From the NCBI RefSeq assembly GCF_016101585.1, contig NZ_JACFQG010000001.1, positions 1 to 64,000 of the forward strand: a stretch of DNA of 64,000 bases, given 5' to 3'. Made by a program: the position numbers and the translations under genes. Below are positions 1 to 64,000 of this stretch, piece by piece; within the stretch, counting starts at the first letter, position 1; every line of letters begins with the position of its first letter. This DNA is from Bifidobacterium polysaccharolyticum. GTDB lineage: Bacteria > Actinomycetota > Actinomycetes > Actinomycetales > Bifidobacteriaceae. The notes under the pieces are model-generated. The model saw only the letters and a list, made by a program, of their open reading frames with translations, had not been told where the DNA came from and did no database searches.

Positions 1-408
1 TCCTGGTGGTGGACCCACCAGGAACTCCGCCGCTGCTACCGCAGGCTCGAACACCTCTTCCAAGACAGGCAGCCCTTCGCCTTCCTGGAACCCGAACTCA
101 CCGCCGGCGGGCCAGTGGAACGCACCACCAACCGGCTGGAAGGAGGAGTCAACCCACCCATCAAACGCACCCTCCTGCAACACCACGGCCTACCCGAGAG
201 CCACATGAGACGCGCCTGCGAATGGCACTGCTACATGAAAACCGACAACCCCGACCCCGCCAGCCTGATCAGGGACGAACACCACCAGCCACAACCAGCA
301 CCCAAACGGGAAACCAGACAGGAACAGGACGAGCCCGAACACTACGGCACCGCCATCAACTGGAACGAGTTCCACACACCAGTCAGATACCCCAACACCA
401 CACTCTGA
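1..408 (+). CDS. IS1249/IS256-type transposase, C-terminal part (cut by window edge)
   Basis: The frame is open from base 1 and ends at a TGA at 406-408, so only the last ~135 residues are present. The segment contains TTNRLEGGVN followed by PPIKRTLLQHHGLPESHMRR and a Trp/Cys-rich stretch (EWHCYMK), which I recognise as the C-terminal pattern of IS1249-like mutator (IS256-related) transposases of actinobacteria. The Glu of NRLEGG is probably the last residue of the DDE triad, but this is inference. Codons are GC-rich, unlike the AT-rich DNA to the right. The right end of the element probably lies shortly after the stop, near 430-470, but I cannot define its inverted repeat without the left end. 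Confidence 0.75.
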   Translation, partial: SWWWTHQELRRCYRRLEHLFQDRQPFAFLEPELTAGGPVERTTNRLEGGVNPPIKRTLLQHHGLPESHMRRACEWHCYMKTDNPDPASLIRDEHHQPQPAPKRETRQEQDEPEHYGTAINWNEFHTPVRYPNTTL

Positions 409-1572
409 CCAACACACAACCAAACCCACACACAGAACCTAAAACAACGCGTTTAGTTCCTATAGGCCCAATGTCCGAATTATACGCCATGAGGTCTGTC
501 TGAGAGTGTTTGTTAGGTATCAGGAAAGTATGGCTTTAGCCGTTAGTAAGTGTCTACTTTGCCCGAGAATCAAGAAGACGTCGATATGCTCTGTTTGAAG
601 GCAGTCGTGAAGAAGAGCAGTACTGTCGGCGCAGGTCGTATCCATTGGCTGCGTATGTAGTGTGGAGCCTAAAAAGCCACGGCTAAAATTGGTGGGCTGC
701 CAATTTGAGAAGTGACTTGGACTGGTTATTCTCTAAGCAGGAGCTTGATGACGGCGCGAGCGGGGACAAGCCCATCTTGTGACCTGCTCATGGACCGTAT
801 CGCCGCCCCCAAGGTCCCAGTGTGTAACGGCGTCGTCAGGGTATCGCTAAGGTCGTCAGGCGCGGCCAGGTACGCTCATACGCTGCTACCTGCCCATATC
901 AGCATGAACCTCATCGCCTTGACCGGTAAGCGACTACGGATGAAGGTCGGCAGGCAGCTGTGGCGCATCGTTGTCACCCTGAACCGGGTGAAGACTGAGG
1001 AGGACTTGAGGTAATAACTGGTCGCTTACAACGACTAGGAATGCAAAGGCACGAATGGCTTGAGAGGCAAAGCACATTTAAGGACGAGATTGAGGCTGAT
1101 ATGCCCATCAACGATGCGTAAAAGCTAGAAAACTGTTGAATAAGAGCGTCATGGAAGGCGCCATGAACACCTTTTTCTCCATGGTTGACCAGTGCGAGGA
1201 CCTGATACTTACGATCAACAAACTACTCGAAGCTTGAAATAAACAACTACACCATGCTCCTCAATCACAACGGCTAGACTGGAACGAACGATATAGCCGA
1301 TCTGCTGGTGTGCCATCAACAGACCTAAGACTCCCGAGAATCTTCCACTCATCCATTTTCACAATCAGACAAGTTTTGCAACAATCTTTAGAAACCACCC
1401 ACCATGCCGAAATGTACGGGTGATGGGGATCATCGGTGACGGTGCAATGTACTTCTCGTAAACATTTGCTACTGCTCTTCTCTCACAGCCATAAGTCTTA
1501 TACCGCTATCAAATCTTATGGGGTATGGAAGTAAGGTAGGTGTAGTCGTTTCATAAGGTCAGGAAGGGAATT
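409..1572. other. Decayed intergenic DNA beside the IS element
   Basis: About 1.1 kb has no convincing intact gene. Short open stretches on the plus strand look like fragments of lost genes: 712-1014 (100 codons, no recognisable domain), and two pieces around 1041-1237 in different frames. The second ends LILTINKLLEA at a stop at 1235-1237. Base composition shifts from GC-rich to AT-rich along the stretch. I could not assign any fragment to a family. Typical debris at the edge of an inserted island. Confidence 0.5.
1561..1568 (+). promoter_or_regulatory. Ribosome binding site fixing the start of the large gene at 1573
   Basis: AGGAAGGG sits 4 bases before the ATG at 1573. It supports 1573 rather than the internal TTG at 1914 as the true start of the large gene, which matters because a frameshift separates the two. 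Confidence 0.6.
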
Positions 1573-4500
1573 ATGGGGAGACTGCCGTATTTAGCTCAGC
1601 TCAAAGATGTTTATTCATTTGGAAGAACAACTACAGCTCGTTCGACATTGCCTATCCTGATAAGAAGAATTATCTTGCAGTCGAATCAAACAATTACTTT
1701 TATTAAAATGCCCGGAGAGGAAGATACGGACCTAGGTGGATACGATGGTCAAGTGCGTGCTGGGCAAGGAAACGCATTTGTTCCATCAGGGTACAGTGTG
1801 TGGGAATTCGGCACATCTCGTGGTATCAAAGCTAAAGCCAATTCTGACTATAACAAGCGTACAAAAACCCTTTAGGCATAAACCAATCCGAAACCACCTT
1901 CGTCTTTGTTACCTTGGGGAGATGGGCGGATGCACAGGCTTGGGCTTGCGAGAAAAACAAAGAGGGAAAATGGAAAGAAGTCCGTGTATATACCGCCGAT
2001 GACATATTAACAGCGCTTGAGGAAACTCCAGCGGTATATTTGTGGTTTTCAGAAATGTGCGGGAAATCGGTTCATGGATTATCCAGTCTGGAAACTTGGT
2101 GGAATGACTACCGAAAACCGTGTGATAATCTACTTACTTCTGAGCTTGTCTTGTGTGATCGATCTTATGAAAAAAGTCTTCTTAAGAAGAAACTAAGTGA
2201 CAGCAAGCCGAGTCAAATAATAATAGGGTCTGTGACGATTGAAGATTGTCTTGCATTCGTGGCGGCGACTTTGCTTTCTGATGAGCAAGGAATGCTGTCT
2301 AAAGCTGTGGTCGTTAGTGAGACAAGCGCACTGGAGTATTTAAGACAAGTGTCAGAACGTCTAATTGTGCTTTTGTCAGATGCTGCTCTAGTAAGAGAAG
2401 CTGAACTACTTACCGGACACCATATAGTTATTGGCGTAAATAAAGTGCAGCAAGTCGCACCAACAATAAATTTGCCTGACATCTCGTATGAAAAAGCTGT
2501 AAACTATTTCGAAACGAAGAATATATCAGATGAGAAACAAGCAGAATATGCACGTTCAGCGCATAAAAGTATACCATTGCTGCGTCAAAAAATCGCTCAT
2601 ATACCTCTTCCTGATGCGCTCTTACCGAATTCAAACTCTCCTCATGTAAATGAACTAGTTAGAAGAGCATGGATGCTTGGGCGGTGGGACGGCGCAATAA
2701 AGGGGGATGCAGACGTTTTTGCTCGTTTTGTGATAGACCCCAACGATGAAGAGTTAACTGATGCGCTACTTAAAGACGCTAATAGTGCTAATCCTATTTT
2801 TTCAATATTTGGAAGTGTGCGTGCAGTTATTTCTCCTATTGAAAGTTCTGAACGTCTGCTACAGACGATAACAAAATCCGATTTAGACGCTTTCCGAGAG
2901 GCAGTTTGTTTTGTACTGAAAAAAGCGAATCCCGCTTTGTCTCTTCCCGAAGACCTGCAATGGACGGCAACGATTTATAGAAAGAGGAGGGGAGAATCCG
3001 AAGATCTTAGGAAGGGAATTGCGACTACACTTGCCTTGCTAGGTTCCTCGAGTGCGACTGTAAGTGATTTCCCTTCTCTGTCTTTTTCGGATTGGGCGGC
3101 CAATGTTGTTTCAGATATACTGCGTTTCGCAAATGACGATTGCACCGGGGGCATATGGATTTCGATAAATGATGTTTTGTCGGAAATTGCTGAGGCGGCA
3201 CCCGAAGAGTTTCTGGATGAATTGCAAAGAGCAATAAGTCCAAGCGGTGTACTTATGGATAAATTATTCCATGAATCATCTAATTTGTTGGCACCAACCA
3301 GCCCGCATGTACAAGTGCTCTGGGCTTTGGAACGTCTGGCAATGATTCCCGATTATTTTGGGAGAGCTATGTGGTTACTTGCATTACTTGCTGATCACGA
3401 TCCAGGCGGGGAACTCGTTAATCGACCGTTGAACTCTCTCGCTACTATTCTGTGTGCATGGTATCCGCAAACAGCTACATTATCAGATGAAAGGCATTCG
3501 TTCGTTCAAAAAGTCTGCAAAAAACTACCTCAGGTTGGTAAATCACTAGTTATTGCTCTCATTCCTAGAATTGGAGAAAGAACTTCAACAATTACGCCGT
3601 TTAAATTTAGACAATCCGCTTCACCAAATAAGCCGACCCACAATCAATTCGTTGGTGATATTAACGTATATCTTGGCTGTGCTGTTGACCTTGCTGAAAG
3701 TGATCCATCAATCTGGATCAAGATCATCCCTAGGTTGCCGTGTTTGCCTCAAAAGAGCAGAAATACTGCTTTGAATAAGCTCAGTCTCGCTAAGTTGAAA
3801 TCAAACGATACGCGTGATGCGATATGGTTGGAGTTTTATAAACTTATTGAGGAATATCAGACTTCAGCAAATGTGTCAGCGTCTTTATCTCACAAAGATA
3901 TCGAACGTTTCAAATCGGTCATGAAAGAGCTAGAACCAGCGGATCCTGTTGTTCAAGTAGCCCCGCTATTTGCCTACGACCGGTTGGTTTACGTCTTGGA
4001 CAATCATACTCAGTCGATTGATAGAAAGCAGCTTCTGGCAAAAGCAAGAAATGATGCAATAAGTAAGGTCTTTGCGGAAGGCGGTTTGGAGAGCGTATTG
4101 CGACTTGCCAAAAGAGTTGAATGCCCTTGGATCGTTGGAGACGCGTTTGCTTGCCTCGGCCTACAGATACAAGACCATGCGATTGCCAGACTATTAGAAA
4201 GTGAGTTTTCCGGAGTATGTTCTTTTGCGAGTTCAGCTTTGTATAGACTAACTAATGGTAGATTAAGTAATCTACTGGAGATAATGCATAGTGATAGTTT
4301 GTCCAACACGGTAAAAGCTCGCTTGCTCTTACTCTCTAATGAATTCGACGAAGTATGGACATTTCTTATTAGTTATGATGAAGAAGTGGAGATGATATAT
4401 TGGCTAGAGTTTCCAATTAATCACTTAGGAACCGATTTCATGTTAGCCAATGAAGCAGCAAAACAGCTGGCGAGTCATGGACGAATCGTGGACGCTCTCA

Positions 4501-5336
4501 AATTGCTTGTGTTATATAGTGAGGCTAGTGCTGTTAAAGTCGATTCGTGCTTAGCAGCTGATCTTATGGAAAAGTTCCTGATAAGCCATGATCATGAAAG
4601 TGAGACGTTATCTAGTCACGAAATAAAAGTGCTGATAAAACTCCTCCAAGATAGTGTGAGTGTAGACCGTACTCGTCTTGGGAAACTTGAATGGGCCTAT
4701 TTGCGTGCATTTAATGATGGGCATGTGTGCTTATTTTTGCACCGGAAACTCGCTGATGACCCGCGCTATTTTGCTGACACTCTCTCTCTTGTATACCCAG
4801 AAACTGCTAATGGTGGAAAACAGCTGGAGGTCCCGAAAGAGCAGTCGGAAAATGCTTGGCTTCTGCTAAATACTTGGAGAACAATTCCAGGAGCGGTCAA
4901 TGAGTCAAGTGAAATTGTCGAAGAACAACTGAGATCATGGATTCAAGAAGTTCAAAAGATACTGGGCTCGCGTGATCTAACTAGACGAGGAGATTACTAT
5001 ATTGGAAAAGTACTGGCTTATGCTCCCGCTGATAGTGACGGCACATGGCCATGTAAATCAGTATGTAATATAATAGAAGACTCTCAATCCACGTCTTTAG
5101 ATGAAGGTTTCAGTGCTGAGCTGTTCAACAAAAGAGGGGCGGTTAGTCGTAGTTTAGAAGAAGGCGGGAAACAAGAGTATGAGCTTGAAGATGAGCTCCA
5201 AAAATGTGCTAACAGAATTAACGTTCAATGGCCGAAGGTGGCTGCGCTGCTGACAAGACAAGCGAGAGAATATCACTCAATGGGATTAAACGAAGATGAG
5301 CAAGCTAAAAGGTATAAAGAGGGAATAGATTATTGA
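1573..5336 (+). pseudogene. Very large conserved hypothetical protein, broken by a -1 frameshift
   Basis: Two plus-strand frames together encode one protein of about 1,254 residues. The first (1573-1875) has LPILIRRIIL, then GGYDG, GNAFVPSGYSVWEFGT and KAKANSDYNKRTK, and stops at 1873-1875. The second frame is open across 1863-5336 and continues seamlessly with NPLGINQSETTFVFVTLGRW. The join is at a run of five A residues (1863-1867); one extra A would restore a single frame. The D..E..K spacing in GGYDG / WEF / KAKA resembles a PD-(D/E)XK nuclease core, but the E-x-K motif is not canonical, so this is only a suggestion. The long remainder is alpha-helical in character with no Walker A motif that I can see. 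From memory the N-terminal motifs recur in large uncharacterised proteins of genomic islands. Composition is clearly more AT-rich than neighbouring genes, consistent with transfer. It could be a pseudogene, a programmed frameshift or a sequencing error. Confidence 0.7.
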
Positions 5337-5806
5337 GTCTTGTGCTCTGGATTACGGATAATCTGGTTTTGCATTTGATAGTTAAGCAGTAAAACTAGTA
5401 ATAGTCCTACTTTTTGGCGTTTAGAGTGGTACATATACGGCCGGAAGGCTTTTATTTTGTTTGTGTTTGGTGTATTCCATACAGGTAATGTGTCTGTGCC
5501 TTTTGCCAATCAAAATAGTAAAGAATAAATCGACATATACGCCTGGAAGTTCTAGAAATAACGATTCGTGGCGACAAGCTGCGGATAGGCTCATTAGTTT
5601 CGATGCAGAGCCATATGGGCCTGATCTATATGTAAGGAGGAACGTGAGCTGGTTCCCTCTGCCAGAACGGGAACATCACCATCGCTCCATACAGCTCCTC
5701 TGCCTGGACGCCAAAATCGGACAATGGTCTCAGCTAGGGGAACGTTCATAAAGTCATAGTCCTCAGGTCTGTGACCGTCTACTTGACTTTCGCAATTGCG
5801 GACGTA
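5337..5806. other. Intergenic region at the right edge of the AT-rich island
   Basis: The first part is AT-rich like the large gene to its left and the last ~150 bases return to chromosome-like composition. An open stretch at 5461-5751 (96 codons) has no recognisable motif, no convincing ribosome binding site and changes composition halfway, so I do not call it a gene. No clear terminator is visible after the stop at 5336, apart from a weak GCC/GGC hairpin followed by T residues near 5440-5460. Confidence 0.4.
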
Positions 5807-6796
5807 TCAATTGCAGCGAGCTTGTTCGATGCGCTTGCTTTGCTCGCGCCAAGTGATTGGAGGGATTCCGGTTTCTCTGGTGAAAGCCGCGCTGAATGAA
5901 CTCGGACGCGTATATCCGACCCGCCTGCCAATCCGGGCAATGTCTTCCGTGGTTGACGAGAGAAGACGGCGGGCCCGGTCCATTCTTTGCTCTCTGATGT
6001 ACCTGGCCAGACTTGTTCCGGTCTGACGCCTGAAGGCGAGGCATAAACGGGTGCGTCCCACATACAGGGATTGGGCTATCCGATCAATGGAGAGGTCGCC
6101 GTCCATGTGGGATTGGATGTGAGCTTTGACCTGTTGGACCAAGTCGCGGTCGTGTGAGGATTCGTGTCTTTGCACAAGTGCAGAGGAAGCCTGGGCCAAC
6201 ATTGCCATGAGGAGGTCGATGTGTGCTTTTATGAGGAACTCCGTCTGGCCTGGCCTTCCGGGGGCAAACGTTGACAGGGCGGTTAAAGCGGACTGTGCAA
6301 TATTGGATGGCCAGGGCCTGCCAAAGGCGTCAAAGAGTCCCCCGACCTGACCGGGCCATTGGTTTTCCAGCTCCATGAAATAGCCGGGCAGGATGCAGAT
6401 GCTCCGGGTCCGAGAGCGAGAGCCTGCCGGTATGCGGTTGGTGACCGATCCCGCCTGCTGGATCAGGGAGACCATATTGCCTTTCTGCATGGTAAATGGC
6501 TGCACCCCATAAGGAACAGGGTTGGATACCGGGCTTTCATCCAGGGTCAGGCAGGCGTAGTCGGTCATGGCGTACTCACTGAAGCTCATCTCGCGCAGGA
6601 AAATGATGTCGTGCCATATGACCAGGCAATAAGGACCCGCCAAATTGGCTTGGAACCTTCCTCGGCAAATGTCGCCATCCACCTGCCCTTCCAGTCCTCC
6701 TGATCGATAATGGAGTTCCATGCCGAGTTGCTCCACCTGGGGGCGGTACAGGGTCTGAATCTCGCGGGATTCGGAGTGCATCTCGTGGTCGGTCAT
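5807..6796 (-). CDS. AraC-family transcriptional regulator
   Basis: A 329-residue protein with a variable N-terminal sensing region and a C-terminal AraC/XylS DNA-binding domain from about residue 220. The first helix-turn-helix covers LSIDRIAQSLYVGRTRL (residues ~236-251) and the second TTEDIARIGRRVGYTRPSSF (~282-301), followed by the usual aromatic/Pro-rich end of the domain (TGIPPITWRE). The start ATG at 6796 has AGGTGA just upstream. The gene is divergent from the ABC exporter pair starting at 6972, the common arrangement for a local regulator. It most likely controls that exporter operon in response to its substrate, but the ligand cannot be read from sequence. Confidence 0.9.
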   Translation of the reverse strand: MTDHEMHSESREIQTLYRPQVEQLGMELHYRSGGLEGQVDGDICRGRFQANLAGPYCLVIWHDIIFLREMSFSEYAMTDYACLTLDESPVSNPVPYGVQPFTMQKGNMVSLIQQAGSVTNRIPAGSRSRTRSICILPGYFMELENQWPGQVGGLFDAFGRPWPSNIAQSALTALSTFAPGRPGQTEFLIKAHIDLLMAMLAQASSALVQRHESSHDRDLVQQVKAHIQSHMDGDLSIDRIAQSLYVGRTRLCLAFRRQTGTSLARYIREQRMDRARRLLSSTTEDIARIGRRVGYTRPSSFSAAFTRETGIPPITWREQSKRIEQARCN

Positions 6797-6971
6797 TGCT
6801 CACCTGGTTTCATCCTGCCGGCTTTGTGGCAATCTCGGCAGACTTTCGTTTTCGTTCGCAGCTTTTATGGATTCATTCGTCCCTTTGCGACGGTCTTCCG
6901 GGCATTGACTTCTCAAATTACGTTCGATGGCAGCGGACGACAAGAGTTTTGGATGAACCTGGAGGAAAGAG
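6797..6971. promoter_or_regulatory. Divergent promoter region, araC-type gene / ABC exporters
   Basis: This 175-bp gap separates the regulator from the exporter operon and must carry both promoters. Short direct repeats of TTCGTTTTCG type occur at 6845-6860 and may be regulator half-sites. A strong ribosome binding site, GGAGG, is at 6960-6964 before the ATG at 6972. Confidence 0.4.
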
Positions 6972-8990
6972 ATGACCACAGACCAGGCGGATTCGGGTAG
7001 CAAGCCGGATTTTGCAGAAGGTAAAGCACAGGGCGGGGGAGGCCGACCTGGCCAGGAGAGGCCACCTGCACGCAGTTCCCTAATGCGGCTGCTCGATTTC
7101 GCTGGCCCTCGCAAGGTGTTCTCCTATCTCGGCTGTGGTCTATCCGCGCCCTCCACGATTGCCGGCCTTGGACCTTACATCTGCATATGGCTGGCGGTGA
7201 AAGACCTCCTCGCCGTAGCGCCGAAGTGGTCCCAGGCCATGGGAATCGCCATATACGGATGGATTGGATTGGGGTTTGCGGTGGCTTCCGTCATTCTGTA
7301 CTGTGCAGGACTGTTGATGGCACATCTGGCAGCTTTCCGGAGTGCCTCCAACATGCGTAAAGAGGCCATGAGCCACCTGATGAGCCTGCCCCTGGGGTAT
7401 TTTGACCTCCACGCTTCAGGCGAGTTGCGTCGCACGATTGATGGCTCGGCCGGCGATACCGAGAATCTGCTTGCCCATATCCTCCCTGATGCAGCCGGCT
7501 CCTTCGCCATGATTCTTGGTATGCCGATATTGATGCTGGCTTTCGACTGGCGTATGGGCCTGGCCTGTCTCTTCCCCATCCTGATCGCCCTGGTCTGCAT
7601 CCGTGTCATGATGAACGATCAGGGACAGTCCTTTGTGAAGAAGTACCAGGATGCCCTGGTGCGAATGTCCAAGACCGGGACCGAATATGTCCGTGGCATT
7701 CCTGTGGTCAAGGTCTTCCAGCAGACGGTCTATTCCTTCAAGGCCTTCCACGAGGCCATCGAGCACTACAGCCGAATAGCCAGGAACTATGCCATGCAAA
7801 TCTGCCACCTGCCCCAGACCATTCAGATGACAGCCCTGAACGGGACTGTAATTTTCCTTGTTCCTGTAGCCATCCTGCTGGCTTCGGGGCATGGTGACTT
7901 CACCTCTTTCCTGACTGATTTCGCCTTCTACGCTGTCTTCTCGGGCATGGTTCCCACAGCCATGACCCGTCTGCAGTTCTCCAATGAGTCCTTCAGCAAG
8001 GCCGACGATGCCTTGAACAGAATCACCGGCGTGCTCAGCATCGATCCCCTGATGGTAGTTGCCGAACCGGAACACCCGAAGTCGGCGGATGCATCCATGG
8101 AACAGGTGTCCTATAGCTATCCAGGTGCCAATCGTCCGGCACTCGATCGGATTGACTTCAAGGTGCCGGAGGGCGCAATGGTGGCTCTGGTTGGTCCCTC
8201 GGGAGGAGGAAAATCGACCTGTGCCAGTCTGGTGCCGCGTTTCTGGGATGTGGATTCGGGCAGGGTCGCTTTGGGTGGCATTGATGTCAGATCCATGGAT
8301 CCCCACGATCTGATGGGGCAGGTCGCCTTCGTTTTCCAGGCCAACAGGCTCTTTTCGACGACCCTGCTCGAAAACGTCCGCGCAGCCAGGCCAGAAGCGA
8401 CTCCCGAGCAGGTACTGGACGCATTGAGGGCGGCTCAGTGCGTGGACATTGTCGACAAGCTTCCCAATGGGCTGGATACCGTGCTCGGTTCGGGTGGAAC
8501 CTATCTTTCCGGGGGAGAGGTCCAACGCGTGGCTCTGGCCAGGGCAATCCTCAAAAGGTCTCCCATTGTGGTTCTGGATGAGGCGACTGCTTTTGCCGAT
8601 CCTGAGAACGAGGTCCTGACACAGAAGGCGCTGACCAAACTGACCCAGGCTGAAGGGGGCCGACGACGAACCGTTCTTATGATTGCCCACCGCCTGTCGA
8701 CTGTGGCCCACGTCGATCGAATTCTGGTGCTGGACGGGGGCCGTCTGGTTGAGCAGGGTACACATCGCCAGCTTCTTGATGCGCAGGGTACCTATGCCCG
8801 TCTCTGGTCTGATTACAAGCGGGCGGTTTCATGGAAGGTCAACAACTCTTCGAAGGCTGCCGGCAAAGCGGATCACGACCTCGCAGGCTCCACTGTGGGT
8901 GAGGAGTACGCCGCTTCCGGTGCCGGGCCATACGCTGCGGACTCGTCGACTGGTGATTCCGACATTCAGAGGGAAGGAGGTGAGGCATAA
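6972..8990 (+). CDS. ABC exporter half-transporter 1 (fused membrane and ATPase domains)
   Basis: A 672-residue half-transporter: an N-terminal tail rich in Gly, a six-helix ABC transmembrane domain (~45-350) and a nucleotide-binding domain. Walker A is GPSGGGKST at ~407, the signature is LSGGEVQRVALARA at ~512, Walker B is IVVLDEATAFAD at ~533 and the H-loop is IAHRLST. It belongs to the large exporter group that includes YbtP/IrtA-like pairs as well as multidrug exporters; bare sequence does not say which. Its stop is immediately followed by the GTG of the second half-transporter, so the two are translationally coupled and probably form a heterodimer. The C-terminal ~60 residues are a low-complexity tail beyond the usual end. 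Confidence 0.93.
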   Translation: MTTDQADSGSKPDFAEGKAQGGGGRPGQERPPARSSLMRLLDFAGPRKVFSYLGCGLSAPSTIAGLGPYICIWLAVKDLLAVAPKWSQAMGIAIYGWIGLGFAVASVILYCAGLLMAHLAAFRSASNMRKEAMSHLMSLPLGYFDLHASGELRRTIDGSAGDTENLLAHILPDAAGSFAMILGMPILMLAFDWRMGLACLFPILIALVCIRVMMNDQGQSFVKKYQDALVRMSKTGTEYVRGIPVVKVFQQTVYSFKAFHEAIEHYSRIARNYAMQICHLPQTIQMTALNGTVIFLVPVAILLASGHGDFTSFLTDFAFYAVFSGMVPTAMTRLQFSNESFSKADDALNRITGVLSIDPLMVVAEPEHPKSADASMEQVSYSYPGANRPALDRIDFKVPEGAMVALVGPSGGGKSTCASLVPRFWDVDSGRVALGGIDVRSMDPHDLMGQVAFVFQANRLFSTTLLENVRAARPEATPEQVLDALRAAQCVDIVDKLPNGLDTVLGSGGTYLSGGEVQRVALARAILKRSPIVVLDEATAFADPENEVLTQKALTKLTQAEGGRRRTVLMIAHRLSTVAHVDRILVLDGGRLVEQGTHRQLLDAQGTYARLWSDYKRAVSWKVNNSSKAAGKADHDLAGSTVGEEYAASGAGPYAADSSTGDSDIQREGGEA

Positions 8991-10748
8991 GTGCTCGCCT
9001 CATTCAAGAAGAAGTACGCCCTGTCCGATCAGGGCGTGAGAATCGTGGTTCTGGGAACGTTGTGGACTACACTGACCAATCTGATCATCATGGCGGGAAC
9101 GGCCTCTCTTCTGCTGGTCATGAACGCTTTTGTCGGACACCTGACAGCGGGGGCGCCCCTGCCGGAGATCTTGCCCTATCTAGCTGGTCTCCTGGTCTTT
9201 GCCCTCATTCTCTTCGGCTCCTCCTGGTTCCAGTACAGTTACTCCTACGGTGCGGTCTTCAGCCAGACCGGAACTCAGCGGATCAACTTGGCCGAGAGAC
9301 TGCGCAAACTGCCACTCTCATTTTTTGGGCGGCGTGACCTGGCTGATCTGACCGATACCATTCTGGGTGACGTGGCCACCATGGAACATGCCTACGCCCA
9401 TGCCTTGAGCCAGCTCTATGGCGCAGTCGTTTCATCCGTCCTGATATTCCTGTCGCTTCTGCCCATCAATTGGGCACTTGATCTGGCTGCCTTCTGGAGT
9501 GTGCCGGTGGCCTTCGCTATCATCTTTGCCACTCGACGATTTGTTGAAGCCTCGTCACGGCGCACGAGGCAGGCTCAGGTGCGGGTCAGTGACGGCATTC
9601 AGGAGGCGCTTGACTGCGTTCGGGAGATTCACGCCACCAACCAGGAAGACAGGTATCTGGACAGGCTATTCTCGACCATTGACGACACCGAAGCCACTAC
9701 AGTCCGAACCGAGATGACCAATGGTCTTATAATGAACTCCGCCATGGTGGTTTTGAGGTTGGGTGTGGCAACGACCTTCCTGGTGGCTGCCGGATTGATT
9801 ATCCAGGGCAGGATCGACTTCATGGTCATGTTCCTCTTCCTCCTGATGGTCTCACGGATCTACTCGCCCTTTGATCAGGCGCTGATGCTGGTTTCGGAGC
9901 TCTTCCAATCCCAGGGCTCGGCCCGGCGGATCCGCTCCATCACCGAGGAACCTGTAGCCGGGGGTAGTACGGAATTCCATCCCGATGGGCACGATATCGT
10001 CTTCGACCACGTTGCCTTCTCCTATCCCGGTCTTGCGGGTAAGGCGACAGGTGAGCCGGTTCTTGAGGATGTCGGTTTCACTGCCAAGGAGGGGGAGATT
10101 ACGGCCCTGGTCGGTCCTTCGGGGTCCGGTAAATCGACCTGCGCCCGCCTTGCGGCTCGCTTCTGGGATGCCGTTTCAGGTTCCATCACCGTAGGAGGGG
10201 TGGATGTGAGCCAAGTAAATCCGGAGGTTCTCCTGCGAGACTATGCCGTGGTTTTTCAGGACGTGATGCTCTTTGATGACACGGTCTTGGGCAATATTCG
10301 GATGGGTCGGAGCGGTGCCAGTGACGAGGAGGTGTTGGCTGCGGCCAGCGCTGCCAACTGCGACCAGTTCGTCTCGCGCCTGCCACAGGGGTACCAGACG
10401 ATGATTGGTGAAAACGGCTCCAGGCTTTCCGGGGGCGAGCGGCAACGAATCTCAATTGCCAGAGCCATCCTCAAGAATGCCCCGATTGTTTTGCTCGACG
10501 AGGCTACCGCCTCCCTGGATGTGGAGAACGAGACGCAGGTGCAGGAAGCCCTGTCGCAATTACTGGTGGGCAAGACCGTCATGGTCATCGCCCACCGGAT
10601 GCGCACTGTTGAGCAGGCCGACAAGATTGTCGTTCTTGACCATGGGCGTGTGGTCGAGCAGGGTTCTCCCCAGGAGCTTATGTCCGCAGATGGTGAGTTT
10701 GCGCGGATGGTTCGCTTGCAGGGGGAGAGCGCAGGATGGTCCTTATAG
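8991..10748 (+). CDS. ABC exporter half-transporter 2
   Basis: A 585-residue half-transporter starting with GTG directly after the previous stop; GGAGGTGAG just upstream acts as its ribosome binding site. An N-terminal transmembrane domain with about six helices is followed by an ATPase domain with Walker A GPSGSGKST (~374), signature LSGGERQRISIARA (~479), Walker B IVLLDEATASLD (~501) and H-loop IAHRMRT. All catalytic motifs are canonical, so this half should be ATPase-competent. It forms a predicted heterodimer with the preceding gene and is probably controlled by the divergent AraC protein. Substrate unknown: siderophore-like, peptide or drug. Confidence 0.93.
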   Translation: MLASFKKKYALSDQGVRIVVLGTLWTTLTNLIIMAGTASLLLVMNAFVGHLTAGAPLPEILPYLAGLLVFALILFGSSWFQYSYSYGAVFSQTGTQRINLAERLRKLPLSFFGRRDLADLTDTILGDVATMEHAYAHALSQLYGAVVSSVLIFLSLLPINWALDLAAFWSVPVAFAIIFATRRFVEASSRRTRQAQVRVSDGIQEALDCVREIHATNQEDRYLDRLFSTIDDTEATTVRTEMTNGLIMNSAMVVLRLGVATTFLVAAGLIIQGRIDFMVMFLFLLMVSRIYSPFDQALMLVSELFQSQGSARRIRSITEEPVAGGSTEFHPDGHDIVFDHVAFSYPGLAGKATGEPVLEDVGFTAKEGEITALVGPSGSGKSTCARLAARFWDAVSGSITVGGVDVSQVNPEVLLRDYAVVFQDVMLFDDTVLGNIRMGRSGASDEEVLAAASAANCDQFVSRLPQGYQTMIGENGSRLSGGERQRISIARAILKNAPIVLLDEATASLDVENETQVQEALSQLLVGKTVMVIAHRMRTVEQADKIVVLDHGRVVEQGSPQELMSADGEFARMVRLQGESAGWSL

Positions 10749-10789
10749 AACGAGCTTGAATCGGCTGCATGGAGGAGCCAGGAAATCAG

Positions 10790-11187
10790 GTCCGTTCTGC
10801 AGGAATCAAGGCTCATCAGGTCCTTGAGCATCGCGAACAACATCAAGCTGTACCTGCTCTAGGCAGGGACGCCAGGCAAGGTGCATTCGGGAAGATTCGG
10901 CCAGGTGGTGGACTCTCTGGGCATTGGGTCTATACTTGGCAAAACCGCTTAAATGCTCCGGTGGGAGAAAAGCAGGAACAGTTTTCGTGCGGGCCGTCAT
11001 TATGAATTCCGAGGCTGTTCTTGCTGATGAGCCCGCTGCCGCTCTCGATTCAGCGAACAGGTCGAGGATCATCGCTCTGCTCTTTGGCCTGAACCAAGAT
11101 TCGGGATCCACAATCGTCACCGTTATGCATGACGCCTCACTGGCTGACCAGCATGATCGAATCATCAAACTTCAACGAAAGGCCTAG
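10790..11187 (+). pseudogene. Decayed ABC transporter ATPase
   Basis: Pieces of an ABC ATPase are spread over different plus-strand frames. SLSIANNIKLYLL ends in a stop near 10860, then QVVDSLGIGSILGKTA ends in another stop near 10950. SGGEKQ follows in one frame and LADEPAAALDS (Walker B) with IVTVMHDASLADQHDRII (H-loop region) in another, ending at 11185-11187. Walker A and the N-terminal ~80 residues are missing. Order and spacing match the LolD/MacB-type ATPases seen later in this window. Several frameshifts and stops make a functional product implausible. It follows the exporter operon by only ~40 bp. Confidence 0.75.
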
Positions 11188-11190
11188 AAC

Positions 11191-11340
11191 ATGGGTTTCT
11201 GGATTATGGTATTCGCGGCTTTGCTCGGCTTGGCACTGATTGTTCGGGGATTTGTATTGGGCAAGAAGGACAAGCGCTGGTTCGTGCTGTGCATATTGGG
11301 CGCAGCAAGCCTGGCGTTAGCCGTTTGGCTTGCTATATGA
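11191..11340 (+). CDS. Small two-helix membrane protein
   Basis: An ATG at 11191 opens a 49-codon frame ending at TGA 11338-11340. The product starts MGFWIMVFAALLGLALIVRG, has a basic turn (GKKDKR) and ends with a second hydrophobic segment (VLCILGAASLALAVWLAI). This is a clear helix-loop-helix membrane hairpin. It lies 3 bases after the stop of the decayed ABC ATPase, so it may be a surviving partner of that lost transporter. No ribosome binding site stands out. I do not recognise a family. Confidence 0.55.
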   Translation: MGFWIMVFAALLGLALIVRGFVLGKKDKRWFVLCILGAASLALAVWLAI

Positions 11341-12070
11341 GCACACGGTGAAACAATGCCGACCGCCAGCATCGGGTGAGTATAAGTACAAATCGCTGTC
11401 AGGTAGGACTGAGTGTGCCCAGTATGTGGCTGGACATACTGCGCATGGGGGGGAAACCTGATAGGTTCAAGCAACTTGTAGTTCTGCTTTGGGTGCTTCG
11501 TGGGAGGGATCGATCCTTCCCAGTATAAAAAGAGTCTGACAGGGCCTCTTCCATCTGTAGAAGTCGGATAAGGGTTCTCGTTGCGGTAAAAGCAACGCCC
11601 AACAACCTGCGAGACGCATTGTTTCCGTTCGGGGAACTCCGGCATTTGAGATTCAGGCATTTGAGCAAATCGCTTGCTGAAGCCATGGATGAGGAAACCA
11701 GGTTCTAGGAGATAGTTTTTTGTTTTGCCAGAGAGGCTGCAGGGGGGCTGCAGATGTCTTATTAGGAGAACCGCAGAGATTCCGTATTGCCGATGGCTGA
11801 TCGAATTAATAAGTGAGTTCTTTCTTCTTTCTATGAACGTGTGGCAGATACTCATGGCTCACTTGATTCGCCAATGAGTAGAGTTGCATGTTTCTCTTTA
11901 GATTTGTAGACAGGTGCTTGAGCATTCGGTCCTAACAGCCAGCGGTTCTTATGCTGATGTATTTCAATCACCATTGGTGGTAATCTTTTCAAAGAGTGTG
12001 TGGCAGGTTTGGCCGCTCAATGCAATGAAACTTTAACGAACCGCTGTACCTACCATAAAGGGTGGCACCA
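11341..12070. other. Intergenic region with a possible gene remnant
   Basis: About 730 bp with no intact gene. A plus-strand stretch at roughly 11535-11708 is open without a start codon and reads VLVAVKATPNNLRDALFPFG then RHLSKSLAEAMDEE before a TAG. It looks like true coding sequence that has lost its 5' part, but I cannot name the family. A short palindrome CACCATTGGTG is at 11969-11979, 90 bases before the next gene, and could be an operator. Confidence 0.4.
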
Positions 12071-12985
12071 ATGAATGCTGCTATAGAACTTGGCAATCTA
12101 GTTAAAGAGTATGAAACGCCAGCAGGGGTTATCAAGGCCCTGGATCACCTCGATTTAACCGTCCCTGAAGGGGGCATCTTTGGTCTGCTGGGCCCTAACG
12201 GTGCCGGAAAATCAACAACGCTCGAAATAGCTGTCGGCTTGAGAAAACCGACTTCCGGAACTGTCAACATATTCGATAGGAATCCGCAGACTGATTCGCA
12301 GTGGATTCATCAGAGGGTGAGTATTCAACCACAGGAGTCCACTGTCTTTCCCCAGGAAAGAGTGGGGGAGATACTGTCATTTTGGGCCAGTCTTTATGAT
12401 CACCCGCGCGACGTGGACAAGGTCGCGAAATGGATGGGCTTGGACGAATTGCTGCTCCGCAAGGTGGCGAAATTATCAGGTGGACAAAAACAACGTCTGA
12501 ACGTTGGTTTATCCATCATCGGACGGACGAAACTAGCCATACTTGACGAACCTTCCACTGGTCTTGACGTAATGGCTCGAGACGACCTTTGGAAGGTGCT
12601 TCGTTTTTTGGCCGAAGAAGGTACGACAATTGTCTTATCGACACATGATTTGGATGAGGCGAGAGTTCTGTGCCAAGAAGTTGCGGTGATAGATCATGGT
12701 CGGTCTGTAGCTCAAGGAAGTCCGGAGGAACTCATAAGGAAATATGCCGAGGGGACGTTGATATCTTGCCAAGTAAGCCCAGATGGAATATTGGATCTGA
12801 TGAGCATGCTTCGAACTTTCGGCGAACCGAAAGTTATTGATAAGACAACCATCTCGATACGTGCCGACGATACGGATCCGGTTATTGCTGTGCTGTCAAG
12901 CAATCCTGCGGTTTCCCAATTACGTATGAACGAACCAAGCCTTTATGATGCCTTCGTAAGGCTGACCGGGCATGATTTTGAATAG
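12071..12985 (+). CDS. ABC transporter ATPase (ABC-2 / drug-export type)
   Basis: The ATG at 12071 is preferred over the GTG at 12062 because AAAGGGTGG (12056-12064) is a good ribosome binding site for it. The 304-residue product has Walker A GPNGAGKST at ~42, Q-loop IQPQEST, signature KLSGGQKQRLNVGLS at ~134, Walker B LAILDEPSTGLD at ~155 and H-loop STHDLDEA. A C-terminal ~90-residue extension (from ~215) is usual in the CcmA/DrrA group. It is paired with the ABC-2 permease that follows 31 bp later. Probable role: ATP-driven export of a drug, lipid or peptide across the membrane. Confidence 0.93.
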   Translation: MNAAIELGNLVKEYETPAGVIKALDHLDLTVPEGGIFGLLGPNGAGKSTTLEIAVGLRKPTSGTVNIFDRNPQTDSQWIHQRVSIQPQESTVFPQERVGEILSFWASLYDHPRDVDKVAKWMGLDELLLRKVAKLSGGQKQRLNVGLSIIGRTKLAILDEPSTGLDVMARDDLWKVLRFLAEEGTTIVLSTHDLDEARVLCQEVAVIDHGRSVAQGSPEELIRKYAEGTLISCQVSPDGILDLMSMLRTFGEPKVIDKTTISIRADDTDPVIAVLSSNPAVSQLRMNEPSLYDAFVRLTGHDFE

Positions 12986-13016
12986 TTGACGATACTCATT
13001 TTTGATAGGACTCCAG

Positions 13017-13772
13017 ATGACACAAAAACGGGACCTTCGCCCCCTGTTGGCGCTACAGACTCGTGAACTAATCAGGAACACTTCATACTTTATTTTTGTC
13101 ATAATTTTTCCTTTTGCCATGGCTGGTATGTTCCTTTTCATGTCCGAGATGATGAAAGGGCAGGCTGATGCTCCGGACTTCAGCCCCTTTGTCATGCCCA
13201 TGGCCCTCTTTCTGGCAGTGACCGGTACAGCTTTGACAATGACTGCAGGCCCTTTGGCCGAGGTCAGGCAATCAGGAGCTCTTCGGGTACTTTCAACTAC
13301 GCCGATTCGCAAAGCTGACTATTTGATGACGTATCTGGCTGTAAGGTTCATTATGGCGACCGTGCAGATCATTGCCATAGTCGGCGCTTCAGTATTGCTT
13401 AATCTGCTTCCGCTCAGGGATGTTGGTCGAGTTTTTGTCGTGTCCTTATTGGGCCTGGTCATGTTCCTTGCTCTGGGTTATTTAATGGGCGGGTGTCTTT
13501 CCTCATCGCAGTTGGCAACCAACTTGGGAACTCTCGTACAATTGTTGGCTTTGTTCCTCAGCGGTCTGGCCATACCCTTCGCCATCCTTCCAGATTGGTT
13601 GACGAATGTTATCAGATGGATTCCTTCGACTCTATTTGGAGATCTTATTTTCTGGGCGTCAAAAAATCCTCTGCAACAAACGGGCGCTATGCTTTCAACC
13701 TCCATCGTGCTTGCTGTTACTGTATTGCTTGTGTTTTTGGCGGTTCGTAGTTTCAAATGGGATGTGGAGTGA
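13017..13772 (+). CDS. ABC-2 type permease
   Basis: A 251-residue protein starting at ATG 13017 with AGGA at 13006-13009; an in-frame TTG at 13002 has no better signal. About six hydrophobic segments are visible, beginning with TSYFIFVIIFPFAMAGMFLF, and the conserved ABC-2 pattern of a long N-terminal cytoplasmic stretch then three plus three helices fits. It forms the membrane part of the exporter with the ATPase immediately upstream. The last residues FKWDVE are a common ending of this permease group. Substrate not predictable. Confidence 0.88.
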   Translation: MTQKRDLRPLLALQTRELIRNTSYFIFVIIFPFAMAGMFLFMSEMMKGQADAPDFSPFVMPMALFLAVTGTALTMTAGPLAEVRQSGALRVLSTTPIRKADYLMTYLAVRFIMATVQIIAIVGASVLLNLLPLRDVGRVFVVSLLGLVMFLALGYLMGGCLSSSQLATNLGTLVQLLALFLSGLAIPFAILPDWLTNVIRWIPSTLFGDLIFWASKNPLQQTGAMLSTSIVLAVTVLLVFLAVRSFKWDVE

Positions 13773-14316
13773 ATTTAGAACACCGATTCTTACTAATATT
13801 AAGAGAGTACAGGAAAGTTGAACCGTTGAATACGAAACATAAGTTAATTATGGCACTGGTCAATAAGAGAGTTTGAGGGTTGAGCTAGGCTTCTTTTCTC
13901 AATTACTGTCATGTCTGGGATTATCGGCACATACTCAGTGGAACCGATTCAGCCTGTTTATACTTCTGCCGATGGTCAACGGCATCATCTGTTTCAGGAG
14001 GATTGCTCAGATGGACCTGATCCCCGTCATTTAAGCCGAGGTTGTTCCATTTGACAATTCATGCTATTGGCAAGGTTTCTTAATCTTCTGTTCTTTTCCT
14101 GTGAAGCACTGTACTGCGACTGTCGGTCGTGTGCTGCTATCCCGCTGGCAGTATTGTCATGAAAGTTTCTTTTAGCGCGGCAGATACTTGGTCATGCCGA
14201 AGACATGGCATGACCTGCATTTAGTCTGTTTCGGATGTCTATTGTTTAATGGTCCTCCTGTCTGTCGCGACTGTGGCCACCAATGGAACACGTATATCAT
14301 CGTCGTTTCGGATTTT
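13773..14316. other. Convergent intergenic region with a perfect inverted repeat
   Basis: No gene is convincing in this 540-bp stretch. GGTCATGCC at 14190-14198 and GGCATGACC at 14207-14215 form a perfect 9-bp hairpin with an 8-base loop. It lies between two convergent genes and may act as a terminator for either, although no strong T-run follows. The ORF at 14188-14421 runs through the hairpin and into the lacI gene and is not supported. Confidence 0.45.
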
Positions 14317-15411
14317 TTAGAGGGACTTCGTCGATTCACGTTGCAACAGTTGATAGTGGGCGGTAAGTCTTTGGGGTTGTTGCCTGGTTTTGGTTTGAGT
14401 CTTCCCGGAGGCTTCGTCTAGGCGCATCACCAGGGTGTCAACAGCCTGCCGGGCCATATCGTTGAAGTCGAAGGCCACAGTACTCAGACTGGGAGCGATG
14501 AAGGCTCCCTGGGAGATACCGTCGAAGCCAATGACGGATACTTGATCAGGAATGCTGATATTCCGATCGATTAACGCTCTGATGACGCCAAGCGCCGCAG
14601 CATCGTTGATGCAGACCACAGCGTCAAAGCTTACCTGATTGCCGTATTGGTTCCTTGGCGAATTTTCGTAATTGGAGGCGAGGTCATAGTCGATATAATC
14701 CAGCATGGTTTGGCGGCTGGTGCCGGGGCTCCAATCCGGAGGGTTGATGAACTGTTGAGGTCCTGGTTTCATGCCGTGGTTTGCCAGTGAGGATTCATAG
14801 CCGACGACTCGGGTCGTGGCTGAATTCAGCGGATTTACGCATTCGGTTAAAGGTATATAGGGCATGCCAAAAAAAACAGGATTTCGACAGCCGGAGGCAA
14901 ATAGATAATCGGTGGCTTCGCGCATGGCTTTTTTGCCTGGGGTTTGCAAAACATCATATTCGGGATTTTCATCTTGAGCGGAAAGGAGTAAAGCGGGTTT
15001 GCCGTGTAATTGCGCCTTGATCTGCCGGCTTGTCAATTTACTGGGGCTGAAAATGACTGCATCGCAGAAAGCGCTGATTACATGCTCCAGAATTGTGGTT
15101 TCGCTCTCACGACGGTAGAGGGTTTGTTGGATGACTGTTTGTAGCCCCTTGCCCAAGGCATATTCTGAAATAGCGTCAGCTAGCTGGCTGACGTATGGAT
15201 TGGCAATTTCCTGGACGACCAAGCCGATAGCCCCACTTTTACCAGACTTGAGGTTTCTGGCGGAAAGGTTAACGGCGTAGTCGAGTTCTTGTGCCGCTGC
15301 CATGACTCGTGAACGTGTGGCCTCGGAAATCATAGGGTCCCCGTTCAAGGCATAGGATACTGTGGCCTGTGATACACCCGCCAAAGCGGCGACATCACGC
15401 ATTGTGACCAT
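14317..15411 (-). CDS. LacI-family transcriptional repressor of the GH35 locus
   Basis: A 364-residue repressor. I start it at the ATG at 15411 (MVTMRDVAALAGVSQATVSY), preceded by GAAGG, because LacI proteins begin directly at the helix-turn-helix; the longer frame to 15483 adds 24 non-family residues. DNA-binding helix: VAALAGVSQATVSYALNG. The hinge LDYAVNLSARNLKSGKSGAIGL is followed by a periplasmic-binding-like sensor domain with VIGFDGI near residue 300. It is divergent from the binding protein gene at 15785, so it most likely represses the sugar uptake/GH35 operon and is released by a galactoside or its breakdown product. Confidence 0.9.
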   Translation of the reverse strand: MVTMRDVAALAGVSQATVSYALNGDPMISEATRSRVMAAAQELDYAVNLSARNLKSGKSGAIGLVVQEIANPYVSQLADAISEYALGKGLQTVIQQTLYRRESETTILEHVISAFCDAVIFSPSKLTSRQIKAQLHGKPALLLSAQDENPEYDVLQTPGKKAMREATDYLFASGCRNPVFFGMPYIPLTECVNPLNSATTRVVGYESSLANHGMKPGPQQFINPPDWSPGTSRQTMLDYIDYDLASNYENSPRNQYGNQVSFDAVVCINDAAALGVIRALIDRNISIPDQVSVIGFDGISQGAFIAPSLSTVAFDFNDMARQAVDTLVMRLDEASGKTQTKTRQQPQRLTAHYQLLQRESTKSL

Positions 15412-15784
15412 GAATTCTACCTTCGTCTTTCTTCTGTTTATGCTGTCGATGCCGAACCATAGGAAATTGATTGCTGTCTCCAACCAATGAACAATGCAGC
15501 TGAATCCATTAATCTAAGAATTCATTGCATATAGCTCATTACCTATCGTTCTTCTGACTTCAATCATGCTATGACTTCTTCAGCTTATATAAGCAGGCTA
15601 TGGCAAATCTACATCATATTTGACACGTATAAGTTGCATGCGTTATATTGTTACTGGCAATTAGCTGATTCGATTCAGTAAGTGTCTTCACTGAGTCGAA
15701 ATCATGTCGAATGGTTGGTGCGTTGATGCCTGGCCATCCGGCAATATATGAGAATCAAGGATTCCTTGAACCAAGGAGGTTTCA
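15412..15784. promoter_or_regulatory. Divergent promoter region of the GH35 locus
   Basis: The AT-rich gap holds a strong sigma-70-type promoter on the plus strand: TTGACA at 15620-15625 and TATATT at 15644-15649 with an 18-base spacer. An imperfect inverted repeat at about 15668-15702 (CGATTCAGT ... ACTGAGTCG, one mismatch in 9) lies downstream of the -10 and could be the LacI-type operator or a leader hairpin. AAGGAGG at 15773-15779 is the ribosome binding site of the binding protein gene. Confidence 0.6.
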
Positions 15785-17050
15785 ATGAGGTCCTGGAAGA
15801 AGAAAGGCCTGACCGCGATCCTGGCGGTACTTGCTTCAGTGTCCATGGTGTCTTCACTGGCGGCTTGTGGGGGCAGCAATGGCGCCGGCAAGGATGAATT
15901 GGTCCTAACGATCTGGGGTGGTGATATCGACAAACGCGTCATGCAGAAACGCCTGAGCCTGGCTAAGAAGAAATATCCCAATATCCCCGTCAAACTGCAG
16001 TATATAGCCAAGGATTACGATACCAAGATCCAGACTATGTTTTCAGGCGGAACACCACCCGATATTTTGGAAATGGCTGATAATATCAACGCATACTCCA
16101 GTCGTGGTCAGCTAGCTGATTTGACATCAGATTTCCCGAACGTCGCTCGAGACTATGGCAAAACCAATCAGAAGATCTATACATATAAAGGCAAGCTGTA
16201 TGGGGCTCCTGACAGGGCGGCACCAGCGGTGATCTTCTATAACAAGGACATTTTCGATGCTGCTGGTGTGGAATACCCCAGCGAAAAGTGGGATTGGAAT
16301 ACCTTCTTGACCAACGCCCAGAAATTGGTCAAGCGTGAGAATGGCAAGACCACTCAGTGGGCCTACTGCGAAGGTGATTGGTGGGCCTGGTATATGACCT
16401 GGATCTATCAAAACGGCGGCCGTATTCTCGACAAAGATGGCAAGCCGGTGGTGAATTCGCCTGAGAATGTTGAAGCCATGCAGTTCTATCAAGATCTCAT
16501 GTACAAGTATGAGGTCATTCCCAAGCCGCAGGAGATCACGGATTCAGGCGCTGACCCCCTGTTCGCACAAGGTAAGACAGCCATGAATGTGACTGGTTTC
16601 TGGGACATCTCCTCACTTAAGGATGCCAAATTCAACTGGGGAGTTGCACCCCTGTGGCATGGCAAGAAGACTGCTGTACCCATGTTCTTCAACGCCCTTA
16701 CGGTCTCTTCTCAGAGCAAGCATAAGGATGATGCAATCAAGATTGTGAAATATCTGACCTCGAAAGAGGGACAGCGGCCTATCGCCGAGAGCGGGCTCGA
16801 CATGCCAGCGAACCTTGCTGCGGCCAAGGACAAGTCCTTTACCCAGGCATCTTGGAATAAGAATGGATTGGATCTGACTGCTTTCACCAGATCTACCTCG
16901 ATGACCTATGCTCCGCCGTTGACGCCAGAATGGTCACAGATTACCAAGGCCATGTCCGATGGTATGTCCCAAACCTGGAACGGCAAGCAGGATGTCAAAA
17001 CTGGCTTGGATAAAGCTCAGAAGACATTGGAGCAGGCTCTGAACAAGTAG
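15785..17050 (+). CDS. Sugar ABC transporter solute-binding lipoprotein
   Basis: A 421-residue extracellular binding protein of the family 1 (MalE-like) group. The first 27 residues are a lipoprotein signal with basic start MRSWKKKG, a hydrophobic core and lipobox SLAAC, with the lipid-bearing Cys at 28. The mature part has typical features: ELVLTIWGGD, FSGGTPPDILEM, and ALTVSSQSKHKDDAIKIVKY near the C-terminus. It is the first gene of an operon with two permeases and a GH35 enzyme, so the ligand is probably a galactose-containing oligosaccharide. An ATPase is missing from the locus; a shared MsiK-type ATPase elsewhere is the usual solution in these bacteria. Confidence 0.93.
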   Translation: MRSWKKKGLTAILAVLASVSMVSSLAACGGSNGAGKDELVLTIWGGDIDKRVMQKRLSLAKKKYPNIPVKLQYIAKDYDTKIQTMFSGGTPPDILEMADNINAYSSRGQLADLTSDFPNVARDYGKTNQKIYTYKGKLYGAPDRAAPAVIFYNKDIFDAAGVEYPSEKWDWNTFLTNAQKLVKRENGKTTQWAYCEGDWWAWYMTWIYQNGGRILDKDGKPVVNSPENVEAMQFYQDLMYKYEVIPKPQEITDSGADPLFAQGKTAMNVTGFWDISSLKDAKFNWGVAPLWHGKKTAVPMFFNALTVSSQSKHKDDAIKIVKYLTSKEGQRPIAESGLDMPANLAAAKDKSFTQASWNKNGLDLTAFTRSTSMTYAPPLTPEWSQITKAMSDGMSQTWNGKQDVKTGLDKAQKTLEQALNK

Positions 17051-17077
17051 CAGGGTCAGTCCAGTTCCAGGCAGCTG

Positions 17078-17118
17078 GCGGATCCGGCGCATAATGGCCG
17101 GATCCGCAGCGCCTTTTT
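17078..17118 (+). terminator. Hairpin plus T-run after the binding protein gene (attenuating terminator)
   Basis: GCGGATCCGGC (17078-17088) and GCCGGATCCGC (17097-17107) are perfect reverse complements around an 8-base loop, followed by TTTTT at 17114-17118. Placed 28 bp after the binding protein stop and 74 bp before the permease start, it probably ends most transcripts so that binding protein is made in excess over permease. Confidence 0.8.
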
Positions 17119-17191
17119 ACCCGCAGTGCTCTGTTGCGCCAAGTCAGATGCGCCTGCCGTCGTGTTTTTACATCGTCAAGAGGTGATTTGT

Positions 17192-18133
17192 ATGAGTATA
17201 TCCGCATCCATAGGTCGTCGTCATCGTGGTTCGCGTCGAGGAATGAAACGGAGCACTAGGGAGACCCTGTTCTTTTACGTATGTATATCTCCGTGGATTA
17301 TCGGCTTTGTAGTTTTCACTGCGGTGCCTATGTTTTCTTCGCTGTATCTGTCGTTTACCGATTGGGATTCATTTCAGAAACCCAACTGGGTGGGTCTTGG
17401 CAACTATGCCAAGGCTCTTACTGCTGATCCTCTTTTTTGGAAAGTGCTCAGAAACACTTTCTATTACGCTATAGTCTCTGTACCTGTCTCCCTGCTCATC
17501 GCCCTGTACTTGTCCAATCTGCTTTCTCATGACTTTCGTGGTAAACGCATTTACCGCACCATCATTTATCTGCCTTCATTGGTGCCGCTTGTGGCAGCAG
17601 GATTGATTTTTAAATGGTTGCTCAAGCCTGAAGATGGACCAGTCAATGCCTTGCTGGGCCTGTTCGGCATCAAGGGTCCTGCCTGGCTGTTGGATGCAAA
17701 CTGGGTTATTCCTGCCATAATCCTACTGTCCATCTGGCAGGTTGGAGGTGGAACGATCTTGCTTATTTCTGCCATTAATGGAGTGCCAAAAGAATTGTAC
17801 GAAGCGGCTGAAATTGATGGAGCAGGTCACTACAGATTGTTTTGGAGCATAACGTTCCCAATGATCACACCTATTTTATTCTTCAATCTGGTCACAGGAA
17901 TCATTGGCGCTTTCCAGGTCTTTGACCAGGTTTACATCCTGACCCAGGGTGGCCCAGACAATGCCAGCCAGATGATGGTGCCTTATATCTATACGTCCGC
18001 GTTCAAGGATTTTCATATGGGTTATGCATCAGCTCTGGCTTGGATACTCTTTGTCATCATCATGGTAATTTCGGCAGCGGTGCTTAAGTCCTCGGATGCC
18101 TGGGTGTTTTATGAGTCGGAGGTAAAGAAGTGA
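17192..18133 (+). CDS. Sugar ABC transporter permease, MalF/UgpA type
   Basis: ATG 17192 has the strong ribosome binding site AGAGGTGAT right upstream; the longer frame to 17126 overlaps the terminator and is rejected. The 313-residue protein has a basic N-terminus and six hydrophobic segments, starting with LFFYVCISPWIIGFVVFTAV. The cytoplasmic EAA loop reads ELYEAAEIDGAGHYRLFWSI near residue 205. It forms the channel together with the next gene, whose GTG overlaps its stop codon by four bases. Confidence 0.93.
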   Translation: MSISASIGRRHRGSRRGMKRSTRETLFFYVCISPWIIGFVVFTAVPMFSSLYLSFTDWDSFQKPNWVGLGNYAKALTADPLFWKVLRNTFYYAIVSVPVSLLIALYLSNLLSHDFRGKRIYRTIIYLPSLVPLVAAGLIFKWLLKPEDGPVNALLGLFGIKGPAWLLDANWVIPAIILLSIWQVGGGTILLISAINGVPKELYEAAEIDGAGHYRLFWSITFPMITPILFFNLVTGIIGAFQVFDQVYILTQGGPDNASQMMVPYIYTSAFKDFHMGYASALAWILFVIIMVISAAVLKSSDAWVFYESEVKK

Positions 18134-18984
18134 ATACCCGTTCTGATTTTGGCGGCAAGGCGAGGCGTTACGCCATTCTCACCGTAGTCTCCGCTATTCT
18201 TTGTGCCCCACTGGTCTTCGTCGTGTCTATTGCTTTAAGCTCGGATGCAACGACTAAGGCTATGAAGTTTACTTTTCTGCCAGGGGAATGGCACTGGGAG
18301 AATTTCATCCAAGTCTTCAGCTCTGGACTTCCTATTGGCAGATTCATCCTCAATTCTCTGATAATCGTCATCCCTGCCTGCATTTTTATGACGTTTTCTT
18401 CGGCATTGGTCGCATACGGGTTTGCCAGGCTGCATGCACCAGGCAAGAACATCCTGTTCATCCTGGTTCTATCGACGATGATGATACCCGGCCAGGTGCT
18501 GATGATTCCTCAGTTCATTCTCTTCAGAACGCTCGGATGGATCAACACGCTCCTGCCCATGATCGTTCCGAATCTTTTCGCCAACGCTTACAACGTTTTT
18601 CTTATGCGTCAGTTCATCACTCGTATCCCCACGGAACTTGATGAGGCAGCGGAGATAGACGGCCTGGGATACTTTAGGATTTTCACCAGAATTATCCTGC
18701 CTATGATGGTCCCGGTCTTGGCAGCAGTGTGCGTCTTCACATTTTCATCCAACTGGGGGAGTTTCTTCGGGCCCCTGCTCTACATCAATGATGAGGATAA
18801 AATGCCTCTGGCGTTAGGCTTGCAGGTGCTTTCGAGCCAGAGTTCCAGCGTGCAGACACCGCCTTGGAACATGATCATGGTAGGAGCACTGATCCTCATC
18901 CTGCCGGTGCTTATCGTTTACTACTTTGCCCAGAGATATCTGTACGAGTCGGGGATGTTCGCCGGATCAGCAGGAATCAAGTAA
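18130..18984 (+). CDS. Sugar ABC transporter permease, MalG/UgpE type
   Basis: A 284-residue permease starting with GTG at 18130 inside the stop of the previous gene (GTGA overlap), so the two are coupled. Six transmembrane segments and the EAA loop ELDEAAEIDGLGYFRIFTRI near residue 165-185. The C-terminal QRYLYESGMFAGSAGIK is typical of MalG-like proteins. With the binding protein and MalF-like permease it makes a carbohydrate importer for the GH35 locus. Confidence 0.93.
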   Translation: MNTRSDFGGKARRYAILTVVSAILCAPLVFVVSIALSSDATTKAMKFTFLPGEWHWENFIQVFSSGLPIGRFILNSLIIVIPACIFMTFSSALVAYGFARLHAPGKNILFILVLSTMMIPGQVLMIPQFILFRTLGWINTLLPMIVPNLFANAYNVFLMRQFITRIPTELDEAAEIDGLGYFRIFTRIILPMMVPVLAAVCVFTFSSNWGSFFGPLLYINDEDKMPLALGLQVLSSQSSSVQTPPWNMIMVGALILILPVLIVYYFAQRYLYESGMFAGSAGIK

Positions 18985-19029
18985 ACACCAAGGTTTGTCT
19001 TGTTTTGCAACAAGGCGAAAGGCATAGGA

Positions 19030-22000
19030 ATGATGAGAAGAAAAGCGAAGACTTCGAATACCCTTGGAGCACCTGTAGGTCCGATCATGAATCAGGAGTC
19101 GGACGGCCGATTCGGTTATGTTGCGCCGGACATGGCGGTCTCAAATGCCAGGAAGGGCTCACCCTATCCAGTAGCTTTGACTCAAGGGCGTTTGTGGATT
19201 GATGGAAAAGCAAGGGTTCTGCTGTGTGCCTCGGTCTTTCCCTTTCGTATACCCCGAAGTCAGTGGGAGCAGCGTCTGAATGCGGTTAAACGGCTGGGTT
19301 ATCAGGTCATAGATGTCTATACGCCTTGGAACCTGCATATGAGGGAACCGGGCAAGGCTGACTTTTCAGGTCGTTTGGACATCGAGGAGTTTCTGCGCAT
19401 GACCAAACGTGCCGGTCTCTATGCTTTGATCCGGCCAGGCCCCTATATCTGTGCAGAATGGGATGGCGGGGGTCTGCCAGCCTGGGTGCTTACCGATCCT
19501 AAGATTCGAGCCCGGCAGCACGATGAGGCCTTCCTGGAGGCTGTCAGAACCTGGTATCAGCAAATTATCCCCATTATTTCGCGCCAACAATATGCTGGAC
19601 ACGGCCTTGGAGGACCCGTGATCATGGTCCAGGCGGATAACGAACTGGACTTCTTCGACTGTGACGATCCAACTGGCTACATTGGCTCACTGGCCTCCAT
19701 GATGCGGGAAATGGGAGTGCGTGTGCCCATTGTCGTCTGTGCTGGTCAGGGGGATATGACTCGTGCCGGCGCTGACGCTGCAACGGTGGCGCCCGCTGTC
19801 AACCTCTATCCTGATGATGACGATCCGGATTTTGATCGTCAGGTGCGTTATTACCGTCATGCCGCCAGTAGGCGTGGAGCACCCCTGATTGTGACGGAGA
19901 CTAACCGCGTACATCGCACGCTGAGGCGTTTGGTTGGATCGGGAGCGGCCTTCATAGGACCTTACCTGCAGGTGTCTGGCTGGGATTTCGATTACGGAAC
20001 CTCCGTCAACAGTTGGGGTTCGTTAGAGGCCTTTATGACAGCCGACTACGACTTCGGCGGAGCTGTCGACCCTGCCGGCGGCGAGCGACCCGAGGCCGAT
20101 CAGGCACGTCGATTGAGTGCAATCATCAATGCCTTGGGCGACCGGCTGAGCATGGCTCAAGTGGCGGATGAGGAGGCAATCGCCAGCTTTGCCAGTGGAA
20201 TTCGAGTAGAAGGCCGTCCGCTCAGCCTGGAGGATCCGCAGTTGGGATTGGGTCTCCTGAATTTGGCCGGTGGTGGCAAATTGCTGACCTTGACCAACGT
20301 GAGTGAGCAAAATCTGAAGCTGGAGGCTAATAGCGGCCAGGGTTCACCTGACGAATGGCCACTGCCAGCGAAGACTGGGGTGATGCTGGTACGGGATCTC
20401 CCTCTGGGATCGGGTTGCCTTTTGGAAGCCACTAGCGGTGAATTGACAGGACTCGAATTCAACGAGAAGACCGGGGTACGAGTGCAAGTGGATGCTCCCG
20501 ACATGATACCCGGTCCCCTGTGGTTGCGTTTAGCATTTCCTGCCGATACGTCGCTGGATAAGGTGCGGATTGACGGGGACTTGATCTGGCATCCCCTGGC
20601 TGACACCTGTAAGGATTCCGCCCAGAATACCGGGCTCGGAGATAAACCTGTCAATGGATTGGCCCTTTCTGGAAAGCATGGAGTCCTCCGAACAATGCTG
20701 ATTACTCCAGAAGGCCGGAAATCAATTACTGTGCAGTTGGGTCAGCCGGTTACGAGGGCGCAGTCCTCGCATGCACCCATCGTTCGGTTGGAATCGGCGG
20801 GCAAGGCTGAATGTGACCAGGTATGGTCTTCTCCGTCTGCGTTGATTCCAGGCAGCAGGCTGCCTATGTTGGAAGAGCGAGGTCTGTGGTCTGGCAGTGG
20901 TCTGTATAGTACGCGTTGCTGTCCCGACGGAATTCGCGGGATGGTCCTGCGGCAGGCAGCAGATGTGGTTGGCCTGCAATGGGGGGATCTGGTGATGCCC
21001 TGGGTAGCGAATGGCGGCGGTGATTATTGGATGCCATTGGACGGCTCAGCTATCCAACGAACTGATGATGAGGATCCGCTCTTGTCCATAAGAGTAGGCA
21101 TCTGGGGGCACTCCAATTTCGATGACACGAGATTGCAAGCTCTTCGGTTGTCTGCCGGGCGGGGTTTATCCGGTGTGCTGGCAGTGCATGAAGTCCTGCC
21201 CCTGAATTCAGGATGGCAAGCAACTGAAATTAAACGCTGGTCGTCGCCAGCAGGAAAGGCCGATGTGGTCCTTCCGGGGCGAGATCCGGTTCCCCGAATG
21301 GGCTTTGGGGGCTGGTCGGCCTCTTATTGGCCCAGGGTGGTGACATATACCCGTTCCCTGCCAAGTTTGTCGGTTTCATACCCGGCAGAGGCTGGTACAA
21401 GTTCTCGGTCGAGAATTAAGAATGCATCTTCGGGTCGAATGCTGGATGAAGAGAGCTGGTTGCCGGTCGGAGCCTTGCACTTCAAGGGTTGCCAGTGCAA
21501 GTGCGAAGTTGAACTTAACGGCTGCCAGATAGGAACAATCACCCCTTATGAGTCGACGCTTTGGCTGGGGCCCTTACAGGCAACGGATCGGTTGACTATC
21601 AGAACGTGGCAGACTTGGGGTGAGCCAACTGGAACGATTGAACTACTGGTAGGCGAACCCATTGCGGACTGGACTTTACGCACGCAAAATCTGACGATGC
21701 TTCGAAAGAGCGCAAGTCGGGCAATTTTCAAAGACCAGCGCCTTCCCGTAACTTGCCCGCCCGGCAGCTGCCTCTGGCTACAGGTTTCTCGGTCGGCTCT
21801 AGCGCAAGCTCAACAACGTGGATCAACGATAGTCCGCATGCAGGGTCAGGGCCTGCAAGTGACTGCTTTCGGGGAGCACACCAATCTGGGTCGGTTGGTG
21901 TTGGGCGGTTTGCCTGGAACGATATTTGCCGGAGGACGCGGCGATCTGCTCATAGTTCCTCAAGAAGAGGGAGATCTTTCGCTGCTCATCGAGTCTACTG

Positions 22001-22077
22001 GCAAAGAAGCAGGTCGGTTGGAAACAATTCAGCTAGGAGGTGCTGTGGACTTGAACTCAGAGAGCGGAGATCGGTAA
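19030..22077 (+). CDS. Glycoside hydrolase family 35 beta-galactosidase, cytoplasmic, long form
   Basis: About 1,015 residues from ATG 19030, which has GAAAGG 8 bases upstream; an earlier TTG at 19000 is less likely. The N-terminal TIM barrel shows GH35 motifs: VIDVYTPWNLHM, LIRPGPYICAEWDGGGLPAW and GGPVIMVQADNE, whose final Glu (~205) is the expected acid/base; the nucleophile is expected at Glu ~290 in PLIVTETN. The nucleophile region departs from the common TEFW form, so substrate preference may differ. No signal peptide is present, which fits hydrolysis after import by the ABC system just upstream. The long C-terminal part should form beta-sandwich domains. Enzymes of this family release terminal beta-galactose from oligosaccharides. 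Confidence 0.85.
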   Translation: MMRRKAKTSNTLGAPVGPIMNQESDGRFGYVAPDMAVSNARKGSPYPVALTQGRLWIDGKARVLLCASVFPFRIPRSQWEQRLNAVKRLGYQVIDVYTPWNLHMREPGKADFSGRLDIEEFLRMTKRAGLYALIRPGPYICAEWDGGGLPAWVLTDPKIRARQHDEAFLEAVRTWYQQIIPIISRQQYAGHGLGGPVIMVQADNELDFFDCDDPTGYIGSLASMMREMGVRVPIVVCAGQGDMTRAGADAATVAPAVNLYPDDDDPDFDRQVRYYRHAASRRGAPLIVTETNRVHRTLRRLVGSGAAFIGPYLQVSGWDFDYGTSVNSWGSLEAFMTADYDFGGAVDPAGGERPEADQARRLSAIINALGDRLSMAQVADEEAIASFASGIRVEGRPLSLEDPQLGLGLLNLAGGGKLLTLTNVSEQNLKLEANSGQGSPDEWPLPAKTGVMLVRDLPLGSGCLLEATSGELTGLEFNEKTGVRVQVDAPDMIPGPLWLRLAFPADTSLDKVRIDGDLIWHPLADTCKDSAQNTGLGDKPVNGLALSGKHGVLRTMLITPEGRKSITVQLGQPVTRAQSSHAPIVRLESAGKAECDQVWSSPSALIPGSRLPMLEERGLWSGSGLYSTRCCPDGIRGMVLRQAADVVGLQWGDLVMPWVANGGGDYWMPLDGSAIQRTDDEDPLLSIRVGIWGHSNFDDTRLQALRLSAGRGLSGVLAVHEVLPLNSGWQATEIKRWSSPAGKADVVLPGRDPVPRMGFGGWSASYWPRVVTYTRSLPSLSVSYPAEAGTSSRSRIKNASSGRMLDEESWLPVGALHFKGCQCKCEVELNGCQIGTITPYESTLWLGPLQATDRLTIRTWQTWGEPTGTIELLVGEPIADWTLRTQNLTMLRKSASRAIFKDQRLPVTCPPGSCLWLQVSRSALAQAQQRGSTIVRMQGQGLQVTAFGEHTNLGRLVLGGLPGTIFAGGRGDLLIVPQEEGDLSLLIESTGKEAGRLETIQLGGAVDLNSESGDR

Positions 22078-22424
22078 ATAAATATTCCTGGAACGTTGAT
22101 CGCTGCTTCATGAGAATGCAAACGGAGACAAAGTCAAATTGGGTTACCGTTCGGTCCAATAATCGTTCTTGGAAGCAATCGTGTGTTTCGAGATTGACTT
22201 GTCTAGCGATAGCAAACCAACAGGGGTGATTATAGGCATATTCATTGGGTTTGTACGGGCTTGCCGTTCATCTTAAATGTGCTAGACGGATTGCTTTATT
22301 GTGCCCGCTGGCCACTTTTCCATGTTGGTCTTGCTGTCGACTGGGCGGCGGGGGCCGCTATCATGAAAGCCGGAACAGGATCGAGCGGGTCCTTCGGATC
22401 AGGGCCCGATGGAGGAATGCGTAC
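22078..22424. other. Intergenic region upstream of the LOG gene
   Basis: This 350-bp gap contains no gene that I can support; the reading frame extends upstream of 22425 only as an accidental open stretch. No clear terminator follows the GH35 stop. GGAGGA at 22411-22416 is the ribosome binding site of the next gene. Confidence 0.5.
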
Positions 22425-23192
22425 ATGGCGGATATGGTTGACAATCACAATGACGATGAAGGCCCGGACTTAGGCAGGACCTACCATAGTGGTCCGGTCA
22501 TCATGCGCGGGCCCATGATTCCTGAGGCGGATGCCAACGCTGGTTTGCTCTCGTCAGGCGGCGATACGGACTGGCTGCATATGGACCCCTGGCGGGTGCT
22601 GCGCATCCAGGCTGAGTTCGTCGACGGGTTCGGTGCACTGGCTGAGCTGGGACCGGCAGCCGCCATCTTTGGCTCAGCTCGGACCGGCAGGGAGGATCCC
22701 ACCTATGCTGCTGCACGCAAGATGGGCGGCGACCTGGCCAAGGCCGGTATGGCAGTAATCACCGGGGGAGGGCCTGGCATCATGGAGGCGGCCAACAAGG
22801 GCGCGGCGGAGGTCGGCGGCAAGTCCGTCGGCCTGGGCATCGAATTGCCCATGGAGCAGGGGCTCAACCGCTGGGTGAATCTGGGCATCACCTTCCGTTA
22901 CTTCTTCGTACGCAAGATGATGTTCATGAAATACTCCTCGGGCATCATCGTCTGCCCCGGTGGGTTCGGCACCCTGGACGAGATGTTTGAGGTCCTGACG
23001 CTTGTCCAAACACATAAGGCGCCCAGCATGCCCATCGTCCTCTTCGACAGGGTCTACTGGCAGGGGCTCTTTGACTGGATGTCAGACACAGTGCAGCAGA
23101 GGGGCATGATTTCTGAGCTGGACCCCGATCTGGTCATCAGCACTGATGATCCTGATGAGGCTGTCGAAGTCATCCTGCACCACCGTGACTGA
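22425..23192 (+). CDS. LOG-family protein (TIGR00730 Rossmann fold, predicted nucleotide phosphoribohydrolase)
   Basis: ATG 22425 is chosen from GGAGGA eight bases upstream, giving 255 residues. The LOG signature is complete: AAIFGSART, TGGGPGIMEAANKGA and PGGFGTLDEMFE (the PGGxGTxxE active-site motif). Family members cleave nucleoside 5'-monophosphates such as cytokinin ribotides or AMP into base and ribose 5-phosphate, although some bacterial members are annotated only as lysine decarboxylase-like by history. The N-terminal ~70 residues are longer than in minimal LOG proteins. It is monocistronic and convergent with the methyltransferase gene. Confidence 0.9.
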   Translation: MADMVDNHNDDEGPDLGRTYHSGPVIMRGPMIPEADANAGLLSSGGDTDWLHMDPWRVLRIQAEFVDGFGALAELGPAAAIFGSARTGREDPTYAAARKMGGDLAKAGMAVITGGGPGIMEAANKGAAEVGGKSVGLGIELPMEQGLNRWVNLGITFRYFFVRKMMFMKYSSGIIVCPGGFGTLDEMFEVLTLVQTHKAPSMPIVLFDRVYWQGLFDWMSDTVQQRGMISELDPDLVISTDDPDEAVEVILHHRD

Positions 23193-23212
23193 TAATAATA
23201 GGCGGGCGGCGG

Positions 23213-23899
23213 TCAGCGGGCGCGGGTAGCCATGATCATACCTGTGCCAATGGGTAGCAGACAGGATTCCCAGGCATCGTCTTTGCTCATGGCTTCCATG
23301 ATGGTCCGTAAGGTGATTGTTTTGGCGGACCTGTTGGCCGGGTTGAGTACGCCGCCCTTGTCCGGATCCTTCAGCAGATCGAAGGCATCCGTGAAGATCA
23401 CCTGTCCTCGGTCCTTGAGCAGGCGCGGAGCCTGGTCCATGACCTGTTGGTAGTTGTCCCCATTGCCTGAGACGACGATAAGGTCGTAGTCGCTGGGGTT
23501 GAGCTTGGGGAAGTAGGTTTTGGCAGCCGCATTGACTGCCCGCAGCCTCATGCCTGGGTGGGCTTTTTCCATGCCCGCGAATATTTTTTTGACCAGTGAG
23601 GTGCCTTGGGCTGTGGAGTCGACGGCGGTGAACTGGCCATGACCATGCAGGCCCGTCATCAGGCGCAGGGCTTCGACCACAGAGCCGTTGCCGACCAGGA
23701 TGATGGATGCCGGAGCGTTCCGGCCAGCCAAAAACTGCAGAAAGGCGCCTTGAGACCGGGAGCACTGTGCGAATCCGGCCTCCGAAGCCTTGTCTCGCAA
23801 GGTCTGCAACTTGTCTGATTCGACGTTCAGAGCGCTTGCCTCGGCGAATTCCCATCCTCTGGCGATGTTGTTGTACGAGGTTTTGTCCATGCTAACCAT
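23213..23899 (-). CDS. Predicted SAM-dependent O-methyltransferase
   Basis: Roughly 228 residues with a Rossmann-like class I methyltransferase layout: SIILVGNGSVVEALRLMTGL for the SAM-binding loop, FTAVDST at the end of strand 2, DYDLIVVSGNG at strand 4 and QVIFTDAFDLL at strand 5. The closest resemblance is to caffeoyl-CoA-type O-methyltransferases, but the glycine-rich loop is atypical. Possible starts are GTG 23920, ATG 23899 and ATG 23890; none has a good ribosome binding site, so the start is uncertain. It runs convergent to the LOG gene and is 34 bp downstream of nothing obvious on its own strand except the sdhB stop beyond its start. Confidence 0.65.
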   Translation of the reverse strand: MVSMDKTSYNNIARGWEFAEASALNVESDKLQTLRDKASEAGFAQCSRSQGAFLQFLAGRNAPASIILVGNGSVVEALRLMTGLHGHGQFTAVDSTAQGTSLVKKIFAGMEKAHPGMRLRAVNAAAKTYFPKLNPSDYDLIVVSGNGDNYQQVMDQAPRLLKDRGQVIFTDAFDLLKDPDKGGVLNPANRSAKTITLRTIMEAMSKDDAWESCLLPIGTGMIMATRAR

Positions 23900-23933
23900 G
23901 GTAACGACCAGAGGGCACAAGCCTGTCGAATGC

Positions 23934-25235
23934 TCATGCTGACCTGTGTGCGTACGAGTCTGACTGTTCCTTGACGGCTTCGACTAGCTTCCACATCTCT
24001 TCACCCACGTCGATGCCTCTGGGGCAGGGTCGGGTGCAGGCCCGTATGGACTGGCATGCCTGGATTCCGTCCACCTGGTCAATGGCCTCTAGACGTTCCT
24101 GTCGATGGCTGTCGCGGGAATCGTTGATGAATCGAGCCGCTGCGATCATGGCCGCCGGGCCGGCGAAGGCCTCACCGCCCGCATAAATAGGACAGGCACC
24201 TTGGCAGAGTCCGCAGGCGATGCAGGTGCTGAGCAGTTCATACCGGGCCAGCTCTTCCGGAGTCTGCCGGTATTCCGACGCCGGTTCTGCGTCGACCACC
24301 TTAGCCTTGGCTGCTTGGCTGATGGCTTTTGTTAATGGGTTTTGCACCGAATCTTGGGTCTCTGGTTGATCGGATTCGTGGTGATTTTGGCGGCTTTCGG
24401 CAGAGGAATCATCATGAAGCAGATAAGGCTTAAAGCGTCGAATCTGTTCAAACATGGTGTCGGTGTCCACTATCAGGTCTCTGAGTGGGGTGAAGCCGGG
24501 GAGCGGACTGATCTCTATCACTGAAGATTTATCAGGGTCTGAAGTTTCTGTAAAGTGTGTGGTGCCTGTATGGTTTGTGGTTTCTGTATGGTCTGAGGCT
24601 TCAGAAGGATTTGTGGCTTTAGGGCCTGTGGCTCTGGAGCCTATGCCCGAATCTGAGTGCAATGCCGACGAGGATGTGGCCGTTGCGGTGGTTGCCGAGC
24701 CGGTGCGGCGGAAAGCTGGAGGCTGCTGAACTTGTGGACTTCCATTAGCTACACCGAATGAGGCGTATGCGTTCGGCATGGTCTCGGATGCAGACAAGCA
24801 GTCGGCGATGGTGGCTGTGCAGAGCAGATCCGGACGGCCGTTGATGAGCACGGCATCCGACCCGCACATGCCATGCCCACAGGAGTACCGGAAGTTCAGT
24901 GTGGGATCCACCTCTCGCTTGATCTGCAGAAGGGCATCGAGAACAGTGCGCTGTGGGGCAATGCGGATCGTGTACTCCTGTGTCCATCGGCGTCCTCGTG
25001 CTCGTCGGGTACCCGCTGCGGCAAAGGGGTTGCTCTTGGCGAATGGGCTGGTTCGCGCCGGACGCTCTGATTGAGGTCGTGGGGTAAACCGGGCTATTCG
25101 GAAGGTCACCGGACGGGGATCGCAGTCCGATGCTGATGCCTTGGATCCGTCTGAGCCTGTGGACTGTGATGTCACGGTTGCTCCTGTCCTTGCTTGAGAT
25201 GTGGCCCGATGCCCACTAATATGCGCGGCCTCCAT
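23934..25235 (-). CDS. sdhB: Succinate dehydrogenase/fumarate reductase iron-sulfur subunit with large insertions
   Basis: All three iron-sulfur sites are present. The 2Fe-2S loop is SCGHGMCGSDAVLING with Cys 119, 124 and 139 and an Asp at the third position as in some other SdhB proteins. The 4Fe-4S/3Fe-4S motifs are CIACGLCQGACPIY (338-351) and CQSIRACTRPCPRGID near 405-420. At 433 residues it is far longer than the usual ~240-260. Extra sequence sits in an N-terminal Ser/Thr-rich tail (1-40), a loop at ~50-84, a Thr/Ser/His-rich insert at ~142-237 and an acidic insert at ~272-322. It lies downstream of sdhA with 70 bp between. Electrons would pass from the flavin of SdhA through these clusters; no membrane anchor gene is nearby. 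Confidence 0.88.
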   Translation of the reverse strand: MEAAHISGHRATSQARTGATVTSQSTGSDGSKASASDCDPRPVTFRIARFTPRPQSERPARTSPFAKSNPFAAAGTRRARGRRWTQEYTIRIAPQRTVLDALLQIKREVDPTLNFRYSCGHGMCGSDAVLINGRPDLLCTATIADCLSASETMPNAYASFGVANGSPQVQQPPAFRRTGSATTATATSSSALHSDSGIGSRATGPKATNPSEASDHTETTNHTGTTHFTETSDPDKSSVIEISPLPGFTPLRDLIVDTDTMFEQIRRFKPYLLHDDSSAESRQNHHESDQPETQDSVQNPLTKAISQAAKAKVVDAEPASEYRQTPEELARYELLSTCIACGLCQGACPIYAGGEAFAGPAAMIAAARFINDSRDSHRQERLEAIDQVDGIQACQSIRACTRPCPRGIDVGEEMWKLVEAVKEQSDSYAHRSA

Positions 25236-25304
25236 CCTAATCCCTGACTGACCAGCATAGGTGTCGAGCAGGTGCCTGTCGGAACAGGTTGAGCTCAGGG
25301 TCCA

Positions 25305-27206
25305 TCAGTAGTTGCGGCCCTTGGGAGGCATGTCAACGATATGAACAGGCTGCCAGGAGACAACTTCCCTGGCGTCGATCATAGTGTGAGCCAGGTAGTG
25401 TTCGTCGTCGCGTTGCGGATAATCGCTCCGGTACAAGGCACCGCGAGATTCCTTACGTTTCAGGCTGGCGTTCAGTACGGCCCGGGCCAGGGTCAGCAGG
25501 TTGTCTACCTCCATGATGGCGGTCACCTCTTGGTTGAGCACTGCTGTGCCACTGTGCGCACGCAACTGCTTGGCATCGGCATCCAGTTGATCAAGGCCAC
25601 GCAAACCCTTTTCGATGCTGCTCTGATCGCAGCGGACGGCTACGGCCTCCTCCATCAGACGTCCCAGCCGACCCATTAACGCGTAAGGGTTGTTCGGGCT
25701 GGCACCGCCATTGGGGTCGGATTCTTCGTTTTGGTTGTTGGTCAATGTTGACTCCGAGGGCTCGGCATCACTCTCTACAGCCAGCAACTTGTCCATGAAG
25801 GTCTGACGCCTTCGCAGTGCCTGTGCGAGCGTAGGCGCGTCGGTCATGTCGTTTGGCTTGTCGGCATTGGCCATGATGGCGGCAATGGCCTGTCCGGTTC
25901 TGGTGCCGAAAAGGCAGGCGTCCAGCAGGGAGTTGCCACCTAGCCTGTTGGCCCCGTGAACGCTGACGCATGAGCATTCCCCGGCGGCATACAGTCCGTC
26001 GACGATTCGACGGCTGCCATCCTGCCAGCGATAGACGTGGCCACGATCTGTGATGGGGATGCCGCCCATGGTGTAGTGGGCGGTGGGTTTGACAGGAACC
26101 ATGTCCACAGTGGGATCCAGGTGGGCGTAGCGATGGATGGTCTCGGTGACCTGGGGGAGCAGAGTGGTCATGCGCTGGGCGTCAATGCCGGTCATGTCCA
26201 GCCAGACGCAATCATGAGGTCCGTCCGGGTCTGATGGATCGGCCACTCCGCGACCTGCATCAATCTCGGCCACAATGGAACGGCTGACTACATCCCTGGC
26301 GGCCAGGTCGCCGTGTCCCGGCGCGTAGTCCTGCATGAAGGCCCGTCCTTCGCAGTTCCTGAGCACGCCGCCTTCTGCGCGGGAGGCCTCCGACAGCAGG
26401 ATGCCAGTGTGACCCAGGCCGGTGGGATGGAATTGGATGAACTCCACATCTTCCAACTGCAGTCCAGCCTGTAGGGCGAGCGCCATGCCGTCACCGGTCA
26501 GATCCCAGGAGTTGGAGGTCGTATGGAAGAGTCGGCCGGCCCCACCCGTGCATAGAACGATATTGTCGGCTTGGATGGCCTGCAACTTGCCGGCATGGGT
26601 ATCCAGCACGATTAGTCCTCGGGCATGGCAGCCGGGTTCCTCATCGGTGGGCGGGTCAAGGACCAGATCGGTCACATACCATTCCTCGGCGAACTCGACT
26701 CCACGACGCAGGCACTGCTGCCAGAGGGCGTGGAGAATCTGGTGGCCGATACGGTCTGCTGCATAGGCGGCTCTCCTGACTGGATGGCCGCCATAATCAG
26801 CGGTATGGCCGCCGAACTTCCGCTGGGCGATATGCCCGTCTTCGGTCCTTGAGAAGGCCACTCCGTCATGTTCCAGCTCGATGACGATGCCCGGGGCCTG
26901 CTCGGCCAGAATCCGCACAGCGTCCTGGTCAGCCAGCCAGTCGCTGCCCTTGACGGTATCGTAGTAGTGCCAATGCCAGTCGTCTTTTTCCTGGTTGCCC
27001 AGACTGGCCGCGATGCCTCCTTCTGCTGAGCCGGTGTGGGAGCGTAGGGGCTGCAGCTTGGAGACGACCAAGACCTTTGGAGATAAGTCGCTCTTGCTCT
27101 TTTTGTTCTCTAAAGCTCTGTACAGGCCAAGAGCTGTTGACAATCCAGCCGCTCCGGCTCCGACGATGACGGCATCATAGCGGTTTCTGACTTTCTGGGG
27201 ATTCAT
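25305..27206 (-). CDS. sdhA: Succinate dehydrogenase/fumarate reductase flavoprotein subunit
   Basis: I start at ATG 27206 (MNPQKVRNRYDAVIVGAGAA), giving 633 residues; the frame extends to 27248 but begins within the divergent promoter. The FAD-binding fingerprint is GAGAAGLSTALG, the covalent-FAD histidine is expected in RSHTGSAEGG, and family motifs QFHPTGL, YTMGGI and ANRLGGNSLLDAC are all present. A short insert of charged/Asn residues occurs near 520-540. It catalyses succinate/fumarate interconversion together with SdhB just downstream. Whether it works as a dehydrogenase or fumarate reductase is not readable; no sdhC/sdhD-like membrane subunit occurs in the window. Confidence 0.93.
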   Translation of the reverse strand: MNPQKVRNRYDAVIVGAGAAGLSTALGLYRALENKKSKSDLSPKVLVVSKLQPLRSHTGSAEGGIAASLGNQEKDDWHWHYYDTVKGSDWLADQDAVRILAEQAPGIVIELEHDGVAFSRTEDGHIAQRKFGGHTADYGGHPVRRAAYAADRIGHQILHALWQQCLRRGVEFAEEWYVTDLVLDPPTDEEPGCHARGLIVLDTHAGKLQAIQADNIVLCTGGAGRLFHTTSNSWDLTGDGMALALQAGLQLEDVEFIQFHPTGLGHTGILLSEASRAEGGVLRNCEGRAFMQDYAPGHGDLAARDVVSRSIVAEIDAGRGVADPSDPDGPHDCVWLDMTGIDAQRMTTLLPQVTETIHRYAHLDPTVDMVPVKPTAHYTMGGIPITDRGHVYRWQDGSRRIVDGLYAAGECSCVSVHGANRLGGNSLLDACLFGTRTGQAIAAIMANADKPNDMTDAPTLAQALRRRQTFMDKLLAVESDAEPSESTLTNNQNEESDPNGGASPNNPYALMGRLGRLMEEAVAVRCDQSSIEKGLRGLDQLDADAKQLRAHSGTAVLNQEVTAIMEVDNLLTLARAVLNASLKRKESRGALYRSDYPQRDDEHYLAHTMIDAREVVSWQPVHIVDMPPKGRNY

Positions 27207-27285
27207 ACCAACGATACTGTCACGACCTATTGATAGCGGCGCCCTCATCCGGTCGATGTCTGCTTACGCGGGCAGAATGAGTCTT

Positions 27286-27630
27286 ATGACCGAACTTTCC
27301 TTCTCCCAGCAGGTTTATCAGGTCGTTAGACGGATCCCTCGCGGCAAGGTGGCCACCTATGGTCAGGTCGCCTCCCTGACAGGTCATCCGCGCAACGCCA
27401 GGTTCGTAGGTTATGCGCTTCATGACAATCCCGAACCTGGCGTGATTCCCTGTCATCGCGTGGTCTTTCGTGATGGTTCGCTGGCGCCAGGATTCGCCTT
27501 TGGCGGTCCGGAGCGTCAGCGTCAACTGCTGGAGGATGAGGGTGTTCGCTTTGTTCCTCCCCATAGTGACGAATCAGCTGGTGCCGGCGGCTGGGTGGTG
27601 GATTTGGATCGCTGTCGCTGGAAGGCCTGA
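27286..27630 (+). CDS. MGMT-like DNA-alkylation repair protein (Ogt/ATL family)
   Basis: A 114-residue protein consisting of the methyltransferase C-terminal domain only: FSQQVYQVVRRIPRGKVATY with the arginine-finger-type helix GQVASLTGHPRNARFVGYAL and the active-site motif IPCHRVV. The cysteine is retained, unlike alkyltransferase-like proteins where it is replaced, so it could accept alkyl groups. It is shorter than Ogt/Ada (~160 residues), as is common for this subfamily in actinobacteria. Starts at 27256, 27277 and 27286 are possible; the last leaves the expected N-terminus. Divergent from sdhA. Confidence 0.85.
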   Translation: MTELSFSQQVYQVVRRIPRGKVATYGQVASLTGHPRNARFVGYALHDNPEPGVIPCHRVVFRDGSLAPGFAFGGPERQRQLLEDEGVRFVPPHSDESAGAGGWVVDLDRCRWKA

Positions 27631-27634
27631 CTCT

Positions 27635-29218
27635 TCAGGTCTTCGGATCTTCGGCTACCACACATCCGTCCTGCAAACTGACCAGACCACGAATTTCCAG
27701 GGATCCCAGTAGCTGCATCAGTTTCCTCACGGAGAGCTCATGTCCCTGATTGTCGAGCAGAACACGAAGCTGTCCCGTCATGGGTGGACCATTCTGACGC
27801 TGACAGTTGCGGATCGCCACCAGCACTGTGGTCTCTGCCTTAGTTAGGCGCTCATCCCCGGCTTTTTCCCATTCATGGTCCATAGCTGGATTTGATGGCG
27901 GGGTTGAAGAATCCTTTTTGCCCTTCGAACGGGCCGAAAGCCTGTCTCTATCTGTCCGGGATTGTTTGAATGTGGTTGAGGGCAGTTGACTGCCGTGGAT
28001 GGTTTGGATCGGATGATCGGAGTCAAGCGGCGGTATGCGCTGCGTAGGCTGTCGACTTGCTCGGTGGTTCTCATGATCTTCGGTGGTTTTGACTGAAACG
28101 CCGGTTCCCTGTTGAACGGATTTGTCAGGGTGGATAGGTGCATGGGCGGGATGGCAGATGTCTTGGATGTCGGTCGCCGACAGGAGCAACTCCGCCTTGC
28201 CCTCATGGATGAGTCTGTTGCAGCCGGTGTTTTCTGGCTGGTCGATTCTTCCGGGAGCAGCCAATACACGACGGCCCAATTCCACGCCCCAGTTGGCTGT
28301 GTTCAGCGCGCCGGATCGGTGTCGTGCCTGTGCCACTACAATGTCGGAGGCCAGGGCGGCGATGATTCGGTTGCGCAGCAGGAACCGCCGTGCTTCGGGG
28401 ATAGTGCCTGGCGGCAGCTCGCTGATCAGTGCGCCACCATCTGCCTCAATGTTCTCAAACAGACGACTGTTGCGTTTGGGACCCATATGCAGCAAGCCTC
28501 CAGCGAAAACGGCCACCGTTCGTCCGCCGCCAGCGGCCAGTGCTCCCCAGTGGGCGGCGGCATCCGTGCCCATGGCCCCGCCGGAGACGACCAGGTGGCC
28601 TTTACCAGCAGCCTGTTTGGCTATCTGGTGAGCGGTGGACCGGCCATACTCGTCGCATGTCCTTGATCCGACTACGGCCAAAGGACGGTCACAGCAGATC
28701 AAGGCTTCAGGATTGCCTTGTCCCCACAGGCAGAGGGGAGGGGCCCAATCAGAGCGACGTGCCAGGTCACCCACCTGACCTGGCCAGCAGGGGTCGCCAG
28801 GGGTCATCACCCAGAACCGACCTCCACCAGTCATCATGGTCCGCACCTGGTCAGTGTCCATGGCCAGCAAGGGTGTTAGGCGTCTTCGCCAGGAGTCACT
28901 GATCTTATGGAACCGAGTTAGGTCTTCAGGGCTCGTTTGTCGTCCCCATCGAGCCGTCCCCTTCAGAAAGCGTTCGTCTAGTCTGGCGCGAGCAGCATCA
29001 TGAAGGCCGTCGCCATCCGAGTGGTTCGGTGCCTTTAGTTCGATCAGATTTCGACAAAGGTCGGCCGCCTGGTTCGAGCCCAGCAGACAGCTGATCATGA
29101 AGGCATCCGGGCCGTCTGCAGCCAGGGTCAGCACAGCTCTGGCAAGCCAGTCACTTTCTACCATGGTCATCGGTCGCGGTTGATCTGCTGGCATGGTTTT
29201 CATCAAGGGTTTGGTCAT
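27635..29218 (-). CDS. dprA: DNA processing protein DprA
   Basis: A 527-residue protein with the DprA Rossmann domain: LAVVGSRTCDEYGRSTA, LVVSGGAMGTDAAAHWGAL, FAGGLLHMGPKRNSRLFE and RNRIIAALASDIVVAQA (residues ~175-330). DprA protects incoming single-stranded DNA and loads RecA in transformation. A ~90-residue low-complexity linker (~365-450, Ser/Gln/Asp/His-rich) separates it from a C-terminal winged-helix-like domain (LTKAETTVLVAIRN). It overlaps the end of the comM gene at its start, the classic yraN-comM-dprA order. The linker makes it longer than the usual ~300-400 residues. Confidence 0.93.
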   Translation of the reverse strand: MTKPLMKTMPADQPRPMTMVESDWLARAVLTLAADGPDAFMISCLLGSNQAADLCRNLIELKAPNHSDGDGLHDAARARLDERFLKGTARWGRQTSPEDLTRFHKISDSWRRRLTPLLAMDTDQVRTMMTGGGRFWVMTPGDPCWPGQVGDLARRSDWAPPLCLWGQGNPEALICCDRPLAVVGSRTCDEYGRSTAHQIAKQAAGKGHLVVSGGAMGTDAAAHWGALAAGGGRTVAVFAGGLLHMGPKRNSRLFENIEADGGALISELPPGTIPEARRFLLRNRIIAALASDIVVAQARHRSGALNTANWGVELGRRVLAAPGRIDQPENTGCNRLIHEGKAELLLSATDIQDICHPAHAPIHPDKSVQQGTGVSVKTTEDHENHRASRQPTQRIPPLDSDHPIQTIHGSQLPSTTFKQSRTDRDRLSARSKGKKDSSTPPSNPAMDHEWEKAGDERLTKAETTVLVAIRNCQRQNGPPMTGQLRVLLDNQGHELSVRKLMQLLGSLEIRGLVSLQDGCVVAEDPKT

Positions 29219-29219
29219 C

Positions 29220-30806
29220 TCAGACGGCCCTTGTCCTGAGTAGGATGCCGGTGGTCACATCGTCGGCACCGGGGCTGGGCCGTCCGTCCAGGTCTGCCAG
29301 AGTCCATGCCAAGCGCATGGTCCTGTCGGCCCCTCGCAGACTGATCCGCTGTCTGCGCAGTGCTTGATCCACGACCGAACGCGCCTTGGATGATGTGTTC
29401 TGACGCAGCCATTCGCCGCTGACCTGGGCGTTGCAGGTCCAGCCTTCCTTGTGGAAACGCTCTTTTGCCGTCTGGCGTGCACGTGTCACACGCTTGCGGA
29501 TCTGGACGCTGTGCTGGCGTGGACGGTGATCGTCGAATCCCGGGTCGATCACCGGGGGGACCGTGGTCTGGATGTCGATGCGGTCCATGATGGGTCCTGA
29601 CAGCCTGTTCCAATAACGGATGCGCTCGCGGGGCGTGCAGGTGCAGCGCTCGCCTGTGCCGTATCCATATCCGCAAGGACAGGGGTTGGCGGCCATGACC
29701 AGCTGGAAACGAGCCGGGAAGGTGGTGCTGCCCTTGGCCCGGGACAAGAAGATCCGCCCGATCTCCATGGGCTCGCGTAGGGATTGGATCACCCTTGGAG
29801 AGAATTCCGGCGCCTCATCCATAAAGAGGACTCCGCGATGGGCACGGGTGATGGCACCAGGGGTGGCCAGTCCGGCCCCGCCCCCGACCATGGCCGCCAT
29901 GGAGATCGTATGATGAGGGGCCTCGAAGGGTGGCACATTGGTAATCCCATACTGGCTCAGCGTGCCGCATAGGGATCGGATGGAAGCCACCTCAAGCTGT
30001 TGAACAGCATCCAGAGCGGGCATGATGCTGGGAAGCCGTTCCGCAAGCATGCTCTTGCCGGCTCCTGGAGGACCGACCATGAGCATGTGGTGGCCGCCGG
30101 CTGCAGCCACCATCATGGCCCATTTGGTCTCCTCCTGGCCAATCACGTCAGCCATGTCCGGCTTCGGTGGAGCTGGTTCGGCATTGGCGGGGGAGTTGAC
30201 ATTATGAGCTGAGTTCCTAGTGTGCACACTCGCTATGGCGGTTGGCTCGTCGGCTTTCTTATGGCCGTCTGCTTCAGGGACGGCGATTCTGCTTCGCCCG
30301 CCCAAGGCCTGAATGAGCTGGCCCAGGTGACGCAGTCCGACAACCTCAATATCGGGAACCAGACGGGCTTCGTCAAGGTTGTCTGCGGGGACGAAGGCTC
30401 GCGTGATTCCCTGAGCTCTGGCCTGCGTCAGGATGGGCAGCAGACCGTTGATAGGCAGAATCGTGCCATCCAAGTTAAGCTCGCCCAAGATGACTGTATG
30501 ATCCAGGCCTTCCGTCGGCAGCGCACCGCCGGCTTCTAGGACGCTGGTCGCAATGGCCAGGTCGTGTGAGGAGCCGTGTTTAGGCTTTGAAGCAGGGGAC
30601 ATGTTGACGGTGACTCTGGTCTGCGGCCACCGAAATCCGCAGGCCGAGCAGGCGGATTTGACCCGTTCCCGCGACTCCGACAAGGAGGCATCCGGCAGCC
30701 CGATGATGGAGAAGTAGGGCAGTCCTGGGGAGATGAAGGACTGCACGTGAATGAGAAAGGCCTTGAGCCCTATCAATCCTACGGATTCAGCAGATCCAAG
30801 ACGCAT
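29220..30806 (-). CDS. comM: ComM/YifB-family Mg-chelatase-like AAA+ ATPase
   Basis: Starts at ATG 30806 (MRLGSAESVGLIGLKAFLIH), giving 528 residues; the upstream open stretch to 31235 is only the shadow of yraN. Order of parts: N-terminal Lon-like fold (~1-165) with SPASKPKHGSSHDLAIA, linker, then AAA+ with Walker A GPPGAGKS, Walker B VLFMDEAPEF and arginine-finger region, and a C-terminal Cys-rich segment (PCPCGYGYGTGERCTCTP). ComM homologues act as branch-migration helicases in natural transformation. The ATG overlaps the stop of yraN, so the three genes are co-translated. Confidence 0.93.
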   Translation of the reverse strand: MRLGSAESVGLIGLKAFLIHVQSFISPGLPYFSIIGLPDASLSESRERVKSACSACGFRWPQTRVTVNMSPASKPKHGSSHDLAIATSVLEAGGALPTEGLDHTVILGELNLDGTILPINGLLPILTQARAQGITRAFVPADNLDEARLVPDIEVVGLRHLGQLIQALGGRSRIAVPEADGHKKADEPTAIASVHTRNSAHNVNSPANAEPAPPKPDMADVIGQEETKWAMMVAAAGGHHMLMVGPPGAGKSMLAERLPSIMPALDAVQQLEVASIRSLCGTLSQYGITNVPPFEAPHHTISMAAMVGGGAGLATPGAITRAHRGVLFMDEAPEFSPRVIQSLREPMEIGRIFLSRAKGSTTFPARFQLVMAANPCPCGYGYGTGERCTCTPRERIRYWNRLSGPIMDRIDIQTTVPPVIDPGFDDHRPRQHSVQIRKRVTRARQTAKERFHKEGWTCNAQVSGEWLRQNTSSKARSVVDQALRRQRISLRGADRTMRLAWTLADLDGRPSPGADDVTTGILLRTRAV

Positions 30807-31534
30807 CAGAAGGCCTCTTTGGTGTGCCTGAGGAAGACTGATCCCGGTTTCCATCCGCCCCTGCCCGAATGGTTGGATCCTCTGACAGTCTCGGCGGATG
30901 TCTGACAGGAAGTCAGGGGATGGGCACCCTCGGAATACATGCTTCTGCCAGGGTCGGACTTGACTGACAGGCTGATGACATCGAATCGGGTGCTGCGATG
31001 CCGTGCGTTGGGTTCTCGGTCGTGGCTTATCAGCCATTGGACTGCTGCGTGACGCAGGTGGATCTGCTTGCGCGGGCCGACAGCCTGTTCTGGGGATCCG
31101 AACCGACCGGTGCGCCTGGTCTTGACCTCTACGAATACCAGAGTCGCCTCGGGATCCAGAGCGATGATGTCCAACTCGCCGAATCTGCTTCTCCAATTGC
31201 GGGCTAGAATCTTCCAGTTTCGTTGCCGCAGCCACTGGCAGGCGTAATCCTCACCCAAACGTCCGAGCTCTCGGCTGTCTATGCCACTGACTCTGATCTG
31301 TCGTTCAATATCTGCCAGTTCTATGTCGATGGATTCATCGTTGTTCGTACTAAACCTTGCTCCACTAGTTCGTGTATTTTCTGGGTTGTCGAAGGATCTC
31401 TTGGAATTGGGCAGAGCTCTTATGGGTCGCGCGACCAATGGGTCTGTGATCATAATATCGGCATCGGTTCTGTCACCCCTGTCGTTTATGGCTGTGCGGA
31501 GATTATTTGGTCTAGTCAGTTCTTGTGTGTCCAT
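30806..31534 (-). CDS. YraN-family (UPF0102) endonuclease-like protein with N-terminal extension
   Basis: The core lies at residues ~88-190: ELGRLGEDYACQWLRQRNW, ILARNWRSRFGELDIIA and VFVEVKTRRT, giving the conserved G-E, ELD and E-x-K residues of the restriction-endonuclease-like fold. At 242 residues it is about twice the usual ~120; the first ~85 residues are poorly conserved in appearance and a shorter start (for example Met 28 or later) is possible. There is no good ribosome binding site at 31534. First gene of the yraN-comM-dprA cluster. Confidence 0.85.
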   Translation of the reverse strand: MDTQELTRPNNLRTAINDRGDRTDADIMITDPLVARPIRALPNSKRSFDNPENTRTSGARFSTNNDESIDIELADIERQIRVSGIDSRELGRLGEDYACQWLRQRNWKILARNWRSRFGELDIIALDPEATLVFVEVKTRRTGRFGSPEQAVGPRKQIHLRHAAVQWLISHDREPNARHRSTRFDVISLSVKSDPGRSMYSEGAHPLTSCQTSAETVRGSNHSGRGGWKPGSVFLRHTKEAF

Positions 31535-32064
31535 GTTTCTAGGAGACCACTGAAAGGAAGTCGGTGACTAGCCGAACCAGGCATGTGGTCGAATGATCCT
31601 GCGCACGCACGAAAGTGGATGAACGAGTGGATTCCCGATGCTGATGTTGTATCGATTGCATTCATCTCTACACCAGGCAGAGTCGGCAGAGGCAAGAAGA
31701 ACTGAAACAGAAACGAAAGAAAGGAGAAGCAGGCAAAGCGGAACTAAGTAAAGCAGAAACCAAGGAAACAGAAACGCATGATACACATAGAGAGAAATAA
31801 GCGAAGGGAGCAGAGCATCAGGCAACTAAGAAACCAGGAATAAAGAGATAACGGAGACCGGAAGGTACCGTCGGCGAATTCGCTGGCAACGCCTTCCGGT
31901 CTGCTGTGTCCGGGTTGCTCTATGACTGATTTGTCACATTGTCGACCACGTATCTGGCCGGCAAGAATGCGCCGATTAAGGCGGTCTAGGTTTTATTCAT
32001 CCACCTTGGTCTTCCACCTTTGACAAATGCCCAGACTCTTATGCCGCTTTCGCCGACCTTGGGC
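31535..32064. other. Intergenic region with purine-rich tract and inverted repeat
   Basis: Between the divergently upstream end of yraN and the pdxK stop. From about 31676 to 31855 the plus strand is almost pure A/G with scattered C (pyrimidine-rich on the minus strand). No gene is credible here; the minus-strand ORF 31568-31825 is a by-product of the skewed composition. Confidence 0.5.
31855..31902 (-). terminator. Possible terminator of the pyridoxal kinase gene
   Basis: AGACCGGAAGG (31855-31865) and CCTTCCGGTCT (31892-31902) are perfect reverse complements with a 26-base loop. On the minus strand the stem is followed by a T-rich sequence (TTATCTCTTTATT). It lies 160 bp after the pdxK stop, so the assignment is tentative. 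Confidence 0.45.
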
Positions 32065-32961
32065 TCACAGCTCCTGCACCAGAGCAGTCATCTGCCCCAG
32101 GTCCAGCTCAAAACTGACCCCGCGTTGCTGATAGTCGGGTTGATTGCGTGTGTGCTGCATGGCCGAGCGGACGAATTCACCGGCGATTCGGGCGGCATCG
32201 GCCAAGCCTCGTCCTGTAAAGAGCGCCCCGCAGAGGCTGGAGGCGAAGGCATCACCGGTGCCATGAATCATGAAGGGCAGCTTGTCGTGGACCAGCTCGG
32301 TGCGCTCGCTGACTCCGCCATGATCCGCCGAGGCCACGAAGTTGCGCAGCTTGCCGTCCTTCCTGTCGATGCCCTTGATGATGACGTTTTTCGCGCCCAT
32401 GTCCAGCAGACGGCCCAGACGCTCACCAACCTGGGCATCGTCGAGGTCCTGGCCTTCGTAGTCGATGCCGGTCAGCAGACTGACCTCGGTCAGGTTGGGC
32501 ATGAGCAGGTCGGCTCCATCGACCAGATTGGTCACGGCCCGGCACATCTCCTCGGTGTAGGTGGGGTACATGGATCCGCCGTCGCCCATAACCGGGTCGA
32601 CCAGCCTCAGGGCCTTGGGGTATTCCCGATACATGCGCTGAATAATGTCAACCTGTTCGGCGCTGCCCAGGAACCCGCTGTAGATCCCGTCCAGGTCGAC
32701 ACCCTCCTTCTGCCAGGCATCCAGGTATCCCGGCAGCATCTCGGTGGTGTCGTGGAAGGTGTAGTCCTTGAACATGGTGTGCGCGCTGAACAGGGCTGTA
32801 GGCACCGGGCAAACGTCGCATCCGGCCGCCGAAAGAATGGGGATGGCGGCCGTCAGCGAGCACTTGCCATACCCGCACATGTCATGCACAGCGGCGACTC
32901 GGGGGATGTACTTGCTGTCGCGCTGGTAGAGCCTGTTCTGATCGTCCGTCTGTCCGGCCAT
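32065..32961 (-). CDS. pdxY: Pyridoxal/pyridoxamine kinase
   Basis: A 298-residue PfkB/ribokinase-fold enzyme: AAVHDMCGYGKCSLTAAIPI near the start, LVDPVMGDGG in the middle and MIHGTGDAFASSL with the catalytic Asp near residue 235. These fit PdxY/PdxK-type vitamin B6 salvage kinases, which phosphorylate pyridoxal or pyridoxamine using ATP. It is divergent from the PLP-dependent sulfhydrylase gene, an arrangement that makes metabolic sense but may be coincidence. The choice of symbol pdxY rather than pdxK rests on overall look only. Confidence 0.88.
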   Translation of the reverse strand: MAGQTDDQNRLYQRDSKYIPRVAAVHDMCGYGKCSLTAAIPILSAAGCDVCPVPTALFSAHTMFKDYTFHDTTEMLPGYLDAWQKEGVDLDGIYSGFLGSAEQVDIIQRMYREYPKALRLVDPVMGDGGSMYPTYTEEMCRAVTNLVDGADLLMPNLTEVSLLTGIDYEGQDLDDAQVGERLGRLLDMGAKNVIIKGIDRKDGKLRNFVASADHGGVSERTELVHDKLPFMIHGTGDAFASSLCGALFTGRGLADAARIAGEFVRSAMQHTRNQPDYQQRGVSFELDLGQMTALVQEL

Positions 32962-33113
32962 CTTTTGAACTCCTTCATGCCTGCTGAGGCTGTTCGCAGC
33001 GGAACCTTCTCCGTTGCTTACTCGACTCTACAGCGGAGGGGCTAAACGGATACCTTCGCGTGTGCAATGTCGAGACAAAAAGGCCCGCTTTCAACCTTTT
33101 GGAAGCTGTTATA

Positions 33114-33142
33114 AAAAAGGACGATACCGAAAAGTCCTTTTT
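33114..33142 (+). terminator. Leader hairpin with T-run upstream of metY
   Basis: AAAAAGGAC (33114-33122) and GTCCTTTTT (33134-33142) are perfect reverse complements around an 11-base loop. It looks like an intrinsic terminator or attenuator in the 5' leader of metY. A promoter-like pair lies just after it, so it may instead insulate the gene from upstream transcription. Confidence 0.5.
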
Positions 33143-33145
33143 GGC

Positions 33146-33174
33146 TTGAACAGGTGGGCTTGGCCGCTTATGGT
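33146..33174 (+). promoter_or_regulatory. Predicted sigma-70-type promoter of metY
   Basis: TTGAAC at 33146-33151 and TATGGT at 33169-33174, spacer exactly 17 bases, 52 bases before the metY ATG. Confidence 0.5.
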
Positions 33175-33226
33175 CACATTCAAGAACTTACAAGAGGACG
33201 CACGTCACCAACAGATAGGAATCGAC

Positions 33227-34546
33227 ATGACCGACCAGAACCCGCACAAGTACCATTTCGAGACGCTTCAGCTCCACGTGGGCCAGGAGCAGGCCGACCC
33301 CGCCACTGATTCCCGGGCCGTGCCCATCTACGCCACCACCAGCTACGTCTTCCACGACTTCGACCACGCCGAAGCTCGGTTCGCGCTGAAGGATCCGGGC
33401 AACATCTACGGCCGTCTGACCAACTCCACCCAGGGGGTCTTCGAGGACAGGATCGCCGCCTTGGAGAACGGCACTGCCGGCTTAGCCGTGGCATCAGGGG
33501 CAGCCGCAGTGGAGTATGCATTCCGGAACATCACCCAGACCGGAGACCATATCGTGTCCTCCAAGAACATCTACGGCGGAACCTTCAACCTCCTCAAGCA
33601 CACTTTGCCCCGCGATGGTGTCGAGACCACCTTCGTGGATCCTTCGGACCCATCCAACTTCGAGTCGGCCATTCAGGAGAACACCAAGCTGGTCTTCTTT
33701 GAGACCTTCGGCAACCCCAACGCCGACCTGCCCGACTTCGAGGCCATCTCCAAGATCGCCCATGACCACAACCTGCCGGTGATTGTAGACAATACCTTCG
33801 CCACTCCTTACCTGTTCCGTCCGCTGGAGCACGGCGCTGACATCGTCGTGGAATCGGCCACCAAGTTCATCGGTGGCCATGGCACCACCTTGGGCGGGGT
33901 AGTCGTGGAAGGCGGCAAGTTCGACTGGGCGGCAGCTCCCGGCAAGTTCCCCACCCTGACTGAGCCTGACCCCAGCTACCACGGTCTGCGCTTCTACCAG
34001 GATCTGGGTGCTGCGGCCTTCGTCACCCGCATTCGTGCCATCCTCCTGCGCGACACTGGCGCCGTCATCTCGCCCTTCGCAGCCTTCCTCCTCCTGCAAG
34101 GGACCGAGACGCTCTCGCTGAGGGTTGAGCGCCACGTTGAGAACGCCCTGAAGGTAGTGGACTACCTGCAGACCGTGCCGGAAGTGGAGTCGGTCAGCCA
34201 CCCGGCCATCGAGGGGCGCCCCGACCACGAGCTTTACAAGCGCTACTTCCCGAACGGCGCCGGCTCCATCTTCACCTTCGATCTGAAGGGCGGCAAGGAT
34301 GCGGCCAGGGTTTTCATCAACAACCTACATCTCTTCTCACTTCTGGCCAACGTGGCTGATGTGAAGTCGCTGGCCATCCACCCAGCATCGACCACCCACT
34401 CCCAGGAGACACCGGAGGAGCTGGAGGATCAGGCAATCCATCCCGGTACCATCAGGCTCTCCATCGGCACGGAGAACATTGAGGACATTCTGGATGACCT
34501 CAAGGGTGGCTTCCAGGCATTGAAGGAGTCCGGTCTGGCCAAGTAG
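33227..34546 (+). CDS. metY: O-acetylhomoserine sulfhydrylase / Cys-Met metabolism PLP enzyme
   Basis: ATG 33227 has AGGA at 33217-33220; the earlier open frame to 33014 lies in the promoter region. The 439-residue product starts KYHFETLQLHVGQEQADP and carries VPIYATTSYVF, YGRLTNSTQGVFEDRIAALE and the PLP lysine in ESATKFIGGHGTTLGG, with the C-terminal HPASTTHSQ motif. This pattern and the long form (~430 residues) point to the O-acetylhomoserine aminocarboxypropyltransferase group rather than MetB/MetC. It makes homocysteine from O-acetylhomoserine and sulfide in methionine synthesis. Confidence 0.93.
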   Translation: MTDQNPHKYHFETLQLHVGQEQADPATDSRAVPIYATTSYVFHDFDHAEARFALKDPGNIYGRLTNSTQGVFEDRIAALENGTAGLAVASGAAAVEYAFRNITQTGDHIVSSKNIYGGTFNLLKHTLPRDGVETTFVDPSDPSNFESAIQENTKLVFFETFGNPNADLPDFEAISKIAHDHNLPVIVDNTFATPYLFRPLEHGADIVVESATKFIGGHGTTLGGVVVEGGKFDWAAAPGKFPTLTEPDPSYHGLRFYQDLGAAAFVTRIRAILLRDTGAVISPFAAFLLLQGTETLSLRVERHVENALKVVDYLQTVPEVESVSHPAIEGRPDHELYKRYFPNGAGSIFTFDLKGGKDAARVFINNLHLFSLLANVADVKSLAIHPASTTHSQETPEELEDQAIHPGTIRLSIGTENIEDILDDLKGGFQALKESGLAK

Positions 34547-34616
34547 CCGACAATCACACTTCCTTCTTGGTGCCGTATCCGCGTGATATATGACCGAGAA
34601 GAGGAAGAAGCACAAA

Positions 34617-34656
34617 GTGCCTGTCGAAACCTCATTACGTTTCGATGGGCACTTTT
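34617..34656 (+). terminator. Intrinsic terminator after metY
   Basis: GTGCCTGTCGAAAC (34617-34630) pairs with GTTTCGATGGGCAC (34639-34652) through a 14-bp stem with two G-U wobbles and an 8-base loop, followed by TTTT. It sits 70 bp after the metY stop. Confidence 0.8.
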
Positions 34657-34740
34657 GTATATGTTTCCCTCTTCCCCTCTCCAGTGGCGGACAGCATCTG
34701 ACTGGTCAGGCTGAAATATTGTGGTGGGTAAAATGGAAGC

Positions 34741-35631
34741 ATGAAACATGGAGCAAAGACGAGGACGTCTTCTGATTTGTCGTCCGGTGCGGGGAAACCG
34801 AGGCAGATCGCCCAGGTGGCCATCAAAGCCAAGGGACTGACCAAGGACTATGGGAGTGGGGAGAACCTGGTCCATGCCCTACGGGGTGTTGATGTCGAAT
34901 TCGAACGGGGCAGGTTCACAGTCATCATGGGTCCCTCCGGGTCGGGCAAGTCCACTCTCATGCATACCTTGGCCGGCTTGGACACCGTTACCTCCGGACA
35001 TGTCTACCTGAACGGGACCGATGCTGCCGGGGTGAAGGGCAGTCGAGCCAGCCGCCATGGAGGGCGGAGGGGAGTGGTCGACCTGACCAAGCTCAACGAC
35101 AATCAGCTGACTCTCTTGAGGCGCCAGAGCCTGGGCTTTATTTTCCAAAGCTTCAACCTCCTGCCCATGTTTACGGCCAAGCAGAACATCCTCATGCCTC
35201 TGATCCTGGATGGGGCCAAGCCAGACACAGCCTGGCTGGAGGTTCTGGCCAAGACCCTGGGCTTGGAGGAGAGGCTGAGCCACCGGCCCAGCGAGCTTTC
35301 GGGCGGTCAGCAGCAACGTGTGGCCATCGCCAGGGCCCTCATTACCAAACCTTCCATTGTCTTTGCGGACGAACCCACCGGAAACTTGGACACGGCCTCT
35401 TCGACCGAGGTCCTCAGCTTTCTGCGGGACTCGGTCCGCGAGCTGGGACAGACCATCATCATGGTCACACATGATGTTTTTGCGGCCTCCTTTGCCGACC
35501 GCGCTCTGGTCTTTGCGGATGGGCGAATCGTGGCAGACCAGGACAGACCCACTGTGGATTCTATGAACGCACTGCTCTCCGAGGAGGTCATGGCCTCCGC
35601 GGCTACAGCTGACTCGGCTGCTCATCGCTGA
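34741..35631 (+). CDS. ABC ATPase of FtsX-type exporter, cassette 1
   Basis: A 296-residue LolD/MacB-type ATPase: Walker A MGPSGSGKST (~63), signature ELSGGQQQRVAIARAL (~183), Walker B VFADEPTGNLD (~211) and H-loop VTHDVFAAS. A ~25-residue extra loop after the first Walker region (KGSRASRHGGRRGVVD) is unusual and is also present in altered form in the paralogue at 38782. Partner of the permease starting 5 bp later. Such pairs export or detoxify antimicrobial peptides or act on lipoproteins; the local two-component system suggests regulated resistance. Confidence 0.93.
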   Translation: MKHGAKTRTSSDLSSGAGKPRQIAQVAIKAKGLTKDYGSGENLVHALRGVDVEFERGRFTVIMGPSGSGKSTLMHTLAGLDTVTSGHVYLNGTDAAGVKGSRASRHGGRRGVVDLTKLNDNQLTLLRRQSLGFIFQSFNLLPMFTAKQNILMPLILDGAKPDTAWLEVLAKTLGLEERLSHRPSELSGGQQQRVAIARALITKPSIVFADEPTGNLDTASSTEVLSFLRDSVRELGQTIIMVTHDVFAASFADRALVFADGRIVADQDRPTVDSMNALLSEEVMASAATADSAAHR

Positions 35632-35636
35632 GGGTA

Positions 35637-38336
35637 ATGCTTATGTTGTTCGTTGCCAGAAAAATGATGCGGCATGACCTGGGCATGATGATTCCCGCGG
35701 GCATTGCCATTGTCGTCGGAACACTGTTTATTGCCATGACCTTCCTCTTCGGAAATACCATGGACGTTTCCATGCGGCGGATGGTCTCATCCGATGCTGC
35801 TCAGGCCAACTACGCCATCATCCCTGCGGAAGGGAGCCATCCCGATCAGAAGAGGGTGAAGGACTTCAAAACCGAGGAGCTGGCAAAAGTCCCAGGCGTT
35901 CACGGAGTCAGATCAGACACGCAGCTCATGGTGGATGTTCGCGCCGGCAAGATCAAAAGCGAGAGCGTGATTGCCATTCCTATGGCGGATTCATCGTTGA
36001 TGCCGGTCGGTTTGTCCAAGGGATCCTGGCCCAGCGCTGATGACCAAGTGGTCTTACCCGGGCCGACTGTTTCCAGACTCAAGCTCTCCCTGGGTGACAA
36101 GGTGAGTCTGAATCTGTCGCCTAATATGCTGTATATTTCCCAGGACCTTGGGCCGAAAGGGCAGGCCAGCGCTGACCAGGTTGCGGGCAGATTCATATCG
36201 AAGCCCCTGACCTTGTCGGGCGTCAGTTCGAACCAGGGCAACGAGGGCGGCGAGTTTGGCGAGTCGGGCGGCGCAATCGTGCTGACCCCCAAGGCCATAG
36301 ATACTTTTATGGCTACAGCAGGTCTTGGTGAAATCGGTAACCTGTATGCCCAGAACGTTTACCTGAATGTTGGCGGGCAGGGAAGCGACCTTGATGGGAG
36401 TCTGGCTTCTCTGCGCAGGCTCATGCCTTCCGGCTATTCCCTTGAAGACCGTCACACCATGGAGGACAGACTGGTCAAGACCGCGCTCGGTGGTTCCCGA
36501 AACCCCGTGACCACCTTCCTTCTGGTCTTTGGCACACTGGCCATGTTCGTGGCTGCCACCGTCATCGCCAACACCTTCCAGGTCATGGTTGCTCGGCAAC
36601 GTCGCTACTTGGCCCTCCTGAGGACGATAGGCGCCAATAAGAGCCAGGTCAGGGCCAGCGTCCTGATTCGTTCCATCATCCTGGGCGCTGTGGCATCCTT
36701 GATCGGGGTCGGCGCCGCCATTGGCATCATGGCTATTCTGGGTGCAGTTAAGGCTCATACGAATTCCCTCTACTTCCAATTGAAGCTGACTCCGGCGGTT
36801 ATCCTGGTGCCTCTCGTTTTCGGCACTGTCGTTACGATCTTGGCCTCCCTCAACTCCTCATGGGCCGCCACCAGAGTCAGTCCTTTGGAGGCGCTGAGGC
36901 CTGCTGATCTTCTGGAGAACAAACAGACGAGCAGGATACGTCTGTTTTTCAGCGTTGTCATGATTCTGTCGGGCATCACCATGACCGTCTGGTCTCTCTG
37001 GCAGGTCAGGTTCAATGTCACGGGAGACAAGGCCGGCAAGGCATCTGGAGACGGGCCGAATATTGTTGCTGTCATAGCTGTCATCGGCATTATCCTTGCC
37101 TTCCTGGGCATTTTGCTCAGTGCCAATCGTTGGATTCCTTTCATGCTCAAGGGAATCGGATCCCTGGTTTCGCGGGTTGGGCCCTCGTCCACAATCGCCG
37201 TGGCTAACATCGCGCGGAATCATTCCCGTGTGGCGGCAACAGGTACCGCCCTCCTGATCGGTGTGACACTGGTTGCCACGCTGGTCACAGGCGCCGCTAG
37301 CGCCAAGCAGACTATGGCCGACATGCTGGATGAGCACTACTCAGTCGATTTGCAGATCAGCGCTGATGGTCTGGATGCCAAGGCTCTGAACGACATTCGA
37401 CGGATCGACGGGGTTGCACAGGCCGAGCTGGTGCCCCAGTATGCAGCCATGGTCAAATCAGGCGGCGAGAACGGGGCGGGAATGACTATTTTCGCCCTGG
37501 ATGCGCATAAGATCGATCGTCTTCTGAACTCCAGGGTCGGCAAGGATCTTTCCGGACCGGATGCCCTGCTGCTTCCAGAAAGCCTCATGGACAGACAGAA
37601 GGATTTTCACGACGGCGGGAATCTAGGGCTCAATATTCTCAGCCCGATTCAAGGCGACGCTCATGGCGGATCCACGTCGGTGGCTCAAAGACTCTTCGTA
37701 ACTAGCATCTATGCGCCCTACCAGGGGATTGATGCCAGCAATTTATATGGCTTGACTGACTCATCCTTGCTAAATGGCGTTCAGCCTCAGACCGTGCAGA
37801 TCTGGGCCAAGGTTGATGGCTCGCCAACAGTCTCGACGTTTATGGACAAGGTGAAGAGTGCGCTTTCTGGATATTCGGCTGTTTACGTGAAGGGAGGGTT
37901 GGCTGAAAAGCAGCAGTGGGATCGGACCATCGACAGCCTGCTCATGATTATCCTGGGCCTGCTTGCGGTTGCAGTGGCCATCGCCCTGATCGGCGTAGCC
38001 AACACGCTTTCCCTGTCGGTGTTGGAACGTCGGCGGGAGTCTGCCACCCTGCGGGCCATCGGGATGACCCGCAAGCAGATCAGACGTTCCCTGGCTGTGG
38101 AGTCAGGTCTGATAGCCCTGGGGTCGTCCTTGTCCGGCATGGTCCTGGGCCTGCTCTTCGGCTGGGCTGCAGCCTATGAGATCTTCTCCTCTCTGGGGAC
38201 GGTGGCTTTCCCGATTCCTTGGTCCATTGGCCTGGTGATTCTGCTGGTGGCGCTCGTAGCGGCGATTCTGGCAAGCGTCCTGCCTGCAAGGCGCGTCAAC
38301 CGGACTCCACCGGTCGTGGCTCTAGCAGAGGAATGA
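35637..38336 (+). CDS. FtsX-domain ABC permease, cassette 1
   Basis: An 899-residue permease with two FtsX domains. An N-terminal helix is followed by a ~220-residue extracytoplasmic region. A first three-helix FtsX block then carries the coupling helix RRYLALLRTIGANKSQVRAS (~320). After a linker helix and a second outer region comes the C-terminal FtsX block with ERRRESATLRAIGMTRKQIR (~800). This 10-helix layout is typical of antimicrobial-peptide-type permeases in Gram-positive bacteria. Alternative start ATG 35643 is possible. Closely resembles the permease at 39677, indicating a tandem duplication. Confidence 0.9.
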   Translation: MLMLFVARKMMRHDLGMMIPAGIAIVVGTLFIAMTFLFGNTMDVSMRRMVSSDAAQANYAIIPAEGSHPDQKRVKDFKTEELAKVPGVHGVRSDTQLMVDVRAGKIKSESVIAIPMADSSLMPVGLSKGSWPSADDQVVLPGPTVSRLKLSLGDKVSLNLSPNMLYISQDLGPKGQASADQVAGRFISKPLTLSGVSSNQGNEGGEFGESGGAIVLTPKAIDTFMATAGLGEIGNLYAQNVYLNVGGQGSDLDGSLASLRRLMPSGYSLEDRHTMEDRLVKTALGGSRNPVTTFLLVFGTLAMFVAATVIANTFQVMVARQRRYLALLRTIGANKSQVRASVLIRSIILGAVASLIGVGAAIGIMAILGAVKAHTNSLYFQLKLTPAVILVPLVFGTVVTILASLNSSWAATRVSPLEALRPADLLENKQTSRIRLFFSVVMILSGITMTVWSLWQVRFNVTGDKAGKASGDGPNIVAVIAVIGIILAFLGILLSANRWIPFMLKGIGSLVSRVGPSSTIAVANIARNHSRVAATGTALLIGVTLVATLVTGAASAKQTMADMLDEHYSVDLQISADGLDAKALNDIRRIDGVAQAELVPQYAAMVKSGGENGAGMTIFALDAHKIDRLLNSRVGKDLSGPDALLLPESLMDRQKDFHDGGNLGLNILSPIQGDAHGGSTSVAQRLFVTSIYAPYQGIDASNLYGLTDSSLLNGVQPQTVQIWAKVDGSPTVSTFMDKVKSALSGYSAVYVKGGLAEKQQWDRTIDSLLMIILGLLAVAVAIALIGVANTLSLSVLERRRESATLRAIGMTRKQIRRSLAVESGLIALGSSLSGMVLGLLFGWAAAYEIFSSLGTVAFPIPWSIGLVILLVALVAAILASVLPARRVNRTPPVVALAEE

Positions 38337-38781
38337 CGACCAGCAGTCAGATCGCATCAGAGCCAGCCAACTTTCACCAAGGCGCACCTTGGTTGGCGCC
38401 GGGAATGAATGATTTATTCTGCCAGATGATGTTTTCCTTGAGGCTGCTTGGAAGCGAGCCGGCTTGATCGCGGGGACCTCGTTATTCTCGTAGTCGATTA
38501 AGGGGATCGAGGCAATTGTCTCAATCCTCTGGTCTGATGGATCCATGTCTTTAGGCTCATGTCTTTTGTGCTGAACATGATTTGCTTCATCTCCGCAGAG
38601 TCCATCCCCCGTCGCCCGCGTTGATTTGAATGGTGCCAGCTTAACAGGAAGAGTTCTTCAGTGCACTCATCCGTAAGGATGATTATCTTCATCGCTCCTA
38701 GGGAGCATATCGCTGCAGCCGATAGCCGGATACGGTCGGAAGCTGACGGGAGAAAGGCTTCCTCGCGGATAAAGGAGCACC
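38337..38781. other. Intergenic region between the two ABC/FtsX cassettes
   Basis: No gene is supported. CCAAGG at 38377-38382 and CCTTGG at 38387-38392 form a short hairpin soon after the permease stop, possibly a weak terminator. The AT-richer second half probably carries the promoter of cassette 2. GGAG at 38775-38778 is the ribosome binding site of the next gene. Confidence 0.4.
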
Positions 38782-39666
38782 ATGCAGAACAAAGCGGATA
38801 CTTCGTCTTCACAAGGTTTAATCGACAGAGCAGTCCCAGGTGTCGCGGGACCGCCTGCCGTCAGTGCCAGACAGCTGACCAAGGATTATGGGCAAGGTTC
38901 GAACGTCGTCCACGCCCTGCGCGGAATTGACGTGAATTTTGAGCAAGGCCGGTTCACTGCCATCATGGGCCCTTCAGGTTCGGGCAAATCAACACTTATG
39001 CACGTTCTGGCTGGTCTGGATACTGTCACCTCTGGCCATGTCTATATGGCCGCTGATCTTCTGCATTCGAAAAGCGGAGATCGTCACCATCCATCGATTG
39101 ATCAGGCCGGCCGAGTTGACCTGACACGACTGGACGACCGTCAGCTGACTCTGATCAGGCGGAGGCATCTGGGATTCATCTTCCAGAGCTTCAACCTGTT
39201 GCCTATGTTCACTGCCAAACAGAATATCCTCATGCCGCTGGTACTGGACGGCGTTCGGCCTGACAGCTCGTGGATGGAGCAACTGGTAGAGACCCTCGGT
39301 TTGTCGGAGAGGCTGGACCATCTTCCCGGTGAATTATCCGGGGGGCAGCAGCAACGGGTCGCCATCGCCAGAGCGCTGATAACCAAACCCGGTCTGGTCT
39401 TTGCGGACGAACCGACGGGTAACCTGGACCTGGCCGCCAGCACTGGTGTTCTGAAGTTCCTGCGTGATTCCGTGCGCGAGCTGAATCAGACCGTTATCAT
39501 GGTCACTCATGATGCCTATGCCGCATCCTACGCAGATCGTGCGCTTGTCTTTGCCGACGGACGGATTGTTTCGGACCGAAAAGATCCGACAGTGAAAGCC
39601 ATGAACGATCTTCTGGCTGAACAAGTCTCGGCTGGCACTGCCGGCAATTCCCAGTTCCAGGACTAA
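38782..39666 (+). CDS. ABC ATPase of FtsX-type exporter, cassette 2
   Basis: A 294-residue paralogue of the ATPase at 34741, sharing long runs such as SFNLLPMFTAKQNILMPL. Walker A MGPSGSGKST, signature ELSGGQQQRVAIARAL, Walker B VFADEPTGNLDL and H-loop VTHDAYAAS are intact. The loop after the first strand-helix unit differs from the paralogue (KSGDRHHPSIDQAGRVD), so the extra loop is an inherited but diverging feature. Forms a transporter with the permease 10 bp downstream. Confidence 0.93.
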   Translation: MQNKADTSSSQGLIDRAVPGVAGPPAVSARQLTKDYGQGSNVVHALRGIDVNFEQGRFTAIMGPSGSGKSTLMHVLAGLDTVTSGHVYMAADLLHSKSGDRHHPSIDQAGRVDLTRLDDRQLTLIRRRHLGFIFQSFNLLPMFTAKQNILMPLVLDGVRPDSSWMEQLVETLGLSERLDHLPGELSGGQQQRVAIARALITKPGLVFADEPTGNLDLAASTGVLKFLRDSVRELNQTVIMVTHDAYAASYADRALVFADGRIVSDRKDPTVKAMNDLLAEQVSAGTAGNSQFQD

Positions 39667-39676
39667 GGGGTGCATT

Positions 39677-42346
39677 GTGTGGCGGATAACTCGTACGATG
39701 ATGAAGCGCGATGCACGTATGATGATGCCGGCTGGTCTGGCCATCGTTATCGGCACCCTCTTTATGTGCCTGACGCTTCTTTTTGGCAACGTGGCGAATG
39801 CCTCCATGCGTCGCGAAATCAGCATGGATGCAGGTCAAGCCAACTATGCTGTGACATCCAGAAGGGATCAGGACAAGCCGATCCTGCTCGACGAATTCGA
39901 TGGCAAAGGGCTGTCGAAACTGCGCGGTGTTAGTGGTTTGCGCCCTGATGCCGACCTTATGGTGGATACGGAAGCAAACGGTCAGTCCAGCAAGGGAATT
40001 CTGGCCATTGTGAGTGCCAGGCAGGAGCTTATGCCTGTCGATCTGGCTCGGGGGCAATGGCCTGATTCAGACGATCAGGTTGTGCTGCCGCATTCCGTCG
40101 CCAACAGGCTCCAGGTTGGTCTGGGCGATAAGGTGCGCCTCCATCTGTCCCCGCTGATGCTGCCAGGTAGTGATAGTGCTCAGGATTCTTCAAGTAAAGA
40201 ACGCCTTGTCGACCGAGGCACTGTGGACTTGACCATCTCAGGCATCAGCAAGAGCCATGGGGGAAAGTACGACGATTTCGGCGGAGCTGTGGTGCTGACG
40301 GGTTCTCGGATTGAACGCCTGCTGAGTATGGCGGGAATGGTTGGGCCGGAGTCCCTTCCTGTAGGAAACATCTATCTTCAGGTTGATGGACAAGGCAAGG
40401 AACTCCAGAACACTCTGCAAAATATCAGTCGATACGTTCCCGACGGATACCAGCTGGAGGACCGTCGTGCCATGGAGGACAGACTGCTCAGTGAGCAGAC
40501 CGGCAATGGTGTGAACATCATGACTGTTTTCCTCATGACTTTCGGTGTGCTGGCCATGGTGGTGGCTACCTTGGTGATTGCCAACACCTTCCAGATCATG
40601 GTGGCCAGACAGCGCAGGTATCTGGCCCTGCTGAGGGTTATTGGTGCTGATCGATGGCAAATCAGGGCAGGCGTGTTGCAGCAGGCCCTGTTCCTTGGCG
40701 TTATATCTTCCCTGGTCGGCATCTTTTTGGCTATGGGATTGATGGGCCTTGCCGGTTGCCTTGGTTTGCATTCGGGCACCATGAAGCTTGAACTTCTGCT
40801 TACACCTACAGCCCTTCTGGTTCCGTTTGTGCTCGGCGTTCTGGCAACCTTGGTGGCTGCCTTTGGGTCTACTCGTACGGCTATCAGGGTCAGACCGCTT
40901 GAAGCCCTGCAACCAGTGGATCATCAGGAACAAGGCAGCAGGAAGCGGACCGGTTTGTGGATCAGCATCCTGCTGGCAGTCGGCGGCTTGGTATTCGTGA
41001 TCTGGTCCTCTTGGCGCATCACAGAGCTGGTCAGGACAAACTCTGGCGATACAGTCCAGACCAGTAATCAGCAGGAATTATTGCTAGGTCTTGCGGTATT
41101 GGGTGTTTTGCTTATTTTCCTGGGTGCCCTGATGGGTGCGCGTCGATGGATTCCGGCTCTTCTGCGTTGCTTGGGTGGACCTGTGTCCCGGATTGGACCA
41201 TCTTGCAGGGTCGGAGTGGCGAATATCGCTCGAAATCCCTCACGAGTCGCTGCCACAGGTGTTGCTCTGCTGATCGGCGTAACCTTGGTCTCCACTCTGG
41301 CTACAGGTGCGGTAACCACTAAACGGACCTTGGCCAAGGATATTGATCAGCGTTATTCCTTGGATATTGAAATATCCGGTCAGGGGCTGAACAAGAATAA
41401 TGTGCGGGCCATTGAGCGTATCGAAGGTGTTGCTGATGCAGAGCTTGTGCAGCGGTTCAATGCTGAGGTCGAGTCAGGAGGCCCCTCACAAGATTCCATG
41501 ACTGTCTATGCCTTGGATGCTTCACGGATTAGGCGTGTGCTCCATGCCACTCTGGGTCCAGGTATGCAAAGGTCTGATGCGTTGTTGGTGTCGACCAGAA
41601 CGATTTCCAAGCATTCCGGTTACCGGGATGGAAGTCAGTTGAAGTTGTTGATAGCTGATCCTCAGGCGGACGATGAACGTGGAAAAGAGGCAGACGCAAG
41701 AAGAACATTGACTGGGGTCTTTGCCGGATTCGGCGGGCTGGATACCAGTGGCGTCTATGCAATCACGGACTCTCAAAATGTTGCCGGGATTGACACCAAG
41801 ACGCATGAAATCTGGATCAGGACGCAGGGAGATCGCGATGCTGCACTGCTCTTGGATGACATACGTCAGGCTGTTGGAGAGCATGACGACATGGCTATGA
41901 GCGGAGGGCTGACGCAGAAGAGGATATGGGGTGAAAGAATTGATTCCTTGTTGGCAATCATGGTGGCATTGCTGGGCGTTGCCGTCATTATCGCCCTGAT
42001 AGGGGTCTCCAATACTTTGATGATGTCGGTGCTGGAGCGCCGTCGTGAGACTGCCACACTCAGGGCAATCGGCATGAGCAGCGTCCAGGTTCGCCGATCC
42101 TTGGGAGTCGAGGCCTGCATGATTGCCCTAGGAGCCAGTCTGGCTGGAATCGTTCTAGGAACGCTATTCGGGTGGATAGGAGCTTATCAGGTCTTTGTGC
42201 CTTTAGGGTCCGTGACCTTTACCGTACCATGGTCGGCTTTTGCGCTGATACTGCCAGTGGCCTTGCTGGCTGCTGTGGTAGCCAGTGTGCTGCCAGCCAG
42301 GGAGGCAGTCAAGGTTTCACCTATTGAGGCGCTCAGCGACGATTGA
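39677..42346 (+). CDS. FtsX-domain ABC permease, cassette 2
   Basis: GTG 39677 is chosen from AAGGGG just upstream; it yields MWRITRTMMKRDARMMMPAG and 889 residues. Same architecture as the permease at 35637: first FtsX block with RRYLALLRVIGADRWQIRAG (~315), second with ERRRETATLRAIGMSSVQVR (~795), and the shared ending SVLPAREAVKVSPIEALSDD. The outer domains differ more than the membrane blocks, so the two cassettes probably handle different ligands. It ends 19 bp from the stop of the convergent response regulator. Confidence 0.9.
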   Translation: MWRITRTMMKRDARMMMPAGLAIVIGTLFMCLTLLFGNVANASMRREISMDAGQANYAVTSRRDQDKPILLDEFDGKGLSKLRGVSGLRPDADLMVDTEANGQSSKGILAIVSARQELMPVDLARGQWPDSDDQVVLPHSVANRLQVGLGDKVRLHLSPLMLPGSDSAQDSSSKERLVDRGTVDLTISGISKSHGGKYDDFGGAVVLTGSRIERLLSMAGMVGPESLPVGNIYLQVDGQGKELQNTLQNISRYVPDGYQLEDRRAMEDRLLSEQTGNGVNIMTVFLMTFGVLAMVVATLVIANTFQIMVARQRRYLALLRVIGADRWQIRAGVLQQALFLGVISSLVGIFLAMGLMGLAGCLGLHSGTMKLELLLTPTALLVPFVLGVLATLVAAFGSTRTAIRVRPLEALQPVDHQEQGSRKRTGLWISILLAVGGLVFVIWSSWRITELVRTNSGDTVQTSNQQELLLGLAVLGVLLIFLGALMGARRWIPALLRCLGGPVSRIGPSCRVGVANIARNPSRVAATGVALLIGVTLVSTLATGAVTTKRTLAKDIDQRYSLDIEISGQGLNKNNVRAIERIEGVADAELVQRFNAEVESGGPSQDSMTVYALDASRIRRVLHATLGPGMQRSDALLVSTRTISKHSGYRDGSQLKLLIADPQADDERGKEADARRTLTGVFAGFGGLDTSGVYAITDSQNVAGIDTKTHEIWIRTQGDRDAALLLDDIRQAVGEHDDMAMSGGLTQKRIWGERIDSLLAIMVALLGVAVIIALIGVSNTLMMSVLERRRETATLRAIGMSSVQVRRSLGVEACMIALGASLAGIVLGTLFGWIGAYQVFVPLGSVTFTVPWSAFALILPVALLAAVVASVLPAREAVKVSPIEALSDD

Positions 42347-42365
42347 TACCGCCTGACGGCCGGGT

Positions 42366-43055
42366 TCATACCAGGTGGTTTTCGTAAGCGAAGACCACCG
42401 CCTGGACGCGGTCGCGGGCATTGATCTTCTGAAGAATGTGAGTTACATGAGTTTTCACTGTGGGCAGTGAGATCCCCAGATTGTCGGCGATCTCCTGGTT
42501 GCTCAGGCCCTGGGCTATGTGAACCAGGACCTGCAGCTCACGATCAGTGAGCAGGTCCGCCTCGGGATCGCGATAGATCGATCCCGATGGCATGGACCTG
42601 GTCGCAGGCATGTCATGGGCCATATGTTCGATCAGGCGTTTTGTAGCCGAAGGAGCGATGATCGCATTGCCCTGGTGAACTGTACGGATGGAGGTCAGGA
42701 GGGTTTCAGGCTCGGTATCCTTGAGCAGAAATCCTGATGCGCCGGCTTTTATAGCCGCCATGACGTATTCGTCAAGATCGAAGGTGGTTAGCACAATGAC
42801 CCTGGGCTCGGGGCGGTCAGGTGACAAAGCAGTGATACGGCGGGTGGCTGTCAAACCATCCATGCCGGGCATGCGGACATCCATGAGGATCACATCGGGC
42901 CGCAGGCGTGAAGCCAGATCCACTGCTTGCTCGCCGTCCGCGCCTTGGCCGACCACGGTCATGTCATCCTGGGAGCCGATGACCATGGCAAAGCCAGCTC
43001 GGACCAGATCCTGGTCGTCCACGATGGCAACGCTGATGGGTTCGGTCCGTTCCAT
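42366..43055 (-). CDS. NarL/LuxR-type response regulator
   Basis: A 229-residue regulator: receiver domain (1-120) with acidic pair VDDQ at 13-14, phospho-acceptor Asp 59 in VILMDVRMPG, switch Thr in VIVLTTFD and Lys in GFLLKDTEP; LuxR helix-turn-helix at ~167-215 with LTDRELQVLVHIAQGLSNQE and PTVKTHVTHILQKI. Reads in the same direction as the sensor kinase gene upstream at 43374 but with a 318-bp gap. It probably controls the convergent ABC/FtsX cassettes. Confidence 0.93.
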   Translation of the reverse strand: MERTEPISVAIVDDQDLVRAGFAMVIGSQDDMTVVGQGADGEQAVDLASRLRPDVILMDVRMPGMDGLTATRRITALSPDRPEPRVIVLTTFDLDEYVMAAIKAGASGFLLKDTEPETLLTSIRTVHQGNAIIAPSATKRLIEHMAHDMPATRSMPSGSIYRDPEADLLTDRELQVLVHIAQGLSNQEIADNLGISLPTVKTHVTHILQKINARDRVQAVVFAYENHLV

Positions 43056-43373
43056 GACTGCCTGCTTCTTTCCGCTATATGGTGGCCAGCGCCACCATCC
43101 GATTTTATCTGAGTTGAGTGTTGCTTGAAATTACAACTGGATTTAATTTGGAGCCAGGGTAATCGCTGTCTGATTGATTGCTGATTGAGTAATTGTTGGC
43201 TAAGTGACTGTCGTCGGAGAGACTTTCAACTGGTGAAGTTATGCTCGTCAGCAATCGATTCCCGGAGTGGCTAATCTTCGAGTTCGCGATTCATGGAGTG
43301 CTCAATTTTTCGATTGTGCTGATTACCTGACACGGTCATTTTCCTGTTTGCTATCCATAGGAGATGCTCATCA
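43056..43373. other. Gap between sensor kinase and response regulator genes
   Basis: AT-rich 318-bp stretch without a gene. GGTGGC (43081-43086) and GCCACC (43091-43096) form a small perfect hairpin close to the response regulator start. The gap means the regulator may have its own promoter. Confidence 0.4.
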
Positions 43374-46151
43374 TCAAGAACGCTCACGCCTGGAGTCTGG
43401 GTGGTCCTGTTGGTCTGATTGGGCATGCTCTGGTTCCTTATCCTGTTGCGATTGTTGCGAATAGTTGTCAAGCTGATCATCAAGATCTACTGGCAGGGGT
43501 TTGGCTGGGTGAAGAGCCGGTATATGTGGGTTTTTACGGGTGGGCTCGCCAATATGGTTCCTGTCTGAGTTGAGGCTCTTGTTTGGGGAATCGGCAGTGT
43601 CAATGTTTGAGCGCAAACCGGTGCTGGAACTGTGACGCAGGACGGTGAGCAGTTGTCGCATGCGAGCCAGGGCCTGGCGTCCTTGAGAAGCAATGTCGCC
43701 GAAGGCTTGCGCTACCTGCTCTGGGGGAGGGTTCACCCCCTTGACTTGATAATGGTTCAACTCGGAGATGGCTTTGGTAGTGGATGCAATAACTGTATTC
43801 AGGGTTGCAGCCACTTCTACCTGCATGGTAGAGCCAATGAGTTCGCGCTCTTGATTGGCTGCCAGAGCCTGGCTTTCCTGCAGGGTCTGGTTTAGCGCGC
43901 GCTCGCGTTCCTGCTGTAGGAGCAGGACTGAACCACGAGTACGTCGGCGTGAGGCAATCAGCATGGTCAGCAGACAGATCAAGGCCGGTGCGGCCATCAC
44001 TATGAAAAGTGTTAAATGGGATTCAGAGAAAGATGATTCTGCCGGGCCTTCTATCATGTAGGCCAGAATGGTTGGGCACCCTTGGTTATTGGCTACACAT
44101 CTGACAGCCCATAAAACCGTATCCGTGATGACCGCCAACGGAGCCCACCGCCTGGTGGTGTATTTGCCGTAAACCATTGCTGAATAGACGGCGACTGGGG
44201 ATAAGACTGCAGCTTCTGGCAGCCAGGGCGAGAAGAGCAGCAGCAGGGTGGCAACTGCAGACACTATAGCGGCGCAAATGCCGGGACGGACCCTGCGCAC
44301 AATCAGGGGCAAAGCAATACCTAGCGTGGCGATGATCCTTACTGGTCGGCCCGGATCATATTGTCGCGTGACAGGTGCTATAGCAAGAGCTTGACCTGGA
44401 TTCTCTACCAGTACTAGTCCGATTACCAAACCCAGGTCGGCCGTCAATGGATGGCGTTGAAACCAGACGAAGAGCGTGGAGACAATCGAGCGCAGGGACC
44501 ATTGAGCTTGTCGATTGGCACGTATCTCCGCTTCAGAGTCTGATTTTGGCGGAGTGGCAAAAGGAATCCACGCTTGGAGGTGGTAACCGCCTTCTGGTTC
44601 GGAACCTGTTTGAAGGTCGCCTCCAAGAGAAGTCAGTCGTTCGCGCATCCCTAAAAGACCGAAACCTGAATGCGCAGGTCGCTCCATCTGCGGCGGAGAA
44701 TCTGAATTGGTAGAGGCATGGTCAAATGGGCGGTCGTCAATGGTTAGACACAAACCGTCCGTGAGCCACTGTTCTTCAACTAGCACAGCCGAAGCCGGAG
44801 CGGCATGCTTGCGAACATTGGTCAATGCTTCTTGCAGGACCCGGTAAGCAGTTATGGCGCGGCTGCGATCCAGCTTTTCTGGGCATGGTCGGCCTTTAAT
44901 GCGTCGGCTGAATTGGGATTTCGGCTGAGCAAGTCGGGCGGCATCTATCAGGTCTGACCATGATTTATAGCTGGTCGGCGGATTGTTTGAAGAGGTGGTA
45001 ACCGAGGGACAGGTACGCGCATTGTTGGCCGTATCCATGTTGGCCTTGGCAGTGTTGGCAGCTGGAATCTCTTTGATTGTGTGAAGATGGTCGCTGGCTT
45101 GGCTCGGCTGAGTGCAATCTGTTCCGGCTGGATTCAGATTATGAGCGTTCGCGGATTGACTAGCGGAATTCGTTTGGGCAGTTGCTTGAGATTGGTCAGG
45201 CGGCTGAATATGGGCTGGGTCCGTTGGTGGTGGGGAAGAAGAGTGTTGGCCTGGAAGAGAATCAGCTGTCTTTTGGCTGGTTTCGGGTGCAGGGTTGGTT
45301 GGAGTCTTGAGTTTGCCGAAGAGCGAGCTCAGCTCACGTAGGGCGCGACGGCTCTCTTGATCGATGGTGCGCATGGTCTTAAGAGCAAGGTGCGCATCGG
45401 CAGTGGCTGCGTACCTGCCGGCATCTGCCTGCACAATGACAATGGACAGAGTGTGGGCGACTACATCGTGCATGTCACGCGCTATGCGGGCCCGCTCAGC
45501 GCTGGCAGACAGGGCCGCGCTTTGCTCTGCCTGCAGGGCCAAGGCGTGGTTGCGTCGCCGGGCCTCATCAATGGCATCCCTTCTGGTCCGCGTCCAGTAG
45601 GCTGCAACGATGGCTATGAGTAGCAGAAGCCCCTCGATCAGTAAATTCGATAGGAAGGTGATTGCCAGATCTTTGAATGAGGTCGGCAACATTGAGATGT
45701 GGTCCGGCCACGTCTTGCCTGGAGGCAGAAACCCCAAATCGACCAATGTGAAGATAAGGCAGGATAGGGGCGTCATGACCCAGGCCACAGTCAGATAGAG
45801 TCGGCGCCAGGATGGACGTCCGTAGAGCAGACAGGAATAGACCATCACCAGGCAGACTGCGTCGGAGAGCATGATGGCAGGTCCCAACAGGAGCTGAGCC
45901 AGAGCCACAGCGACGAAGAGCCCGGCTGCTACGTTCGGGAATCGGCGACGGATAACGACAGGGGCTATGAGCAGGACCGTCCACATCAGGATCAGGTTTT
46001 CCTGCAAGGGGATCAGGGCCCCATCTCGTAGATTGGCGCTGGAGCCGCTCACCAGCAGAAACAAAAGGATGGCGAAGAGGGCGTCAGTCAGTAGCATTCG
46101 ATTATTGGACCTGGTGATTGGTCGCTGCGCTGTTTGACTGACTGTGTTCAT
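43374..46151 (-). CDS. Sensor histidine kinase with a second, degenerate kinase-like half
   Basis: A 925-residue NarX/DesK-type (HPK7) kinase. Residues ~20-190 hold five to six membrane helices; the dimerisation helix reads ERARIARDMHDVVAHTLSIV with phospho-acceptor His 228. A ~110-residue Pro/Gln/Ser/Asn-rich linker (~285-395) interrupts the catalytic region. The ATPase domain then follows, with N-box EALTNVRKHA (441-450) and SGFGLLGMRERL (495-506). After ~540 a second membrane domain begins (four to five helices, ~555-720). It leads to a helix reading QERELIGSTMQVEVAATLNT, which aligns with the DHp motif but lacks the histidine, and no second ATPase domain follows. The C-terminal ~80 residues are low complexity. 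Normal kinases of this class are ~380-450 residues. Confidence 0.88.
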   Translation of the reverse strand: MNTVSQTAQRPITRSNNRMLLTDALFAILLFLLVSGSSANLRDGALIPLQENLILMWTVLLIAPVVIRRRFPNVAAGLFVAVALAQLLLGPAIMLSDAVCLVMVYSCLLYGRPSWRRLYLTVAWVMTPLSCLIFTLVDLGFLPPGKTWPDHISMLPTSFKDLAITFLSNLLIEGLLLLIAIVAAYWTRTRRDAIDEARRRNHALALQAEQSAALSASAERARIARDMHDVVAHTLSIVIVQADAGRYAATADAHLALKTMRTIDQESRRALRELSSLFGKLKTPTNPAPETSQKTADSLPGQHSSSPPPTDPAHIQPPDQSQATAQTNSASQSANAHNLNPAGTDCTQPSQASDHLHTIKEIPAANTAKANMDTANNARTCPSVTTSSNNPPTSYKSWSDLIDAARLAQPKSQFSRRIKGRPCPEKLDRSRAITAYRVLQEALTNVRKHAAPASAVLVEEQWLTDGLCLTIDDRPFDHASTNSDSPPQMERPAHSGFGLLGMRERLTSLGGDLQTGSEPEGGYHLQAWIPFATPPKSDSEAEIRANRQAQWSLRSIVSTLFVWFQRHPLTADLGLVIGLVLVENPGQALAIAPVTRQYDPGRPVRIIATLGIALPLIVRRVRPGICAAIVSAVATLLLLFSPWLPEAAVLSPVAVYSAMVYGKYTTRRWAPLAVITDTVLWAVRCVANNQGCPTILAYMIEGPAESSFSESHLTLFIVMAAPALICLLTMLIASRRRTRGSVLLLQQERERALNQTLQESQALAANQERELIGSTMQVEVAATLNTVIASTTKAISELNHYQVKGVNPPPEQVAQAFGDIASQGRQALARMRQLLTVLRHSSSTGLRSNIDTADSPNKSLNSDRNHIGEPTRKNPHIPALHPAKPLPVDLDDQLDNYSQQSQQDKEPEHAQSDQQDHPDSRRERS

Positions 46152-46620
46152 GGAATCAACAATATTCGGGGACAGCGGGAGGTGCCATCAGTCCGAGGGA
46201 TGATGAGGTCAAACGTGGTCCCAGGCTGTCGCAAGGTGGATGAGCCGGAGCAGTTGTAAGATGTATTTAACACTGGCGATAAGAACAGATTCAGTGCTTG
46301 AATTCAGTTGGCAACAAAAGCGGATTTAGGACTTGCTCTCAGTTGGCAATGAGTCTAAATTCCACATTTGCACTCAACTGGCAACAAGTATGCATCCCAT
46401 ATTCATCCATCCAGCCTCTATCGCACAGATACCAGTCAGGCCGACGAATCGTCGTGCATTTTTCGCAACGGTTCATCGGCCTGACAACGCAGGGGAGGGA
46501 GTCAGCAGCGCTCTACCTGTCTAATCGTTGGACCCTGACCAGCGGACCCTGGTTACAAGACCCCGGTGGTCAGGATTCCGATGGCTCGACCTTGATGGCT
46601 CCGACCACGAACGCCCAGAC
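46152..46620. other. Upstream region of the sensor kinase
   Basis: About 470 bp without a supported gene. The ORF at 46298-46660 reads through direct repeats in shifting frames and is rejected. The region contains the 35-bp repeats listed separately. Confidence 0.5.
46270..46409. repeat. Four degenerate 35-bp direct repeats
   Basis: The core CAGTTGGCAA (variants CAACTGGCAA and ACACTGGCGA) starts at 46270, 46305, 46340 and 46375, an exact 35-base period. The middle two copies are best conserved at the core and the rest of each unit is only loosely similar. GTTGGCAAC is a near-palindrome (GTTG-G-CAAC). They lie 120-260 bp upstream of the sensor kinase start, on the side where its promoter should be. 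Confidence 0.65.
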
Positions 46621-47604
46621 TCAGGAGAAACGTAGCCTAATCTGCTCGGCCGTGCCGTAGGAGGCCTGCGCCCCCTGCCCGGTGGCAGCGTAGGCGGAGA
46701 CGTAGGAGGCCAGCTGGGCGGCCTGCACCAGGGTCATGTCGGAGGCCAGGCCGGCCAGCACGGTGCCCATGAAGGCATCCCCGCAGCCAGTGGTGTCCAC
46801 GGCGTCCACATGCACGGCGTGAATCCGGTAGGTCTGGCCATGGTCCAGCACCATGGACCCCTCGCCGCCCAGGGTGACGATGGCCCGATGGAAGCCGAAG
46901 TCCTGCATGGTCTGGTTGATCCGGTCCCAGTCGGCCCCCAGCCAGTCGCCGTCCTCGGGCTCGTCGATGCCCAGCAGCTGGGCCATCTCATGCTCGTTGA
47001 CCAGGATCAGGTCGGAGTTGGCGATCAGGTCGGTGGGCAGGTCGGCGCGGAAGGGGGAGTCGTTGAGCAGCACGGTCATGTCGGCCTCGTGGCCCATGCG
47101 CGCGGCCTCGGTGACCGTCTCGATGGGGCTCTCCAGGCACAAGCCCAGCACCTTGGCCGAGGTCAGGGCCTGGCGGGAGCGGTGGGCGTAGTCCACATCC
47201 ACCTTGCCGTTGGAGCCGGGGGAGTAGACGATGGTGTTCTCACCACGCGCATCCACGGTGATGACTGTGGTCCCGCTGGCTCCTGGAACGGTCATCACAT
47301 GGGAGACATCCACCCCGGCGTTGCCCAGCTGCCCCAGCAGAAAGTCGGCGTTTGAGTCGGATCCGACGGCCCCGAAGAGCCGTACCTGAGCGCCGATGCG
47401 GGCCGCGGTCGCCGCCTGGTTGGCCGACTTGCCCCCGGGCAGCACCTGCAGGGGACCCCCGTTGATGGTCTCGCCGGGCTTGGGCAGCCGGTCGGTGTTG
47501 ACGGTGTAGTCCGCATTCATGGACCCGACCACCGAGATGGATCCCTTGATGGTATCCAATCCCTTGAGCACCTGGTCAGATGCCGCCGCCATATCTTGAA
47601 TCAT
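46621..47604 (-). CDS. rbsK: Ribokinase (PfkB family)
   Basis: ATG 47604 has GGAG six bases upstream; the longer frame to 47646 is rejected. The 327-residue product has the PfkB signatures VVGSMNADYTVNTDRLPKPG, LPGGKSANQAATAARIG and VDTTGCGDAFMGTVLAG (catalytic Asp near 280). It phosphorylates ribose or a related sugar at the 5 position. It is 54 bp downstream of the LacI gene on the same strand, forming a regulator-kinase operon without transporter genes in this window. Confidence 0.93.
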   Translation of the reverse strand: MIQDMAAASDQVLKGLDTIKGSISVVGSMNADYTVNTDRLPKPGETINGGPLQVLPGGKSANQAATAARIGAQVRLFGAVGSDSNADFLLGQLGNAGVDVSHVMTVPGASGTTVITVDARGENTIVYSPGSNGKVDVDYAHRSRQALTSAKVLGLCLESPIETVTEAARMGHEADMTVLLNDSPFRADLPTDLIANSDLILVNEHEMAQLLGIDEPEDGDWLGADWDRINQTMQDFGFHRAIVTLGGEGSMVLDHGQTYRIHAVHVDAVDTTGCGDAFMGTVLAGLASDMTLVQAAQLASYVSAYAATGQGAQASYGTAEQIRLRFS

Positions 47605-47658
47605 GTTTCTCCGTTCCTTGATGAGCTTGTCCGCCTTGATGATCACACTGTGACAGGT

Positions 47659-48693
47659 TCAGGGATCCTGGCCGGTGTGCGCGGGCGGGCGCCCCACCGA
47701 GGCGCAGTGGCGGTAGCTGGTCTGCAACCGGACCGACCGCACGGGCGAGCCTGCCATCAGAGCCAGGAGCATGTCCACGCAGCGGATGCCCATGGTGTCG
47801 ACCTGCTGGGAGATGGTCGACACTGCCGGGGTCAGGATGCGGAAGACGGGCAGGTCGTCGAAGGTGATCATGGACAGGTCCTCGCCGATGCTGATTCCTC
47901 GGGACTGGGTCGTTTTGATGGCGCGTATGGCCTCCAGGGAGGATCCGAAGAGCACCCCGGTGATTCCCTGCCGGGCCCAGAGGTGGATCATGTCGGGGTC
48001 GAAGGTCCCGGGCTCTACCTGGTCGGCCAGGGGGTCGTCCATGCCCTCGATGCCTGCCAGCAGGTTCCGGTAGACGTCCAGGCGTTCCTGGAAGGTGGCC
48101 GATGCTTTGAGAGGGCCGGGCACCAGGGTGATGCGTCGGTGGCCCCGGGTGTGCAGATCCTCAAGGGCCTGCCGCAGGCCGGGTTCGGGGTCGGCGTCCA
48201 CGCAGGGGATGGTCCGCCCGTCGCGACCGGCGGCACCCTCGGCGGCACGGTCCACGCAGACCAGGGGCAGTCCGCGTCTGGTCAGCTCTTCCAGAGTATG
48301 TGAGGAACGCGGCCCGGGCACGATGATGGCTCCGTCAATGTGCTGGCCCAGCAGATTGCGCACCTGGGCCCGGTCTTCGCCTGGGTCGCCCTGGATTGAG
48401 GTGCAGATCAGGGTCTGGAAGCCGTGGTTGAGCAGCTGGCCCTGGATCAGATAGGCCAGGTCTGCGAAGTAGGAGTTGCGGATGTCGGGGATGAGCAGGC
48501 CGATGGTGCGCGAGTGGGCGGAGTGCATGGATCGGGCTCGGGAGTCCGGCACATAGTGCAGGTCGTGGATGACCTGGTTGATGCGCTGTCGAGTGGCAGG
48601 GGAGATGCGCCCGGAGTCGTTAAGGGCTCGGGAGACCGTCGATACGGAGACACCGGCCCGTTGGGCCACATCCCTGATCGTCGCGTACGCCAT
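47659..48693 (-). CDS. LacI-family regulator (RbsR-like) of the ribokinase operon
   Basis: Starts at the second of two adjacent ATG codons (48693), five bases from AAAGG; the first ATG (48696) is too close. 344 residues: helix-turn-helix TIRDVAQRAGVSVSTVSRAL, hinge PDSRARSMHSAHSRTIGLLI and a sensor domain with MITFDDLPVFRILTPAVSTI. Operon with rbsK suggests ribose-responsive control. A perfect palindrome lies 112 bp upstream. Confidence 0.92.
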   Translation of the reverse strand: MAYATIRDVAQRAGVSVSTVSRALNDSGRISPATRQRINQVIHDLHYVPDSRARSMHSAHSRTIGLLIPDIRNSYFADLAYLIQGQLLNHGFQTLICTSIQGDPGEDRAQVRNLLGQHIDGAIIVPGPRSSHTLEELTRRGLPLVCVDRAAEGAAGRDGRTIPCVDADPEPGLRQALEDLHTRGHRRITLVPGPLKASATFQERLDVYRNLLAGIEGMDDPLADQVEPGTFDPDMIHLWARQGITGVLFGSSLEAIRAIKTTQSRGISIGEDLSMITFDDLPVFRILTPAVSTISQQVDTMGIRCVDMLLALMAGSPVRSVRLQTSYRHCASVGRPPAHTGQDP

Positions 48694-48804
48694 CATGGCC
48701 TTTCGTCGAAGTGGTCGGCCGCCGGGCCGGACTGCCTACCTCGGCGGTTGCCTGACCGCCGCCATGGGCAGGCGAACGGTTCTGACAGCCTTCAGTTATA
48801 TCAG

Positions 48805-48822
48805 TGCGGTAACGATACCGCA
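48805..48822. promoter_or_regulatory. LacI-type operator palindrome
   Basis: TGCGGTAACGATACCGCA: 7-bp perfect arms around a 4-base centre. Its position 112 bp upstream of the LacI start and its form fit an autoregulatory operator for the LacI-rbsK operon. Confidence 0.65.
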
Positions 48823-49132
48823 ACTTTTACAGCATGGCCCGTCAAGGCTTGGCTATGAGTGAAGGCGGGCGAGGCTGAATGCTCGAGGATGAGGCTGTTG
48901 TTTGCGCGAGTATGCTGGGGTAGGGAGATGAACAGCGGCCGGGCTGGCTGGGGGCTGTTAAGCCTCCTGACCGACCTGGCCGTGTTTCCTCCTCTGCCAG
49001 GCAGGGGCGGGGGCGTGCATGCCTGCCCTCGGTTTCCGCCTGCGGAAGTGTGGTGAGGCGCGGGAGGGAAGTGTTGGCTCTCTTGGGGTTTGAGCCTTAA
49101 GTGACACTTTTCCTCCCCGCTCCCCATATATG

Positions 49133-49169
49133 GGCCGGGGGCGTGGGGATTGATACGCCGCCCCCGGCC
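49133..49169 (-). terminator. GC-rich hairpin after the RCC1-repeat gene
   Basis: GGCCGGGGGCG (49133-49143) and CGCCCCCGGCC (49159-49169) are perfect reverse complements with a 15-base loop, 5 bp beyond the stop of the minus-strand RCC1 gene. No T-run follows, as is frequent for high-GC terminators. Confidence 0.6.
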
Positions 49170-49173
49170 GTTC

Positions 49174-52100
49174 TCACCCGTGCGAAGCAAGTGAGAGACT
49201 ATGTGTTTCCCTCCGGTGGCGGCGTGATGCCAGGACCCCGCCCATGCCGGTCATGCCGGTGGCCAGGGCGAGCAGGATGCCTTCCCCCCCAGCATTGGGG
49301 AGCACACCTGCGGGAAGGTACGTGTATTGGAGGGAGGTGTCCGGCGTTTTGGGTGCGCCGCCCAGCGTGTAGTCCACGTTGACCGTGACCGTGCCCGGCG
49401 CGTGTGCGGACGTCGTCACGGTCACGCTGCTGCCATCGCCGCGCGTCAGCCCTGATGCGGGGGTCTGGTCGAATCTGACCCCGGTGATCACCAGCTGCAG
49501 GTTGAACGACACCGGCACAGGAGCAGGATTCTGAGCTTTACTGTTATATTGCCCTGTGGGAATGCTGTCGTTGCCGAGCTGGCCATTCTCGTTGTCCCCC
49601 CATGCGTAGGCGTTGCCGTCGCTGCCTACGGCTAGCGAATGCTGGTATCCGGCGCTGACCTGTTCGGCTTGCAGTCCTTTGCTCTTGTCCTTGGGGCTGG
49701 AGGGGTCGCGCACGCGCATAGGAGCAGGATTCGTGTCACCCCACCAGATGGCGATGTTGATGCCGAGCACGCCCTTCTGGTTGGACCCCCATGCGTAGGC
49801 GTTGCCGTCGCTGCCCACGGCCAGCGAATAATTGTTCCCGCCGCTGACCTGTGTGTAGGTGAAGTCCGCGGGAGTGTCTGCAGGCGACATGACTTTGACC
49901 GGCGTAGTCCGGCGGGTTGTCGTCCCGTCGCCGATCTGGCCAGTGTCGTTATATCCCCATGCGTAGGCGTTGCCGTCGCTGCCCACGGCCAGCGCATGAT
50001 AGCCTCCGGCGCTGACCTGTGTGTAGGTGAAGTCCGCGGGCGTGTCTGCAGGCGACATGACTTTGACCGGCGTAGTCCGGCGGGTTGTCGTCCCGTCGCC
50101 GATCTGGCCTTTGTCGTTTTCTCCCCATGCGTAGGCGTTGCCGTCGCTGCCCAGGGCCAGCGAATAATAGACTCCGGCGCTGACCTGTGTGTAGGTGAAG
50201 TCCGCGGGCGTGCCTGCAGGCTTCTTCACTTTGACCGGCGTAGTCCGGCGGGTTGTCGTCCCGTCGCCGATCTGGCCGGAGTAGTTATGTCCCCATGCGT
50301 AGGCGTTGCCGTCGCTGCCCAGGGCCAGCGAATGATAGGCTCCGCCGCTGACCTGTGTGTAGGTGAAGTCCGCGGGCGTGCCTGCAGGCTTCTTCACTTT
50401 GACCGGTGTCGTCCGGGGGGAAGTGTTGTCCGTCCCGTCGCCGATCTGGCCTTTGCTGTTTTCTCCCCATGCGTAGGCGTTGCCGTCGCTGCCCAGGGCC
50501 AGCGAATGCCGACTTCCGGCGCTGACCTGCACGTAGGTGAAATCCATAGGTGTGTCTGCAGGCTTCGGCACCGGGGCGGGCGTGTTCCGCTGGTCGGGCT
50601 TGTCGATGCCGAGCTGGCCATAGTAGTTGCTTCCCCATGCCCAGGCGTTGCCGTCGCTGCCCACAGCCAATGAAAAGCCATAGCTGATCGAACTGTCGTA
50701 CATTGATCCGCTGACCTGGGTGAACCTAATGCCTCGGCTGGTGTCTGGCGGGGTGATGGTGGTGGTTTCGTTGCCGAGGCGGCTACCCTGGTCGGGGTTG
50801 ATTTTCCACGTGTTGTCGGGGTCTTTGAATGTCCATCTGGCGGTGAGGGTGAGGCTCTTGGTGACGGGCTTGCTGAAGTCGTAGGCGACTTCCCCGGTGA
50901 ACCATCCGTCGAACAGGTAGCCTTCACGCGCAGGGTCGGGGGAGGGTCGTTTCACCCTGCCGTTTGGAGTGGAGACGTTCTGGTCTGCTGGTTCGGGGTT
51001 TCCCCCGCCCGTATCGAAGTGGACCGTGAACGTGGATCTTGGTTCGGCGCCTCGTGTCAGCGGCTGGTCGACCGTGTAGTTGAGGTTTTTGGTGAAGGGT
51101 TGGCCGTCCTGTCTGCCGACGATGAGAACAGTGGTTGGTCCCGGCTTGCTGGCGGGCATGTCTGTCTGCCAGGCGTCGTTGTTCTTAGTGAGATTGAGCG
51201 GCTGGCCGTTCAGGCTGGCTGACTCCAGGATGGACGCTGTGGTGGTGCTGACTCTTGCTGGCTTGCCGGGCTGTCCCTGCCCGTCCACGTCCCACGTGAA
51301 CATGCTGCCTTGCCGGTCAATGGCGGTGATCCTGCTGCCGGTGCTTGCGGCCTGCATATACCGCTTGTTCCCGTCGTCCGCGCGCATGGGTGCTTCGCCG
51401 GGCTGCCAGGACCATACGTGGCCCTCCGTGTCGGTGATAACGGCCTGGCTATCATTGGCTGTAATCGAGTTGGTTTTTATGTTTGCCGGCAGGTTGACGG
51501 CTGTGGGACTGGTCGTGTTGTCGGCCAGGTAACGGATCCGCCTTTCCGTGTCCAGGAGGAGGAACCCCTGGTTGAGGGCATGGGCCTGGATGATGCGCAT
51601 TCCCGGGTCCTGCTTGATGCGCGCGGGCTTGGCGCTTCCGGTATTGGCCGTCTCCCAGGTCCAGGCCTGCCCGTCAGCGTCCACGATGAGGATCCGGCCG
51701 GGGGAGGCGATGGCGGTCACGGCCTGCGCCTTTCCGGGCAGGCTGGTCTCGGCTTGTTTTGTGAATTTCGGGTTCGGCTCCTGGCTGCCGGCATCCCTGG
51801 TCTGATAGGCGTGGGCCTGTCCCTGCTGGTCCACGGCCAGGAGTCGATTATCGTTCATGCCGATGCTGGTGAATTTGGTGTCCTGTCCGGTGTCGAGGAT
51901 CGTGGGCGTCGCTTGACCGCTGTTCCAGGTGTAGATCCGCTGGTCGGATCCCAAGGCGGCCTGCCGGTGGCTGCCGGCTGCGGCCTGCAGGTAGCGGAAC
52001 CCGTCGGCAGCATGGGTGGGGAGAGGAAATTGCACAGGTGTGCTGTCCTGCGTCCAGGTGTAGATGCGGCCGTCGCCGGTCAGGCCGGCAATCTGGTTTC

Positions 52101-52734
52101 CTGCGGCTTGGATGCTGGCGATTTGAGGTTCCTGCCTGTCGGGCGGGCTGATGGTCAGCCGCGCCCCTGTGGCGGGCCCGTGATCCGGGCTCAGCGTCCA
52201 GTCCGTGACCTTCGTCCACCGGGCTTTCAGGGTCGTGTCCTGGAGGACGGGGGTTTGGAAATCATAGGGCCGGCCGTCAAGCGTCCAACCCTCGAACCGG
52301 AAGCCCTCACGCTGTGGATTCTGTTGCGGGGCAGCAGCGAGGGTGCCGGTCTTCACGCTCGCATGGGTGGGCTTGCTGCTGTCGGCCGGGTCGAAAAGCA
52401 CCGTGTGCGAAGCCTGATCTTCCGTCTTGTCGGCCGATTCAGCCGGAGCGGGGGCTGTGCTGTCAGGCGTGCCCGCCGTCGACGACAGGGTGCTGGGCGT
52501 GGGGCTTAATGGTGTGGTGGTTTGTATCGGCGATGGTGAGGACAGTGGAGTGTCTGTTGCGTTGCTGTGGAGAGAGGCGGAGGTTCCGTCAGCTGCGCGA
52601 GGGGTCTGACGACCCCCTTCCCCGGAGGGGATGGGAGCGTCCTCTTGGGCGGATGCGACGCCCAGGCCTGCCAGCAGGCTGATCAGGACGGTCATCATCG
52701 CCAGGATGCGACGCAGCCGGGTACCCAGATGCAT
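49174..52734 (-). CDS. Cell-surface protein with InlB-type repeats, RCC1 repeats and LPNAG anchor
   Basis: 1,186 residues. Signal peptide: RRILAMMTVLISLLAGLGVA with cleavage expected near SAQ/ED at ~30. A Ser/Thr/Pro-rich stalk (30-108) is followed by an InlB-type beta-grasp repeat (~110-172, ending EGWTL...TLKARWT), a degenerate beta-propeller-like region (~200-520), a second InlB-type repeat (~595-665), and seven RCC1-type repeats of the form DGNAYAWG.N..GQIGDGT (~700-1060). The C-terminus has LPNAG at ~1145, a hydrophobic helix and RRHRRE: a sortase signal of LPXTG type with Ala in place of Thr. Likely anchored to the cell wall and used in binding to host or other surfaces; ligand unknown. 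Four of the RCC1 units are almost identical in DNA (168-bp period). Confidence 0.88.
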   Translation of the reverse strand: MHLGTRLRRILAMMTVLISLLAGLGVASAQEDAPIPSGEGGRQTPRAADGTSASLHSNATDTPLSSPSPIQTTTPLSPTPSTLSSTAGTPDSTAPAPAESADKTEDQASHTVLFDPADSSKPTHASVKTGTLAAAPQQNPQREGFRFEGWTLDGRPYDFQTPVLQDTTLKARWTKVTDWTLSPDHGPATGARLTISPPDRQEPQIASIQAAGNQIAGLTGDGRIYTWTQDSTPVQFPLPTHAADGFRYLQAAAGSHRQAALGSDQRIYTWNSGQATPTILDTGQDTKFTSIGMNDNRLLAVDQQGQAHAYQTRDAGSQEPNPKFTKQAETSLPGKAQAVTAIASPGRILIVDADGQAWTWETANTGSAKPARIKQDPGMRIIQAHALNQGFLLLDTERRIRYLADNTTSPTAVNLPANIKTNSITANDSQAVITDTEGHVWSWQPGEAPMRADDGNKRYMQAASTGSRITAIDRQGSMFTWDVDGQGQPGKPARVSTTTASILESASLNGQPLNLTKNNDAWQTDMPASKPGPTTVLIVGRQDGQPFTKNLNYTVDQPLTRGAEPRSTFTVHFDTGGGNPEPADQNVSTPNGRVKRPSPDPAREGYLFDGWFTGEVAYDFSKPVTKSLTLTARWTFKDPDNTWKINPDQGSRLGNETTTITPPDTSRGIRFTQVSGSMYDSSISYGFSLAVGSDGNAWAWGSNYYGQLGIDKPDQRNTPAPVPKPADTPMDFTYVQVSAGSRHSLALGSDGNAYAWGENSKGQIGDGTDNTSPRTTPVKVKKPAGTPADFTYTQVSGGAYHSLALGSDGNAYAWGHNYSGQIGDGTTTRRTTPVKVKKPAGTPADFTYTQVSAGVYYSLALGSDGNAYAWGENDKGQIGDGTTTRRTTPVKVMSPADTPADFTYTQVSAGGYHALAVGSDGNAYAWGYNDTGQIGDGTTTRRTTPVKVMSPADTPADFTYTQVSGGNNYSLAVGSDGNAYAWGSNQKGVLGINIAIWWGDTNPAPMRVRDPSSPKDKSKGLQAEQVSAGYQHSLAVGSDGNAYAWGDNENGQLGNDSIPTGQYNSKAQNPAPVPVSFNLQLVITGVRFDQTPASGLTRGDGSSVTVTTSAHAPGTVTVNVDYTLGGAPKTPDTSLQYTYLPAGVLPNAGGEGILLALATGMTGMGGVLASRRHRRETHSLSLASHG
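49851..50528 (-). repeat. Near-identical 168-bp tandem repeats inside the RCC1 gene
   Basis: The segment GTGTGTAGGT recurs at 49851, 50019, 50187 and 50355, exactly 168 bases apart (56 codons); a fifth, diverged copy (GCACGTAGGT) is at 50529 after a unit 6 bases longer. The DNA between copies is nearly unchanged, implying recent duplication or gene conversion. Confidence 0.85.
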
Positions 52735-52800
52735 GAAACCGAAACCCCTTCACCGAACACCAAGCAGGGCAAACGCCGCTTGCAGAATAAGGTTCTTCCT

Positions 52801-52881
52801 GTCGGGAAGCTACCAATGCCTCAACGCCAGTCCGCGCAACAGATTGCGCGAATCATAGAGGAAGCCAGCCGGCTTCCCGAC
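52801..52881. repeat. Inverted repeat between the RCC1 gene and the peptidase gene
   Basis: GTCGGGAAGC (52801-52810) and GCTTCCCGAC (52872-52881) are perfect reverse complements 61 bases apart in a divergent promoter region; the second arm also overlaps the small hairpin GAAGCC-AGCC-GGCTTC. Could be a regulator site. Confidence 0.4.
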
Positions 52882-52987
52882 GTCCCCTGCCTCTCACCCT
52901 ACCACCCAGCCCACAGACAACACACAATCCAGGTCCAACCGCCCGGCGACAATGAACCCGACTGACCTATAGGAAAGGAGCCAGGGT

Positions 52988-54367
52988 ATGACCAACCAGG
53001 GATACTATCTGCCGGGACTCTACGTGAGTGAGGGGTCCATCCCCGTTCCCCTGGACTGGGCGGGCAGTGAACCTGGCGTCTGGCGAGCTGAAGATAATGC
53101 AGATCAGGCGGTCCTCCGCTGCTTCTACCGCGTGGTCTGCGCCCCTGAGCACTTGAACGACGACCTGCCGCTGCTGGTTTATTTGCAAGGCGGACCCGGG
53201 TATGGGGCTCCACGGCCGCTGAGCGCCGTTGCCGACGGGTGGATGGCCGAGGCCCTGCGCCACTTCCGCATTGTTCTGCCCGACCAGCGGGGTACAGGCC
53301 GGTCCAGCGCCATCGACGGAACCACCATGGCAGCCCTAGAAGAGCCCCGTGCTCAGGCCGATTATCTGAAGTATTTTCTGGCGGACTCCATCATCCGGGA
53401 CTTCGAGCACCTGCGTCGCACGGTCTTCGCTGGCCGTCCCTGGGTGGCCTTGGGACAGAGCTTCGGCGGCTACCTGACCTTGGCCTACCTGTCGAACTTC
53501 CCCCAGGGGCTGGCTGCGGCCTTCACCGCCGGGGGCGTGCCTCATATCCCCACTGATGCCTACGAGCTCTTCTCTCATACCTTCACCAAAATGGCTCAGC
53601 GGTCCCGGGCCTTCTACCAGCGATATCCGAGGGACCAAGACCGTGTGGCGGCCATTGCCGACCGGCTGGCCCAGGGTGATGTGGTCCTGCCCGGCGGCGA
53701 CCCTTTGAGCGTGGAGCGACTGCAGACCCTGGGCGTCGACCTGGGCAAGAGCGGCGGGTTCGAACGTCTCCACTGGCTGTTGGACACGGCCTTCCTGGAC
53801 GGCGACGGCAGCCTGCCCGCTTCCGGAGCTAGCAGCTCCCGAGCCACCCTCTCGCAGACCTTCCTGGAAGGCGTGCGGGCGGCTACCTCGGTCAGCCCGC
53901 TCTACTGGCCCTTGCAAGAGTTTATCTACGCCGACGGGGACTGCGGCCCCCTGCACTGGGCAGGGCAGCGGGTGCGCGATGCCCGACCCGAATTCGATAC
54001 TGCTGACCGACCGCTCATGTTCACCGGGGAGGCGATCTTCCCTTGGATGTTCGAGCAGGAGTCCGCCCTGCGTCCCTTCGGTCCGGCGGTCAGCCTGCTC
54101 ATGGAGGAGGGCTCCTGGGGCCACCTGTACGATCCCGACCGTCTGGCTGACAATCAGGTTCCCCTACAGGCCGTGGTCTACGCCGACGACCTCTACGTGC
54201 CCTCCGAGCTCCAGCTGGACACCCTCTCGCGTGTGGGCCACGCCCATGCCTGGGTGACCAACGAGTTCGAGCACGACGGCCTGCACGGGGACAGGGTCTT
54301 CGCCCACCTCTACAGGCTGGCCCTGGAGCGCGGCGATCTGGAGGGGCTCTTCCCGGCGCGCGGCTAG
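52988..54367 (+). CDS. Proline iminopeptidase-type alpha/beta hydrolase
   Basis: 459 residues, alpha/beta hydrolase fold. LLVYLQGGPGYGAPRP forms the oxyanion-hole HGGPG-like motif, DQRGTGRSS (99-107) is the family hallmark, and the nucleophile is Ser 158 in GQSFGGY. The catalytic His is expected in EHDGLHGDR near the C-terminus. The helical cap region (~180-320) fits the S33 aminopeptidases that remove N-terminal proline from peptides. Preceded by AGGAAAGGAG at 52971-52980. No signal peptide, so cytoplasmic. Confidence 0.9.
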   Translation: MTNQGYYLPGLYVSEGSIPVPLDWAGSEPGVWRAEDNADQAVLRCFYRVVCAPEHLNDDLPLLVYLQGGPGYGAPRPLSAVADGWMAEALRHFRIVLPDQRGTGRSSAIDGTTMAALEEPRAQADYLKYFLADSIIRDFEHLRRTVFAGRPWVALGQSFGGYLTLAYLSNFPQGLAAAFTAGGVPHIPTDAYELFSHTFTKMAQRSRAFYQRYPRDQDRVAAIADRLAQGDVVLPGGDPLSVERLQTLGVDLGKSGGFERLHWLLDTAFLDGDGSLPASGASSSRATLSQTFLEGVRAATSVSPLYWPLQEFIYADGDCGPLHWAGQRVRDARPEFDTADRPLMFTGEAIFPWMFEQESALRPFGPAVSLLMEEGSWGHLYDPDRLADNQVPLQAVVYADDLYVPSELQLDTLSRVGHAHAWVTNEFEHDGLHGDRVFAHLYRLALERGDLEGLFPARG

Positions 54368-54377
54368 ACTTGAGAAC

Positions 54378-55181
54378 ATGAACACGGACTCATTGACTCT
54401 TGGATTCATCGGATACGGCAACATGGCCCAAGCCATGGCCCAGGGGCTTGTCGACGCGGGTGTGCTGCCCGGCGGCCGGATTGTGGCTTGCGCAGCCCAC
54501 TATGACCGGCTAGTGGAGCGGACGGCTCAGCTAGGTGTGCGGCCCATGCACTCCGGCACCGAGGTGGCCGCGGCTGCCGACCTTGTGATTCTGGCCGTCA
54601 AGCCGGGGCAGGTGGCCCAGGTCTGCGAGCCCATCCGCCATGAGCTGGCTGATCCGGACCGCATGGTCCTGTCCGTGGTGGGCGGCATGACCCTTGAGGA
54701 CTATGCCGACATCCTGGAGGAGGGCACCCACCTGATCTGCGCCATCCCCAACACCCCCATTTCAGTGGGGCAGGGGATTCTGGTCACTCAGGAGGACGAT
54801 ACCCTGACCGACCAGCAACGGGAGCTCTTCACCCAGGTCTTTGACCCGGTGGCCATGATCGTGCGCCTGCCCCGTGAGCTGGTCTCGGTGGGGACGACCA
54901 TCGCCGGATGTGCGCCCGCCTACACGGCCATGTATATGGAGGCTCTGGCTGACGCTGGGGTGGAGCATGGGCTGCCCAGGCAGGCGGCCTACCGGCTGGC
55001 GGCGCGAATGGTGGAGGGGACTGGAGCCCTCTACCTGGCCACCGGCACCAACCCCGGGGCCATGAAGGACGCGGTCTGCTCACCGGGCGGAACCACAATC
55101 AAGGGTGTTGCATCCTTGGAGAAGCACGGCTTCCGTGGAGCGGTTATTGAGGCTATTGATGCGGTGGAGCGCGGTGACTGA
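54378..55181 (+). CDS. proC: Pyrroline-5-carboxylate reductase
   Basis: 267 residues: NAD(P)-binding start LGFIGYGNMAQAMAQGL, then VILAVKPGQVAQV, IPNTPISVGQG and the C-terminal ProC signature SPGGTTIKGVASLEKHGFRG. Catalyses the last step of proline synthesis from glutamate. It follows the proline iminopeptidase by 10 bp on the same strand, so proline release from peptides and proline synthesis genes are neighbours and probably co-transcribed. Confidence 0.95.
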   Translation: MNTDSLTLGFIGYGNMAQAMAQGLVDAGVLPGGRIVACAAHYDRLVERTAQLGVRPMHSGTEVAAAADLVILAVKPGQVAQVCEPIRHELADPDRMVLSVVGGMTLEDYADILEEGTHLICAIPNTPISVGQGILVTQEDDTLTDQQRELFTQVFDPVAMIVRLPRELVSVGTTIAGCAPAYTAMYMEALADAGVEHGLPRQAAYRLAARMVEGTGALYLATGTNPGAMKDAVCSPGGTTIKGVASLEKHGFRGAVIEAIDAVERGD

Positions 55182-55237
55182 GCCTGCCGCTCTATGGGGA
55201 GCCACGCCGGGGCAGTCCGGGCAATAGACTGGTGGAT

Positions 55238-56344
55238 ATGTCGTTAACCATAGGAATCGTCGGGCTGCCCAACGTTGGCAAGTCCACACTCTTCAACGCC
55301 CTCACCCGCAACAACGTTCTGGCGGAGAACTACCCCTTCGCCACCATAGAGCCCAACACTGGCATCGTGCCCCTGCCCGACGACCGGCTGCCTGTTCTGG
55401 CCAAGCTGGTCCACACGGACAAAATCGTGCCCGCTACGGTCACCTTCGTGGACATCGCCGGCATCGTCAAGGGGGCCTCGGAGGGGGAAGGGCTGGGCAA
55501 CCAGTTCTTGGCCAACATCCGCGAGGCCGACGCCATCTGCGAGGTGGTCCGCGCTTTCAATGACGACGACATTGTCCACGTCAATGGCAAGGTGGATCCG
55601 GCCGACGACATCGACACCATCAACACCGAGCTGATTCTGGCCGACATGCAGACCATCGACAAGGCCCTGCCCAAGCTGGAGAAGGATCAGCGTGGGGGCA
55701 AGATCAAGCCCGCCTACCTGGACACCGTCCGCAAGGCCAAGGAGATTCTTGGACAGGGGCGGACCATCGACCAGGCGGCCCAGGCCGGGGACATCGACAA
55801 GGATGTGCTCTACGACCTGCATCTGATGACCGCCAAGCCCTTCATCTACGTCTTCAACGTGGATGACGACGAACTGCAGAATGAGGATATGAAAAAGCAG
55901 CTGGCTGACTCAGTGGCTCCCGCGCCTGCCATCTTCCTCAACGCTCAGTTCGAGTCCGAGCTGACCGAGCTTGACGAGGCGGATGCCCGCGAGATGCTGA
56001 CCGATGCCGGGCTCAAGGAGTCCGGCCTGGACCAGCTGGCCCGGGTGGGCTTTGACATTCTTGGTCTGCAGACCTTCCTGACCGCCGGGGTCAAGGAGGT
56101 GCGCGCCTGGCAGATTCACAAGGGCTGGACCGCCCCCCAGGCCGCCGGGGTCATCCACACCGATTTCGAGAAGGGCTTCATCAAGGCCGAGGTGGTCTCC
56201 TACGACGACTTCGTGGCCGCCGACGGGTCCTACGCCAAGGTGCGCGAGGAGGGCAAGATGCGCCTTGAGGGCAAGGACTATGTCATGCAGGACGGCGACA
56301 TCGTGGAGTTCAAGACCGGCATCCCCTCCGGTGCCAAGAAGTGA
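55238..56344 (+). CDS. ychF: Ribosome-binding ATPase YchF
   Basis: 368 residues from ATG 55238 ([20 protein letters not shown]); GTG 55232 is an alternative. G1 is [10 protein letters not shown]3 region [17 protein letters not shown], and the G4 position reads FNVDDDE instead of NKxD, consistent with the ATP preference of the Obg-related YchF group. C-terminal TGS-type domain includes [16 protein letters not shown] and [15 protein letters not shown]. Universal translation- and stress-associated factor. Confidence 0.96.
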
Positions 56345-57141
56345 GCACCAGGCCCGGGTTCGCCATTCGCCGGGGTCATGGGCTGCCGCTGATTTTTGTA
56401 CACGGGTCAGGTGTGGATCACCACATCTTCGATGACTTGGACCCCGTTTTCGAACGGGTGGGCGGCTTTGAGCGGATCTACCTGGACCAGCCCGGCTTTG
56501 GCCGCACGCCACCCGACCCGTCCATCCTCGACCTGGACGGTTTGGCTCGGTGGCTGGATGACCAGGTGGACATTTTCAGCGAAGGCGGCCCCTTCGCTCT
56601 AGTGGGCAACTCCCTAGGTGGGCTGCTCAGCCGCCATGCCGCCGCCGGGCGGTTGGACCGCTGCCGGGGGATGGCCCTGCTCTCCTCGGTGGTCGACCCG
56701 GTGACCGCCCACAGGCGCCTGCCCTCACGTCAGGTGCTGGTCCATGACGACCAGGGCCTGGCCGACGCGGACGAGTTCACCAGGCATGCTTACCGGCAGA
56801 TGGCAGTGGTGGAGTCCCGGGGGCACTTGGAAGCCTACCAACGCACCATCATGCCCGGCATTCGTTCGGCCGATGCCGATACGGTGGCTCGAATGGAGAA
56901 GTACTACCAGTTGGATCTGGACTTCGACCAGGTTTGGTCCGGGTTCATAGCCCCGGTGCTCTTCGTCTGCGGCCGCCAGGACGACCGTGTAGGCTACTTG
57001 GATCAGTTTGACCTGGCCTGCCGCTTCCCCCGGGCCTCCTACTCGGTGCTGGACCGGGCCGGCCACAATGTCCAGATCGAGCAGACTGCCCTGGTCTGCG
57101 ACCTGCTGGAGGACTGGGCCAGGCAGGTGCTGAAAGGCTGA
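56341..57141 (+). CDS. Alpha/beta hydrolase
   Basis: 266 residues starting with GTG 56341 that overlaps the ychF stop (GTGA). LIFVHGSGVDHH is the oxyanion strand, YLDQPGFGRTP the next loop, nucleophile Ser 91 in GNSLGG, acid in CGRQDDRVG and His in RAGHNVQIEQ: a complete catalytic triad. Substrate not predictable; sequence resembles general esterase/peptidase-like hydrolases of the AB hydrolase 1 family. Confidence 0.9.
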   Translation: MSTRPGFAIRRGHGLPLIFVHGSGVDHHIFDDLDPVFERVGGFERIYLDQPGFGRTPPDPSILDLDGLARWLDDQVDIFSEGGPFALVGNSLGGLLSRHAAAGRLDRCRGMALLSSVVDPVTAHRRLPSRQVLVHDDQGLADADEFTRHAYRQMAVVESRGHLEAYQRTIMPGIRSADADTVARMEKYYQLDLDFDQVWSGFIAPVLFVCGRQDDRVGYLDQFDLACRFPRASYSVLDRAGHNVQIEQTALVCDLLEDWARQVLKG

Positions 57142-57216
57142 GGCCGTCCTGGTTTCTTCTGTCGCTAAAATGAACTGTGCAAACAGGTTCGTTCAATGGC
57201 GACGAAAGGGAAGTAG

Positions 57217-57987
57217 ATGGCTGTCTGGGGATTGGATAGCAAACACCTTAAGCGGCGTGTGCTTGCCATGCTCCGTTGGCTGCTGGACCCTGTACGCCGC
57301 ACGCCTGTGGTAGTGACGACCGCCCTGTTGACGCTGCTGCTGACAGTTTTGGTCGACAATCTGTTCCAGCCGGTGGATGCGGCTCATGCAGAACGATCGG
57401 CAGATGCGAGCACTTCTAGCGCATCAACCGTTTCGGTGAGACAATTTCCCAAGGCGCATCATCCCAGCAAATCCAAGTCCTCCTCTTCATCAGCGGCAAA
57501 GAAGCAAACAAAGGTTCAGAAGACAGACCCTGATGGTTCCTCCACTCAGCCTGTCGATTGGCTCAAGCCTTCGCAGCAGGTCGATTACCCGGATCCTGCG
57601 GCCCACCCTGGCATCTCCTTGGAGGTCAGCCTTCAGGATCAGCGGGTCTACGTGCGTGATGGGTCTCAACTGCTCTACACCATGTATGCCTCGACAGGTA
57701 TGGATGACTCCACGCCCAGGGGCAGCTTCCGCATCCAGGCCGAGCGCGGCGACCACTTCTACAACCCCAACGAGGGGATAGGCGCCCGCTACTACACCAG
57801 CTTTCTGAACCACGGGGTCTTCCTCTTCCACTCGGTTCCCACTGATCCCAGTGGCAGCTACATAAAGGAGGAGGCTGACTTGTTGGGCATTCGACCCAGC
57901 TCCCATGGCTGCATCAGGCTGACGGTGCCCGATGCCCTGTGGATCATGAAGTCCGTGCCCACCGGCACGCCCGTCCTGGTCAACTGA
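57217..57987 (+). CDS. L,D-transpeptidase (YkuD domain)
   Basis: 256 residues. One membrane anchor near the N-terminus (PVVVTTALLTLLLTVLVDNL, ~29-48) is followed by a Ser/Lys-rich stalk (~60-110) and a YkuD catalytic domain (~125-256). The active site is complete: FLFHSV, then SSHGCIRL with His 230 and Cys 232. Such enzymes form 3-3 cross-links or attach proteins to peptidoglycan; the gene stands alone between the hydrolase and the transporter. Confidence 0.93.
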   Translation: MAVWGLDSKHLKRRVLAMLRWLLDPVRRTPVVVTTALLTLLLTVLVDNLFQPVDAAHAERSADASTSSASTVSVRQFPKAHHPSKSKSSSSSAAKKQTKVQKTDPDGSSTQPVDWLKPSQQVDYPDPAAHPGISLEVSLQDQRVYVRDGSQLLYTMYASTGMDDSTPRGSFRIQAERGDHFYNPNEGIGARYYTSFLNHGVFLFHSVPTDPSGSYIKEEADLLGIRPSSHGCIRLTVPDALWIMKSVPTGTPVLVN

Positions 57988-58108
57988 ATTCCAGTCGGTA
58001 CCGGAACATCCTCGTCCAAAATGTGGCCATTCTCGGTCGTGCCTGCCCTCGGTTTTCTAATTTTGCTCTACCACAAAGAGAACTATCGAGAGGAAGTGGT
58101 CAGGAATC

Positions 58109-59116
58109 ATGCAAAAGGTGCAGCGGTTCAGTGACTGGTTGACTAAGTGGTTCATTCTGGTGGTCCTGGTTTGGGCCGCCATCAACTTCTTTGTCCCGCA
58201 GATTAGCATTTGGGCCCGCAGCTACACCAACTACTTCCTGAGCATTATTCTCTTCGGCATGGGGCTGACCCTGAGCCTGGACGATTTCAAGCGAATTATC
58301 AAGATGCCGCTCATGGTCATCGTGGGCACCATAGCCCATTACCTGATCATGCCCCTGCTGGCCGTGCTGCTCTGCCGCATCTTCCGGCTGGACGGCATGA
58401 TCGCTGTGGGCGTCATCCTGGTGGGCTGCTGCCCCTCGGGGACCTCCTCCAACGTCATGTCCTACCTGTCGCGCGGCGACGTTGCCCTGGATGTGTCCAT
58501 TGGTCTGCTTTCCACCCTGTGTGCGCCCTTCATGATCCCCATGCTGATGAACCTGCTGGCCAGCCAGTATGTGGCCATCCCCACCAAGCAGCTCTTCCTG
58601 ACCGCCCTTGAGGTGGTGCTGATCCCCATCGCCCTGGGCCTGGCCGTCCACGCCTTCTTCAAGGAGAAGGTGCAGAAGGTGACCGTGGCCCTGCCGGCGG
58701 TCTCGCAGATCGCCATCCTGATCATCATCGGCGTGGTGGTCTCCGTCAACCATGCCAAGCTCTTCACAGCCGCCACCGCCCTGGTCCTGCCGGTTGTCAT
58801 GCTCCACAACCTGTGCGGGTACGGGCTGGGCTTCCTCTTCAGCCGGCTCATGTACCGCATCTACCCCAAGGGGTTCCGCTACGCCCAGCAGAAGGCCATC
58901 ACCTTCGAGGTGGGCATGCAGGATTCCGGACTGGGCGCGACCCTGGCCCTGCAGGCCTTTGCCGCCGACCCGATTGTGGCCATACCCTCCACCTTCTTCA
59001 GCGTCTGGCACAACATCTCCGGCTCGGTGTTGTCCGCCTGGTGGCGTCGGCATGACGACCGTCTGGGGATTGCTGCCGACTCCGCCCAGGGTCGTCCGGA
59101 ACCGGCTCGCGCCTAG
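58109..59116 (+). CDS. BASS-family (bile acid:sodium symporter-like) transporter
   Basis: 335 residues with about nine to ten membrane helices. Family features: SIILFGMGLTLSLDDFKRI, VGVILVGCCPSGTSSNVMSY and KAITFEVGMQDSGLGATLAL, the two sodium-site motifs of the ASBT fold. Known substrates in this family range from bile acids to pantoate and other organic acids; name-based substrate claims are unsafe. The last ~20 residues are hydrophilic. Convergent with the crcB pair. Confidence 0.92.
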   Translation: MQKVQRFSDWLTKWFILVVLVWAAINFFVPQISIWARSYTNYFLSIILFGMGLTLSLDDFKRIIKMPLMVIVGTIAHYLIMPLLAVLLCRIFRLDGMIAVGVILVGCCPSGTSSNVMSYLSRGDVALDVSIGLLSTLCAPFMIPMLMNLLASQYVAIPTKQLFLTALEVVLIPIALGLAVHAFFKEKVQKVTVALPAVSQIAILIIIGVVVSVNHAKLFTAATALVLPVVMLHNLCGYGLGFLFSRLMYRIYPKGFRYAQQKAITFEVGMQDSGLGATLALQAFAADPIVAIPSTFFSVWHNISGSVLSAWWRRHDDRLGIAADSAQGRPEPARA

Positions 59117-59149
59117 GTTCCGCAGCTCCTTGATTGCTGGCTGGATCTG

Positions 59150-59530
59150 CTACATGCCCGGTCCGGCCAGCAGGAAACCCAGGGCTGTCAGCAGGGGCGG
59201 CAGGAGCATTGAGGCTGCCAGATAGCCAAGAGCCGCCAGATGCCGTCTCTGCCGGGTCAGGGCCAACACTTCGTTGACCGCTGTCGAGAAGGTGGAGAAG
59301 CCGCCCAGTAGTCCTGTGGCCAGCAGCAGCCGTCCCCAGGCGGGCAGTCCGTGGAAGGCGGCCAGGGCGGCCACCAGTCCTGCAGCCAATCCGGCCAGCA
59401 GGTTGATGATCATGGTCGAGAGGGGCAGGTACACCTGCCAGCGGGCCTTGACCAGGGTATCCAACAGGTAGCGAAGTCCGGCACCCAGGCCGCCGCACAG
59501 GCAGATCAGCAATGTACATGCAATGGTCAT
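59150..59530 (-). CDS. crcB: CrcB/Fluc fluoride channel subunit, second gene of pair
   Basis: 126 residues with four hydrophobic helices and the Fluc motifs GGLGAGLRYLLD, INLLAGLAAG and GLLGGFSTFSTA. ATG 59530 overlaps the stop of the upstream crcB copy by four bases (ATGA). Gram-positive Fluc channels are often heterodimers made from two neighbouring genes, which this layout suggests. Exports fluoride passively down its gradient. Confidence 0.93.
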   Translation of the reverse strand: MTIACTLLICLCGGLGAGLRYLLDTLVKARWQVYLPLSTMIINLLAGLAAGLVAALAAFHGLPAWGRLLLATGLLGGFSTFSTAVNEVLALTRQRRHLAALGYLAASMLLPPLLTALGFLLAGPGM

Positions 59531-59964
59531 CGCACACCCGCCTGGATGTGTGCGGCCAGACGTGCTCCCAGCGCGGCCATGGCCCAGGAGACCATCAGGC
59601 CTCCGGCAAAGGAGATCAGCAGGTAGGCAAGGGTTGCCCGGACTTGACCGCCCGACAGTCCTTGGATCAGTTCCAGCGAGAGCGTGGACATGGTCGACAG
59701 CCCTCCGCACAGGCCCATGCCCAGGCCCCTGTTGGTCAGTTGCCTTTGGCGCGCGTGTGCGCTTTTGGGCAGCCCGGCCAGGAAGGCGGTCAGCAGGGCG
59801 TAGCCTGCGCAGGCGATTAGGTTGGCCAAGAGGGTTCCCGGATGCAGCGGGCCGCTCTGGCCCGGCAGCAGGCTCAGGGCGTACCGGCAGCCGGTGCCCA
59901 GGGTTCCGCCCAGCATCACCACCAGGGTTGTGGCCGTGTCAGGTCCGGTAGGGGGTTTGGTCAT
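59527..59964 (-). CDS. crcB: CrcB/Fluc fluoride channel subunit, first gene of pair
   Basis: 145 residues from ATG 59964 with GAGG upstream; the longer frame to 60126 runs through the fluoride riboswitch and is rejected. Motifs MLGGTLGTGCRYALS, ANLIACAGYALLT and GLCGGLSTMSTLS match Fluc channels, although the last motif has Met where Phe is usual (STFST), so this subunit may be the more divergent partner. Transcribed first, under a fluoride riboswitch. Confidence 0.93.
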   Translation of the reverse strand: MTKPPTGPDTATTLVVMLGGTLGTGCRYALSLLPGQSGPLHPGTLLANLIACAGYALLTAFLAGLPKSAHARQRQLTNRGLGMGLCGGLSTMSTLSLELIQGLSGGQVRATLAYLLISFAGGLMVSWAMAALGARLAAHIQAGVR

Positions 59965-60058
59965 TGGAGGCCTCGGTTCCCGACGGATCAGCGTCCGCAG
60001 GGTCGGGCTGAATGGCATGCGCCTGCACCCGGCCCGCAGACGGGGTCGTCGAATCATG

Positions 60059-60123
60059 GTGCAGGAACTATCAGCAGTTTGCGGTTCGGAGCTCAAGCCC
60101 CGGGCGGGTTCCATCGCCCGGAG
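60059..60123 (-). ncRNA. Fluoride (crcB-type) riboswitch
   Basis: On the minus strand: GGGCGATGGAACCCGCCC, then a short hairpin region with GAACCGC, then CTGCTGATAGTTCCTGC. This has the consensus blocks of the fluoride riboswitch, including the 5' stem GGGC/GCCC, GATGG, AACCGC and CTGATxG. GGAAC in the first loop is perfectly complementary to GTTCC in the 3' block, the expected pseudoknot. A -10-like TAGAAT lies at 60127-60132, so the transcript would begin almost at the first base of the aptamer. It leads directly to the crcB pair, the usual target. Confidence 0.9.
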
Positions 60124-60165
60124 CACATTCTAGGAGTGGAAGGGGACCGTAGCTGCCGCGACTAC

Positions 60166-61518
60166 TCACTCGGTGTGGTTCTCCGGGTCCAGCGTCAGCC
60201 GGTCGTCGTCGGCATCGTAGTCGAAGAGCTCGCCGTAACGGCCCCAGGTGATGGCGGTGTCGAACTGCTGGACGGCCTCCTTGTCCGAGTGGTGGGCCCG
60301 CAGCAGGTCCAGGATAAGAGAGCCGTGCAGACTCTTGTCGTCACTATTCTTCAGGGCCCGGTCGATGATGCGGATCAGGGGAACGTGATCCATCAGCATG
60401 CGTGAGAACATCTCCTTGCTCTCCAGGATGTCGGCATCGTGCCAGGCCCGGCCCTGGTCGGTCAGCCTGACGTGCCCGTTGTCCGCCTGGAAGATGCCCA
60501 GCATGAGTCCGGCGTCGATCAGGGGGAAAAGGTCGTCCACTTCGAAGGAGAGCTTGGCGGCCAGGTCGGCCAGATCCATGCCGTTGGGCTGGTTGACCAT
60601 AACATCGGCCAGACCGGCCAGGCCGCCGGGGGTGGCGTCGGGTAGGTTGCGCTCGGCGGTCTCCTCGCCCCGCACCGAGTCCCGAACGGCCTGACGGTTG
60701 CGCACCTTGGTCTGCAGACGGCGGCGGATGTCCTCGCTGTCGCGCTGGCCGGTCAGGATGGAGTAGAGGTAGTCCACGCAGGACTGGAAGAGGTCGGACT
60801 GCTTGTCCCGAGGCCTGTCCAGGTTGATGGGCACGTTGGCGATGACCCGGCCGGGATGCGAGTCCAAGACCAGGACCCGGTCGGCCATCTCCACGGCCTC
60901 CTCGATGTTGTGGGTGACGATCAGGACCGCCTTGACGCTGCCCGCCTCCTCGGACCAGACCTTGAGGACCTCCTGGCGAAGATTCTCGGCAGTCAGCACG
61001 TCCAGGGCTGAGAAGGGCTCGTCCATGAAGAGGGCGTCCGGCTTGAGGACCAGAGCCCGGGCGATGCCAACGCGCTGGCGCATGCCGCCGGAGAGCTCCT
61101 TGGGGTAGGCGCTCTCGAATCCGTCCAGGCCGATGGCGTCGATGGCGGCCAGGGAGAGTTTCTCACGCTCCTTCTTGGGCACGCCACGGGCCTGCAGGCC
61201 CAGCTCGACGTTGTCCTTGACGGTCAGCCAGGGCATCAGGGCGAAGCTCTGGAAGACCAGGGCCACGCCGGGGTTGGGCCCATCCAGCTGCTTGCCCCGG
61301 TATTCGACGCTGCCCTTGCTGGCCGGGACCAGGCCGGCCAGGATGCGCAGCAGGGTGGACTTGCCAGCACCGGAACGTCCCAGGATGGCCACCACCTCGC
61401 CCTCGTGCAGGGTGAAATCGATGTTGTCCAGGACGGTCAGCTCCGCGCCCTTGTCGGACTGGTAGGTCTTGGTCACGTGCTCGGCCGTGATGATCCCGTT
61501 GGAATTGATCTTGGTCAT
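60166..61518 (-). CDS. NitT/TauT-type ABC ATPase with C-terminal AAA-associated domain
   Basis: ATG 61518 (MTKINSNGIITAEHVTKTYQ), 450 residues. ATPase part (~1-255): Walker A GRSGAGKST, signature KELSGGMRQRVGIARAL, Walker B ALFMDEPFSALD and H-loop VTHNIEEAVE. A ~150-residue C-terminal region (~300-440), including SFEVDDLFPLIDAGLMLGIF, resembles the AAA-associated C-terminal domain fused to some nitrate/sulfonate-like ATPases, possibly regulatory. The upstream permease ends 20 bp before it. No binding protein is encoded. The ABC operon is preceded by a predicted M-box riboswitch. Confidence 0.9.
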   Translation of the reverse strand: MTKINSNGIITAEHVTKTYQSDKGAELTVLDNIDFTLHEGEVVAILGRSGAGKSTLLRILAGLVPASKGSVEYRGKQLDGPNPGVALVFQSFALMPWLTVKDNVELGLQARGVPKKEREKLSLAAIDAIGLDGFESAYPKELSGGMRQRVGIARALVLKPDALFMDEPFSALDVLTAENLRQEVLKVWSEEAGSVKAVLIVTHNIEEAVEMADRVLVLDSHPGRVIANVPINLDRPRDKQSDLFQSCVDYLYSILTGQRDSEDIRRRLQTKVRNRQAVRDSVRGEETAERNLPDATPGGLAGLADVMVNQPNGMDLADLAAKLSFEVDDLFPLIDAGLMLGIFQADNGHVRLTDQGRAWHDADILESKEMFSRMLMDHVPLIRIIDRALKNSDDKSLHGSLILDLLRAHHSDKEAVQQFDTAITWGRYGELFDYDADDDRLTLDPENHTE

Positions 61519-61538
61519 TGTCGAACCTTTCAGACTTC

Positions 61539-63302
61539 TCATGTCAGGGAATAGCGCCGTTGTGCCAGTGATTGCAGGGGAGACCAGAAGAACCGGTCGG
61601 CCAGGACCACGAAGATGCTCATGACGGCCACACCAAGGATGATGCGGGGGGTGTCGCCGGTGGCGGTCACCTGGGCTATGTAGGCACCCAGGCCCCGGGC
61701 CGTCAGTTCCGTTTTGCCGTAGGAGACCACCTCGGAGACGATGGAGGCATTCCAGGCCCCGCCCGCCGCTGTGATGCCGCCGGTGCACCAGGAGCCGAAC
61801 AGGGCCGGTAGGATCAGGGTCTTCCATCGTTGCCAGCGGTTCTGTCCCAGACTGCGCGACATCTCCAGCAGGTCGTCGGGGATGGCCGAGGCCCCGGCGA
61901 TGACGTTGAAGAGGATGTACCACTGGGTGCCCAGGGCCATAAGCAGGATGCTGCCCCAGTTGATGTCGATTCGCCAGATGATGAAAACCATGGTGACGAA
62001 GGGGAAGATGAAGTTGGCCGGGAAGGAGGCCAGGATCTGCACCAAGGGCTGCAGGTAGCGGGAGATGCGCGGATTCATGCCGATCAGAGCACCTATCGGG
62101 ACCCAGACGATGGTGCAGACCACCATCAGGATCAGCACTCGCAGGAAGGTCAGCAAACCTAGCTGGAAGACGTGCCCGACCTCGCCCAGGCCCAGAGGAT
62201 GGATGACCATACGGTCCAGCTGCCAGAGACCCCACAGGCCGATCAGAGCCAGGCAGGCCCACCAAACCAGATCGCTTGCCCTCCTGCGTCCGCCGCCACG
62301 GCTCCAACGCGCTCCAGTGCGGCCCAGGGGGCGGGTGATCCGATCCAGCATGTCCGCCAAGGGGTGGCCCACCAGGCCCAACAGGTCCTTGACCCCGGAC
62401 AGGCGGATGACCGTCAGCACCAGGCTGCGCCGGGGCTCGGTGGACTGGCTGCTGGTGTAGCGGAACTTCTCAGCCCAGGCGGTCAGCGGCTTCCAGAGCA
62501 GGAAATCAATCAGCAGAACCACCACGATCATGGTCAGGATGGCCAGGCCCACCTTGCCCAGGTCCTGCTCGGCGGTGGCCTCCTCCACAAAGGAGCCGAT
62601 GCCTGGCAGGGCCAGGGTCCTGTTGTTGACCGAGATCATCTCGGAGGCAGTCAGGAAGAACCAGCCGCCGCCCATGCTCATCATGCAGTTCCAGAGCAGG
62701 GGAATCATGGAGTTGGGCACGTCCAGCTTCCAGAAGCGTTGCCAGCGGGTCAGGCGCATCAGCCTCACCGCCTCGTCCAGGTCGGCGGGTTCGCTGGTCA
62801 GGGAGTTATAGAAGGAGAAGGCCATGTTCCAGGCCTGGCTGGTGAAGATGGCGAAAATGGAGGCCGCTTCCACGCCCATGATGGACCCGGGGAATAGGAC
62901 CAGCCAGATGGAGATGGTGGCCGACAGAAAGCCCAGGACGGGCACCGACTGCAGGATGTCCAGCAGGGGGATGAGCACGGCGCCCAGGCGGCGGGAGCGC
63001 GCGGCGGCCAGTCCGTAGAGGAAGGCGAAGACCAGGGAGATGATCAGGGCCGTGAACATGCGGAAGAGGGAGCGCAGCGCATAATAGGGCAGGTTAGCCG
63101 GATCGGTAGAGACGTGCGAGGGCACGCCGGCCGGGCCAATGGGGGCACCTAGTGCGGGCAGCAGATAGGCCAGGGCCCCCAGTAAAACCAGGGCGCCTAT
63201 GGCTACGGCCAGGCCCGTCCATATGCGGGTGGAGCGCGATGCCTGGCTGCGGTCGTCGTTCAATGGAGAACGGAGCATTCCTGGCAGTACGACAGTATTC
63301 AC
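61539..63302 (-). CDS. ABC permease with two fused membrane domains (duplicated NitT/TauT type)
   Basis: 587 residues. Two binding-protein-dependent permease domains are fused. The first (~70-285) has its EAA-like loop at DLDEAVRLMRLTRWQRFWKL, the second (~360-575) at DDLLEMSRSLGQNRWQRWKT, and a hydrophilic linker carries Arg/Gly repeats (~295-345). The ATG at 63302 has GGGAGG six bases upstream. From memory this duplicated permease plus AAA-associated ATPase is a separate, poorly characterised group labelled anion transport by homology. Its control by an M-box would point instead to Mg2+ or related cation balance. Confidence 0.9.
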   Translation of the reverse strand: MNTVVLPGMLRSPLNDDRSQASRSTRIWTGLAVAIGALVLLGALAYLLPALGAPIGPAGVPSHVSTDPANLPYYALRSLFRMFTALIISLVFAFLYGLAAARSRRLGAVLIPLLDILQSVPVLGFLSATISIWLVLFPGSIMGVEAASIFAIFTSQAWNMAFSFYNSLTSEPADLDEAVRLMRLTRWQRFWKLDVPNSMIPLLWNCMMSMGGGWFFLTASEMISVNNRTLALPGIGSFVEEATAEQDLGKVGLAILTMIVVVLLIDFLLWKPLTAWAEKFRYTSSQSTEPRRSLVLTVIRLSGVKDLLGLVGHPLADMLDRITRPLGRTGARWSRGGGRRRASDLVWWACLALIGLWGLWQLDRMVIHPLGLGEVGHVFQLGLLTFLRVLILMVVCTIVWVPIGALIGMNPRISRYLQPLVQILASFPANFIFPFVTMVFIIWRIDINWGSILLMALGTQWYILFNVIAGASAIPDDLLEMSRSLGQNRWQRWKTLILPALFGSWCTGGITAAGGAWNASIVSEVVSYGKTELTARGLGAYIAQVTATGDTPRIILGVAVMSIFVVLADRFFWSPLQSLAQRRYSLT

Positions 63303-63667
63303 GATGGCCTCCCTTCAAGGTGCGGAACATCCCTGTCGGCAGCCTCGAAGACGGCGTTGCGATCGGCCATGAGCCGACCATTGTCATCGTTCAAGCTTCG
63401 GCTTCGCATGGTGTTTGGCCCTGCATTAGTCCCTGCCTTGACACGACGGGGACTGTTGACCTGCGCGGGGTGTCTCCACCACTTTGCGGCAGCATGCCTT
63501 GTCCATGCGGTAGCTTCACCTACCGACCACCCAATAACATAGATGGGCCTAAGAGCAGTGTCAAGCATTTGCCAAACCAGCGTTGCCGTCCTTGCCAGGA
63601 CTGACAATGGCAAGGGTCTGCACGCAGTCGGTGCAGGCGCGAAATGAAATGTAAGGAGTGAATCCCT
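63303..63667. promoter_or_regulatory. Divergent region: riboswitch leader / oxidoreductase promoter
   Basis: Holds the M-box leader on the minus strand (above) and, on the plus side, the promoter for the oxidoreductase gene with AAGGAG at 63653-63658 as its ribosome binding site. Sequence 63540-63650 probably contains both promoters; I see no confident -35/-10 pair. Confidence 0.45.
63365..63535 (-). ncRNA. Predicted M-box (ykoK-type, Mg2+) riboswitch
   Basis: On the minus strand the leader contains, in order, GGTAGGTGAAGCTACC, CATGGACAAGGCATGCTGCC, GCAAAGTGGTGGAGACACC, CAGGTCAACAGTCCCC, CAAGGCAGGGACTAATGCAG and ATGCGAAGCCGAAGCTTGAA followed by CGATGA. These blocks, their order and spacing match my recollection of the M-box consensus (GGTGAGGCTCC, TGCTGCC, GGGTCAACAG, AATGCAG, AAAGCTCTACGAT). 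The first block folds into a perfect CGGTAG/CTACCG hairpin. A small hairpin (TCGGC/GCCGA) near 63363-63377 lies between aptamer and start codon and may be the expression platform. Family assignment is by eye only. Confidence 0.8.
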
Positions 63668-64000
63668 ATGAAGATCGTGGCAGTCACGGCCAACCCCGAA
63701 CCCAAGAGTCTGACCGATGCGGCAGGCAACGCCCTGCTGGACGGGGCGGCCGAGGGCGGGGCTCGCACCGAGTTGATCGACCTTTGCGCCGAGGGGTTCA
63801 ATCCCGTCTTCGGCATGGAGGACAGGACCCACTACCTGGGCCAGGGACCCATGCCCGAGGATGCCCAGGCCATGCAGGAGCGCATCAAGGATGCGGACGT
63901 GCTGGCCCTGGTCTTCCCCGTCTACTGGTACAGCATGCCGGCCATCATGAAGGGCTTCGTCGACCGGGTCATCTGCCGGGGCTTCGCCTACCACGCTGAT
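63668..64000 (+). CDS. NAD(P)H-dependent oxidoreductase, flavodoxin-like fold (cut by window edge)
   Basis: 111 codons are visible and the frame is open at the right edge. Start MKIVAVTANPEPKSLTDAAG, then ELIDLCAEGFNPVFGMEDR and LVFPVYWYSMPAIMKGFVDR match the NQO1/MdaB/YwrO-like family of FMN- or FAD-dependent quinone/nitro reductases. Likely a cytosolic two-electron reductase. Divergent from the M-box ABC operon. Confidence 0.88.
   Translation, partial: MKIVAVTANPEPKSLTDAAGNALLDGAAEGGARTELIDLCAEGFNPVFGMEDRTHYLGQGPMPEDAQAMQERIKDADVLALVFPVYWYSMPAIMKGFVDRVICRGFAYHAD

Follow-up and report, generated by a model that had tools for sequence, protein, structure and literature searches.

An M-box riboswitch before a duplicated-permease ABC operon in Bifidobacterium and its relatives: a candidate Mg2+ importer

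Introduction

In bacteria, Mg2+ uptake is attributed to CorA, MgtE, MgtA, and some Nramp-type carriers, and MgtL is a short leader open reading frame (ORF) with early acidic residues that precedes a Mg2+-linked gene. For Salmonella, PMC8092293 reports that the early acidic codons of the leader ORF MgtQ hinder translation of MgtQ itself and increase that of mgtB, a Mg2+ transporter gene; mgtB also appears as a label in a gene table of PMC4070974. Short early-acidic upstream ORFs (uORFs) likewise precede a Mg2+-linked gene in relatives of the locus described here, and these are putative Mg2+ responders. The window, by which we mean the whole stretch of 64,000 nucleotides analyzed from Bifidobacterium polysaccharolyticum (contig NZ_JACFQG010000001.1, positions 1 to 64,000), differs in having no such ORF.

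As in described members of the M-box (ykoK leader) family, RF00380, the window's M-box is full length, lies just after a promoter-like site, and precedes a transporter operon. It differs in its target, an ABC importer rather than MgtE, CorA, or MgtA, and in a predicted platform that hides the Shine-Dalgarno (SD) sequence; no terminator-like site was found in positions 63000 to 63800. The M-box of Mycobacterium tuberculosis pe20, with its uORF2, has a translational anti-SD platform in the sections of PMC12810186 consulted, as is predicted for the window. Further likenesses are mgtC linkage and a conserved post-aptamer uORF, the latter in M-box relatives outside the window's clade. That clade differs in lacking such a uORF, its platform would act on the transporter gene itself, and the downstream genes are others.

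The M-box before this operon is already known for one species, Bifidobacterium breve. The text consulted of PMC5746004 (2017) places a YKOK leader in the 5′ untranslated region of Bbr_0406-07 (COG4986) and suggests metal-ion homeostasis. B. breve Bbr_0406-0407 and the window thus share a riboswitch before a COG4986 ABC operon, whereas mgtA/mgtC linkage, replacement of CorA/MgtA, and uORFs do not figure in that part of the B. breve account. Apart from this paper, no mention of COG4986 was found in the literature searched, and a literature search for Mg2+ ABC transporters gave no title on this ABC family. The NitT/TauT systems NrtBCD and CmpBCD have a homologous permease and ATPase and a similar fold; the window's system differs in carrying both permease halves in one chain and a PF09821 tail on the ATPase, and no substrate-binding protein adjoins its operon.

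M-box aptamer and promoter

The initial annotation had claimed a Mg2+-sensing M-box built of five blocks and had suggested a search with RF00380. All five blocks are there on the minus strand in the order claimed, and RF00380 bears the assignment out with a strong match (63534 to 63376, minus strand; 92.1 bits against a gathering score of 44; E = 6.3e-19) that covers model positions 1 to 169 of 169. It is the sole RF00380 match in the 2.23-Mb genome. In an alignment of 22 M-boxes, 18 from Bifidobacteriaceae and 4 from elsewhere, 25 of the 33 predicted pairs show two-sided changes that keep the pairing. The identity of the aptamer is as good as certain.

A motif scan found a sigma-70-like promoter-like site, TTGACA-17-TATGTT (63536 to 63564, minus strand), just 5′ of the aptamer and ending at 63536; this is the one such site in 63000 to 63800, against 0.1 expected (shuffle mean). 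Transcription starts about 7 bases past a promoter −10 site, and a start at that distance would sit within the first bases of the RF00380 match. Transcription thus probably begins at, or just within, the 5′ end of the M-box. The promoter-like site may exclude the outermost bases of the aptamer, which, together with several nonstandard pairs in the outer helix and a score of 92 bits against about 120 to 155 in the best M-boxes, would suit a leader that no longer senses Mg2+ in the window's clade and persists as a constitutive hairpin. Such a loss is very improbable given the full-length match, the two-sided changes, and the occurrence of an M-box in 24 of the 27 genomes sampled from the window's genus.

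Duplicated permease and PF09821 ATPase

The operon (63302 to 60166, minus strand) would encode an ABC importer of one duplicated permease and one PF09821-tailed ATPase. The duplicated-permease ABC system named as the target in the initial annotation was confirmed: a 587-amino-acid permease with a GTG start and two BPD_transp_1 stretches (61539 to 63302, minus strand) is followed by a 450-amino-acid ABC ATPase with a C-terminal AAA_assoc_C domain (PF09821; 60166 to 61518, minus strand). The permease is 99% identical in Bifidobacterium asteroides, B. mellis, and B. apousia. A fluoride riboswitch (RF01734; 60127 to 60055, minus strand; 35.9 bits against a gathering score of 34) lies 38 nt past the ATPase gene and before two crcB-like genes, which are not part of the ABC system; RF01734 exceeds its cutoff in four of eight named Bifidobacterium loci (L099, L100, L101, and L110). 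Elsewhere in the window, positions 49174 to 52734 (minus strand), as judged by eye, encode a predicted surface protein of 1,186 amino acids with RCC1-like repeats and a sorting-signal-like tail.

A BPD_transp_1 permease and an ABC ATPase are both present, as in NitT/TauT importers. Neither protein reached any NitT/TauT equivalog cutoff (nitrate, taurine, or sulfonate); the best models gave 74.4 bits against a cutoff of 209.05 for the permease (ntrB) and 214.5 bits against 357 for the ATPase. Binding proteins are absent among the 25 commonest neighbor families of 132 (upstream) and 126 (downstream) in homologues. The structure model of the permease (mean pLDDT of 84.6) is nearest to importer chains of FbpBC, CmpBCD, and NrtBCD (eight matches, E up to 0.001), which suggests a type I importer fold, with best matches to FbpB, CmpB, and NrtB. 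No convincing Mg2+-specific residue pattern was found in the permease among 117 aligned sequences, including the window's (one row with a stop was dropped), or separately among 37.

The predicted fold also bears on the bile-protection (efflux) role proposed for the B. breve orthologue. For a part played by Bbr_0406-0407 in the response to bile salts, PMC13368793 refers to Ruiz 2012b, and the citing of this orthologue as a bile-stress system counts against a Mg2+ importer. Bile efflux nevertheless seems improbable: the nearest folds of the modeled permease are those of importers, and homologues are recorded from Chlorobi, cyanobacteria, and soil Proteobacteria, where bile is unexpected. In addition, no Bbr_040x tag was found in the main text of PMC7360559, a later study of B. 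breve and bile that includes a transcriptome table. The M-box signals Mg2+, and cation loss could underlie induction by bile.

Co-occurrence of the M-box and the ABC operon

Comparison of homologous leaders, also suggested at the outset, revealed a conserved element. Among 151 sampled genomes of the family, the permease scores over 270 bits in 48, in one of them as two pieces, and RF00380 occurs in 30, in a scan with stricter filters that can lose weak matches. The M-box stands before 30 of the 48 orthologues and nowhere else. All 30 family M-boxes lie on the same contig and strand as the permease match, 74 to 614 nt before it, and none occurs in the 103 genomes without the permease (Fisher P = 1.8e-19, relatedness not corrected). 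The pairing of the M-box with this ABC system in the family is therefore firm. Seven of the eight named Bifidobacterium loci have an M-box; B. minimum (L102) has the ABC system and no M-box above the cutoff.

Outside the family, the association is found in a few places. In a sample of 394 class genomes, 26 have an M-box and 12 have the permease. At 29 loci taken from 46 M-box places besides the window's, the permease is next to the M-box or follows mgtC in L197, L198, and L199. M-box-ABC pairs comprise a Tsukamurella record (L119, L199, and L223 are the same record), L197, L198, and, in another phylum, Citrifermentans bremense (L132); the Citrifermentans pair and those of the three further actinobacteria are new here. 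All 71 non-Bifidobacterium homologous loci were scanned, and only 2 have an M-box (L119 and L132). Loci were examined in 10 of the 11 other permease-bearing genomes of the class: three have an M-box (L222 to L224), mgtA-mgtC is present in one (L219, which duplicates the L112 record), and the other six lack both an M-box and mgtA/mgtC. For most homologues in other phyla, no Mg2+ link was found.

Predicted expression platform

A hairpin, GGUCGGCUCAUGGCCGAUC (63361 to 63379, minus strand), is predicted to overlap the 3′ end of the aptamer and extend past it, and it is predicted too in folded relatives. The predicted expression platform follows (63308 to 63355, minus strand), in which an anti-SD arm (63355 to 63343) pairs with a second arm (63320 to 63308) that contains the permease SD, GAAGGGAGG (63316 to 63308, minus strand). 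This pairing of the SD-bearing arm with the arm around 63355 to 63343 recurs in all three folds (101 nt, 82 nt, and the whole leader). The 101 nt from the aptamer end to beyond the start codon have a fold z-score of −3.0 and the inner 82 nt of the platform alone one of −1.7; the fold energy of the whole leader is within the range of shuffles (z = −0.84). SD-hiding pairing is also predicted in seven distinct leaders, from 14 relatives (L013, outside the search pattern, was left out). By prediction, then, an anti-SD platform pairs with the permease SD, as in translational M-boxes.

The 3′ strand of P1 (63390 to 63385) could alternatively pair with the start region (63306 to 63301), so folding leaves the sign of the switch unfixed, and we infer its direction from described M-boxes. 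At high Mg2+, the folded aptamer would leave the anti-SD arm paired to the permease ribosome-binding site; at low Mg2+, the arm would be released and the site freed. The net effect would be production of the pump only under Mg2+ scarcity.

Mg2+ genes beside homologues and the probable substrate

Some homologues of the ABC system lie beside mgtA and mgtC, an observation that is new here; these genes are absent beside the window's operon. In L109, a magnesium-translocating P-type ATPase (TIGR01524, 1119.6 bits against a cutoff of 610.75) and an MgtC family protein (176 bits, under the 255-bit equivalog cutoff) are encoded just upstream of the ABC genes, and three upstream ORFs match Pfam MgtC (best E = 6.1e-37). 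Clusters of mgtA, mgtC, and the ABC genes share a common order in L109, L112, and L113; in L106, the other strand carries mgtA together with an incomplete mgtC. Among the 71 non-Bifidobacterium loci, 8 (L106, L109, L112, L113, L119, L126, L159, and L173) have an MgtC match within the flanks covered. A 132-residue MgtA match at the end of L116/L221 was excluded from the mgtA count. Beside homologues in general there is no consistent substrate gene; response regulators are the commonest neighbor families, with 9 of the 122 ORFs upstream and 5 of the 106 downstream.

Distribution of other Mg2+ transporters adds a second line of evidence. CorA exceeds its cutoff in 124 of the 151 family genomes. 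A group within one genus (G069, G075, G091, G103, G104, G133, and G141), established by elimination from the CorA-positive listing, lacks CorA and has no MgtA at E up to 1e-150, no MgtE at E up to 0.001, and no Nramp; all seven genomes have the ABC system. CorA is also missing from 20 further genomes; an MgtA match is present in 18 of them (that of G020, a contig-end piece, is below the cutoff), and G009 (76% complete) and G014 (57% complete) have neither CorA nor an MgtA match. In the genus of the seven, the ABC system is present in 15 of 67 CorA-bearing and 7 of 7 CorA-less genomes (Fisher P = 9.5e-5); on the permease tree, these seven group as a single clade, so the replacement amounts to about one event. 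It is a new observation that a clade of seven genomes in which no CorA, MgtA, MgtE, or Nramp was detected retains the ABC system throughout.

The ABC system is thus probably a Mg2+ importer, the likeliest reading of the genomic evidence. Mg2+-linked regulation is present in the window as the M-box, and Mg2+-linked neighbors occur in some homologues as mgtA/mgtC. The inference of a Mg2+ (or cation) transporter in the initial annotation is strengthened by these neighbors, by the pairing of M-box and ABC system in further genera and in a second phylum, and by the genomes that retain the ABC system without CorA, MgtA, MgtE, or Nramp. Against it, a CNNM/CorC protein (PF01595) is present in all 10 genomes tested, including the seven CorA-less ones, and further Mg2+ transporters of an unrecognized kind are possible. 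CorA, Nramp, and CNNM are all present in the window's own genome, too.

Alternatively, the system could carry another ion or solute (Mn2+, Co2+/Ni2+, an anion, or a polyamine) that is useful in Mg2+ shortage, with the M-box merely reporting limitation. Sequence and fold are nearest to the bicarbonate/nitrate permeases CmpB and NrtB and the iron permease FbpB, six loci (L106, L107, L109, L112, L113, and L218) have an ArsR/SmtB-type regulator gene next to the ABC operon, on the other strand, and PMC12810186 reports a Mn2+-type M-box group in mycobacteria. We consider this rather unlikely, since the mgtA/mgtC neighbors and the CorA/MgtA/MgtE/Nramp-less genomes indicate Mg2+, no NitT/TauT equivalog cutoff was reached, and the 25 commonest of the 132 and 126 neighbor families include none for nitrate or sulfonate use.

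uORFs in the leaders of relatives

Leaders were examined in 38 of the 48 permease genomes; the remaining 10, including the window's, belong to the window's genus and all have an M-box. Under strict rules, a short ORF with a strong SD is present in 30 of the 38 leaders (shuffles: mean of 2.8, maximum of 7, n = 200), and all 30 encode an acidic residue at positions 2 to 5 (shuffles: 0.7, maximum of 4). In L080 and L081, the uORF has wider spacing. The six leaders without a uORF form one clade, the window's nearest relatives (support, 100/99), so that no MgtL/MgtQ-type leader ORF was found in the window's clade. A post-aptamer ATG frame in the window that overlaps the permease GTG was rejected as a uORF; by eye, its ATG is not kept in L096.

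The N-terminal codons of the uORFs are under protein-level constraint (pN/pS of 0.27, 0, and 0.39 in three groups), and the tails are much less constrained (0.76 to 0.88). A fourth group has two conserved motifs separated by 20 to 27 codons, with length differences of whole codons only. The uORF of the CorA-less genomes (L073 to L077, L085, and L086) has a second conserved motif, DVPPEY, in which a diproline beside acidic residues could cause ribosome pausing.

In 17 uORF-only leaders, the −10 box is 27 to 122 nt from the uORF, too short a distance for an M-box. A permease tree was built from 37 of the 38 family sequences, without L078, plus three outgroups. Its well-supported branches require no fewer than three switches between leaders with both M-box and uORF and uORF-only leaders; M-box losses are the simplest reading. 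The ATPase match in nine uORF-only relatives (L061, L062, L064, and L066 to L071) is in two pieces, with a gap between the ABC and PF09821 domains. In the 14 leaders with both elements, the uORF SD is predicted to be largely paired, with one or more SD bases open in several (e.g., L081, L082, L086, and L087), and the fold energy is not unusual (10 z-scores from −0.6 to 0.8, none below −1.9). In one uORF-only clade (nine of 10 leaders used), the uORF folds onto its own SD; five pairs changed on both sides, and the covariation term is nil.

At class level, 24 of 29 M-box loci have an SD-preceded ORF after the aptamer, many without an acidic residue at positions 2 to 5. The scan found no shared uORFs in other phyla apart from L132, where by eye a post-aptamer uORF has a TTG start. 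As read by eye, the M-box in this Citrifermentans leader (L132:3280-3900) is followed by a terminator-like hairpin with a T-rich tail and then the TTG-started uORF, and a 12-base stretch, GACAGTCATAGT, is common to the L132 uORF region and the L081 leader. L159 and L168 share an unrelated-looking short ORF.

By analogy with MgtL/MgtQ, we hypothesize that the uORF may be a second Mg2+ sensor. We tentatively extend the probable Mg2+ importer to a fuller scenario: the COG4986/PF09821 ABC system may be an undescribed kind of ATP-driven importer and the only recognized Mg2+ importer of one small-genome lineage, and the family may ancestrally have had two stacked Mg2+ sensors, the M-box and a ribosome-destabilizing acidic leader peptide able to outlive it.

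Significance

An ABC Mg2+ importer, if true, would add a primary-active class and be an unusual kind of magnesium transporter. Close permease homologues come from what we take to be about nine phyla, so many proteins annotated as anion transporters would gain a function. The leader series, with the uORF missing in one clade and the M-box in several, is a natural experiment in how two RNA-level sensors combine or replace each other.
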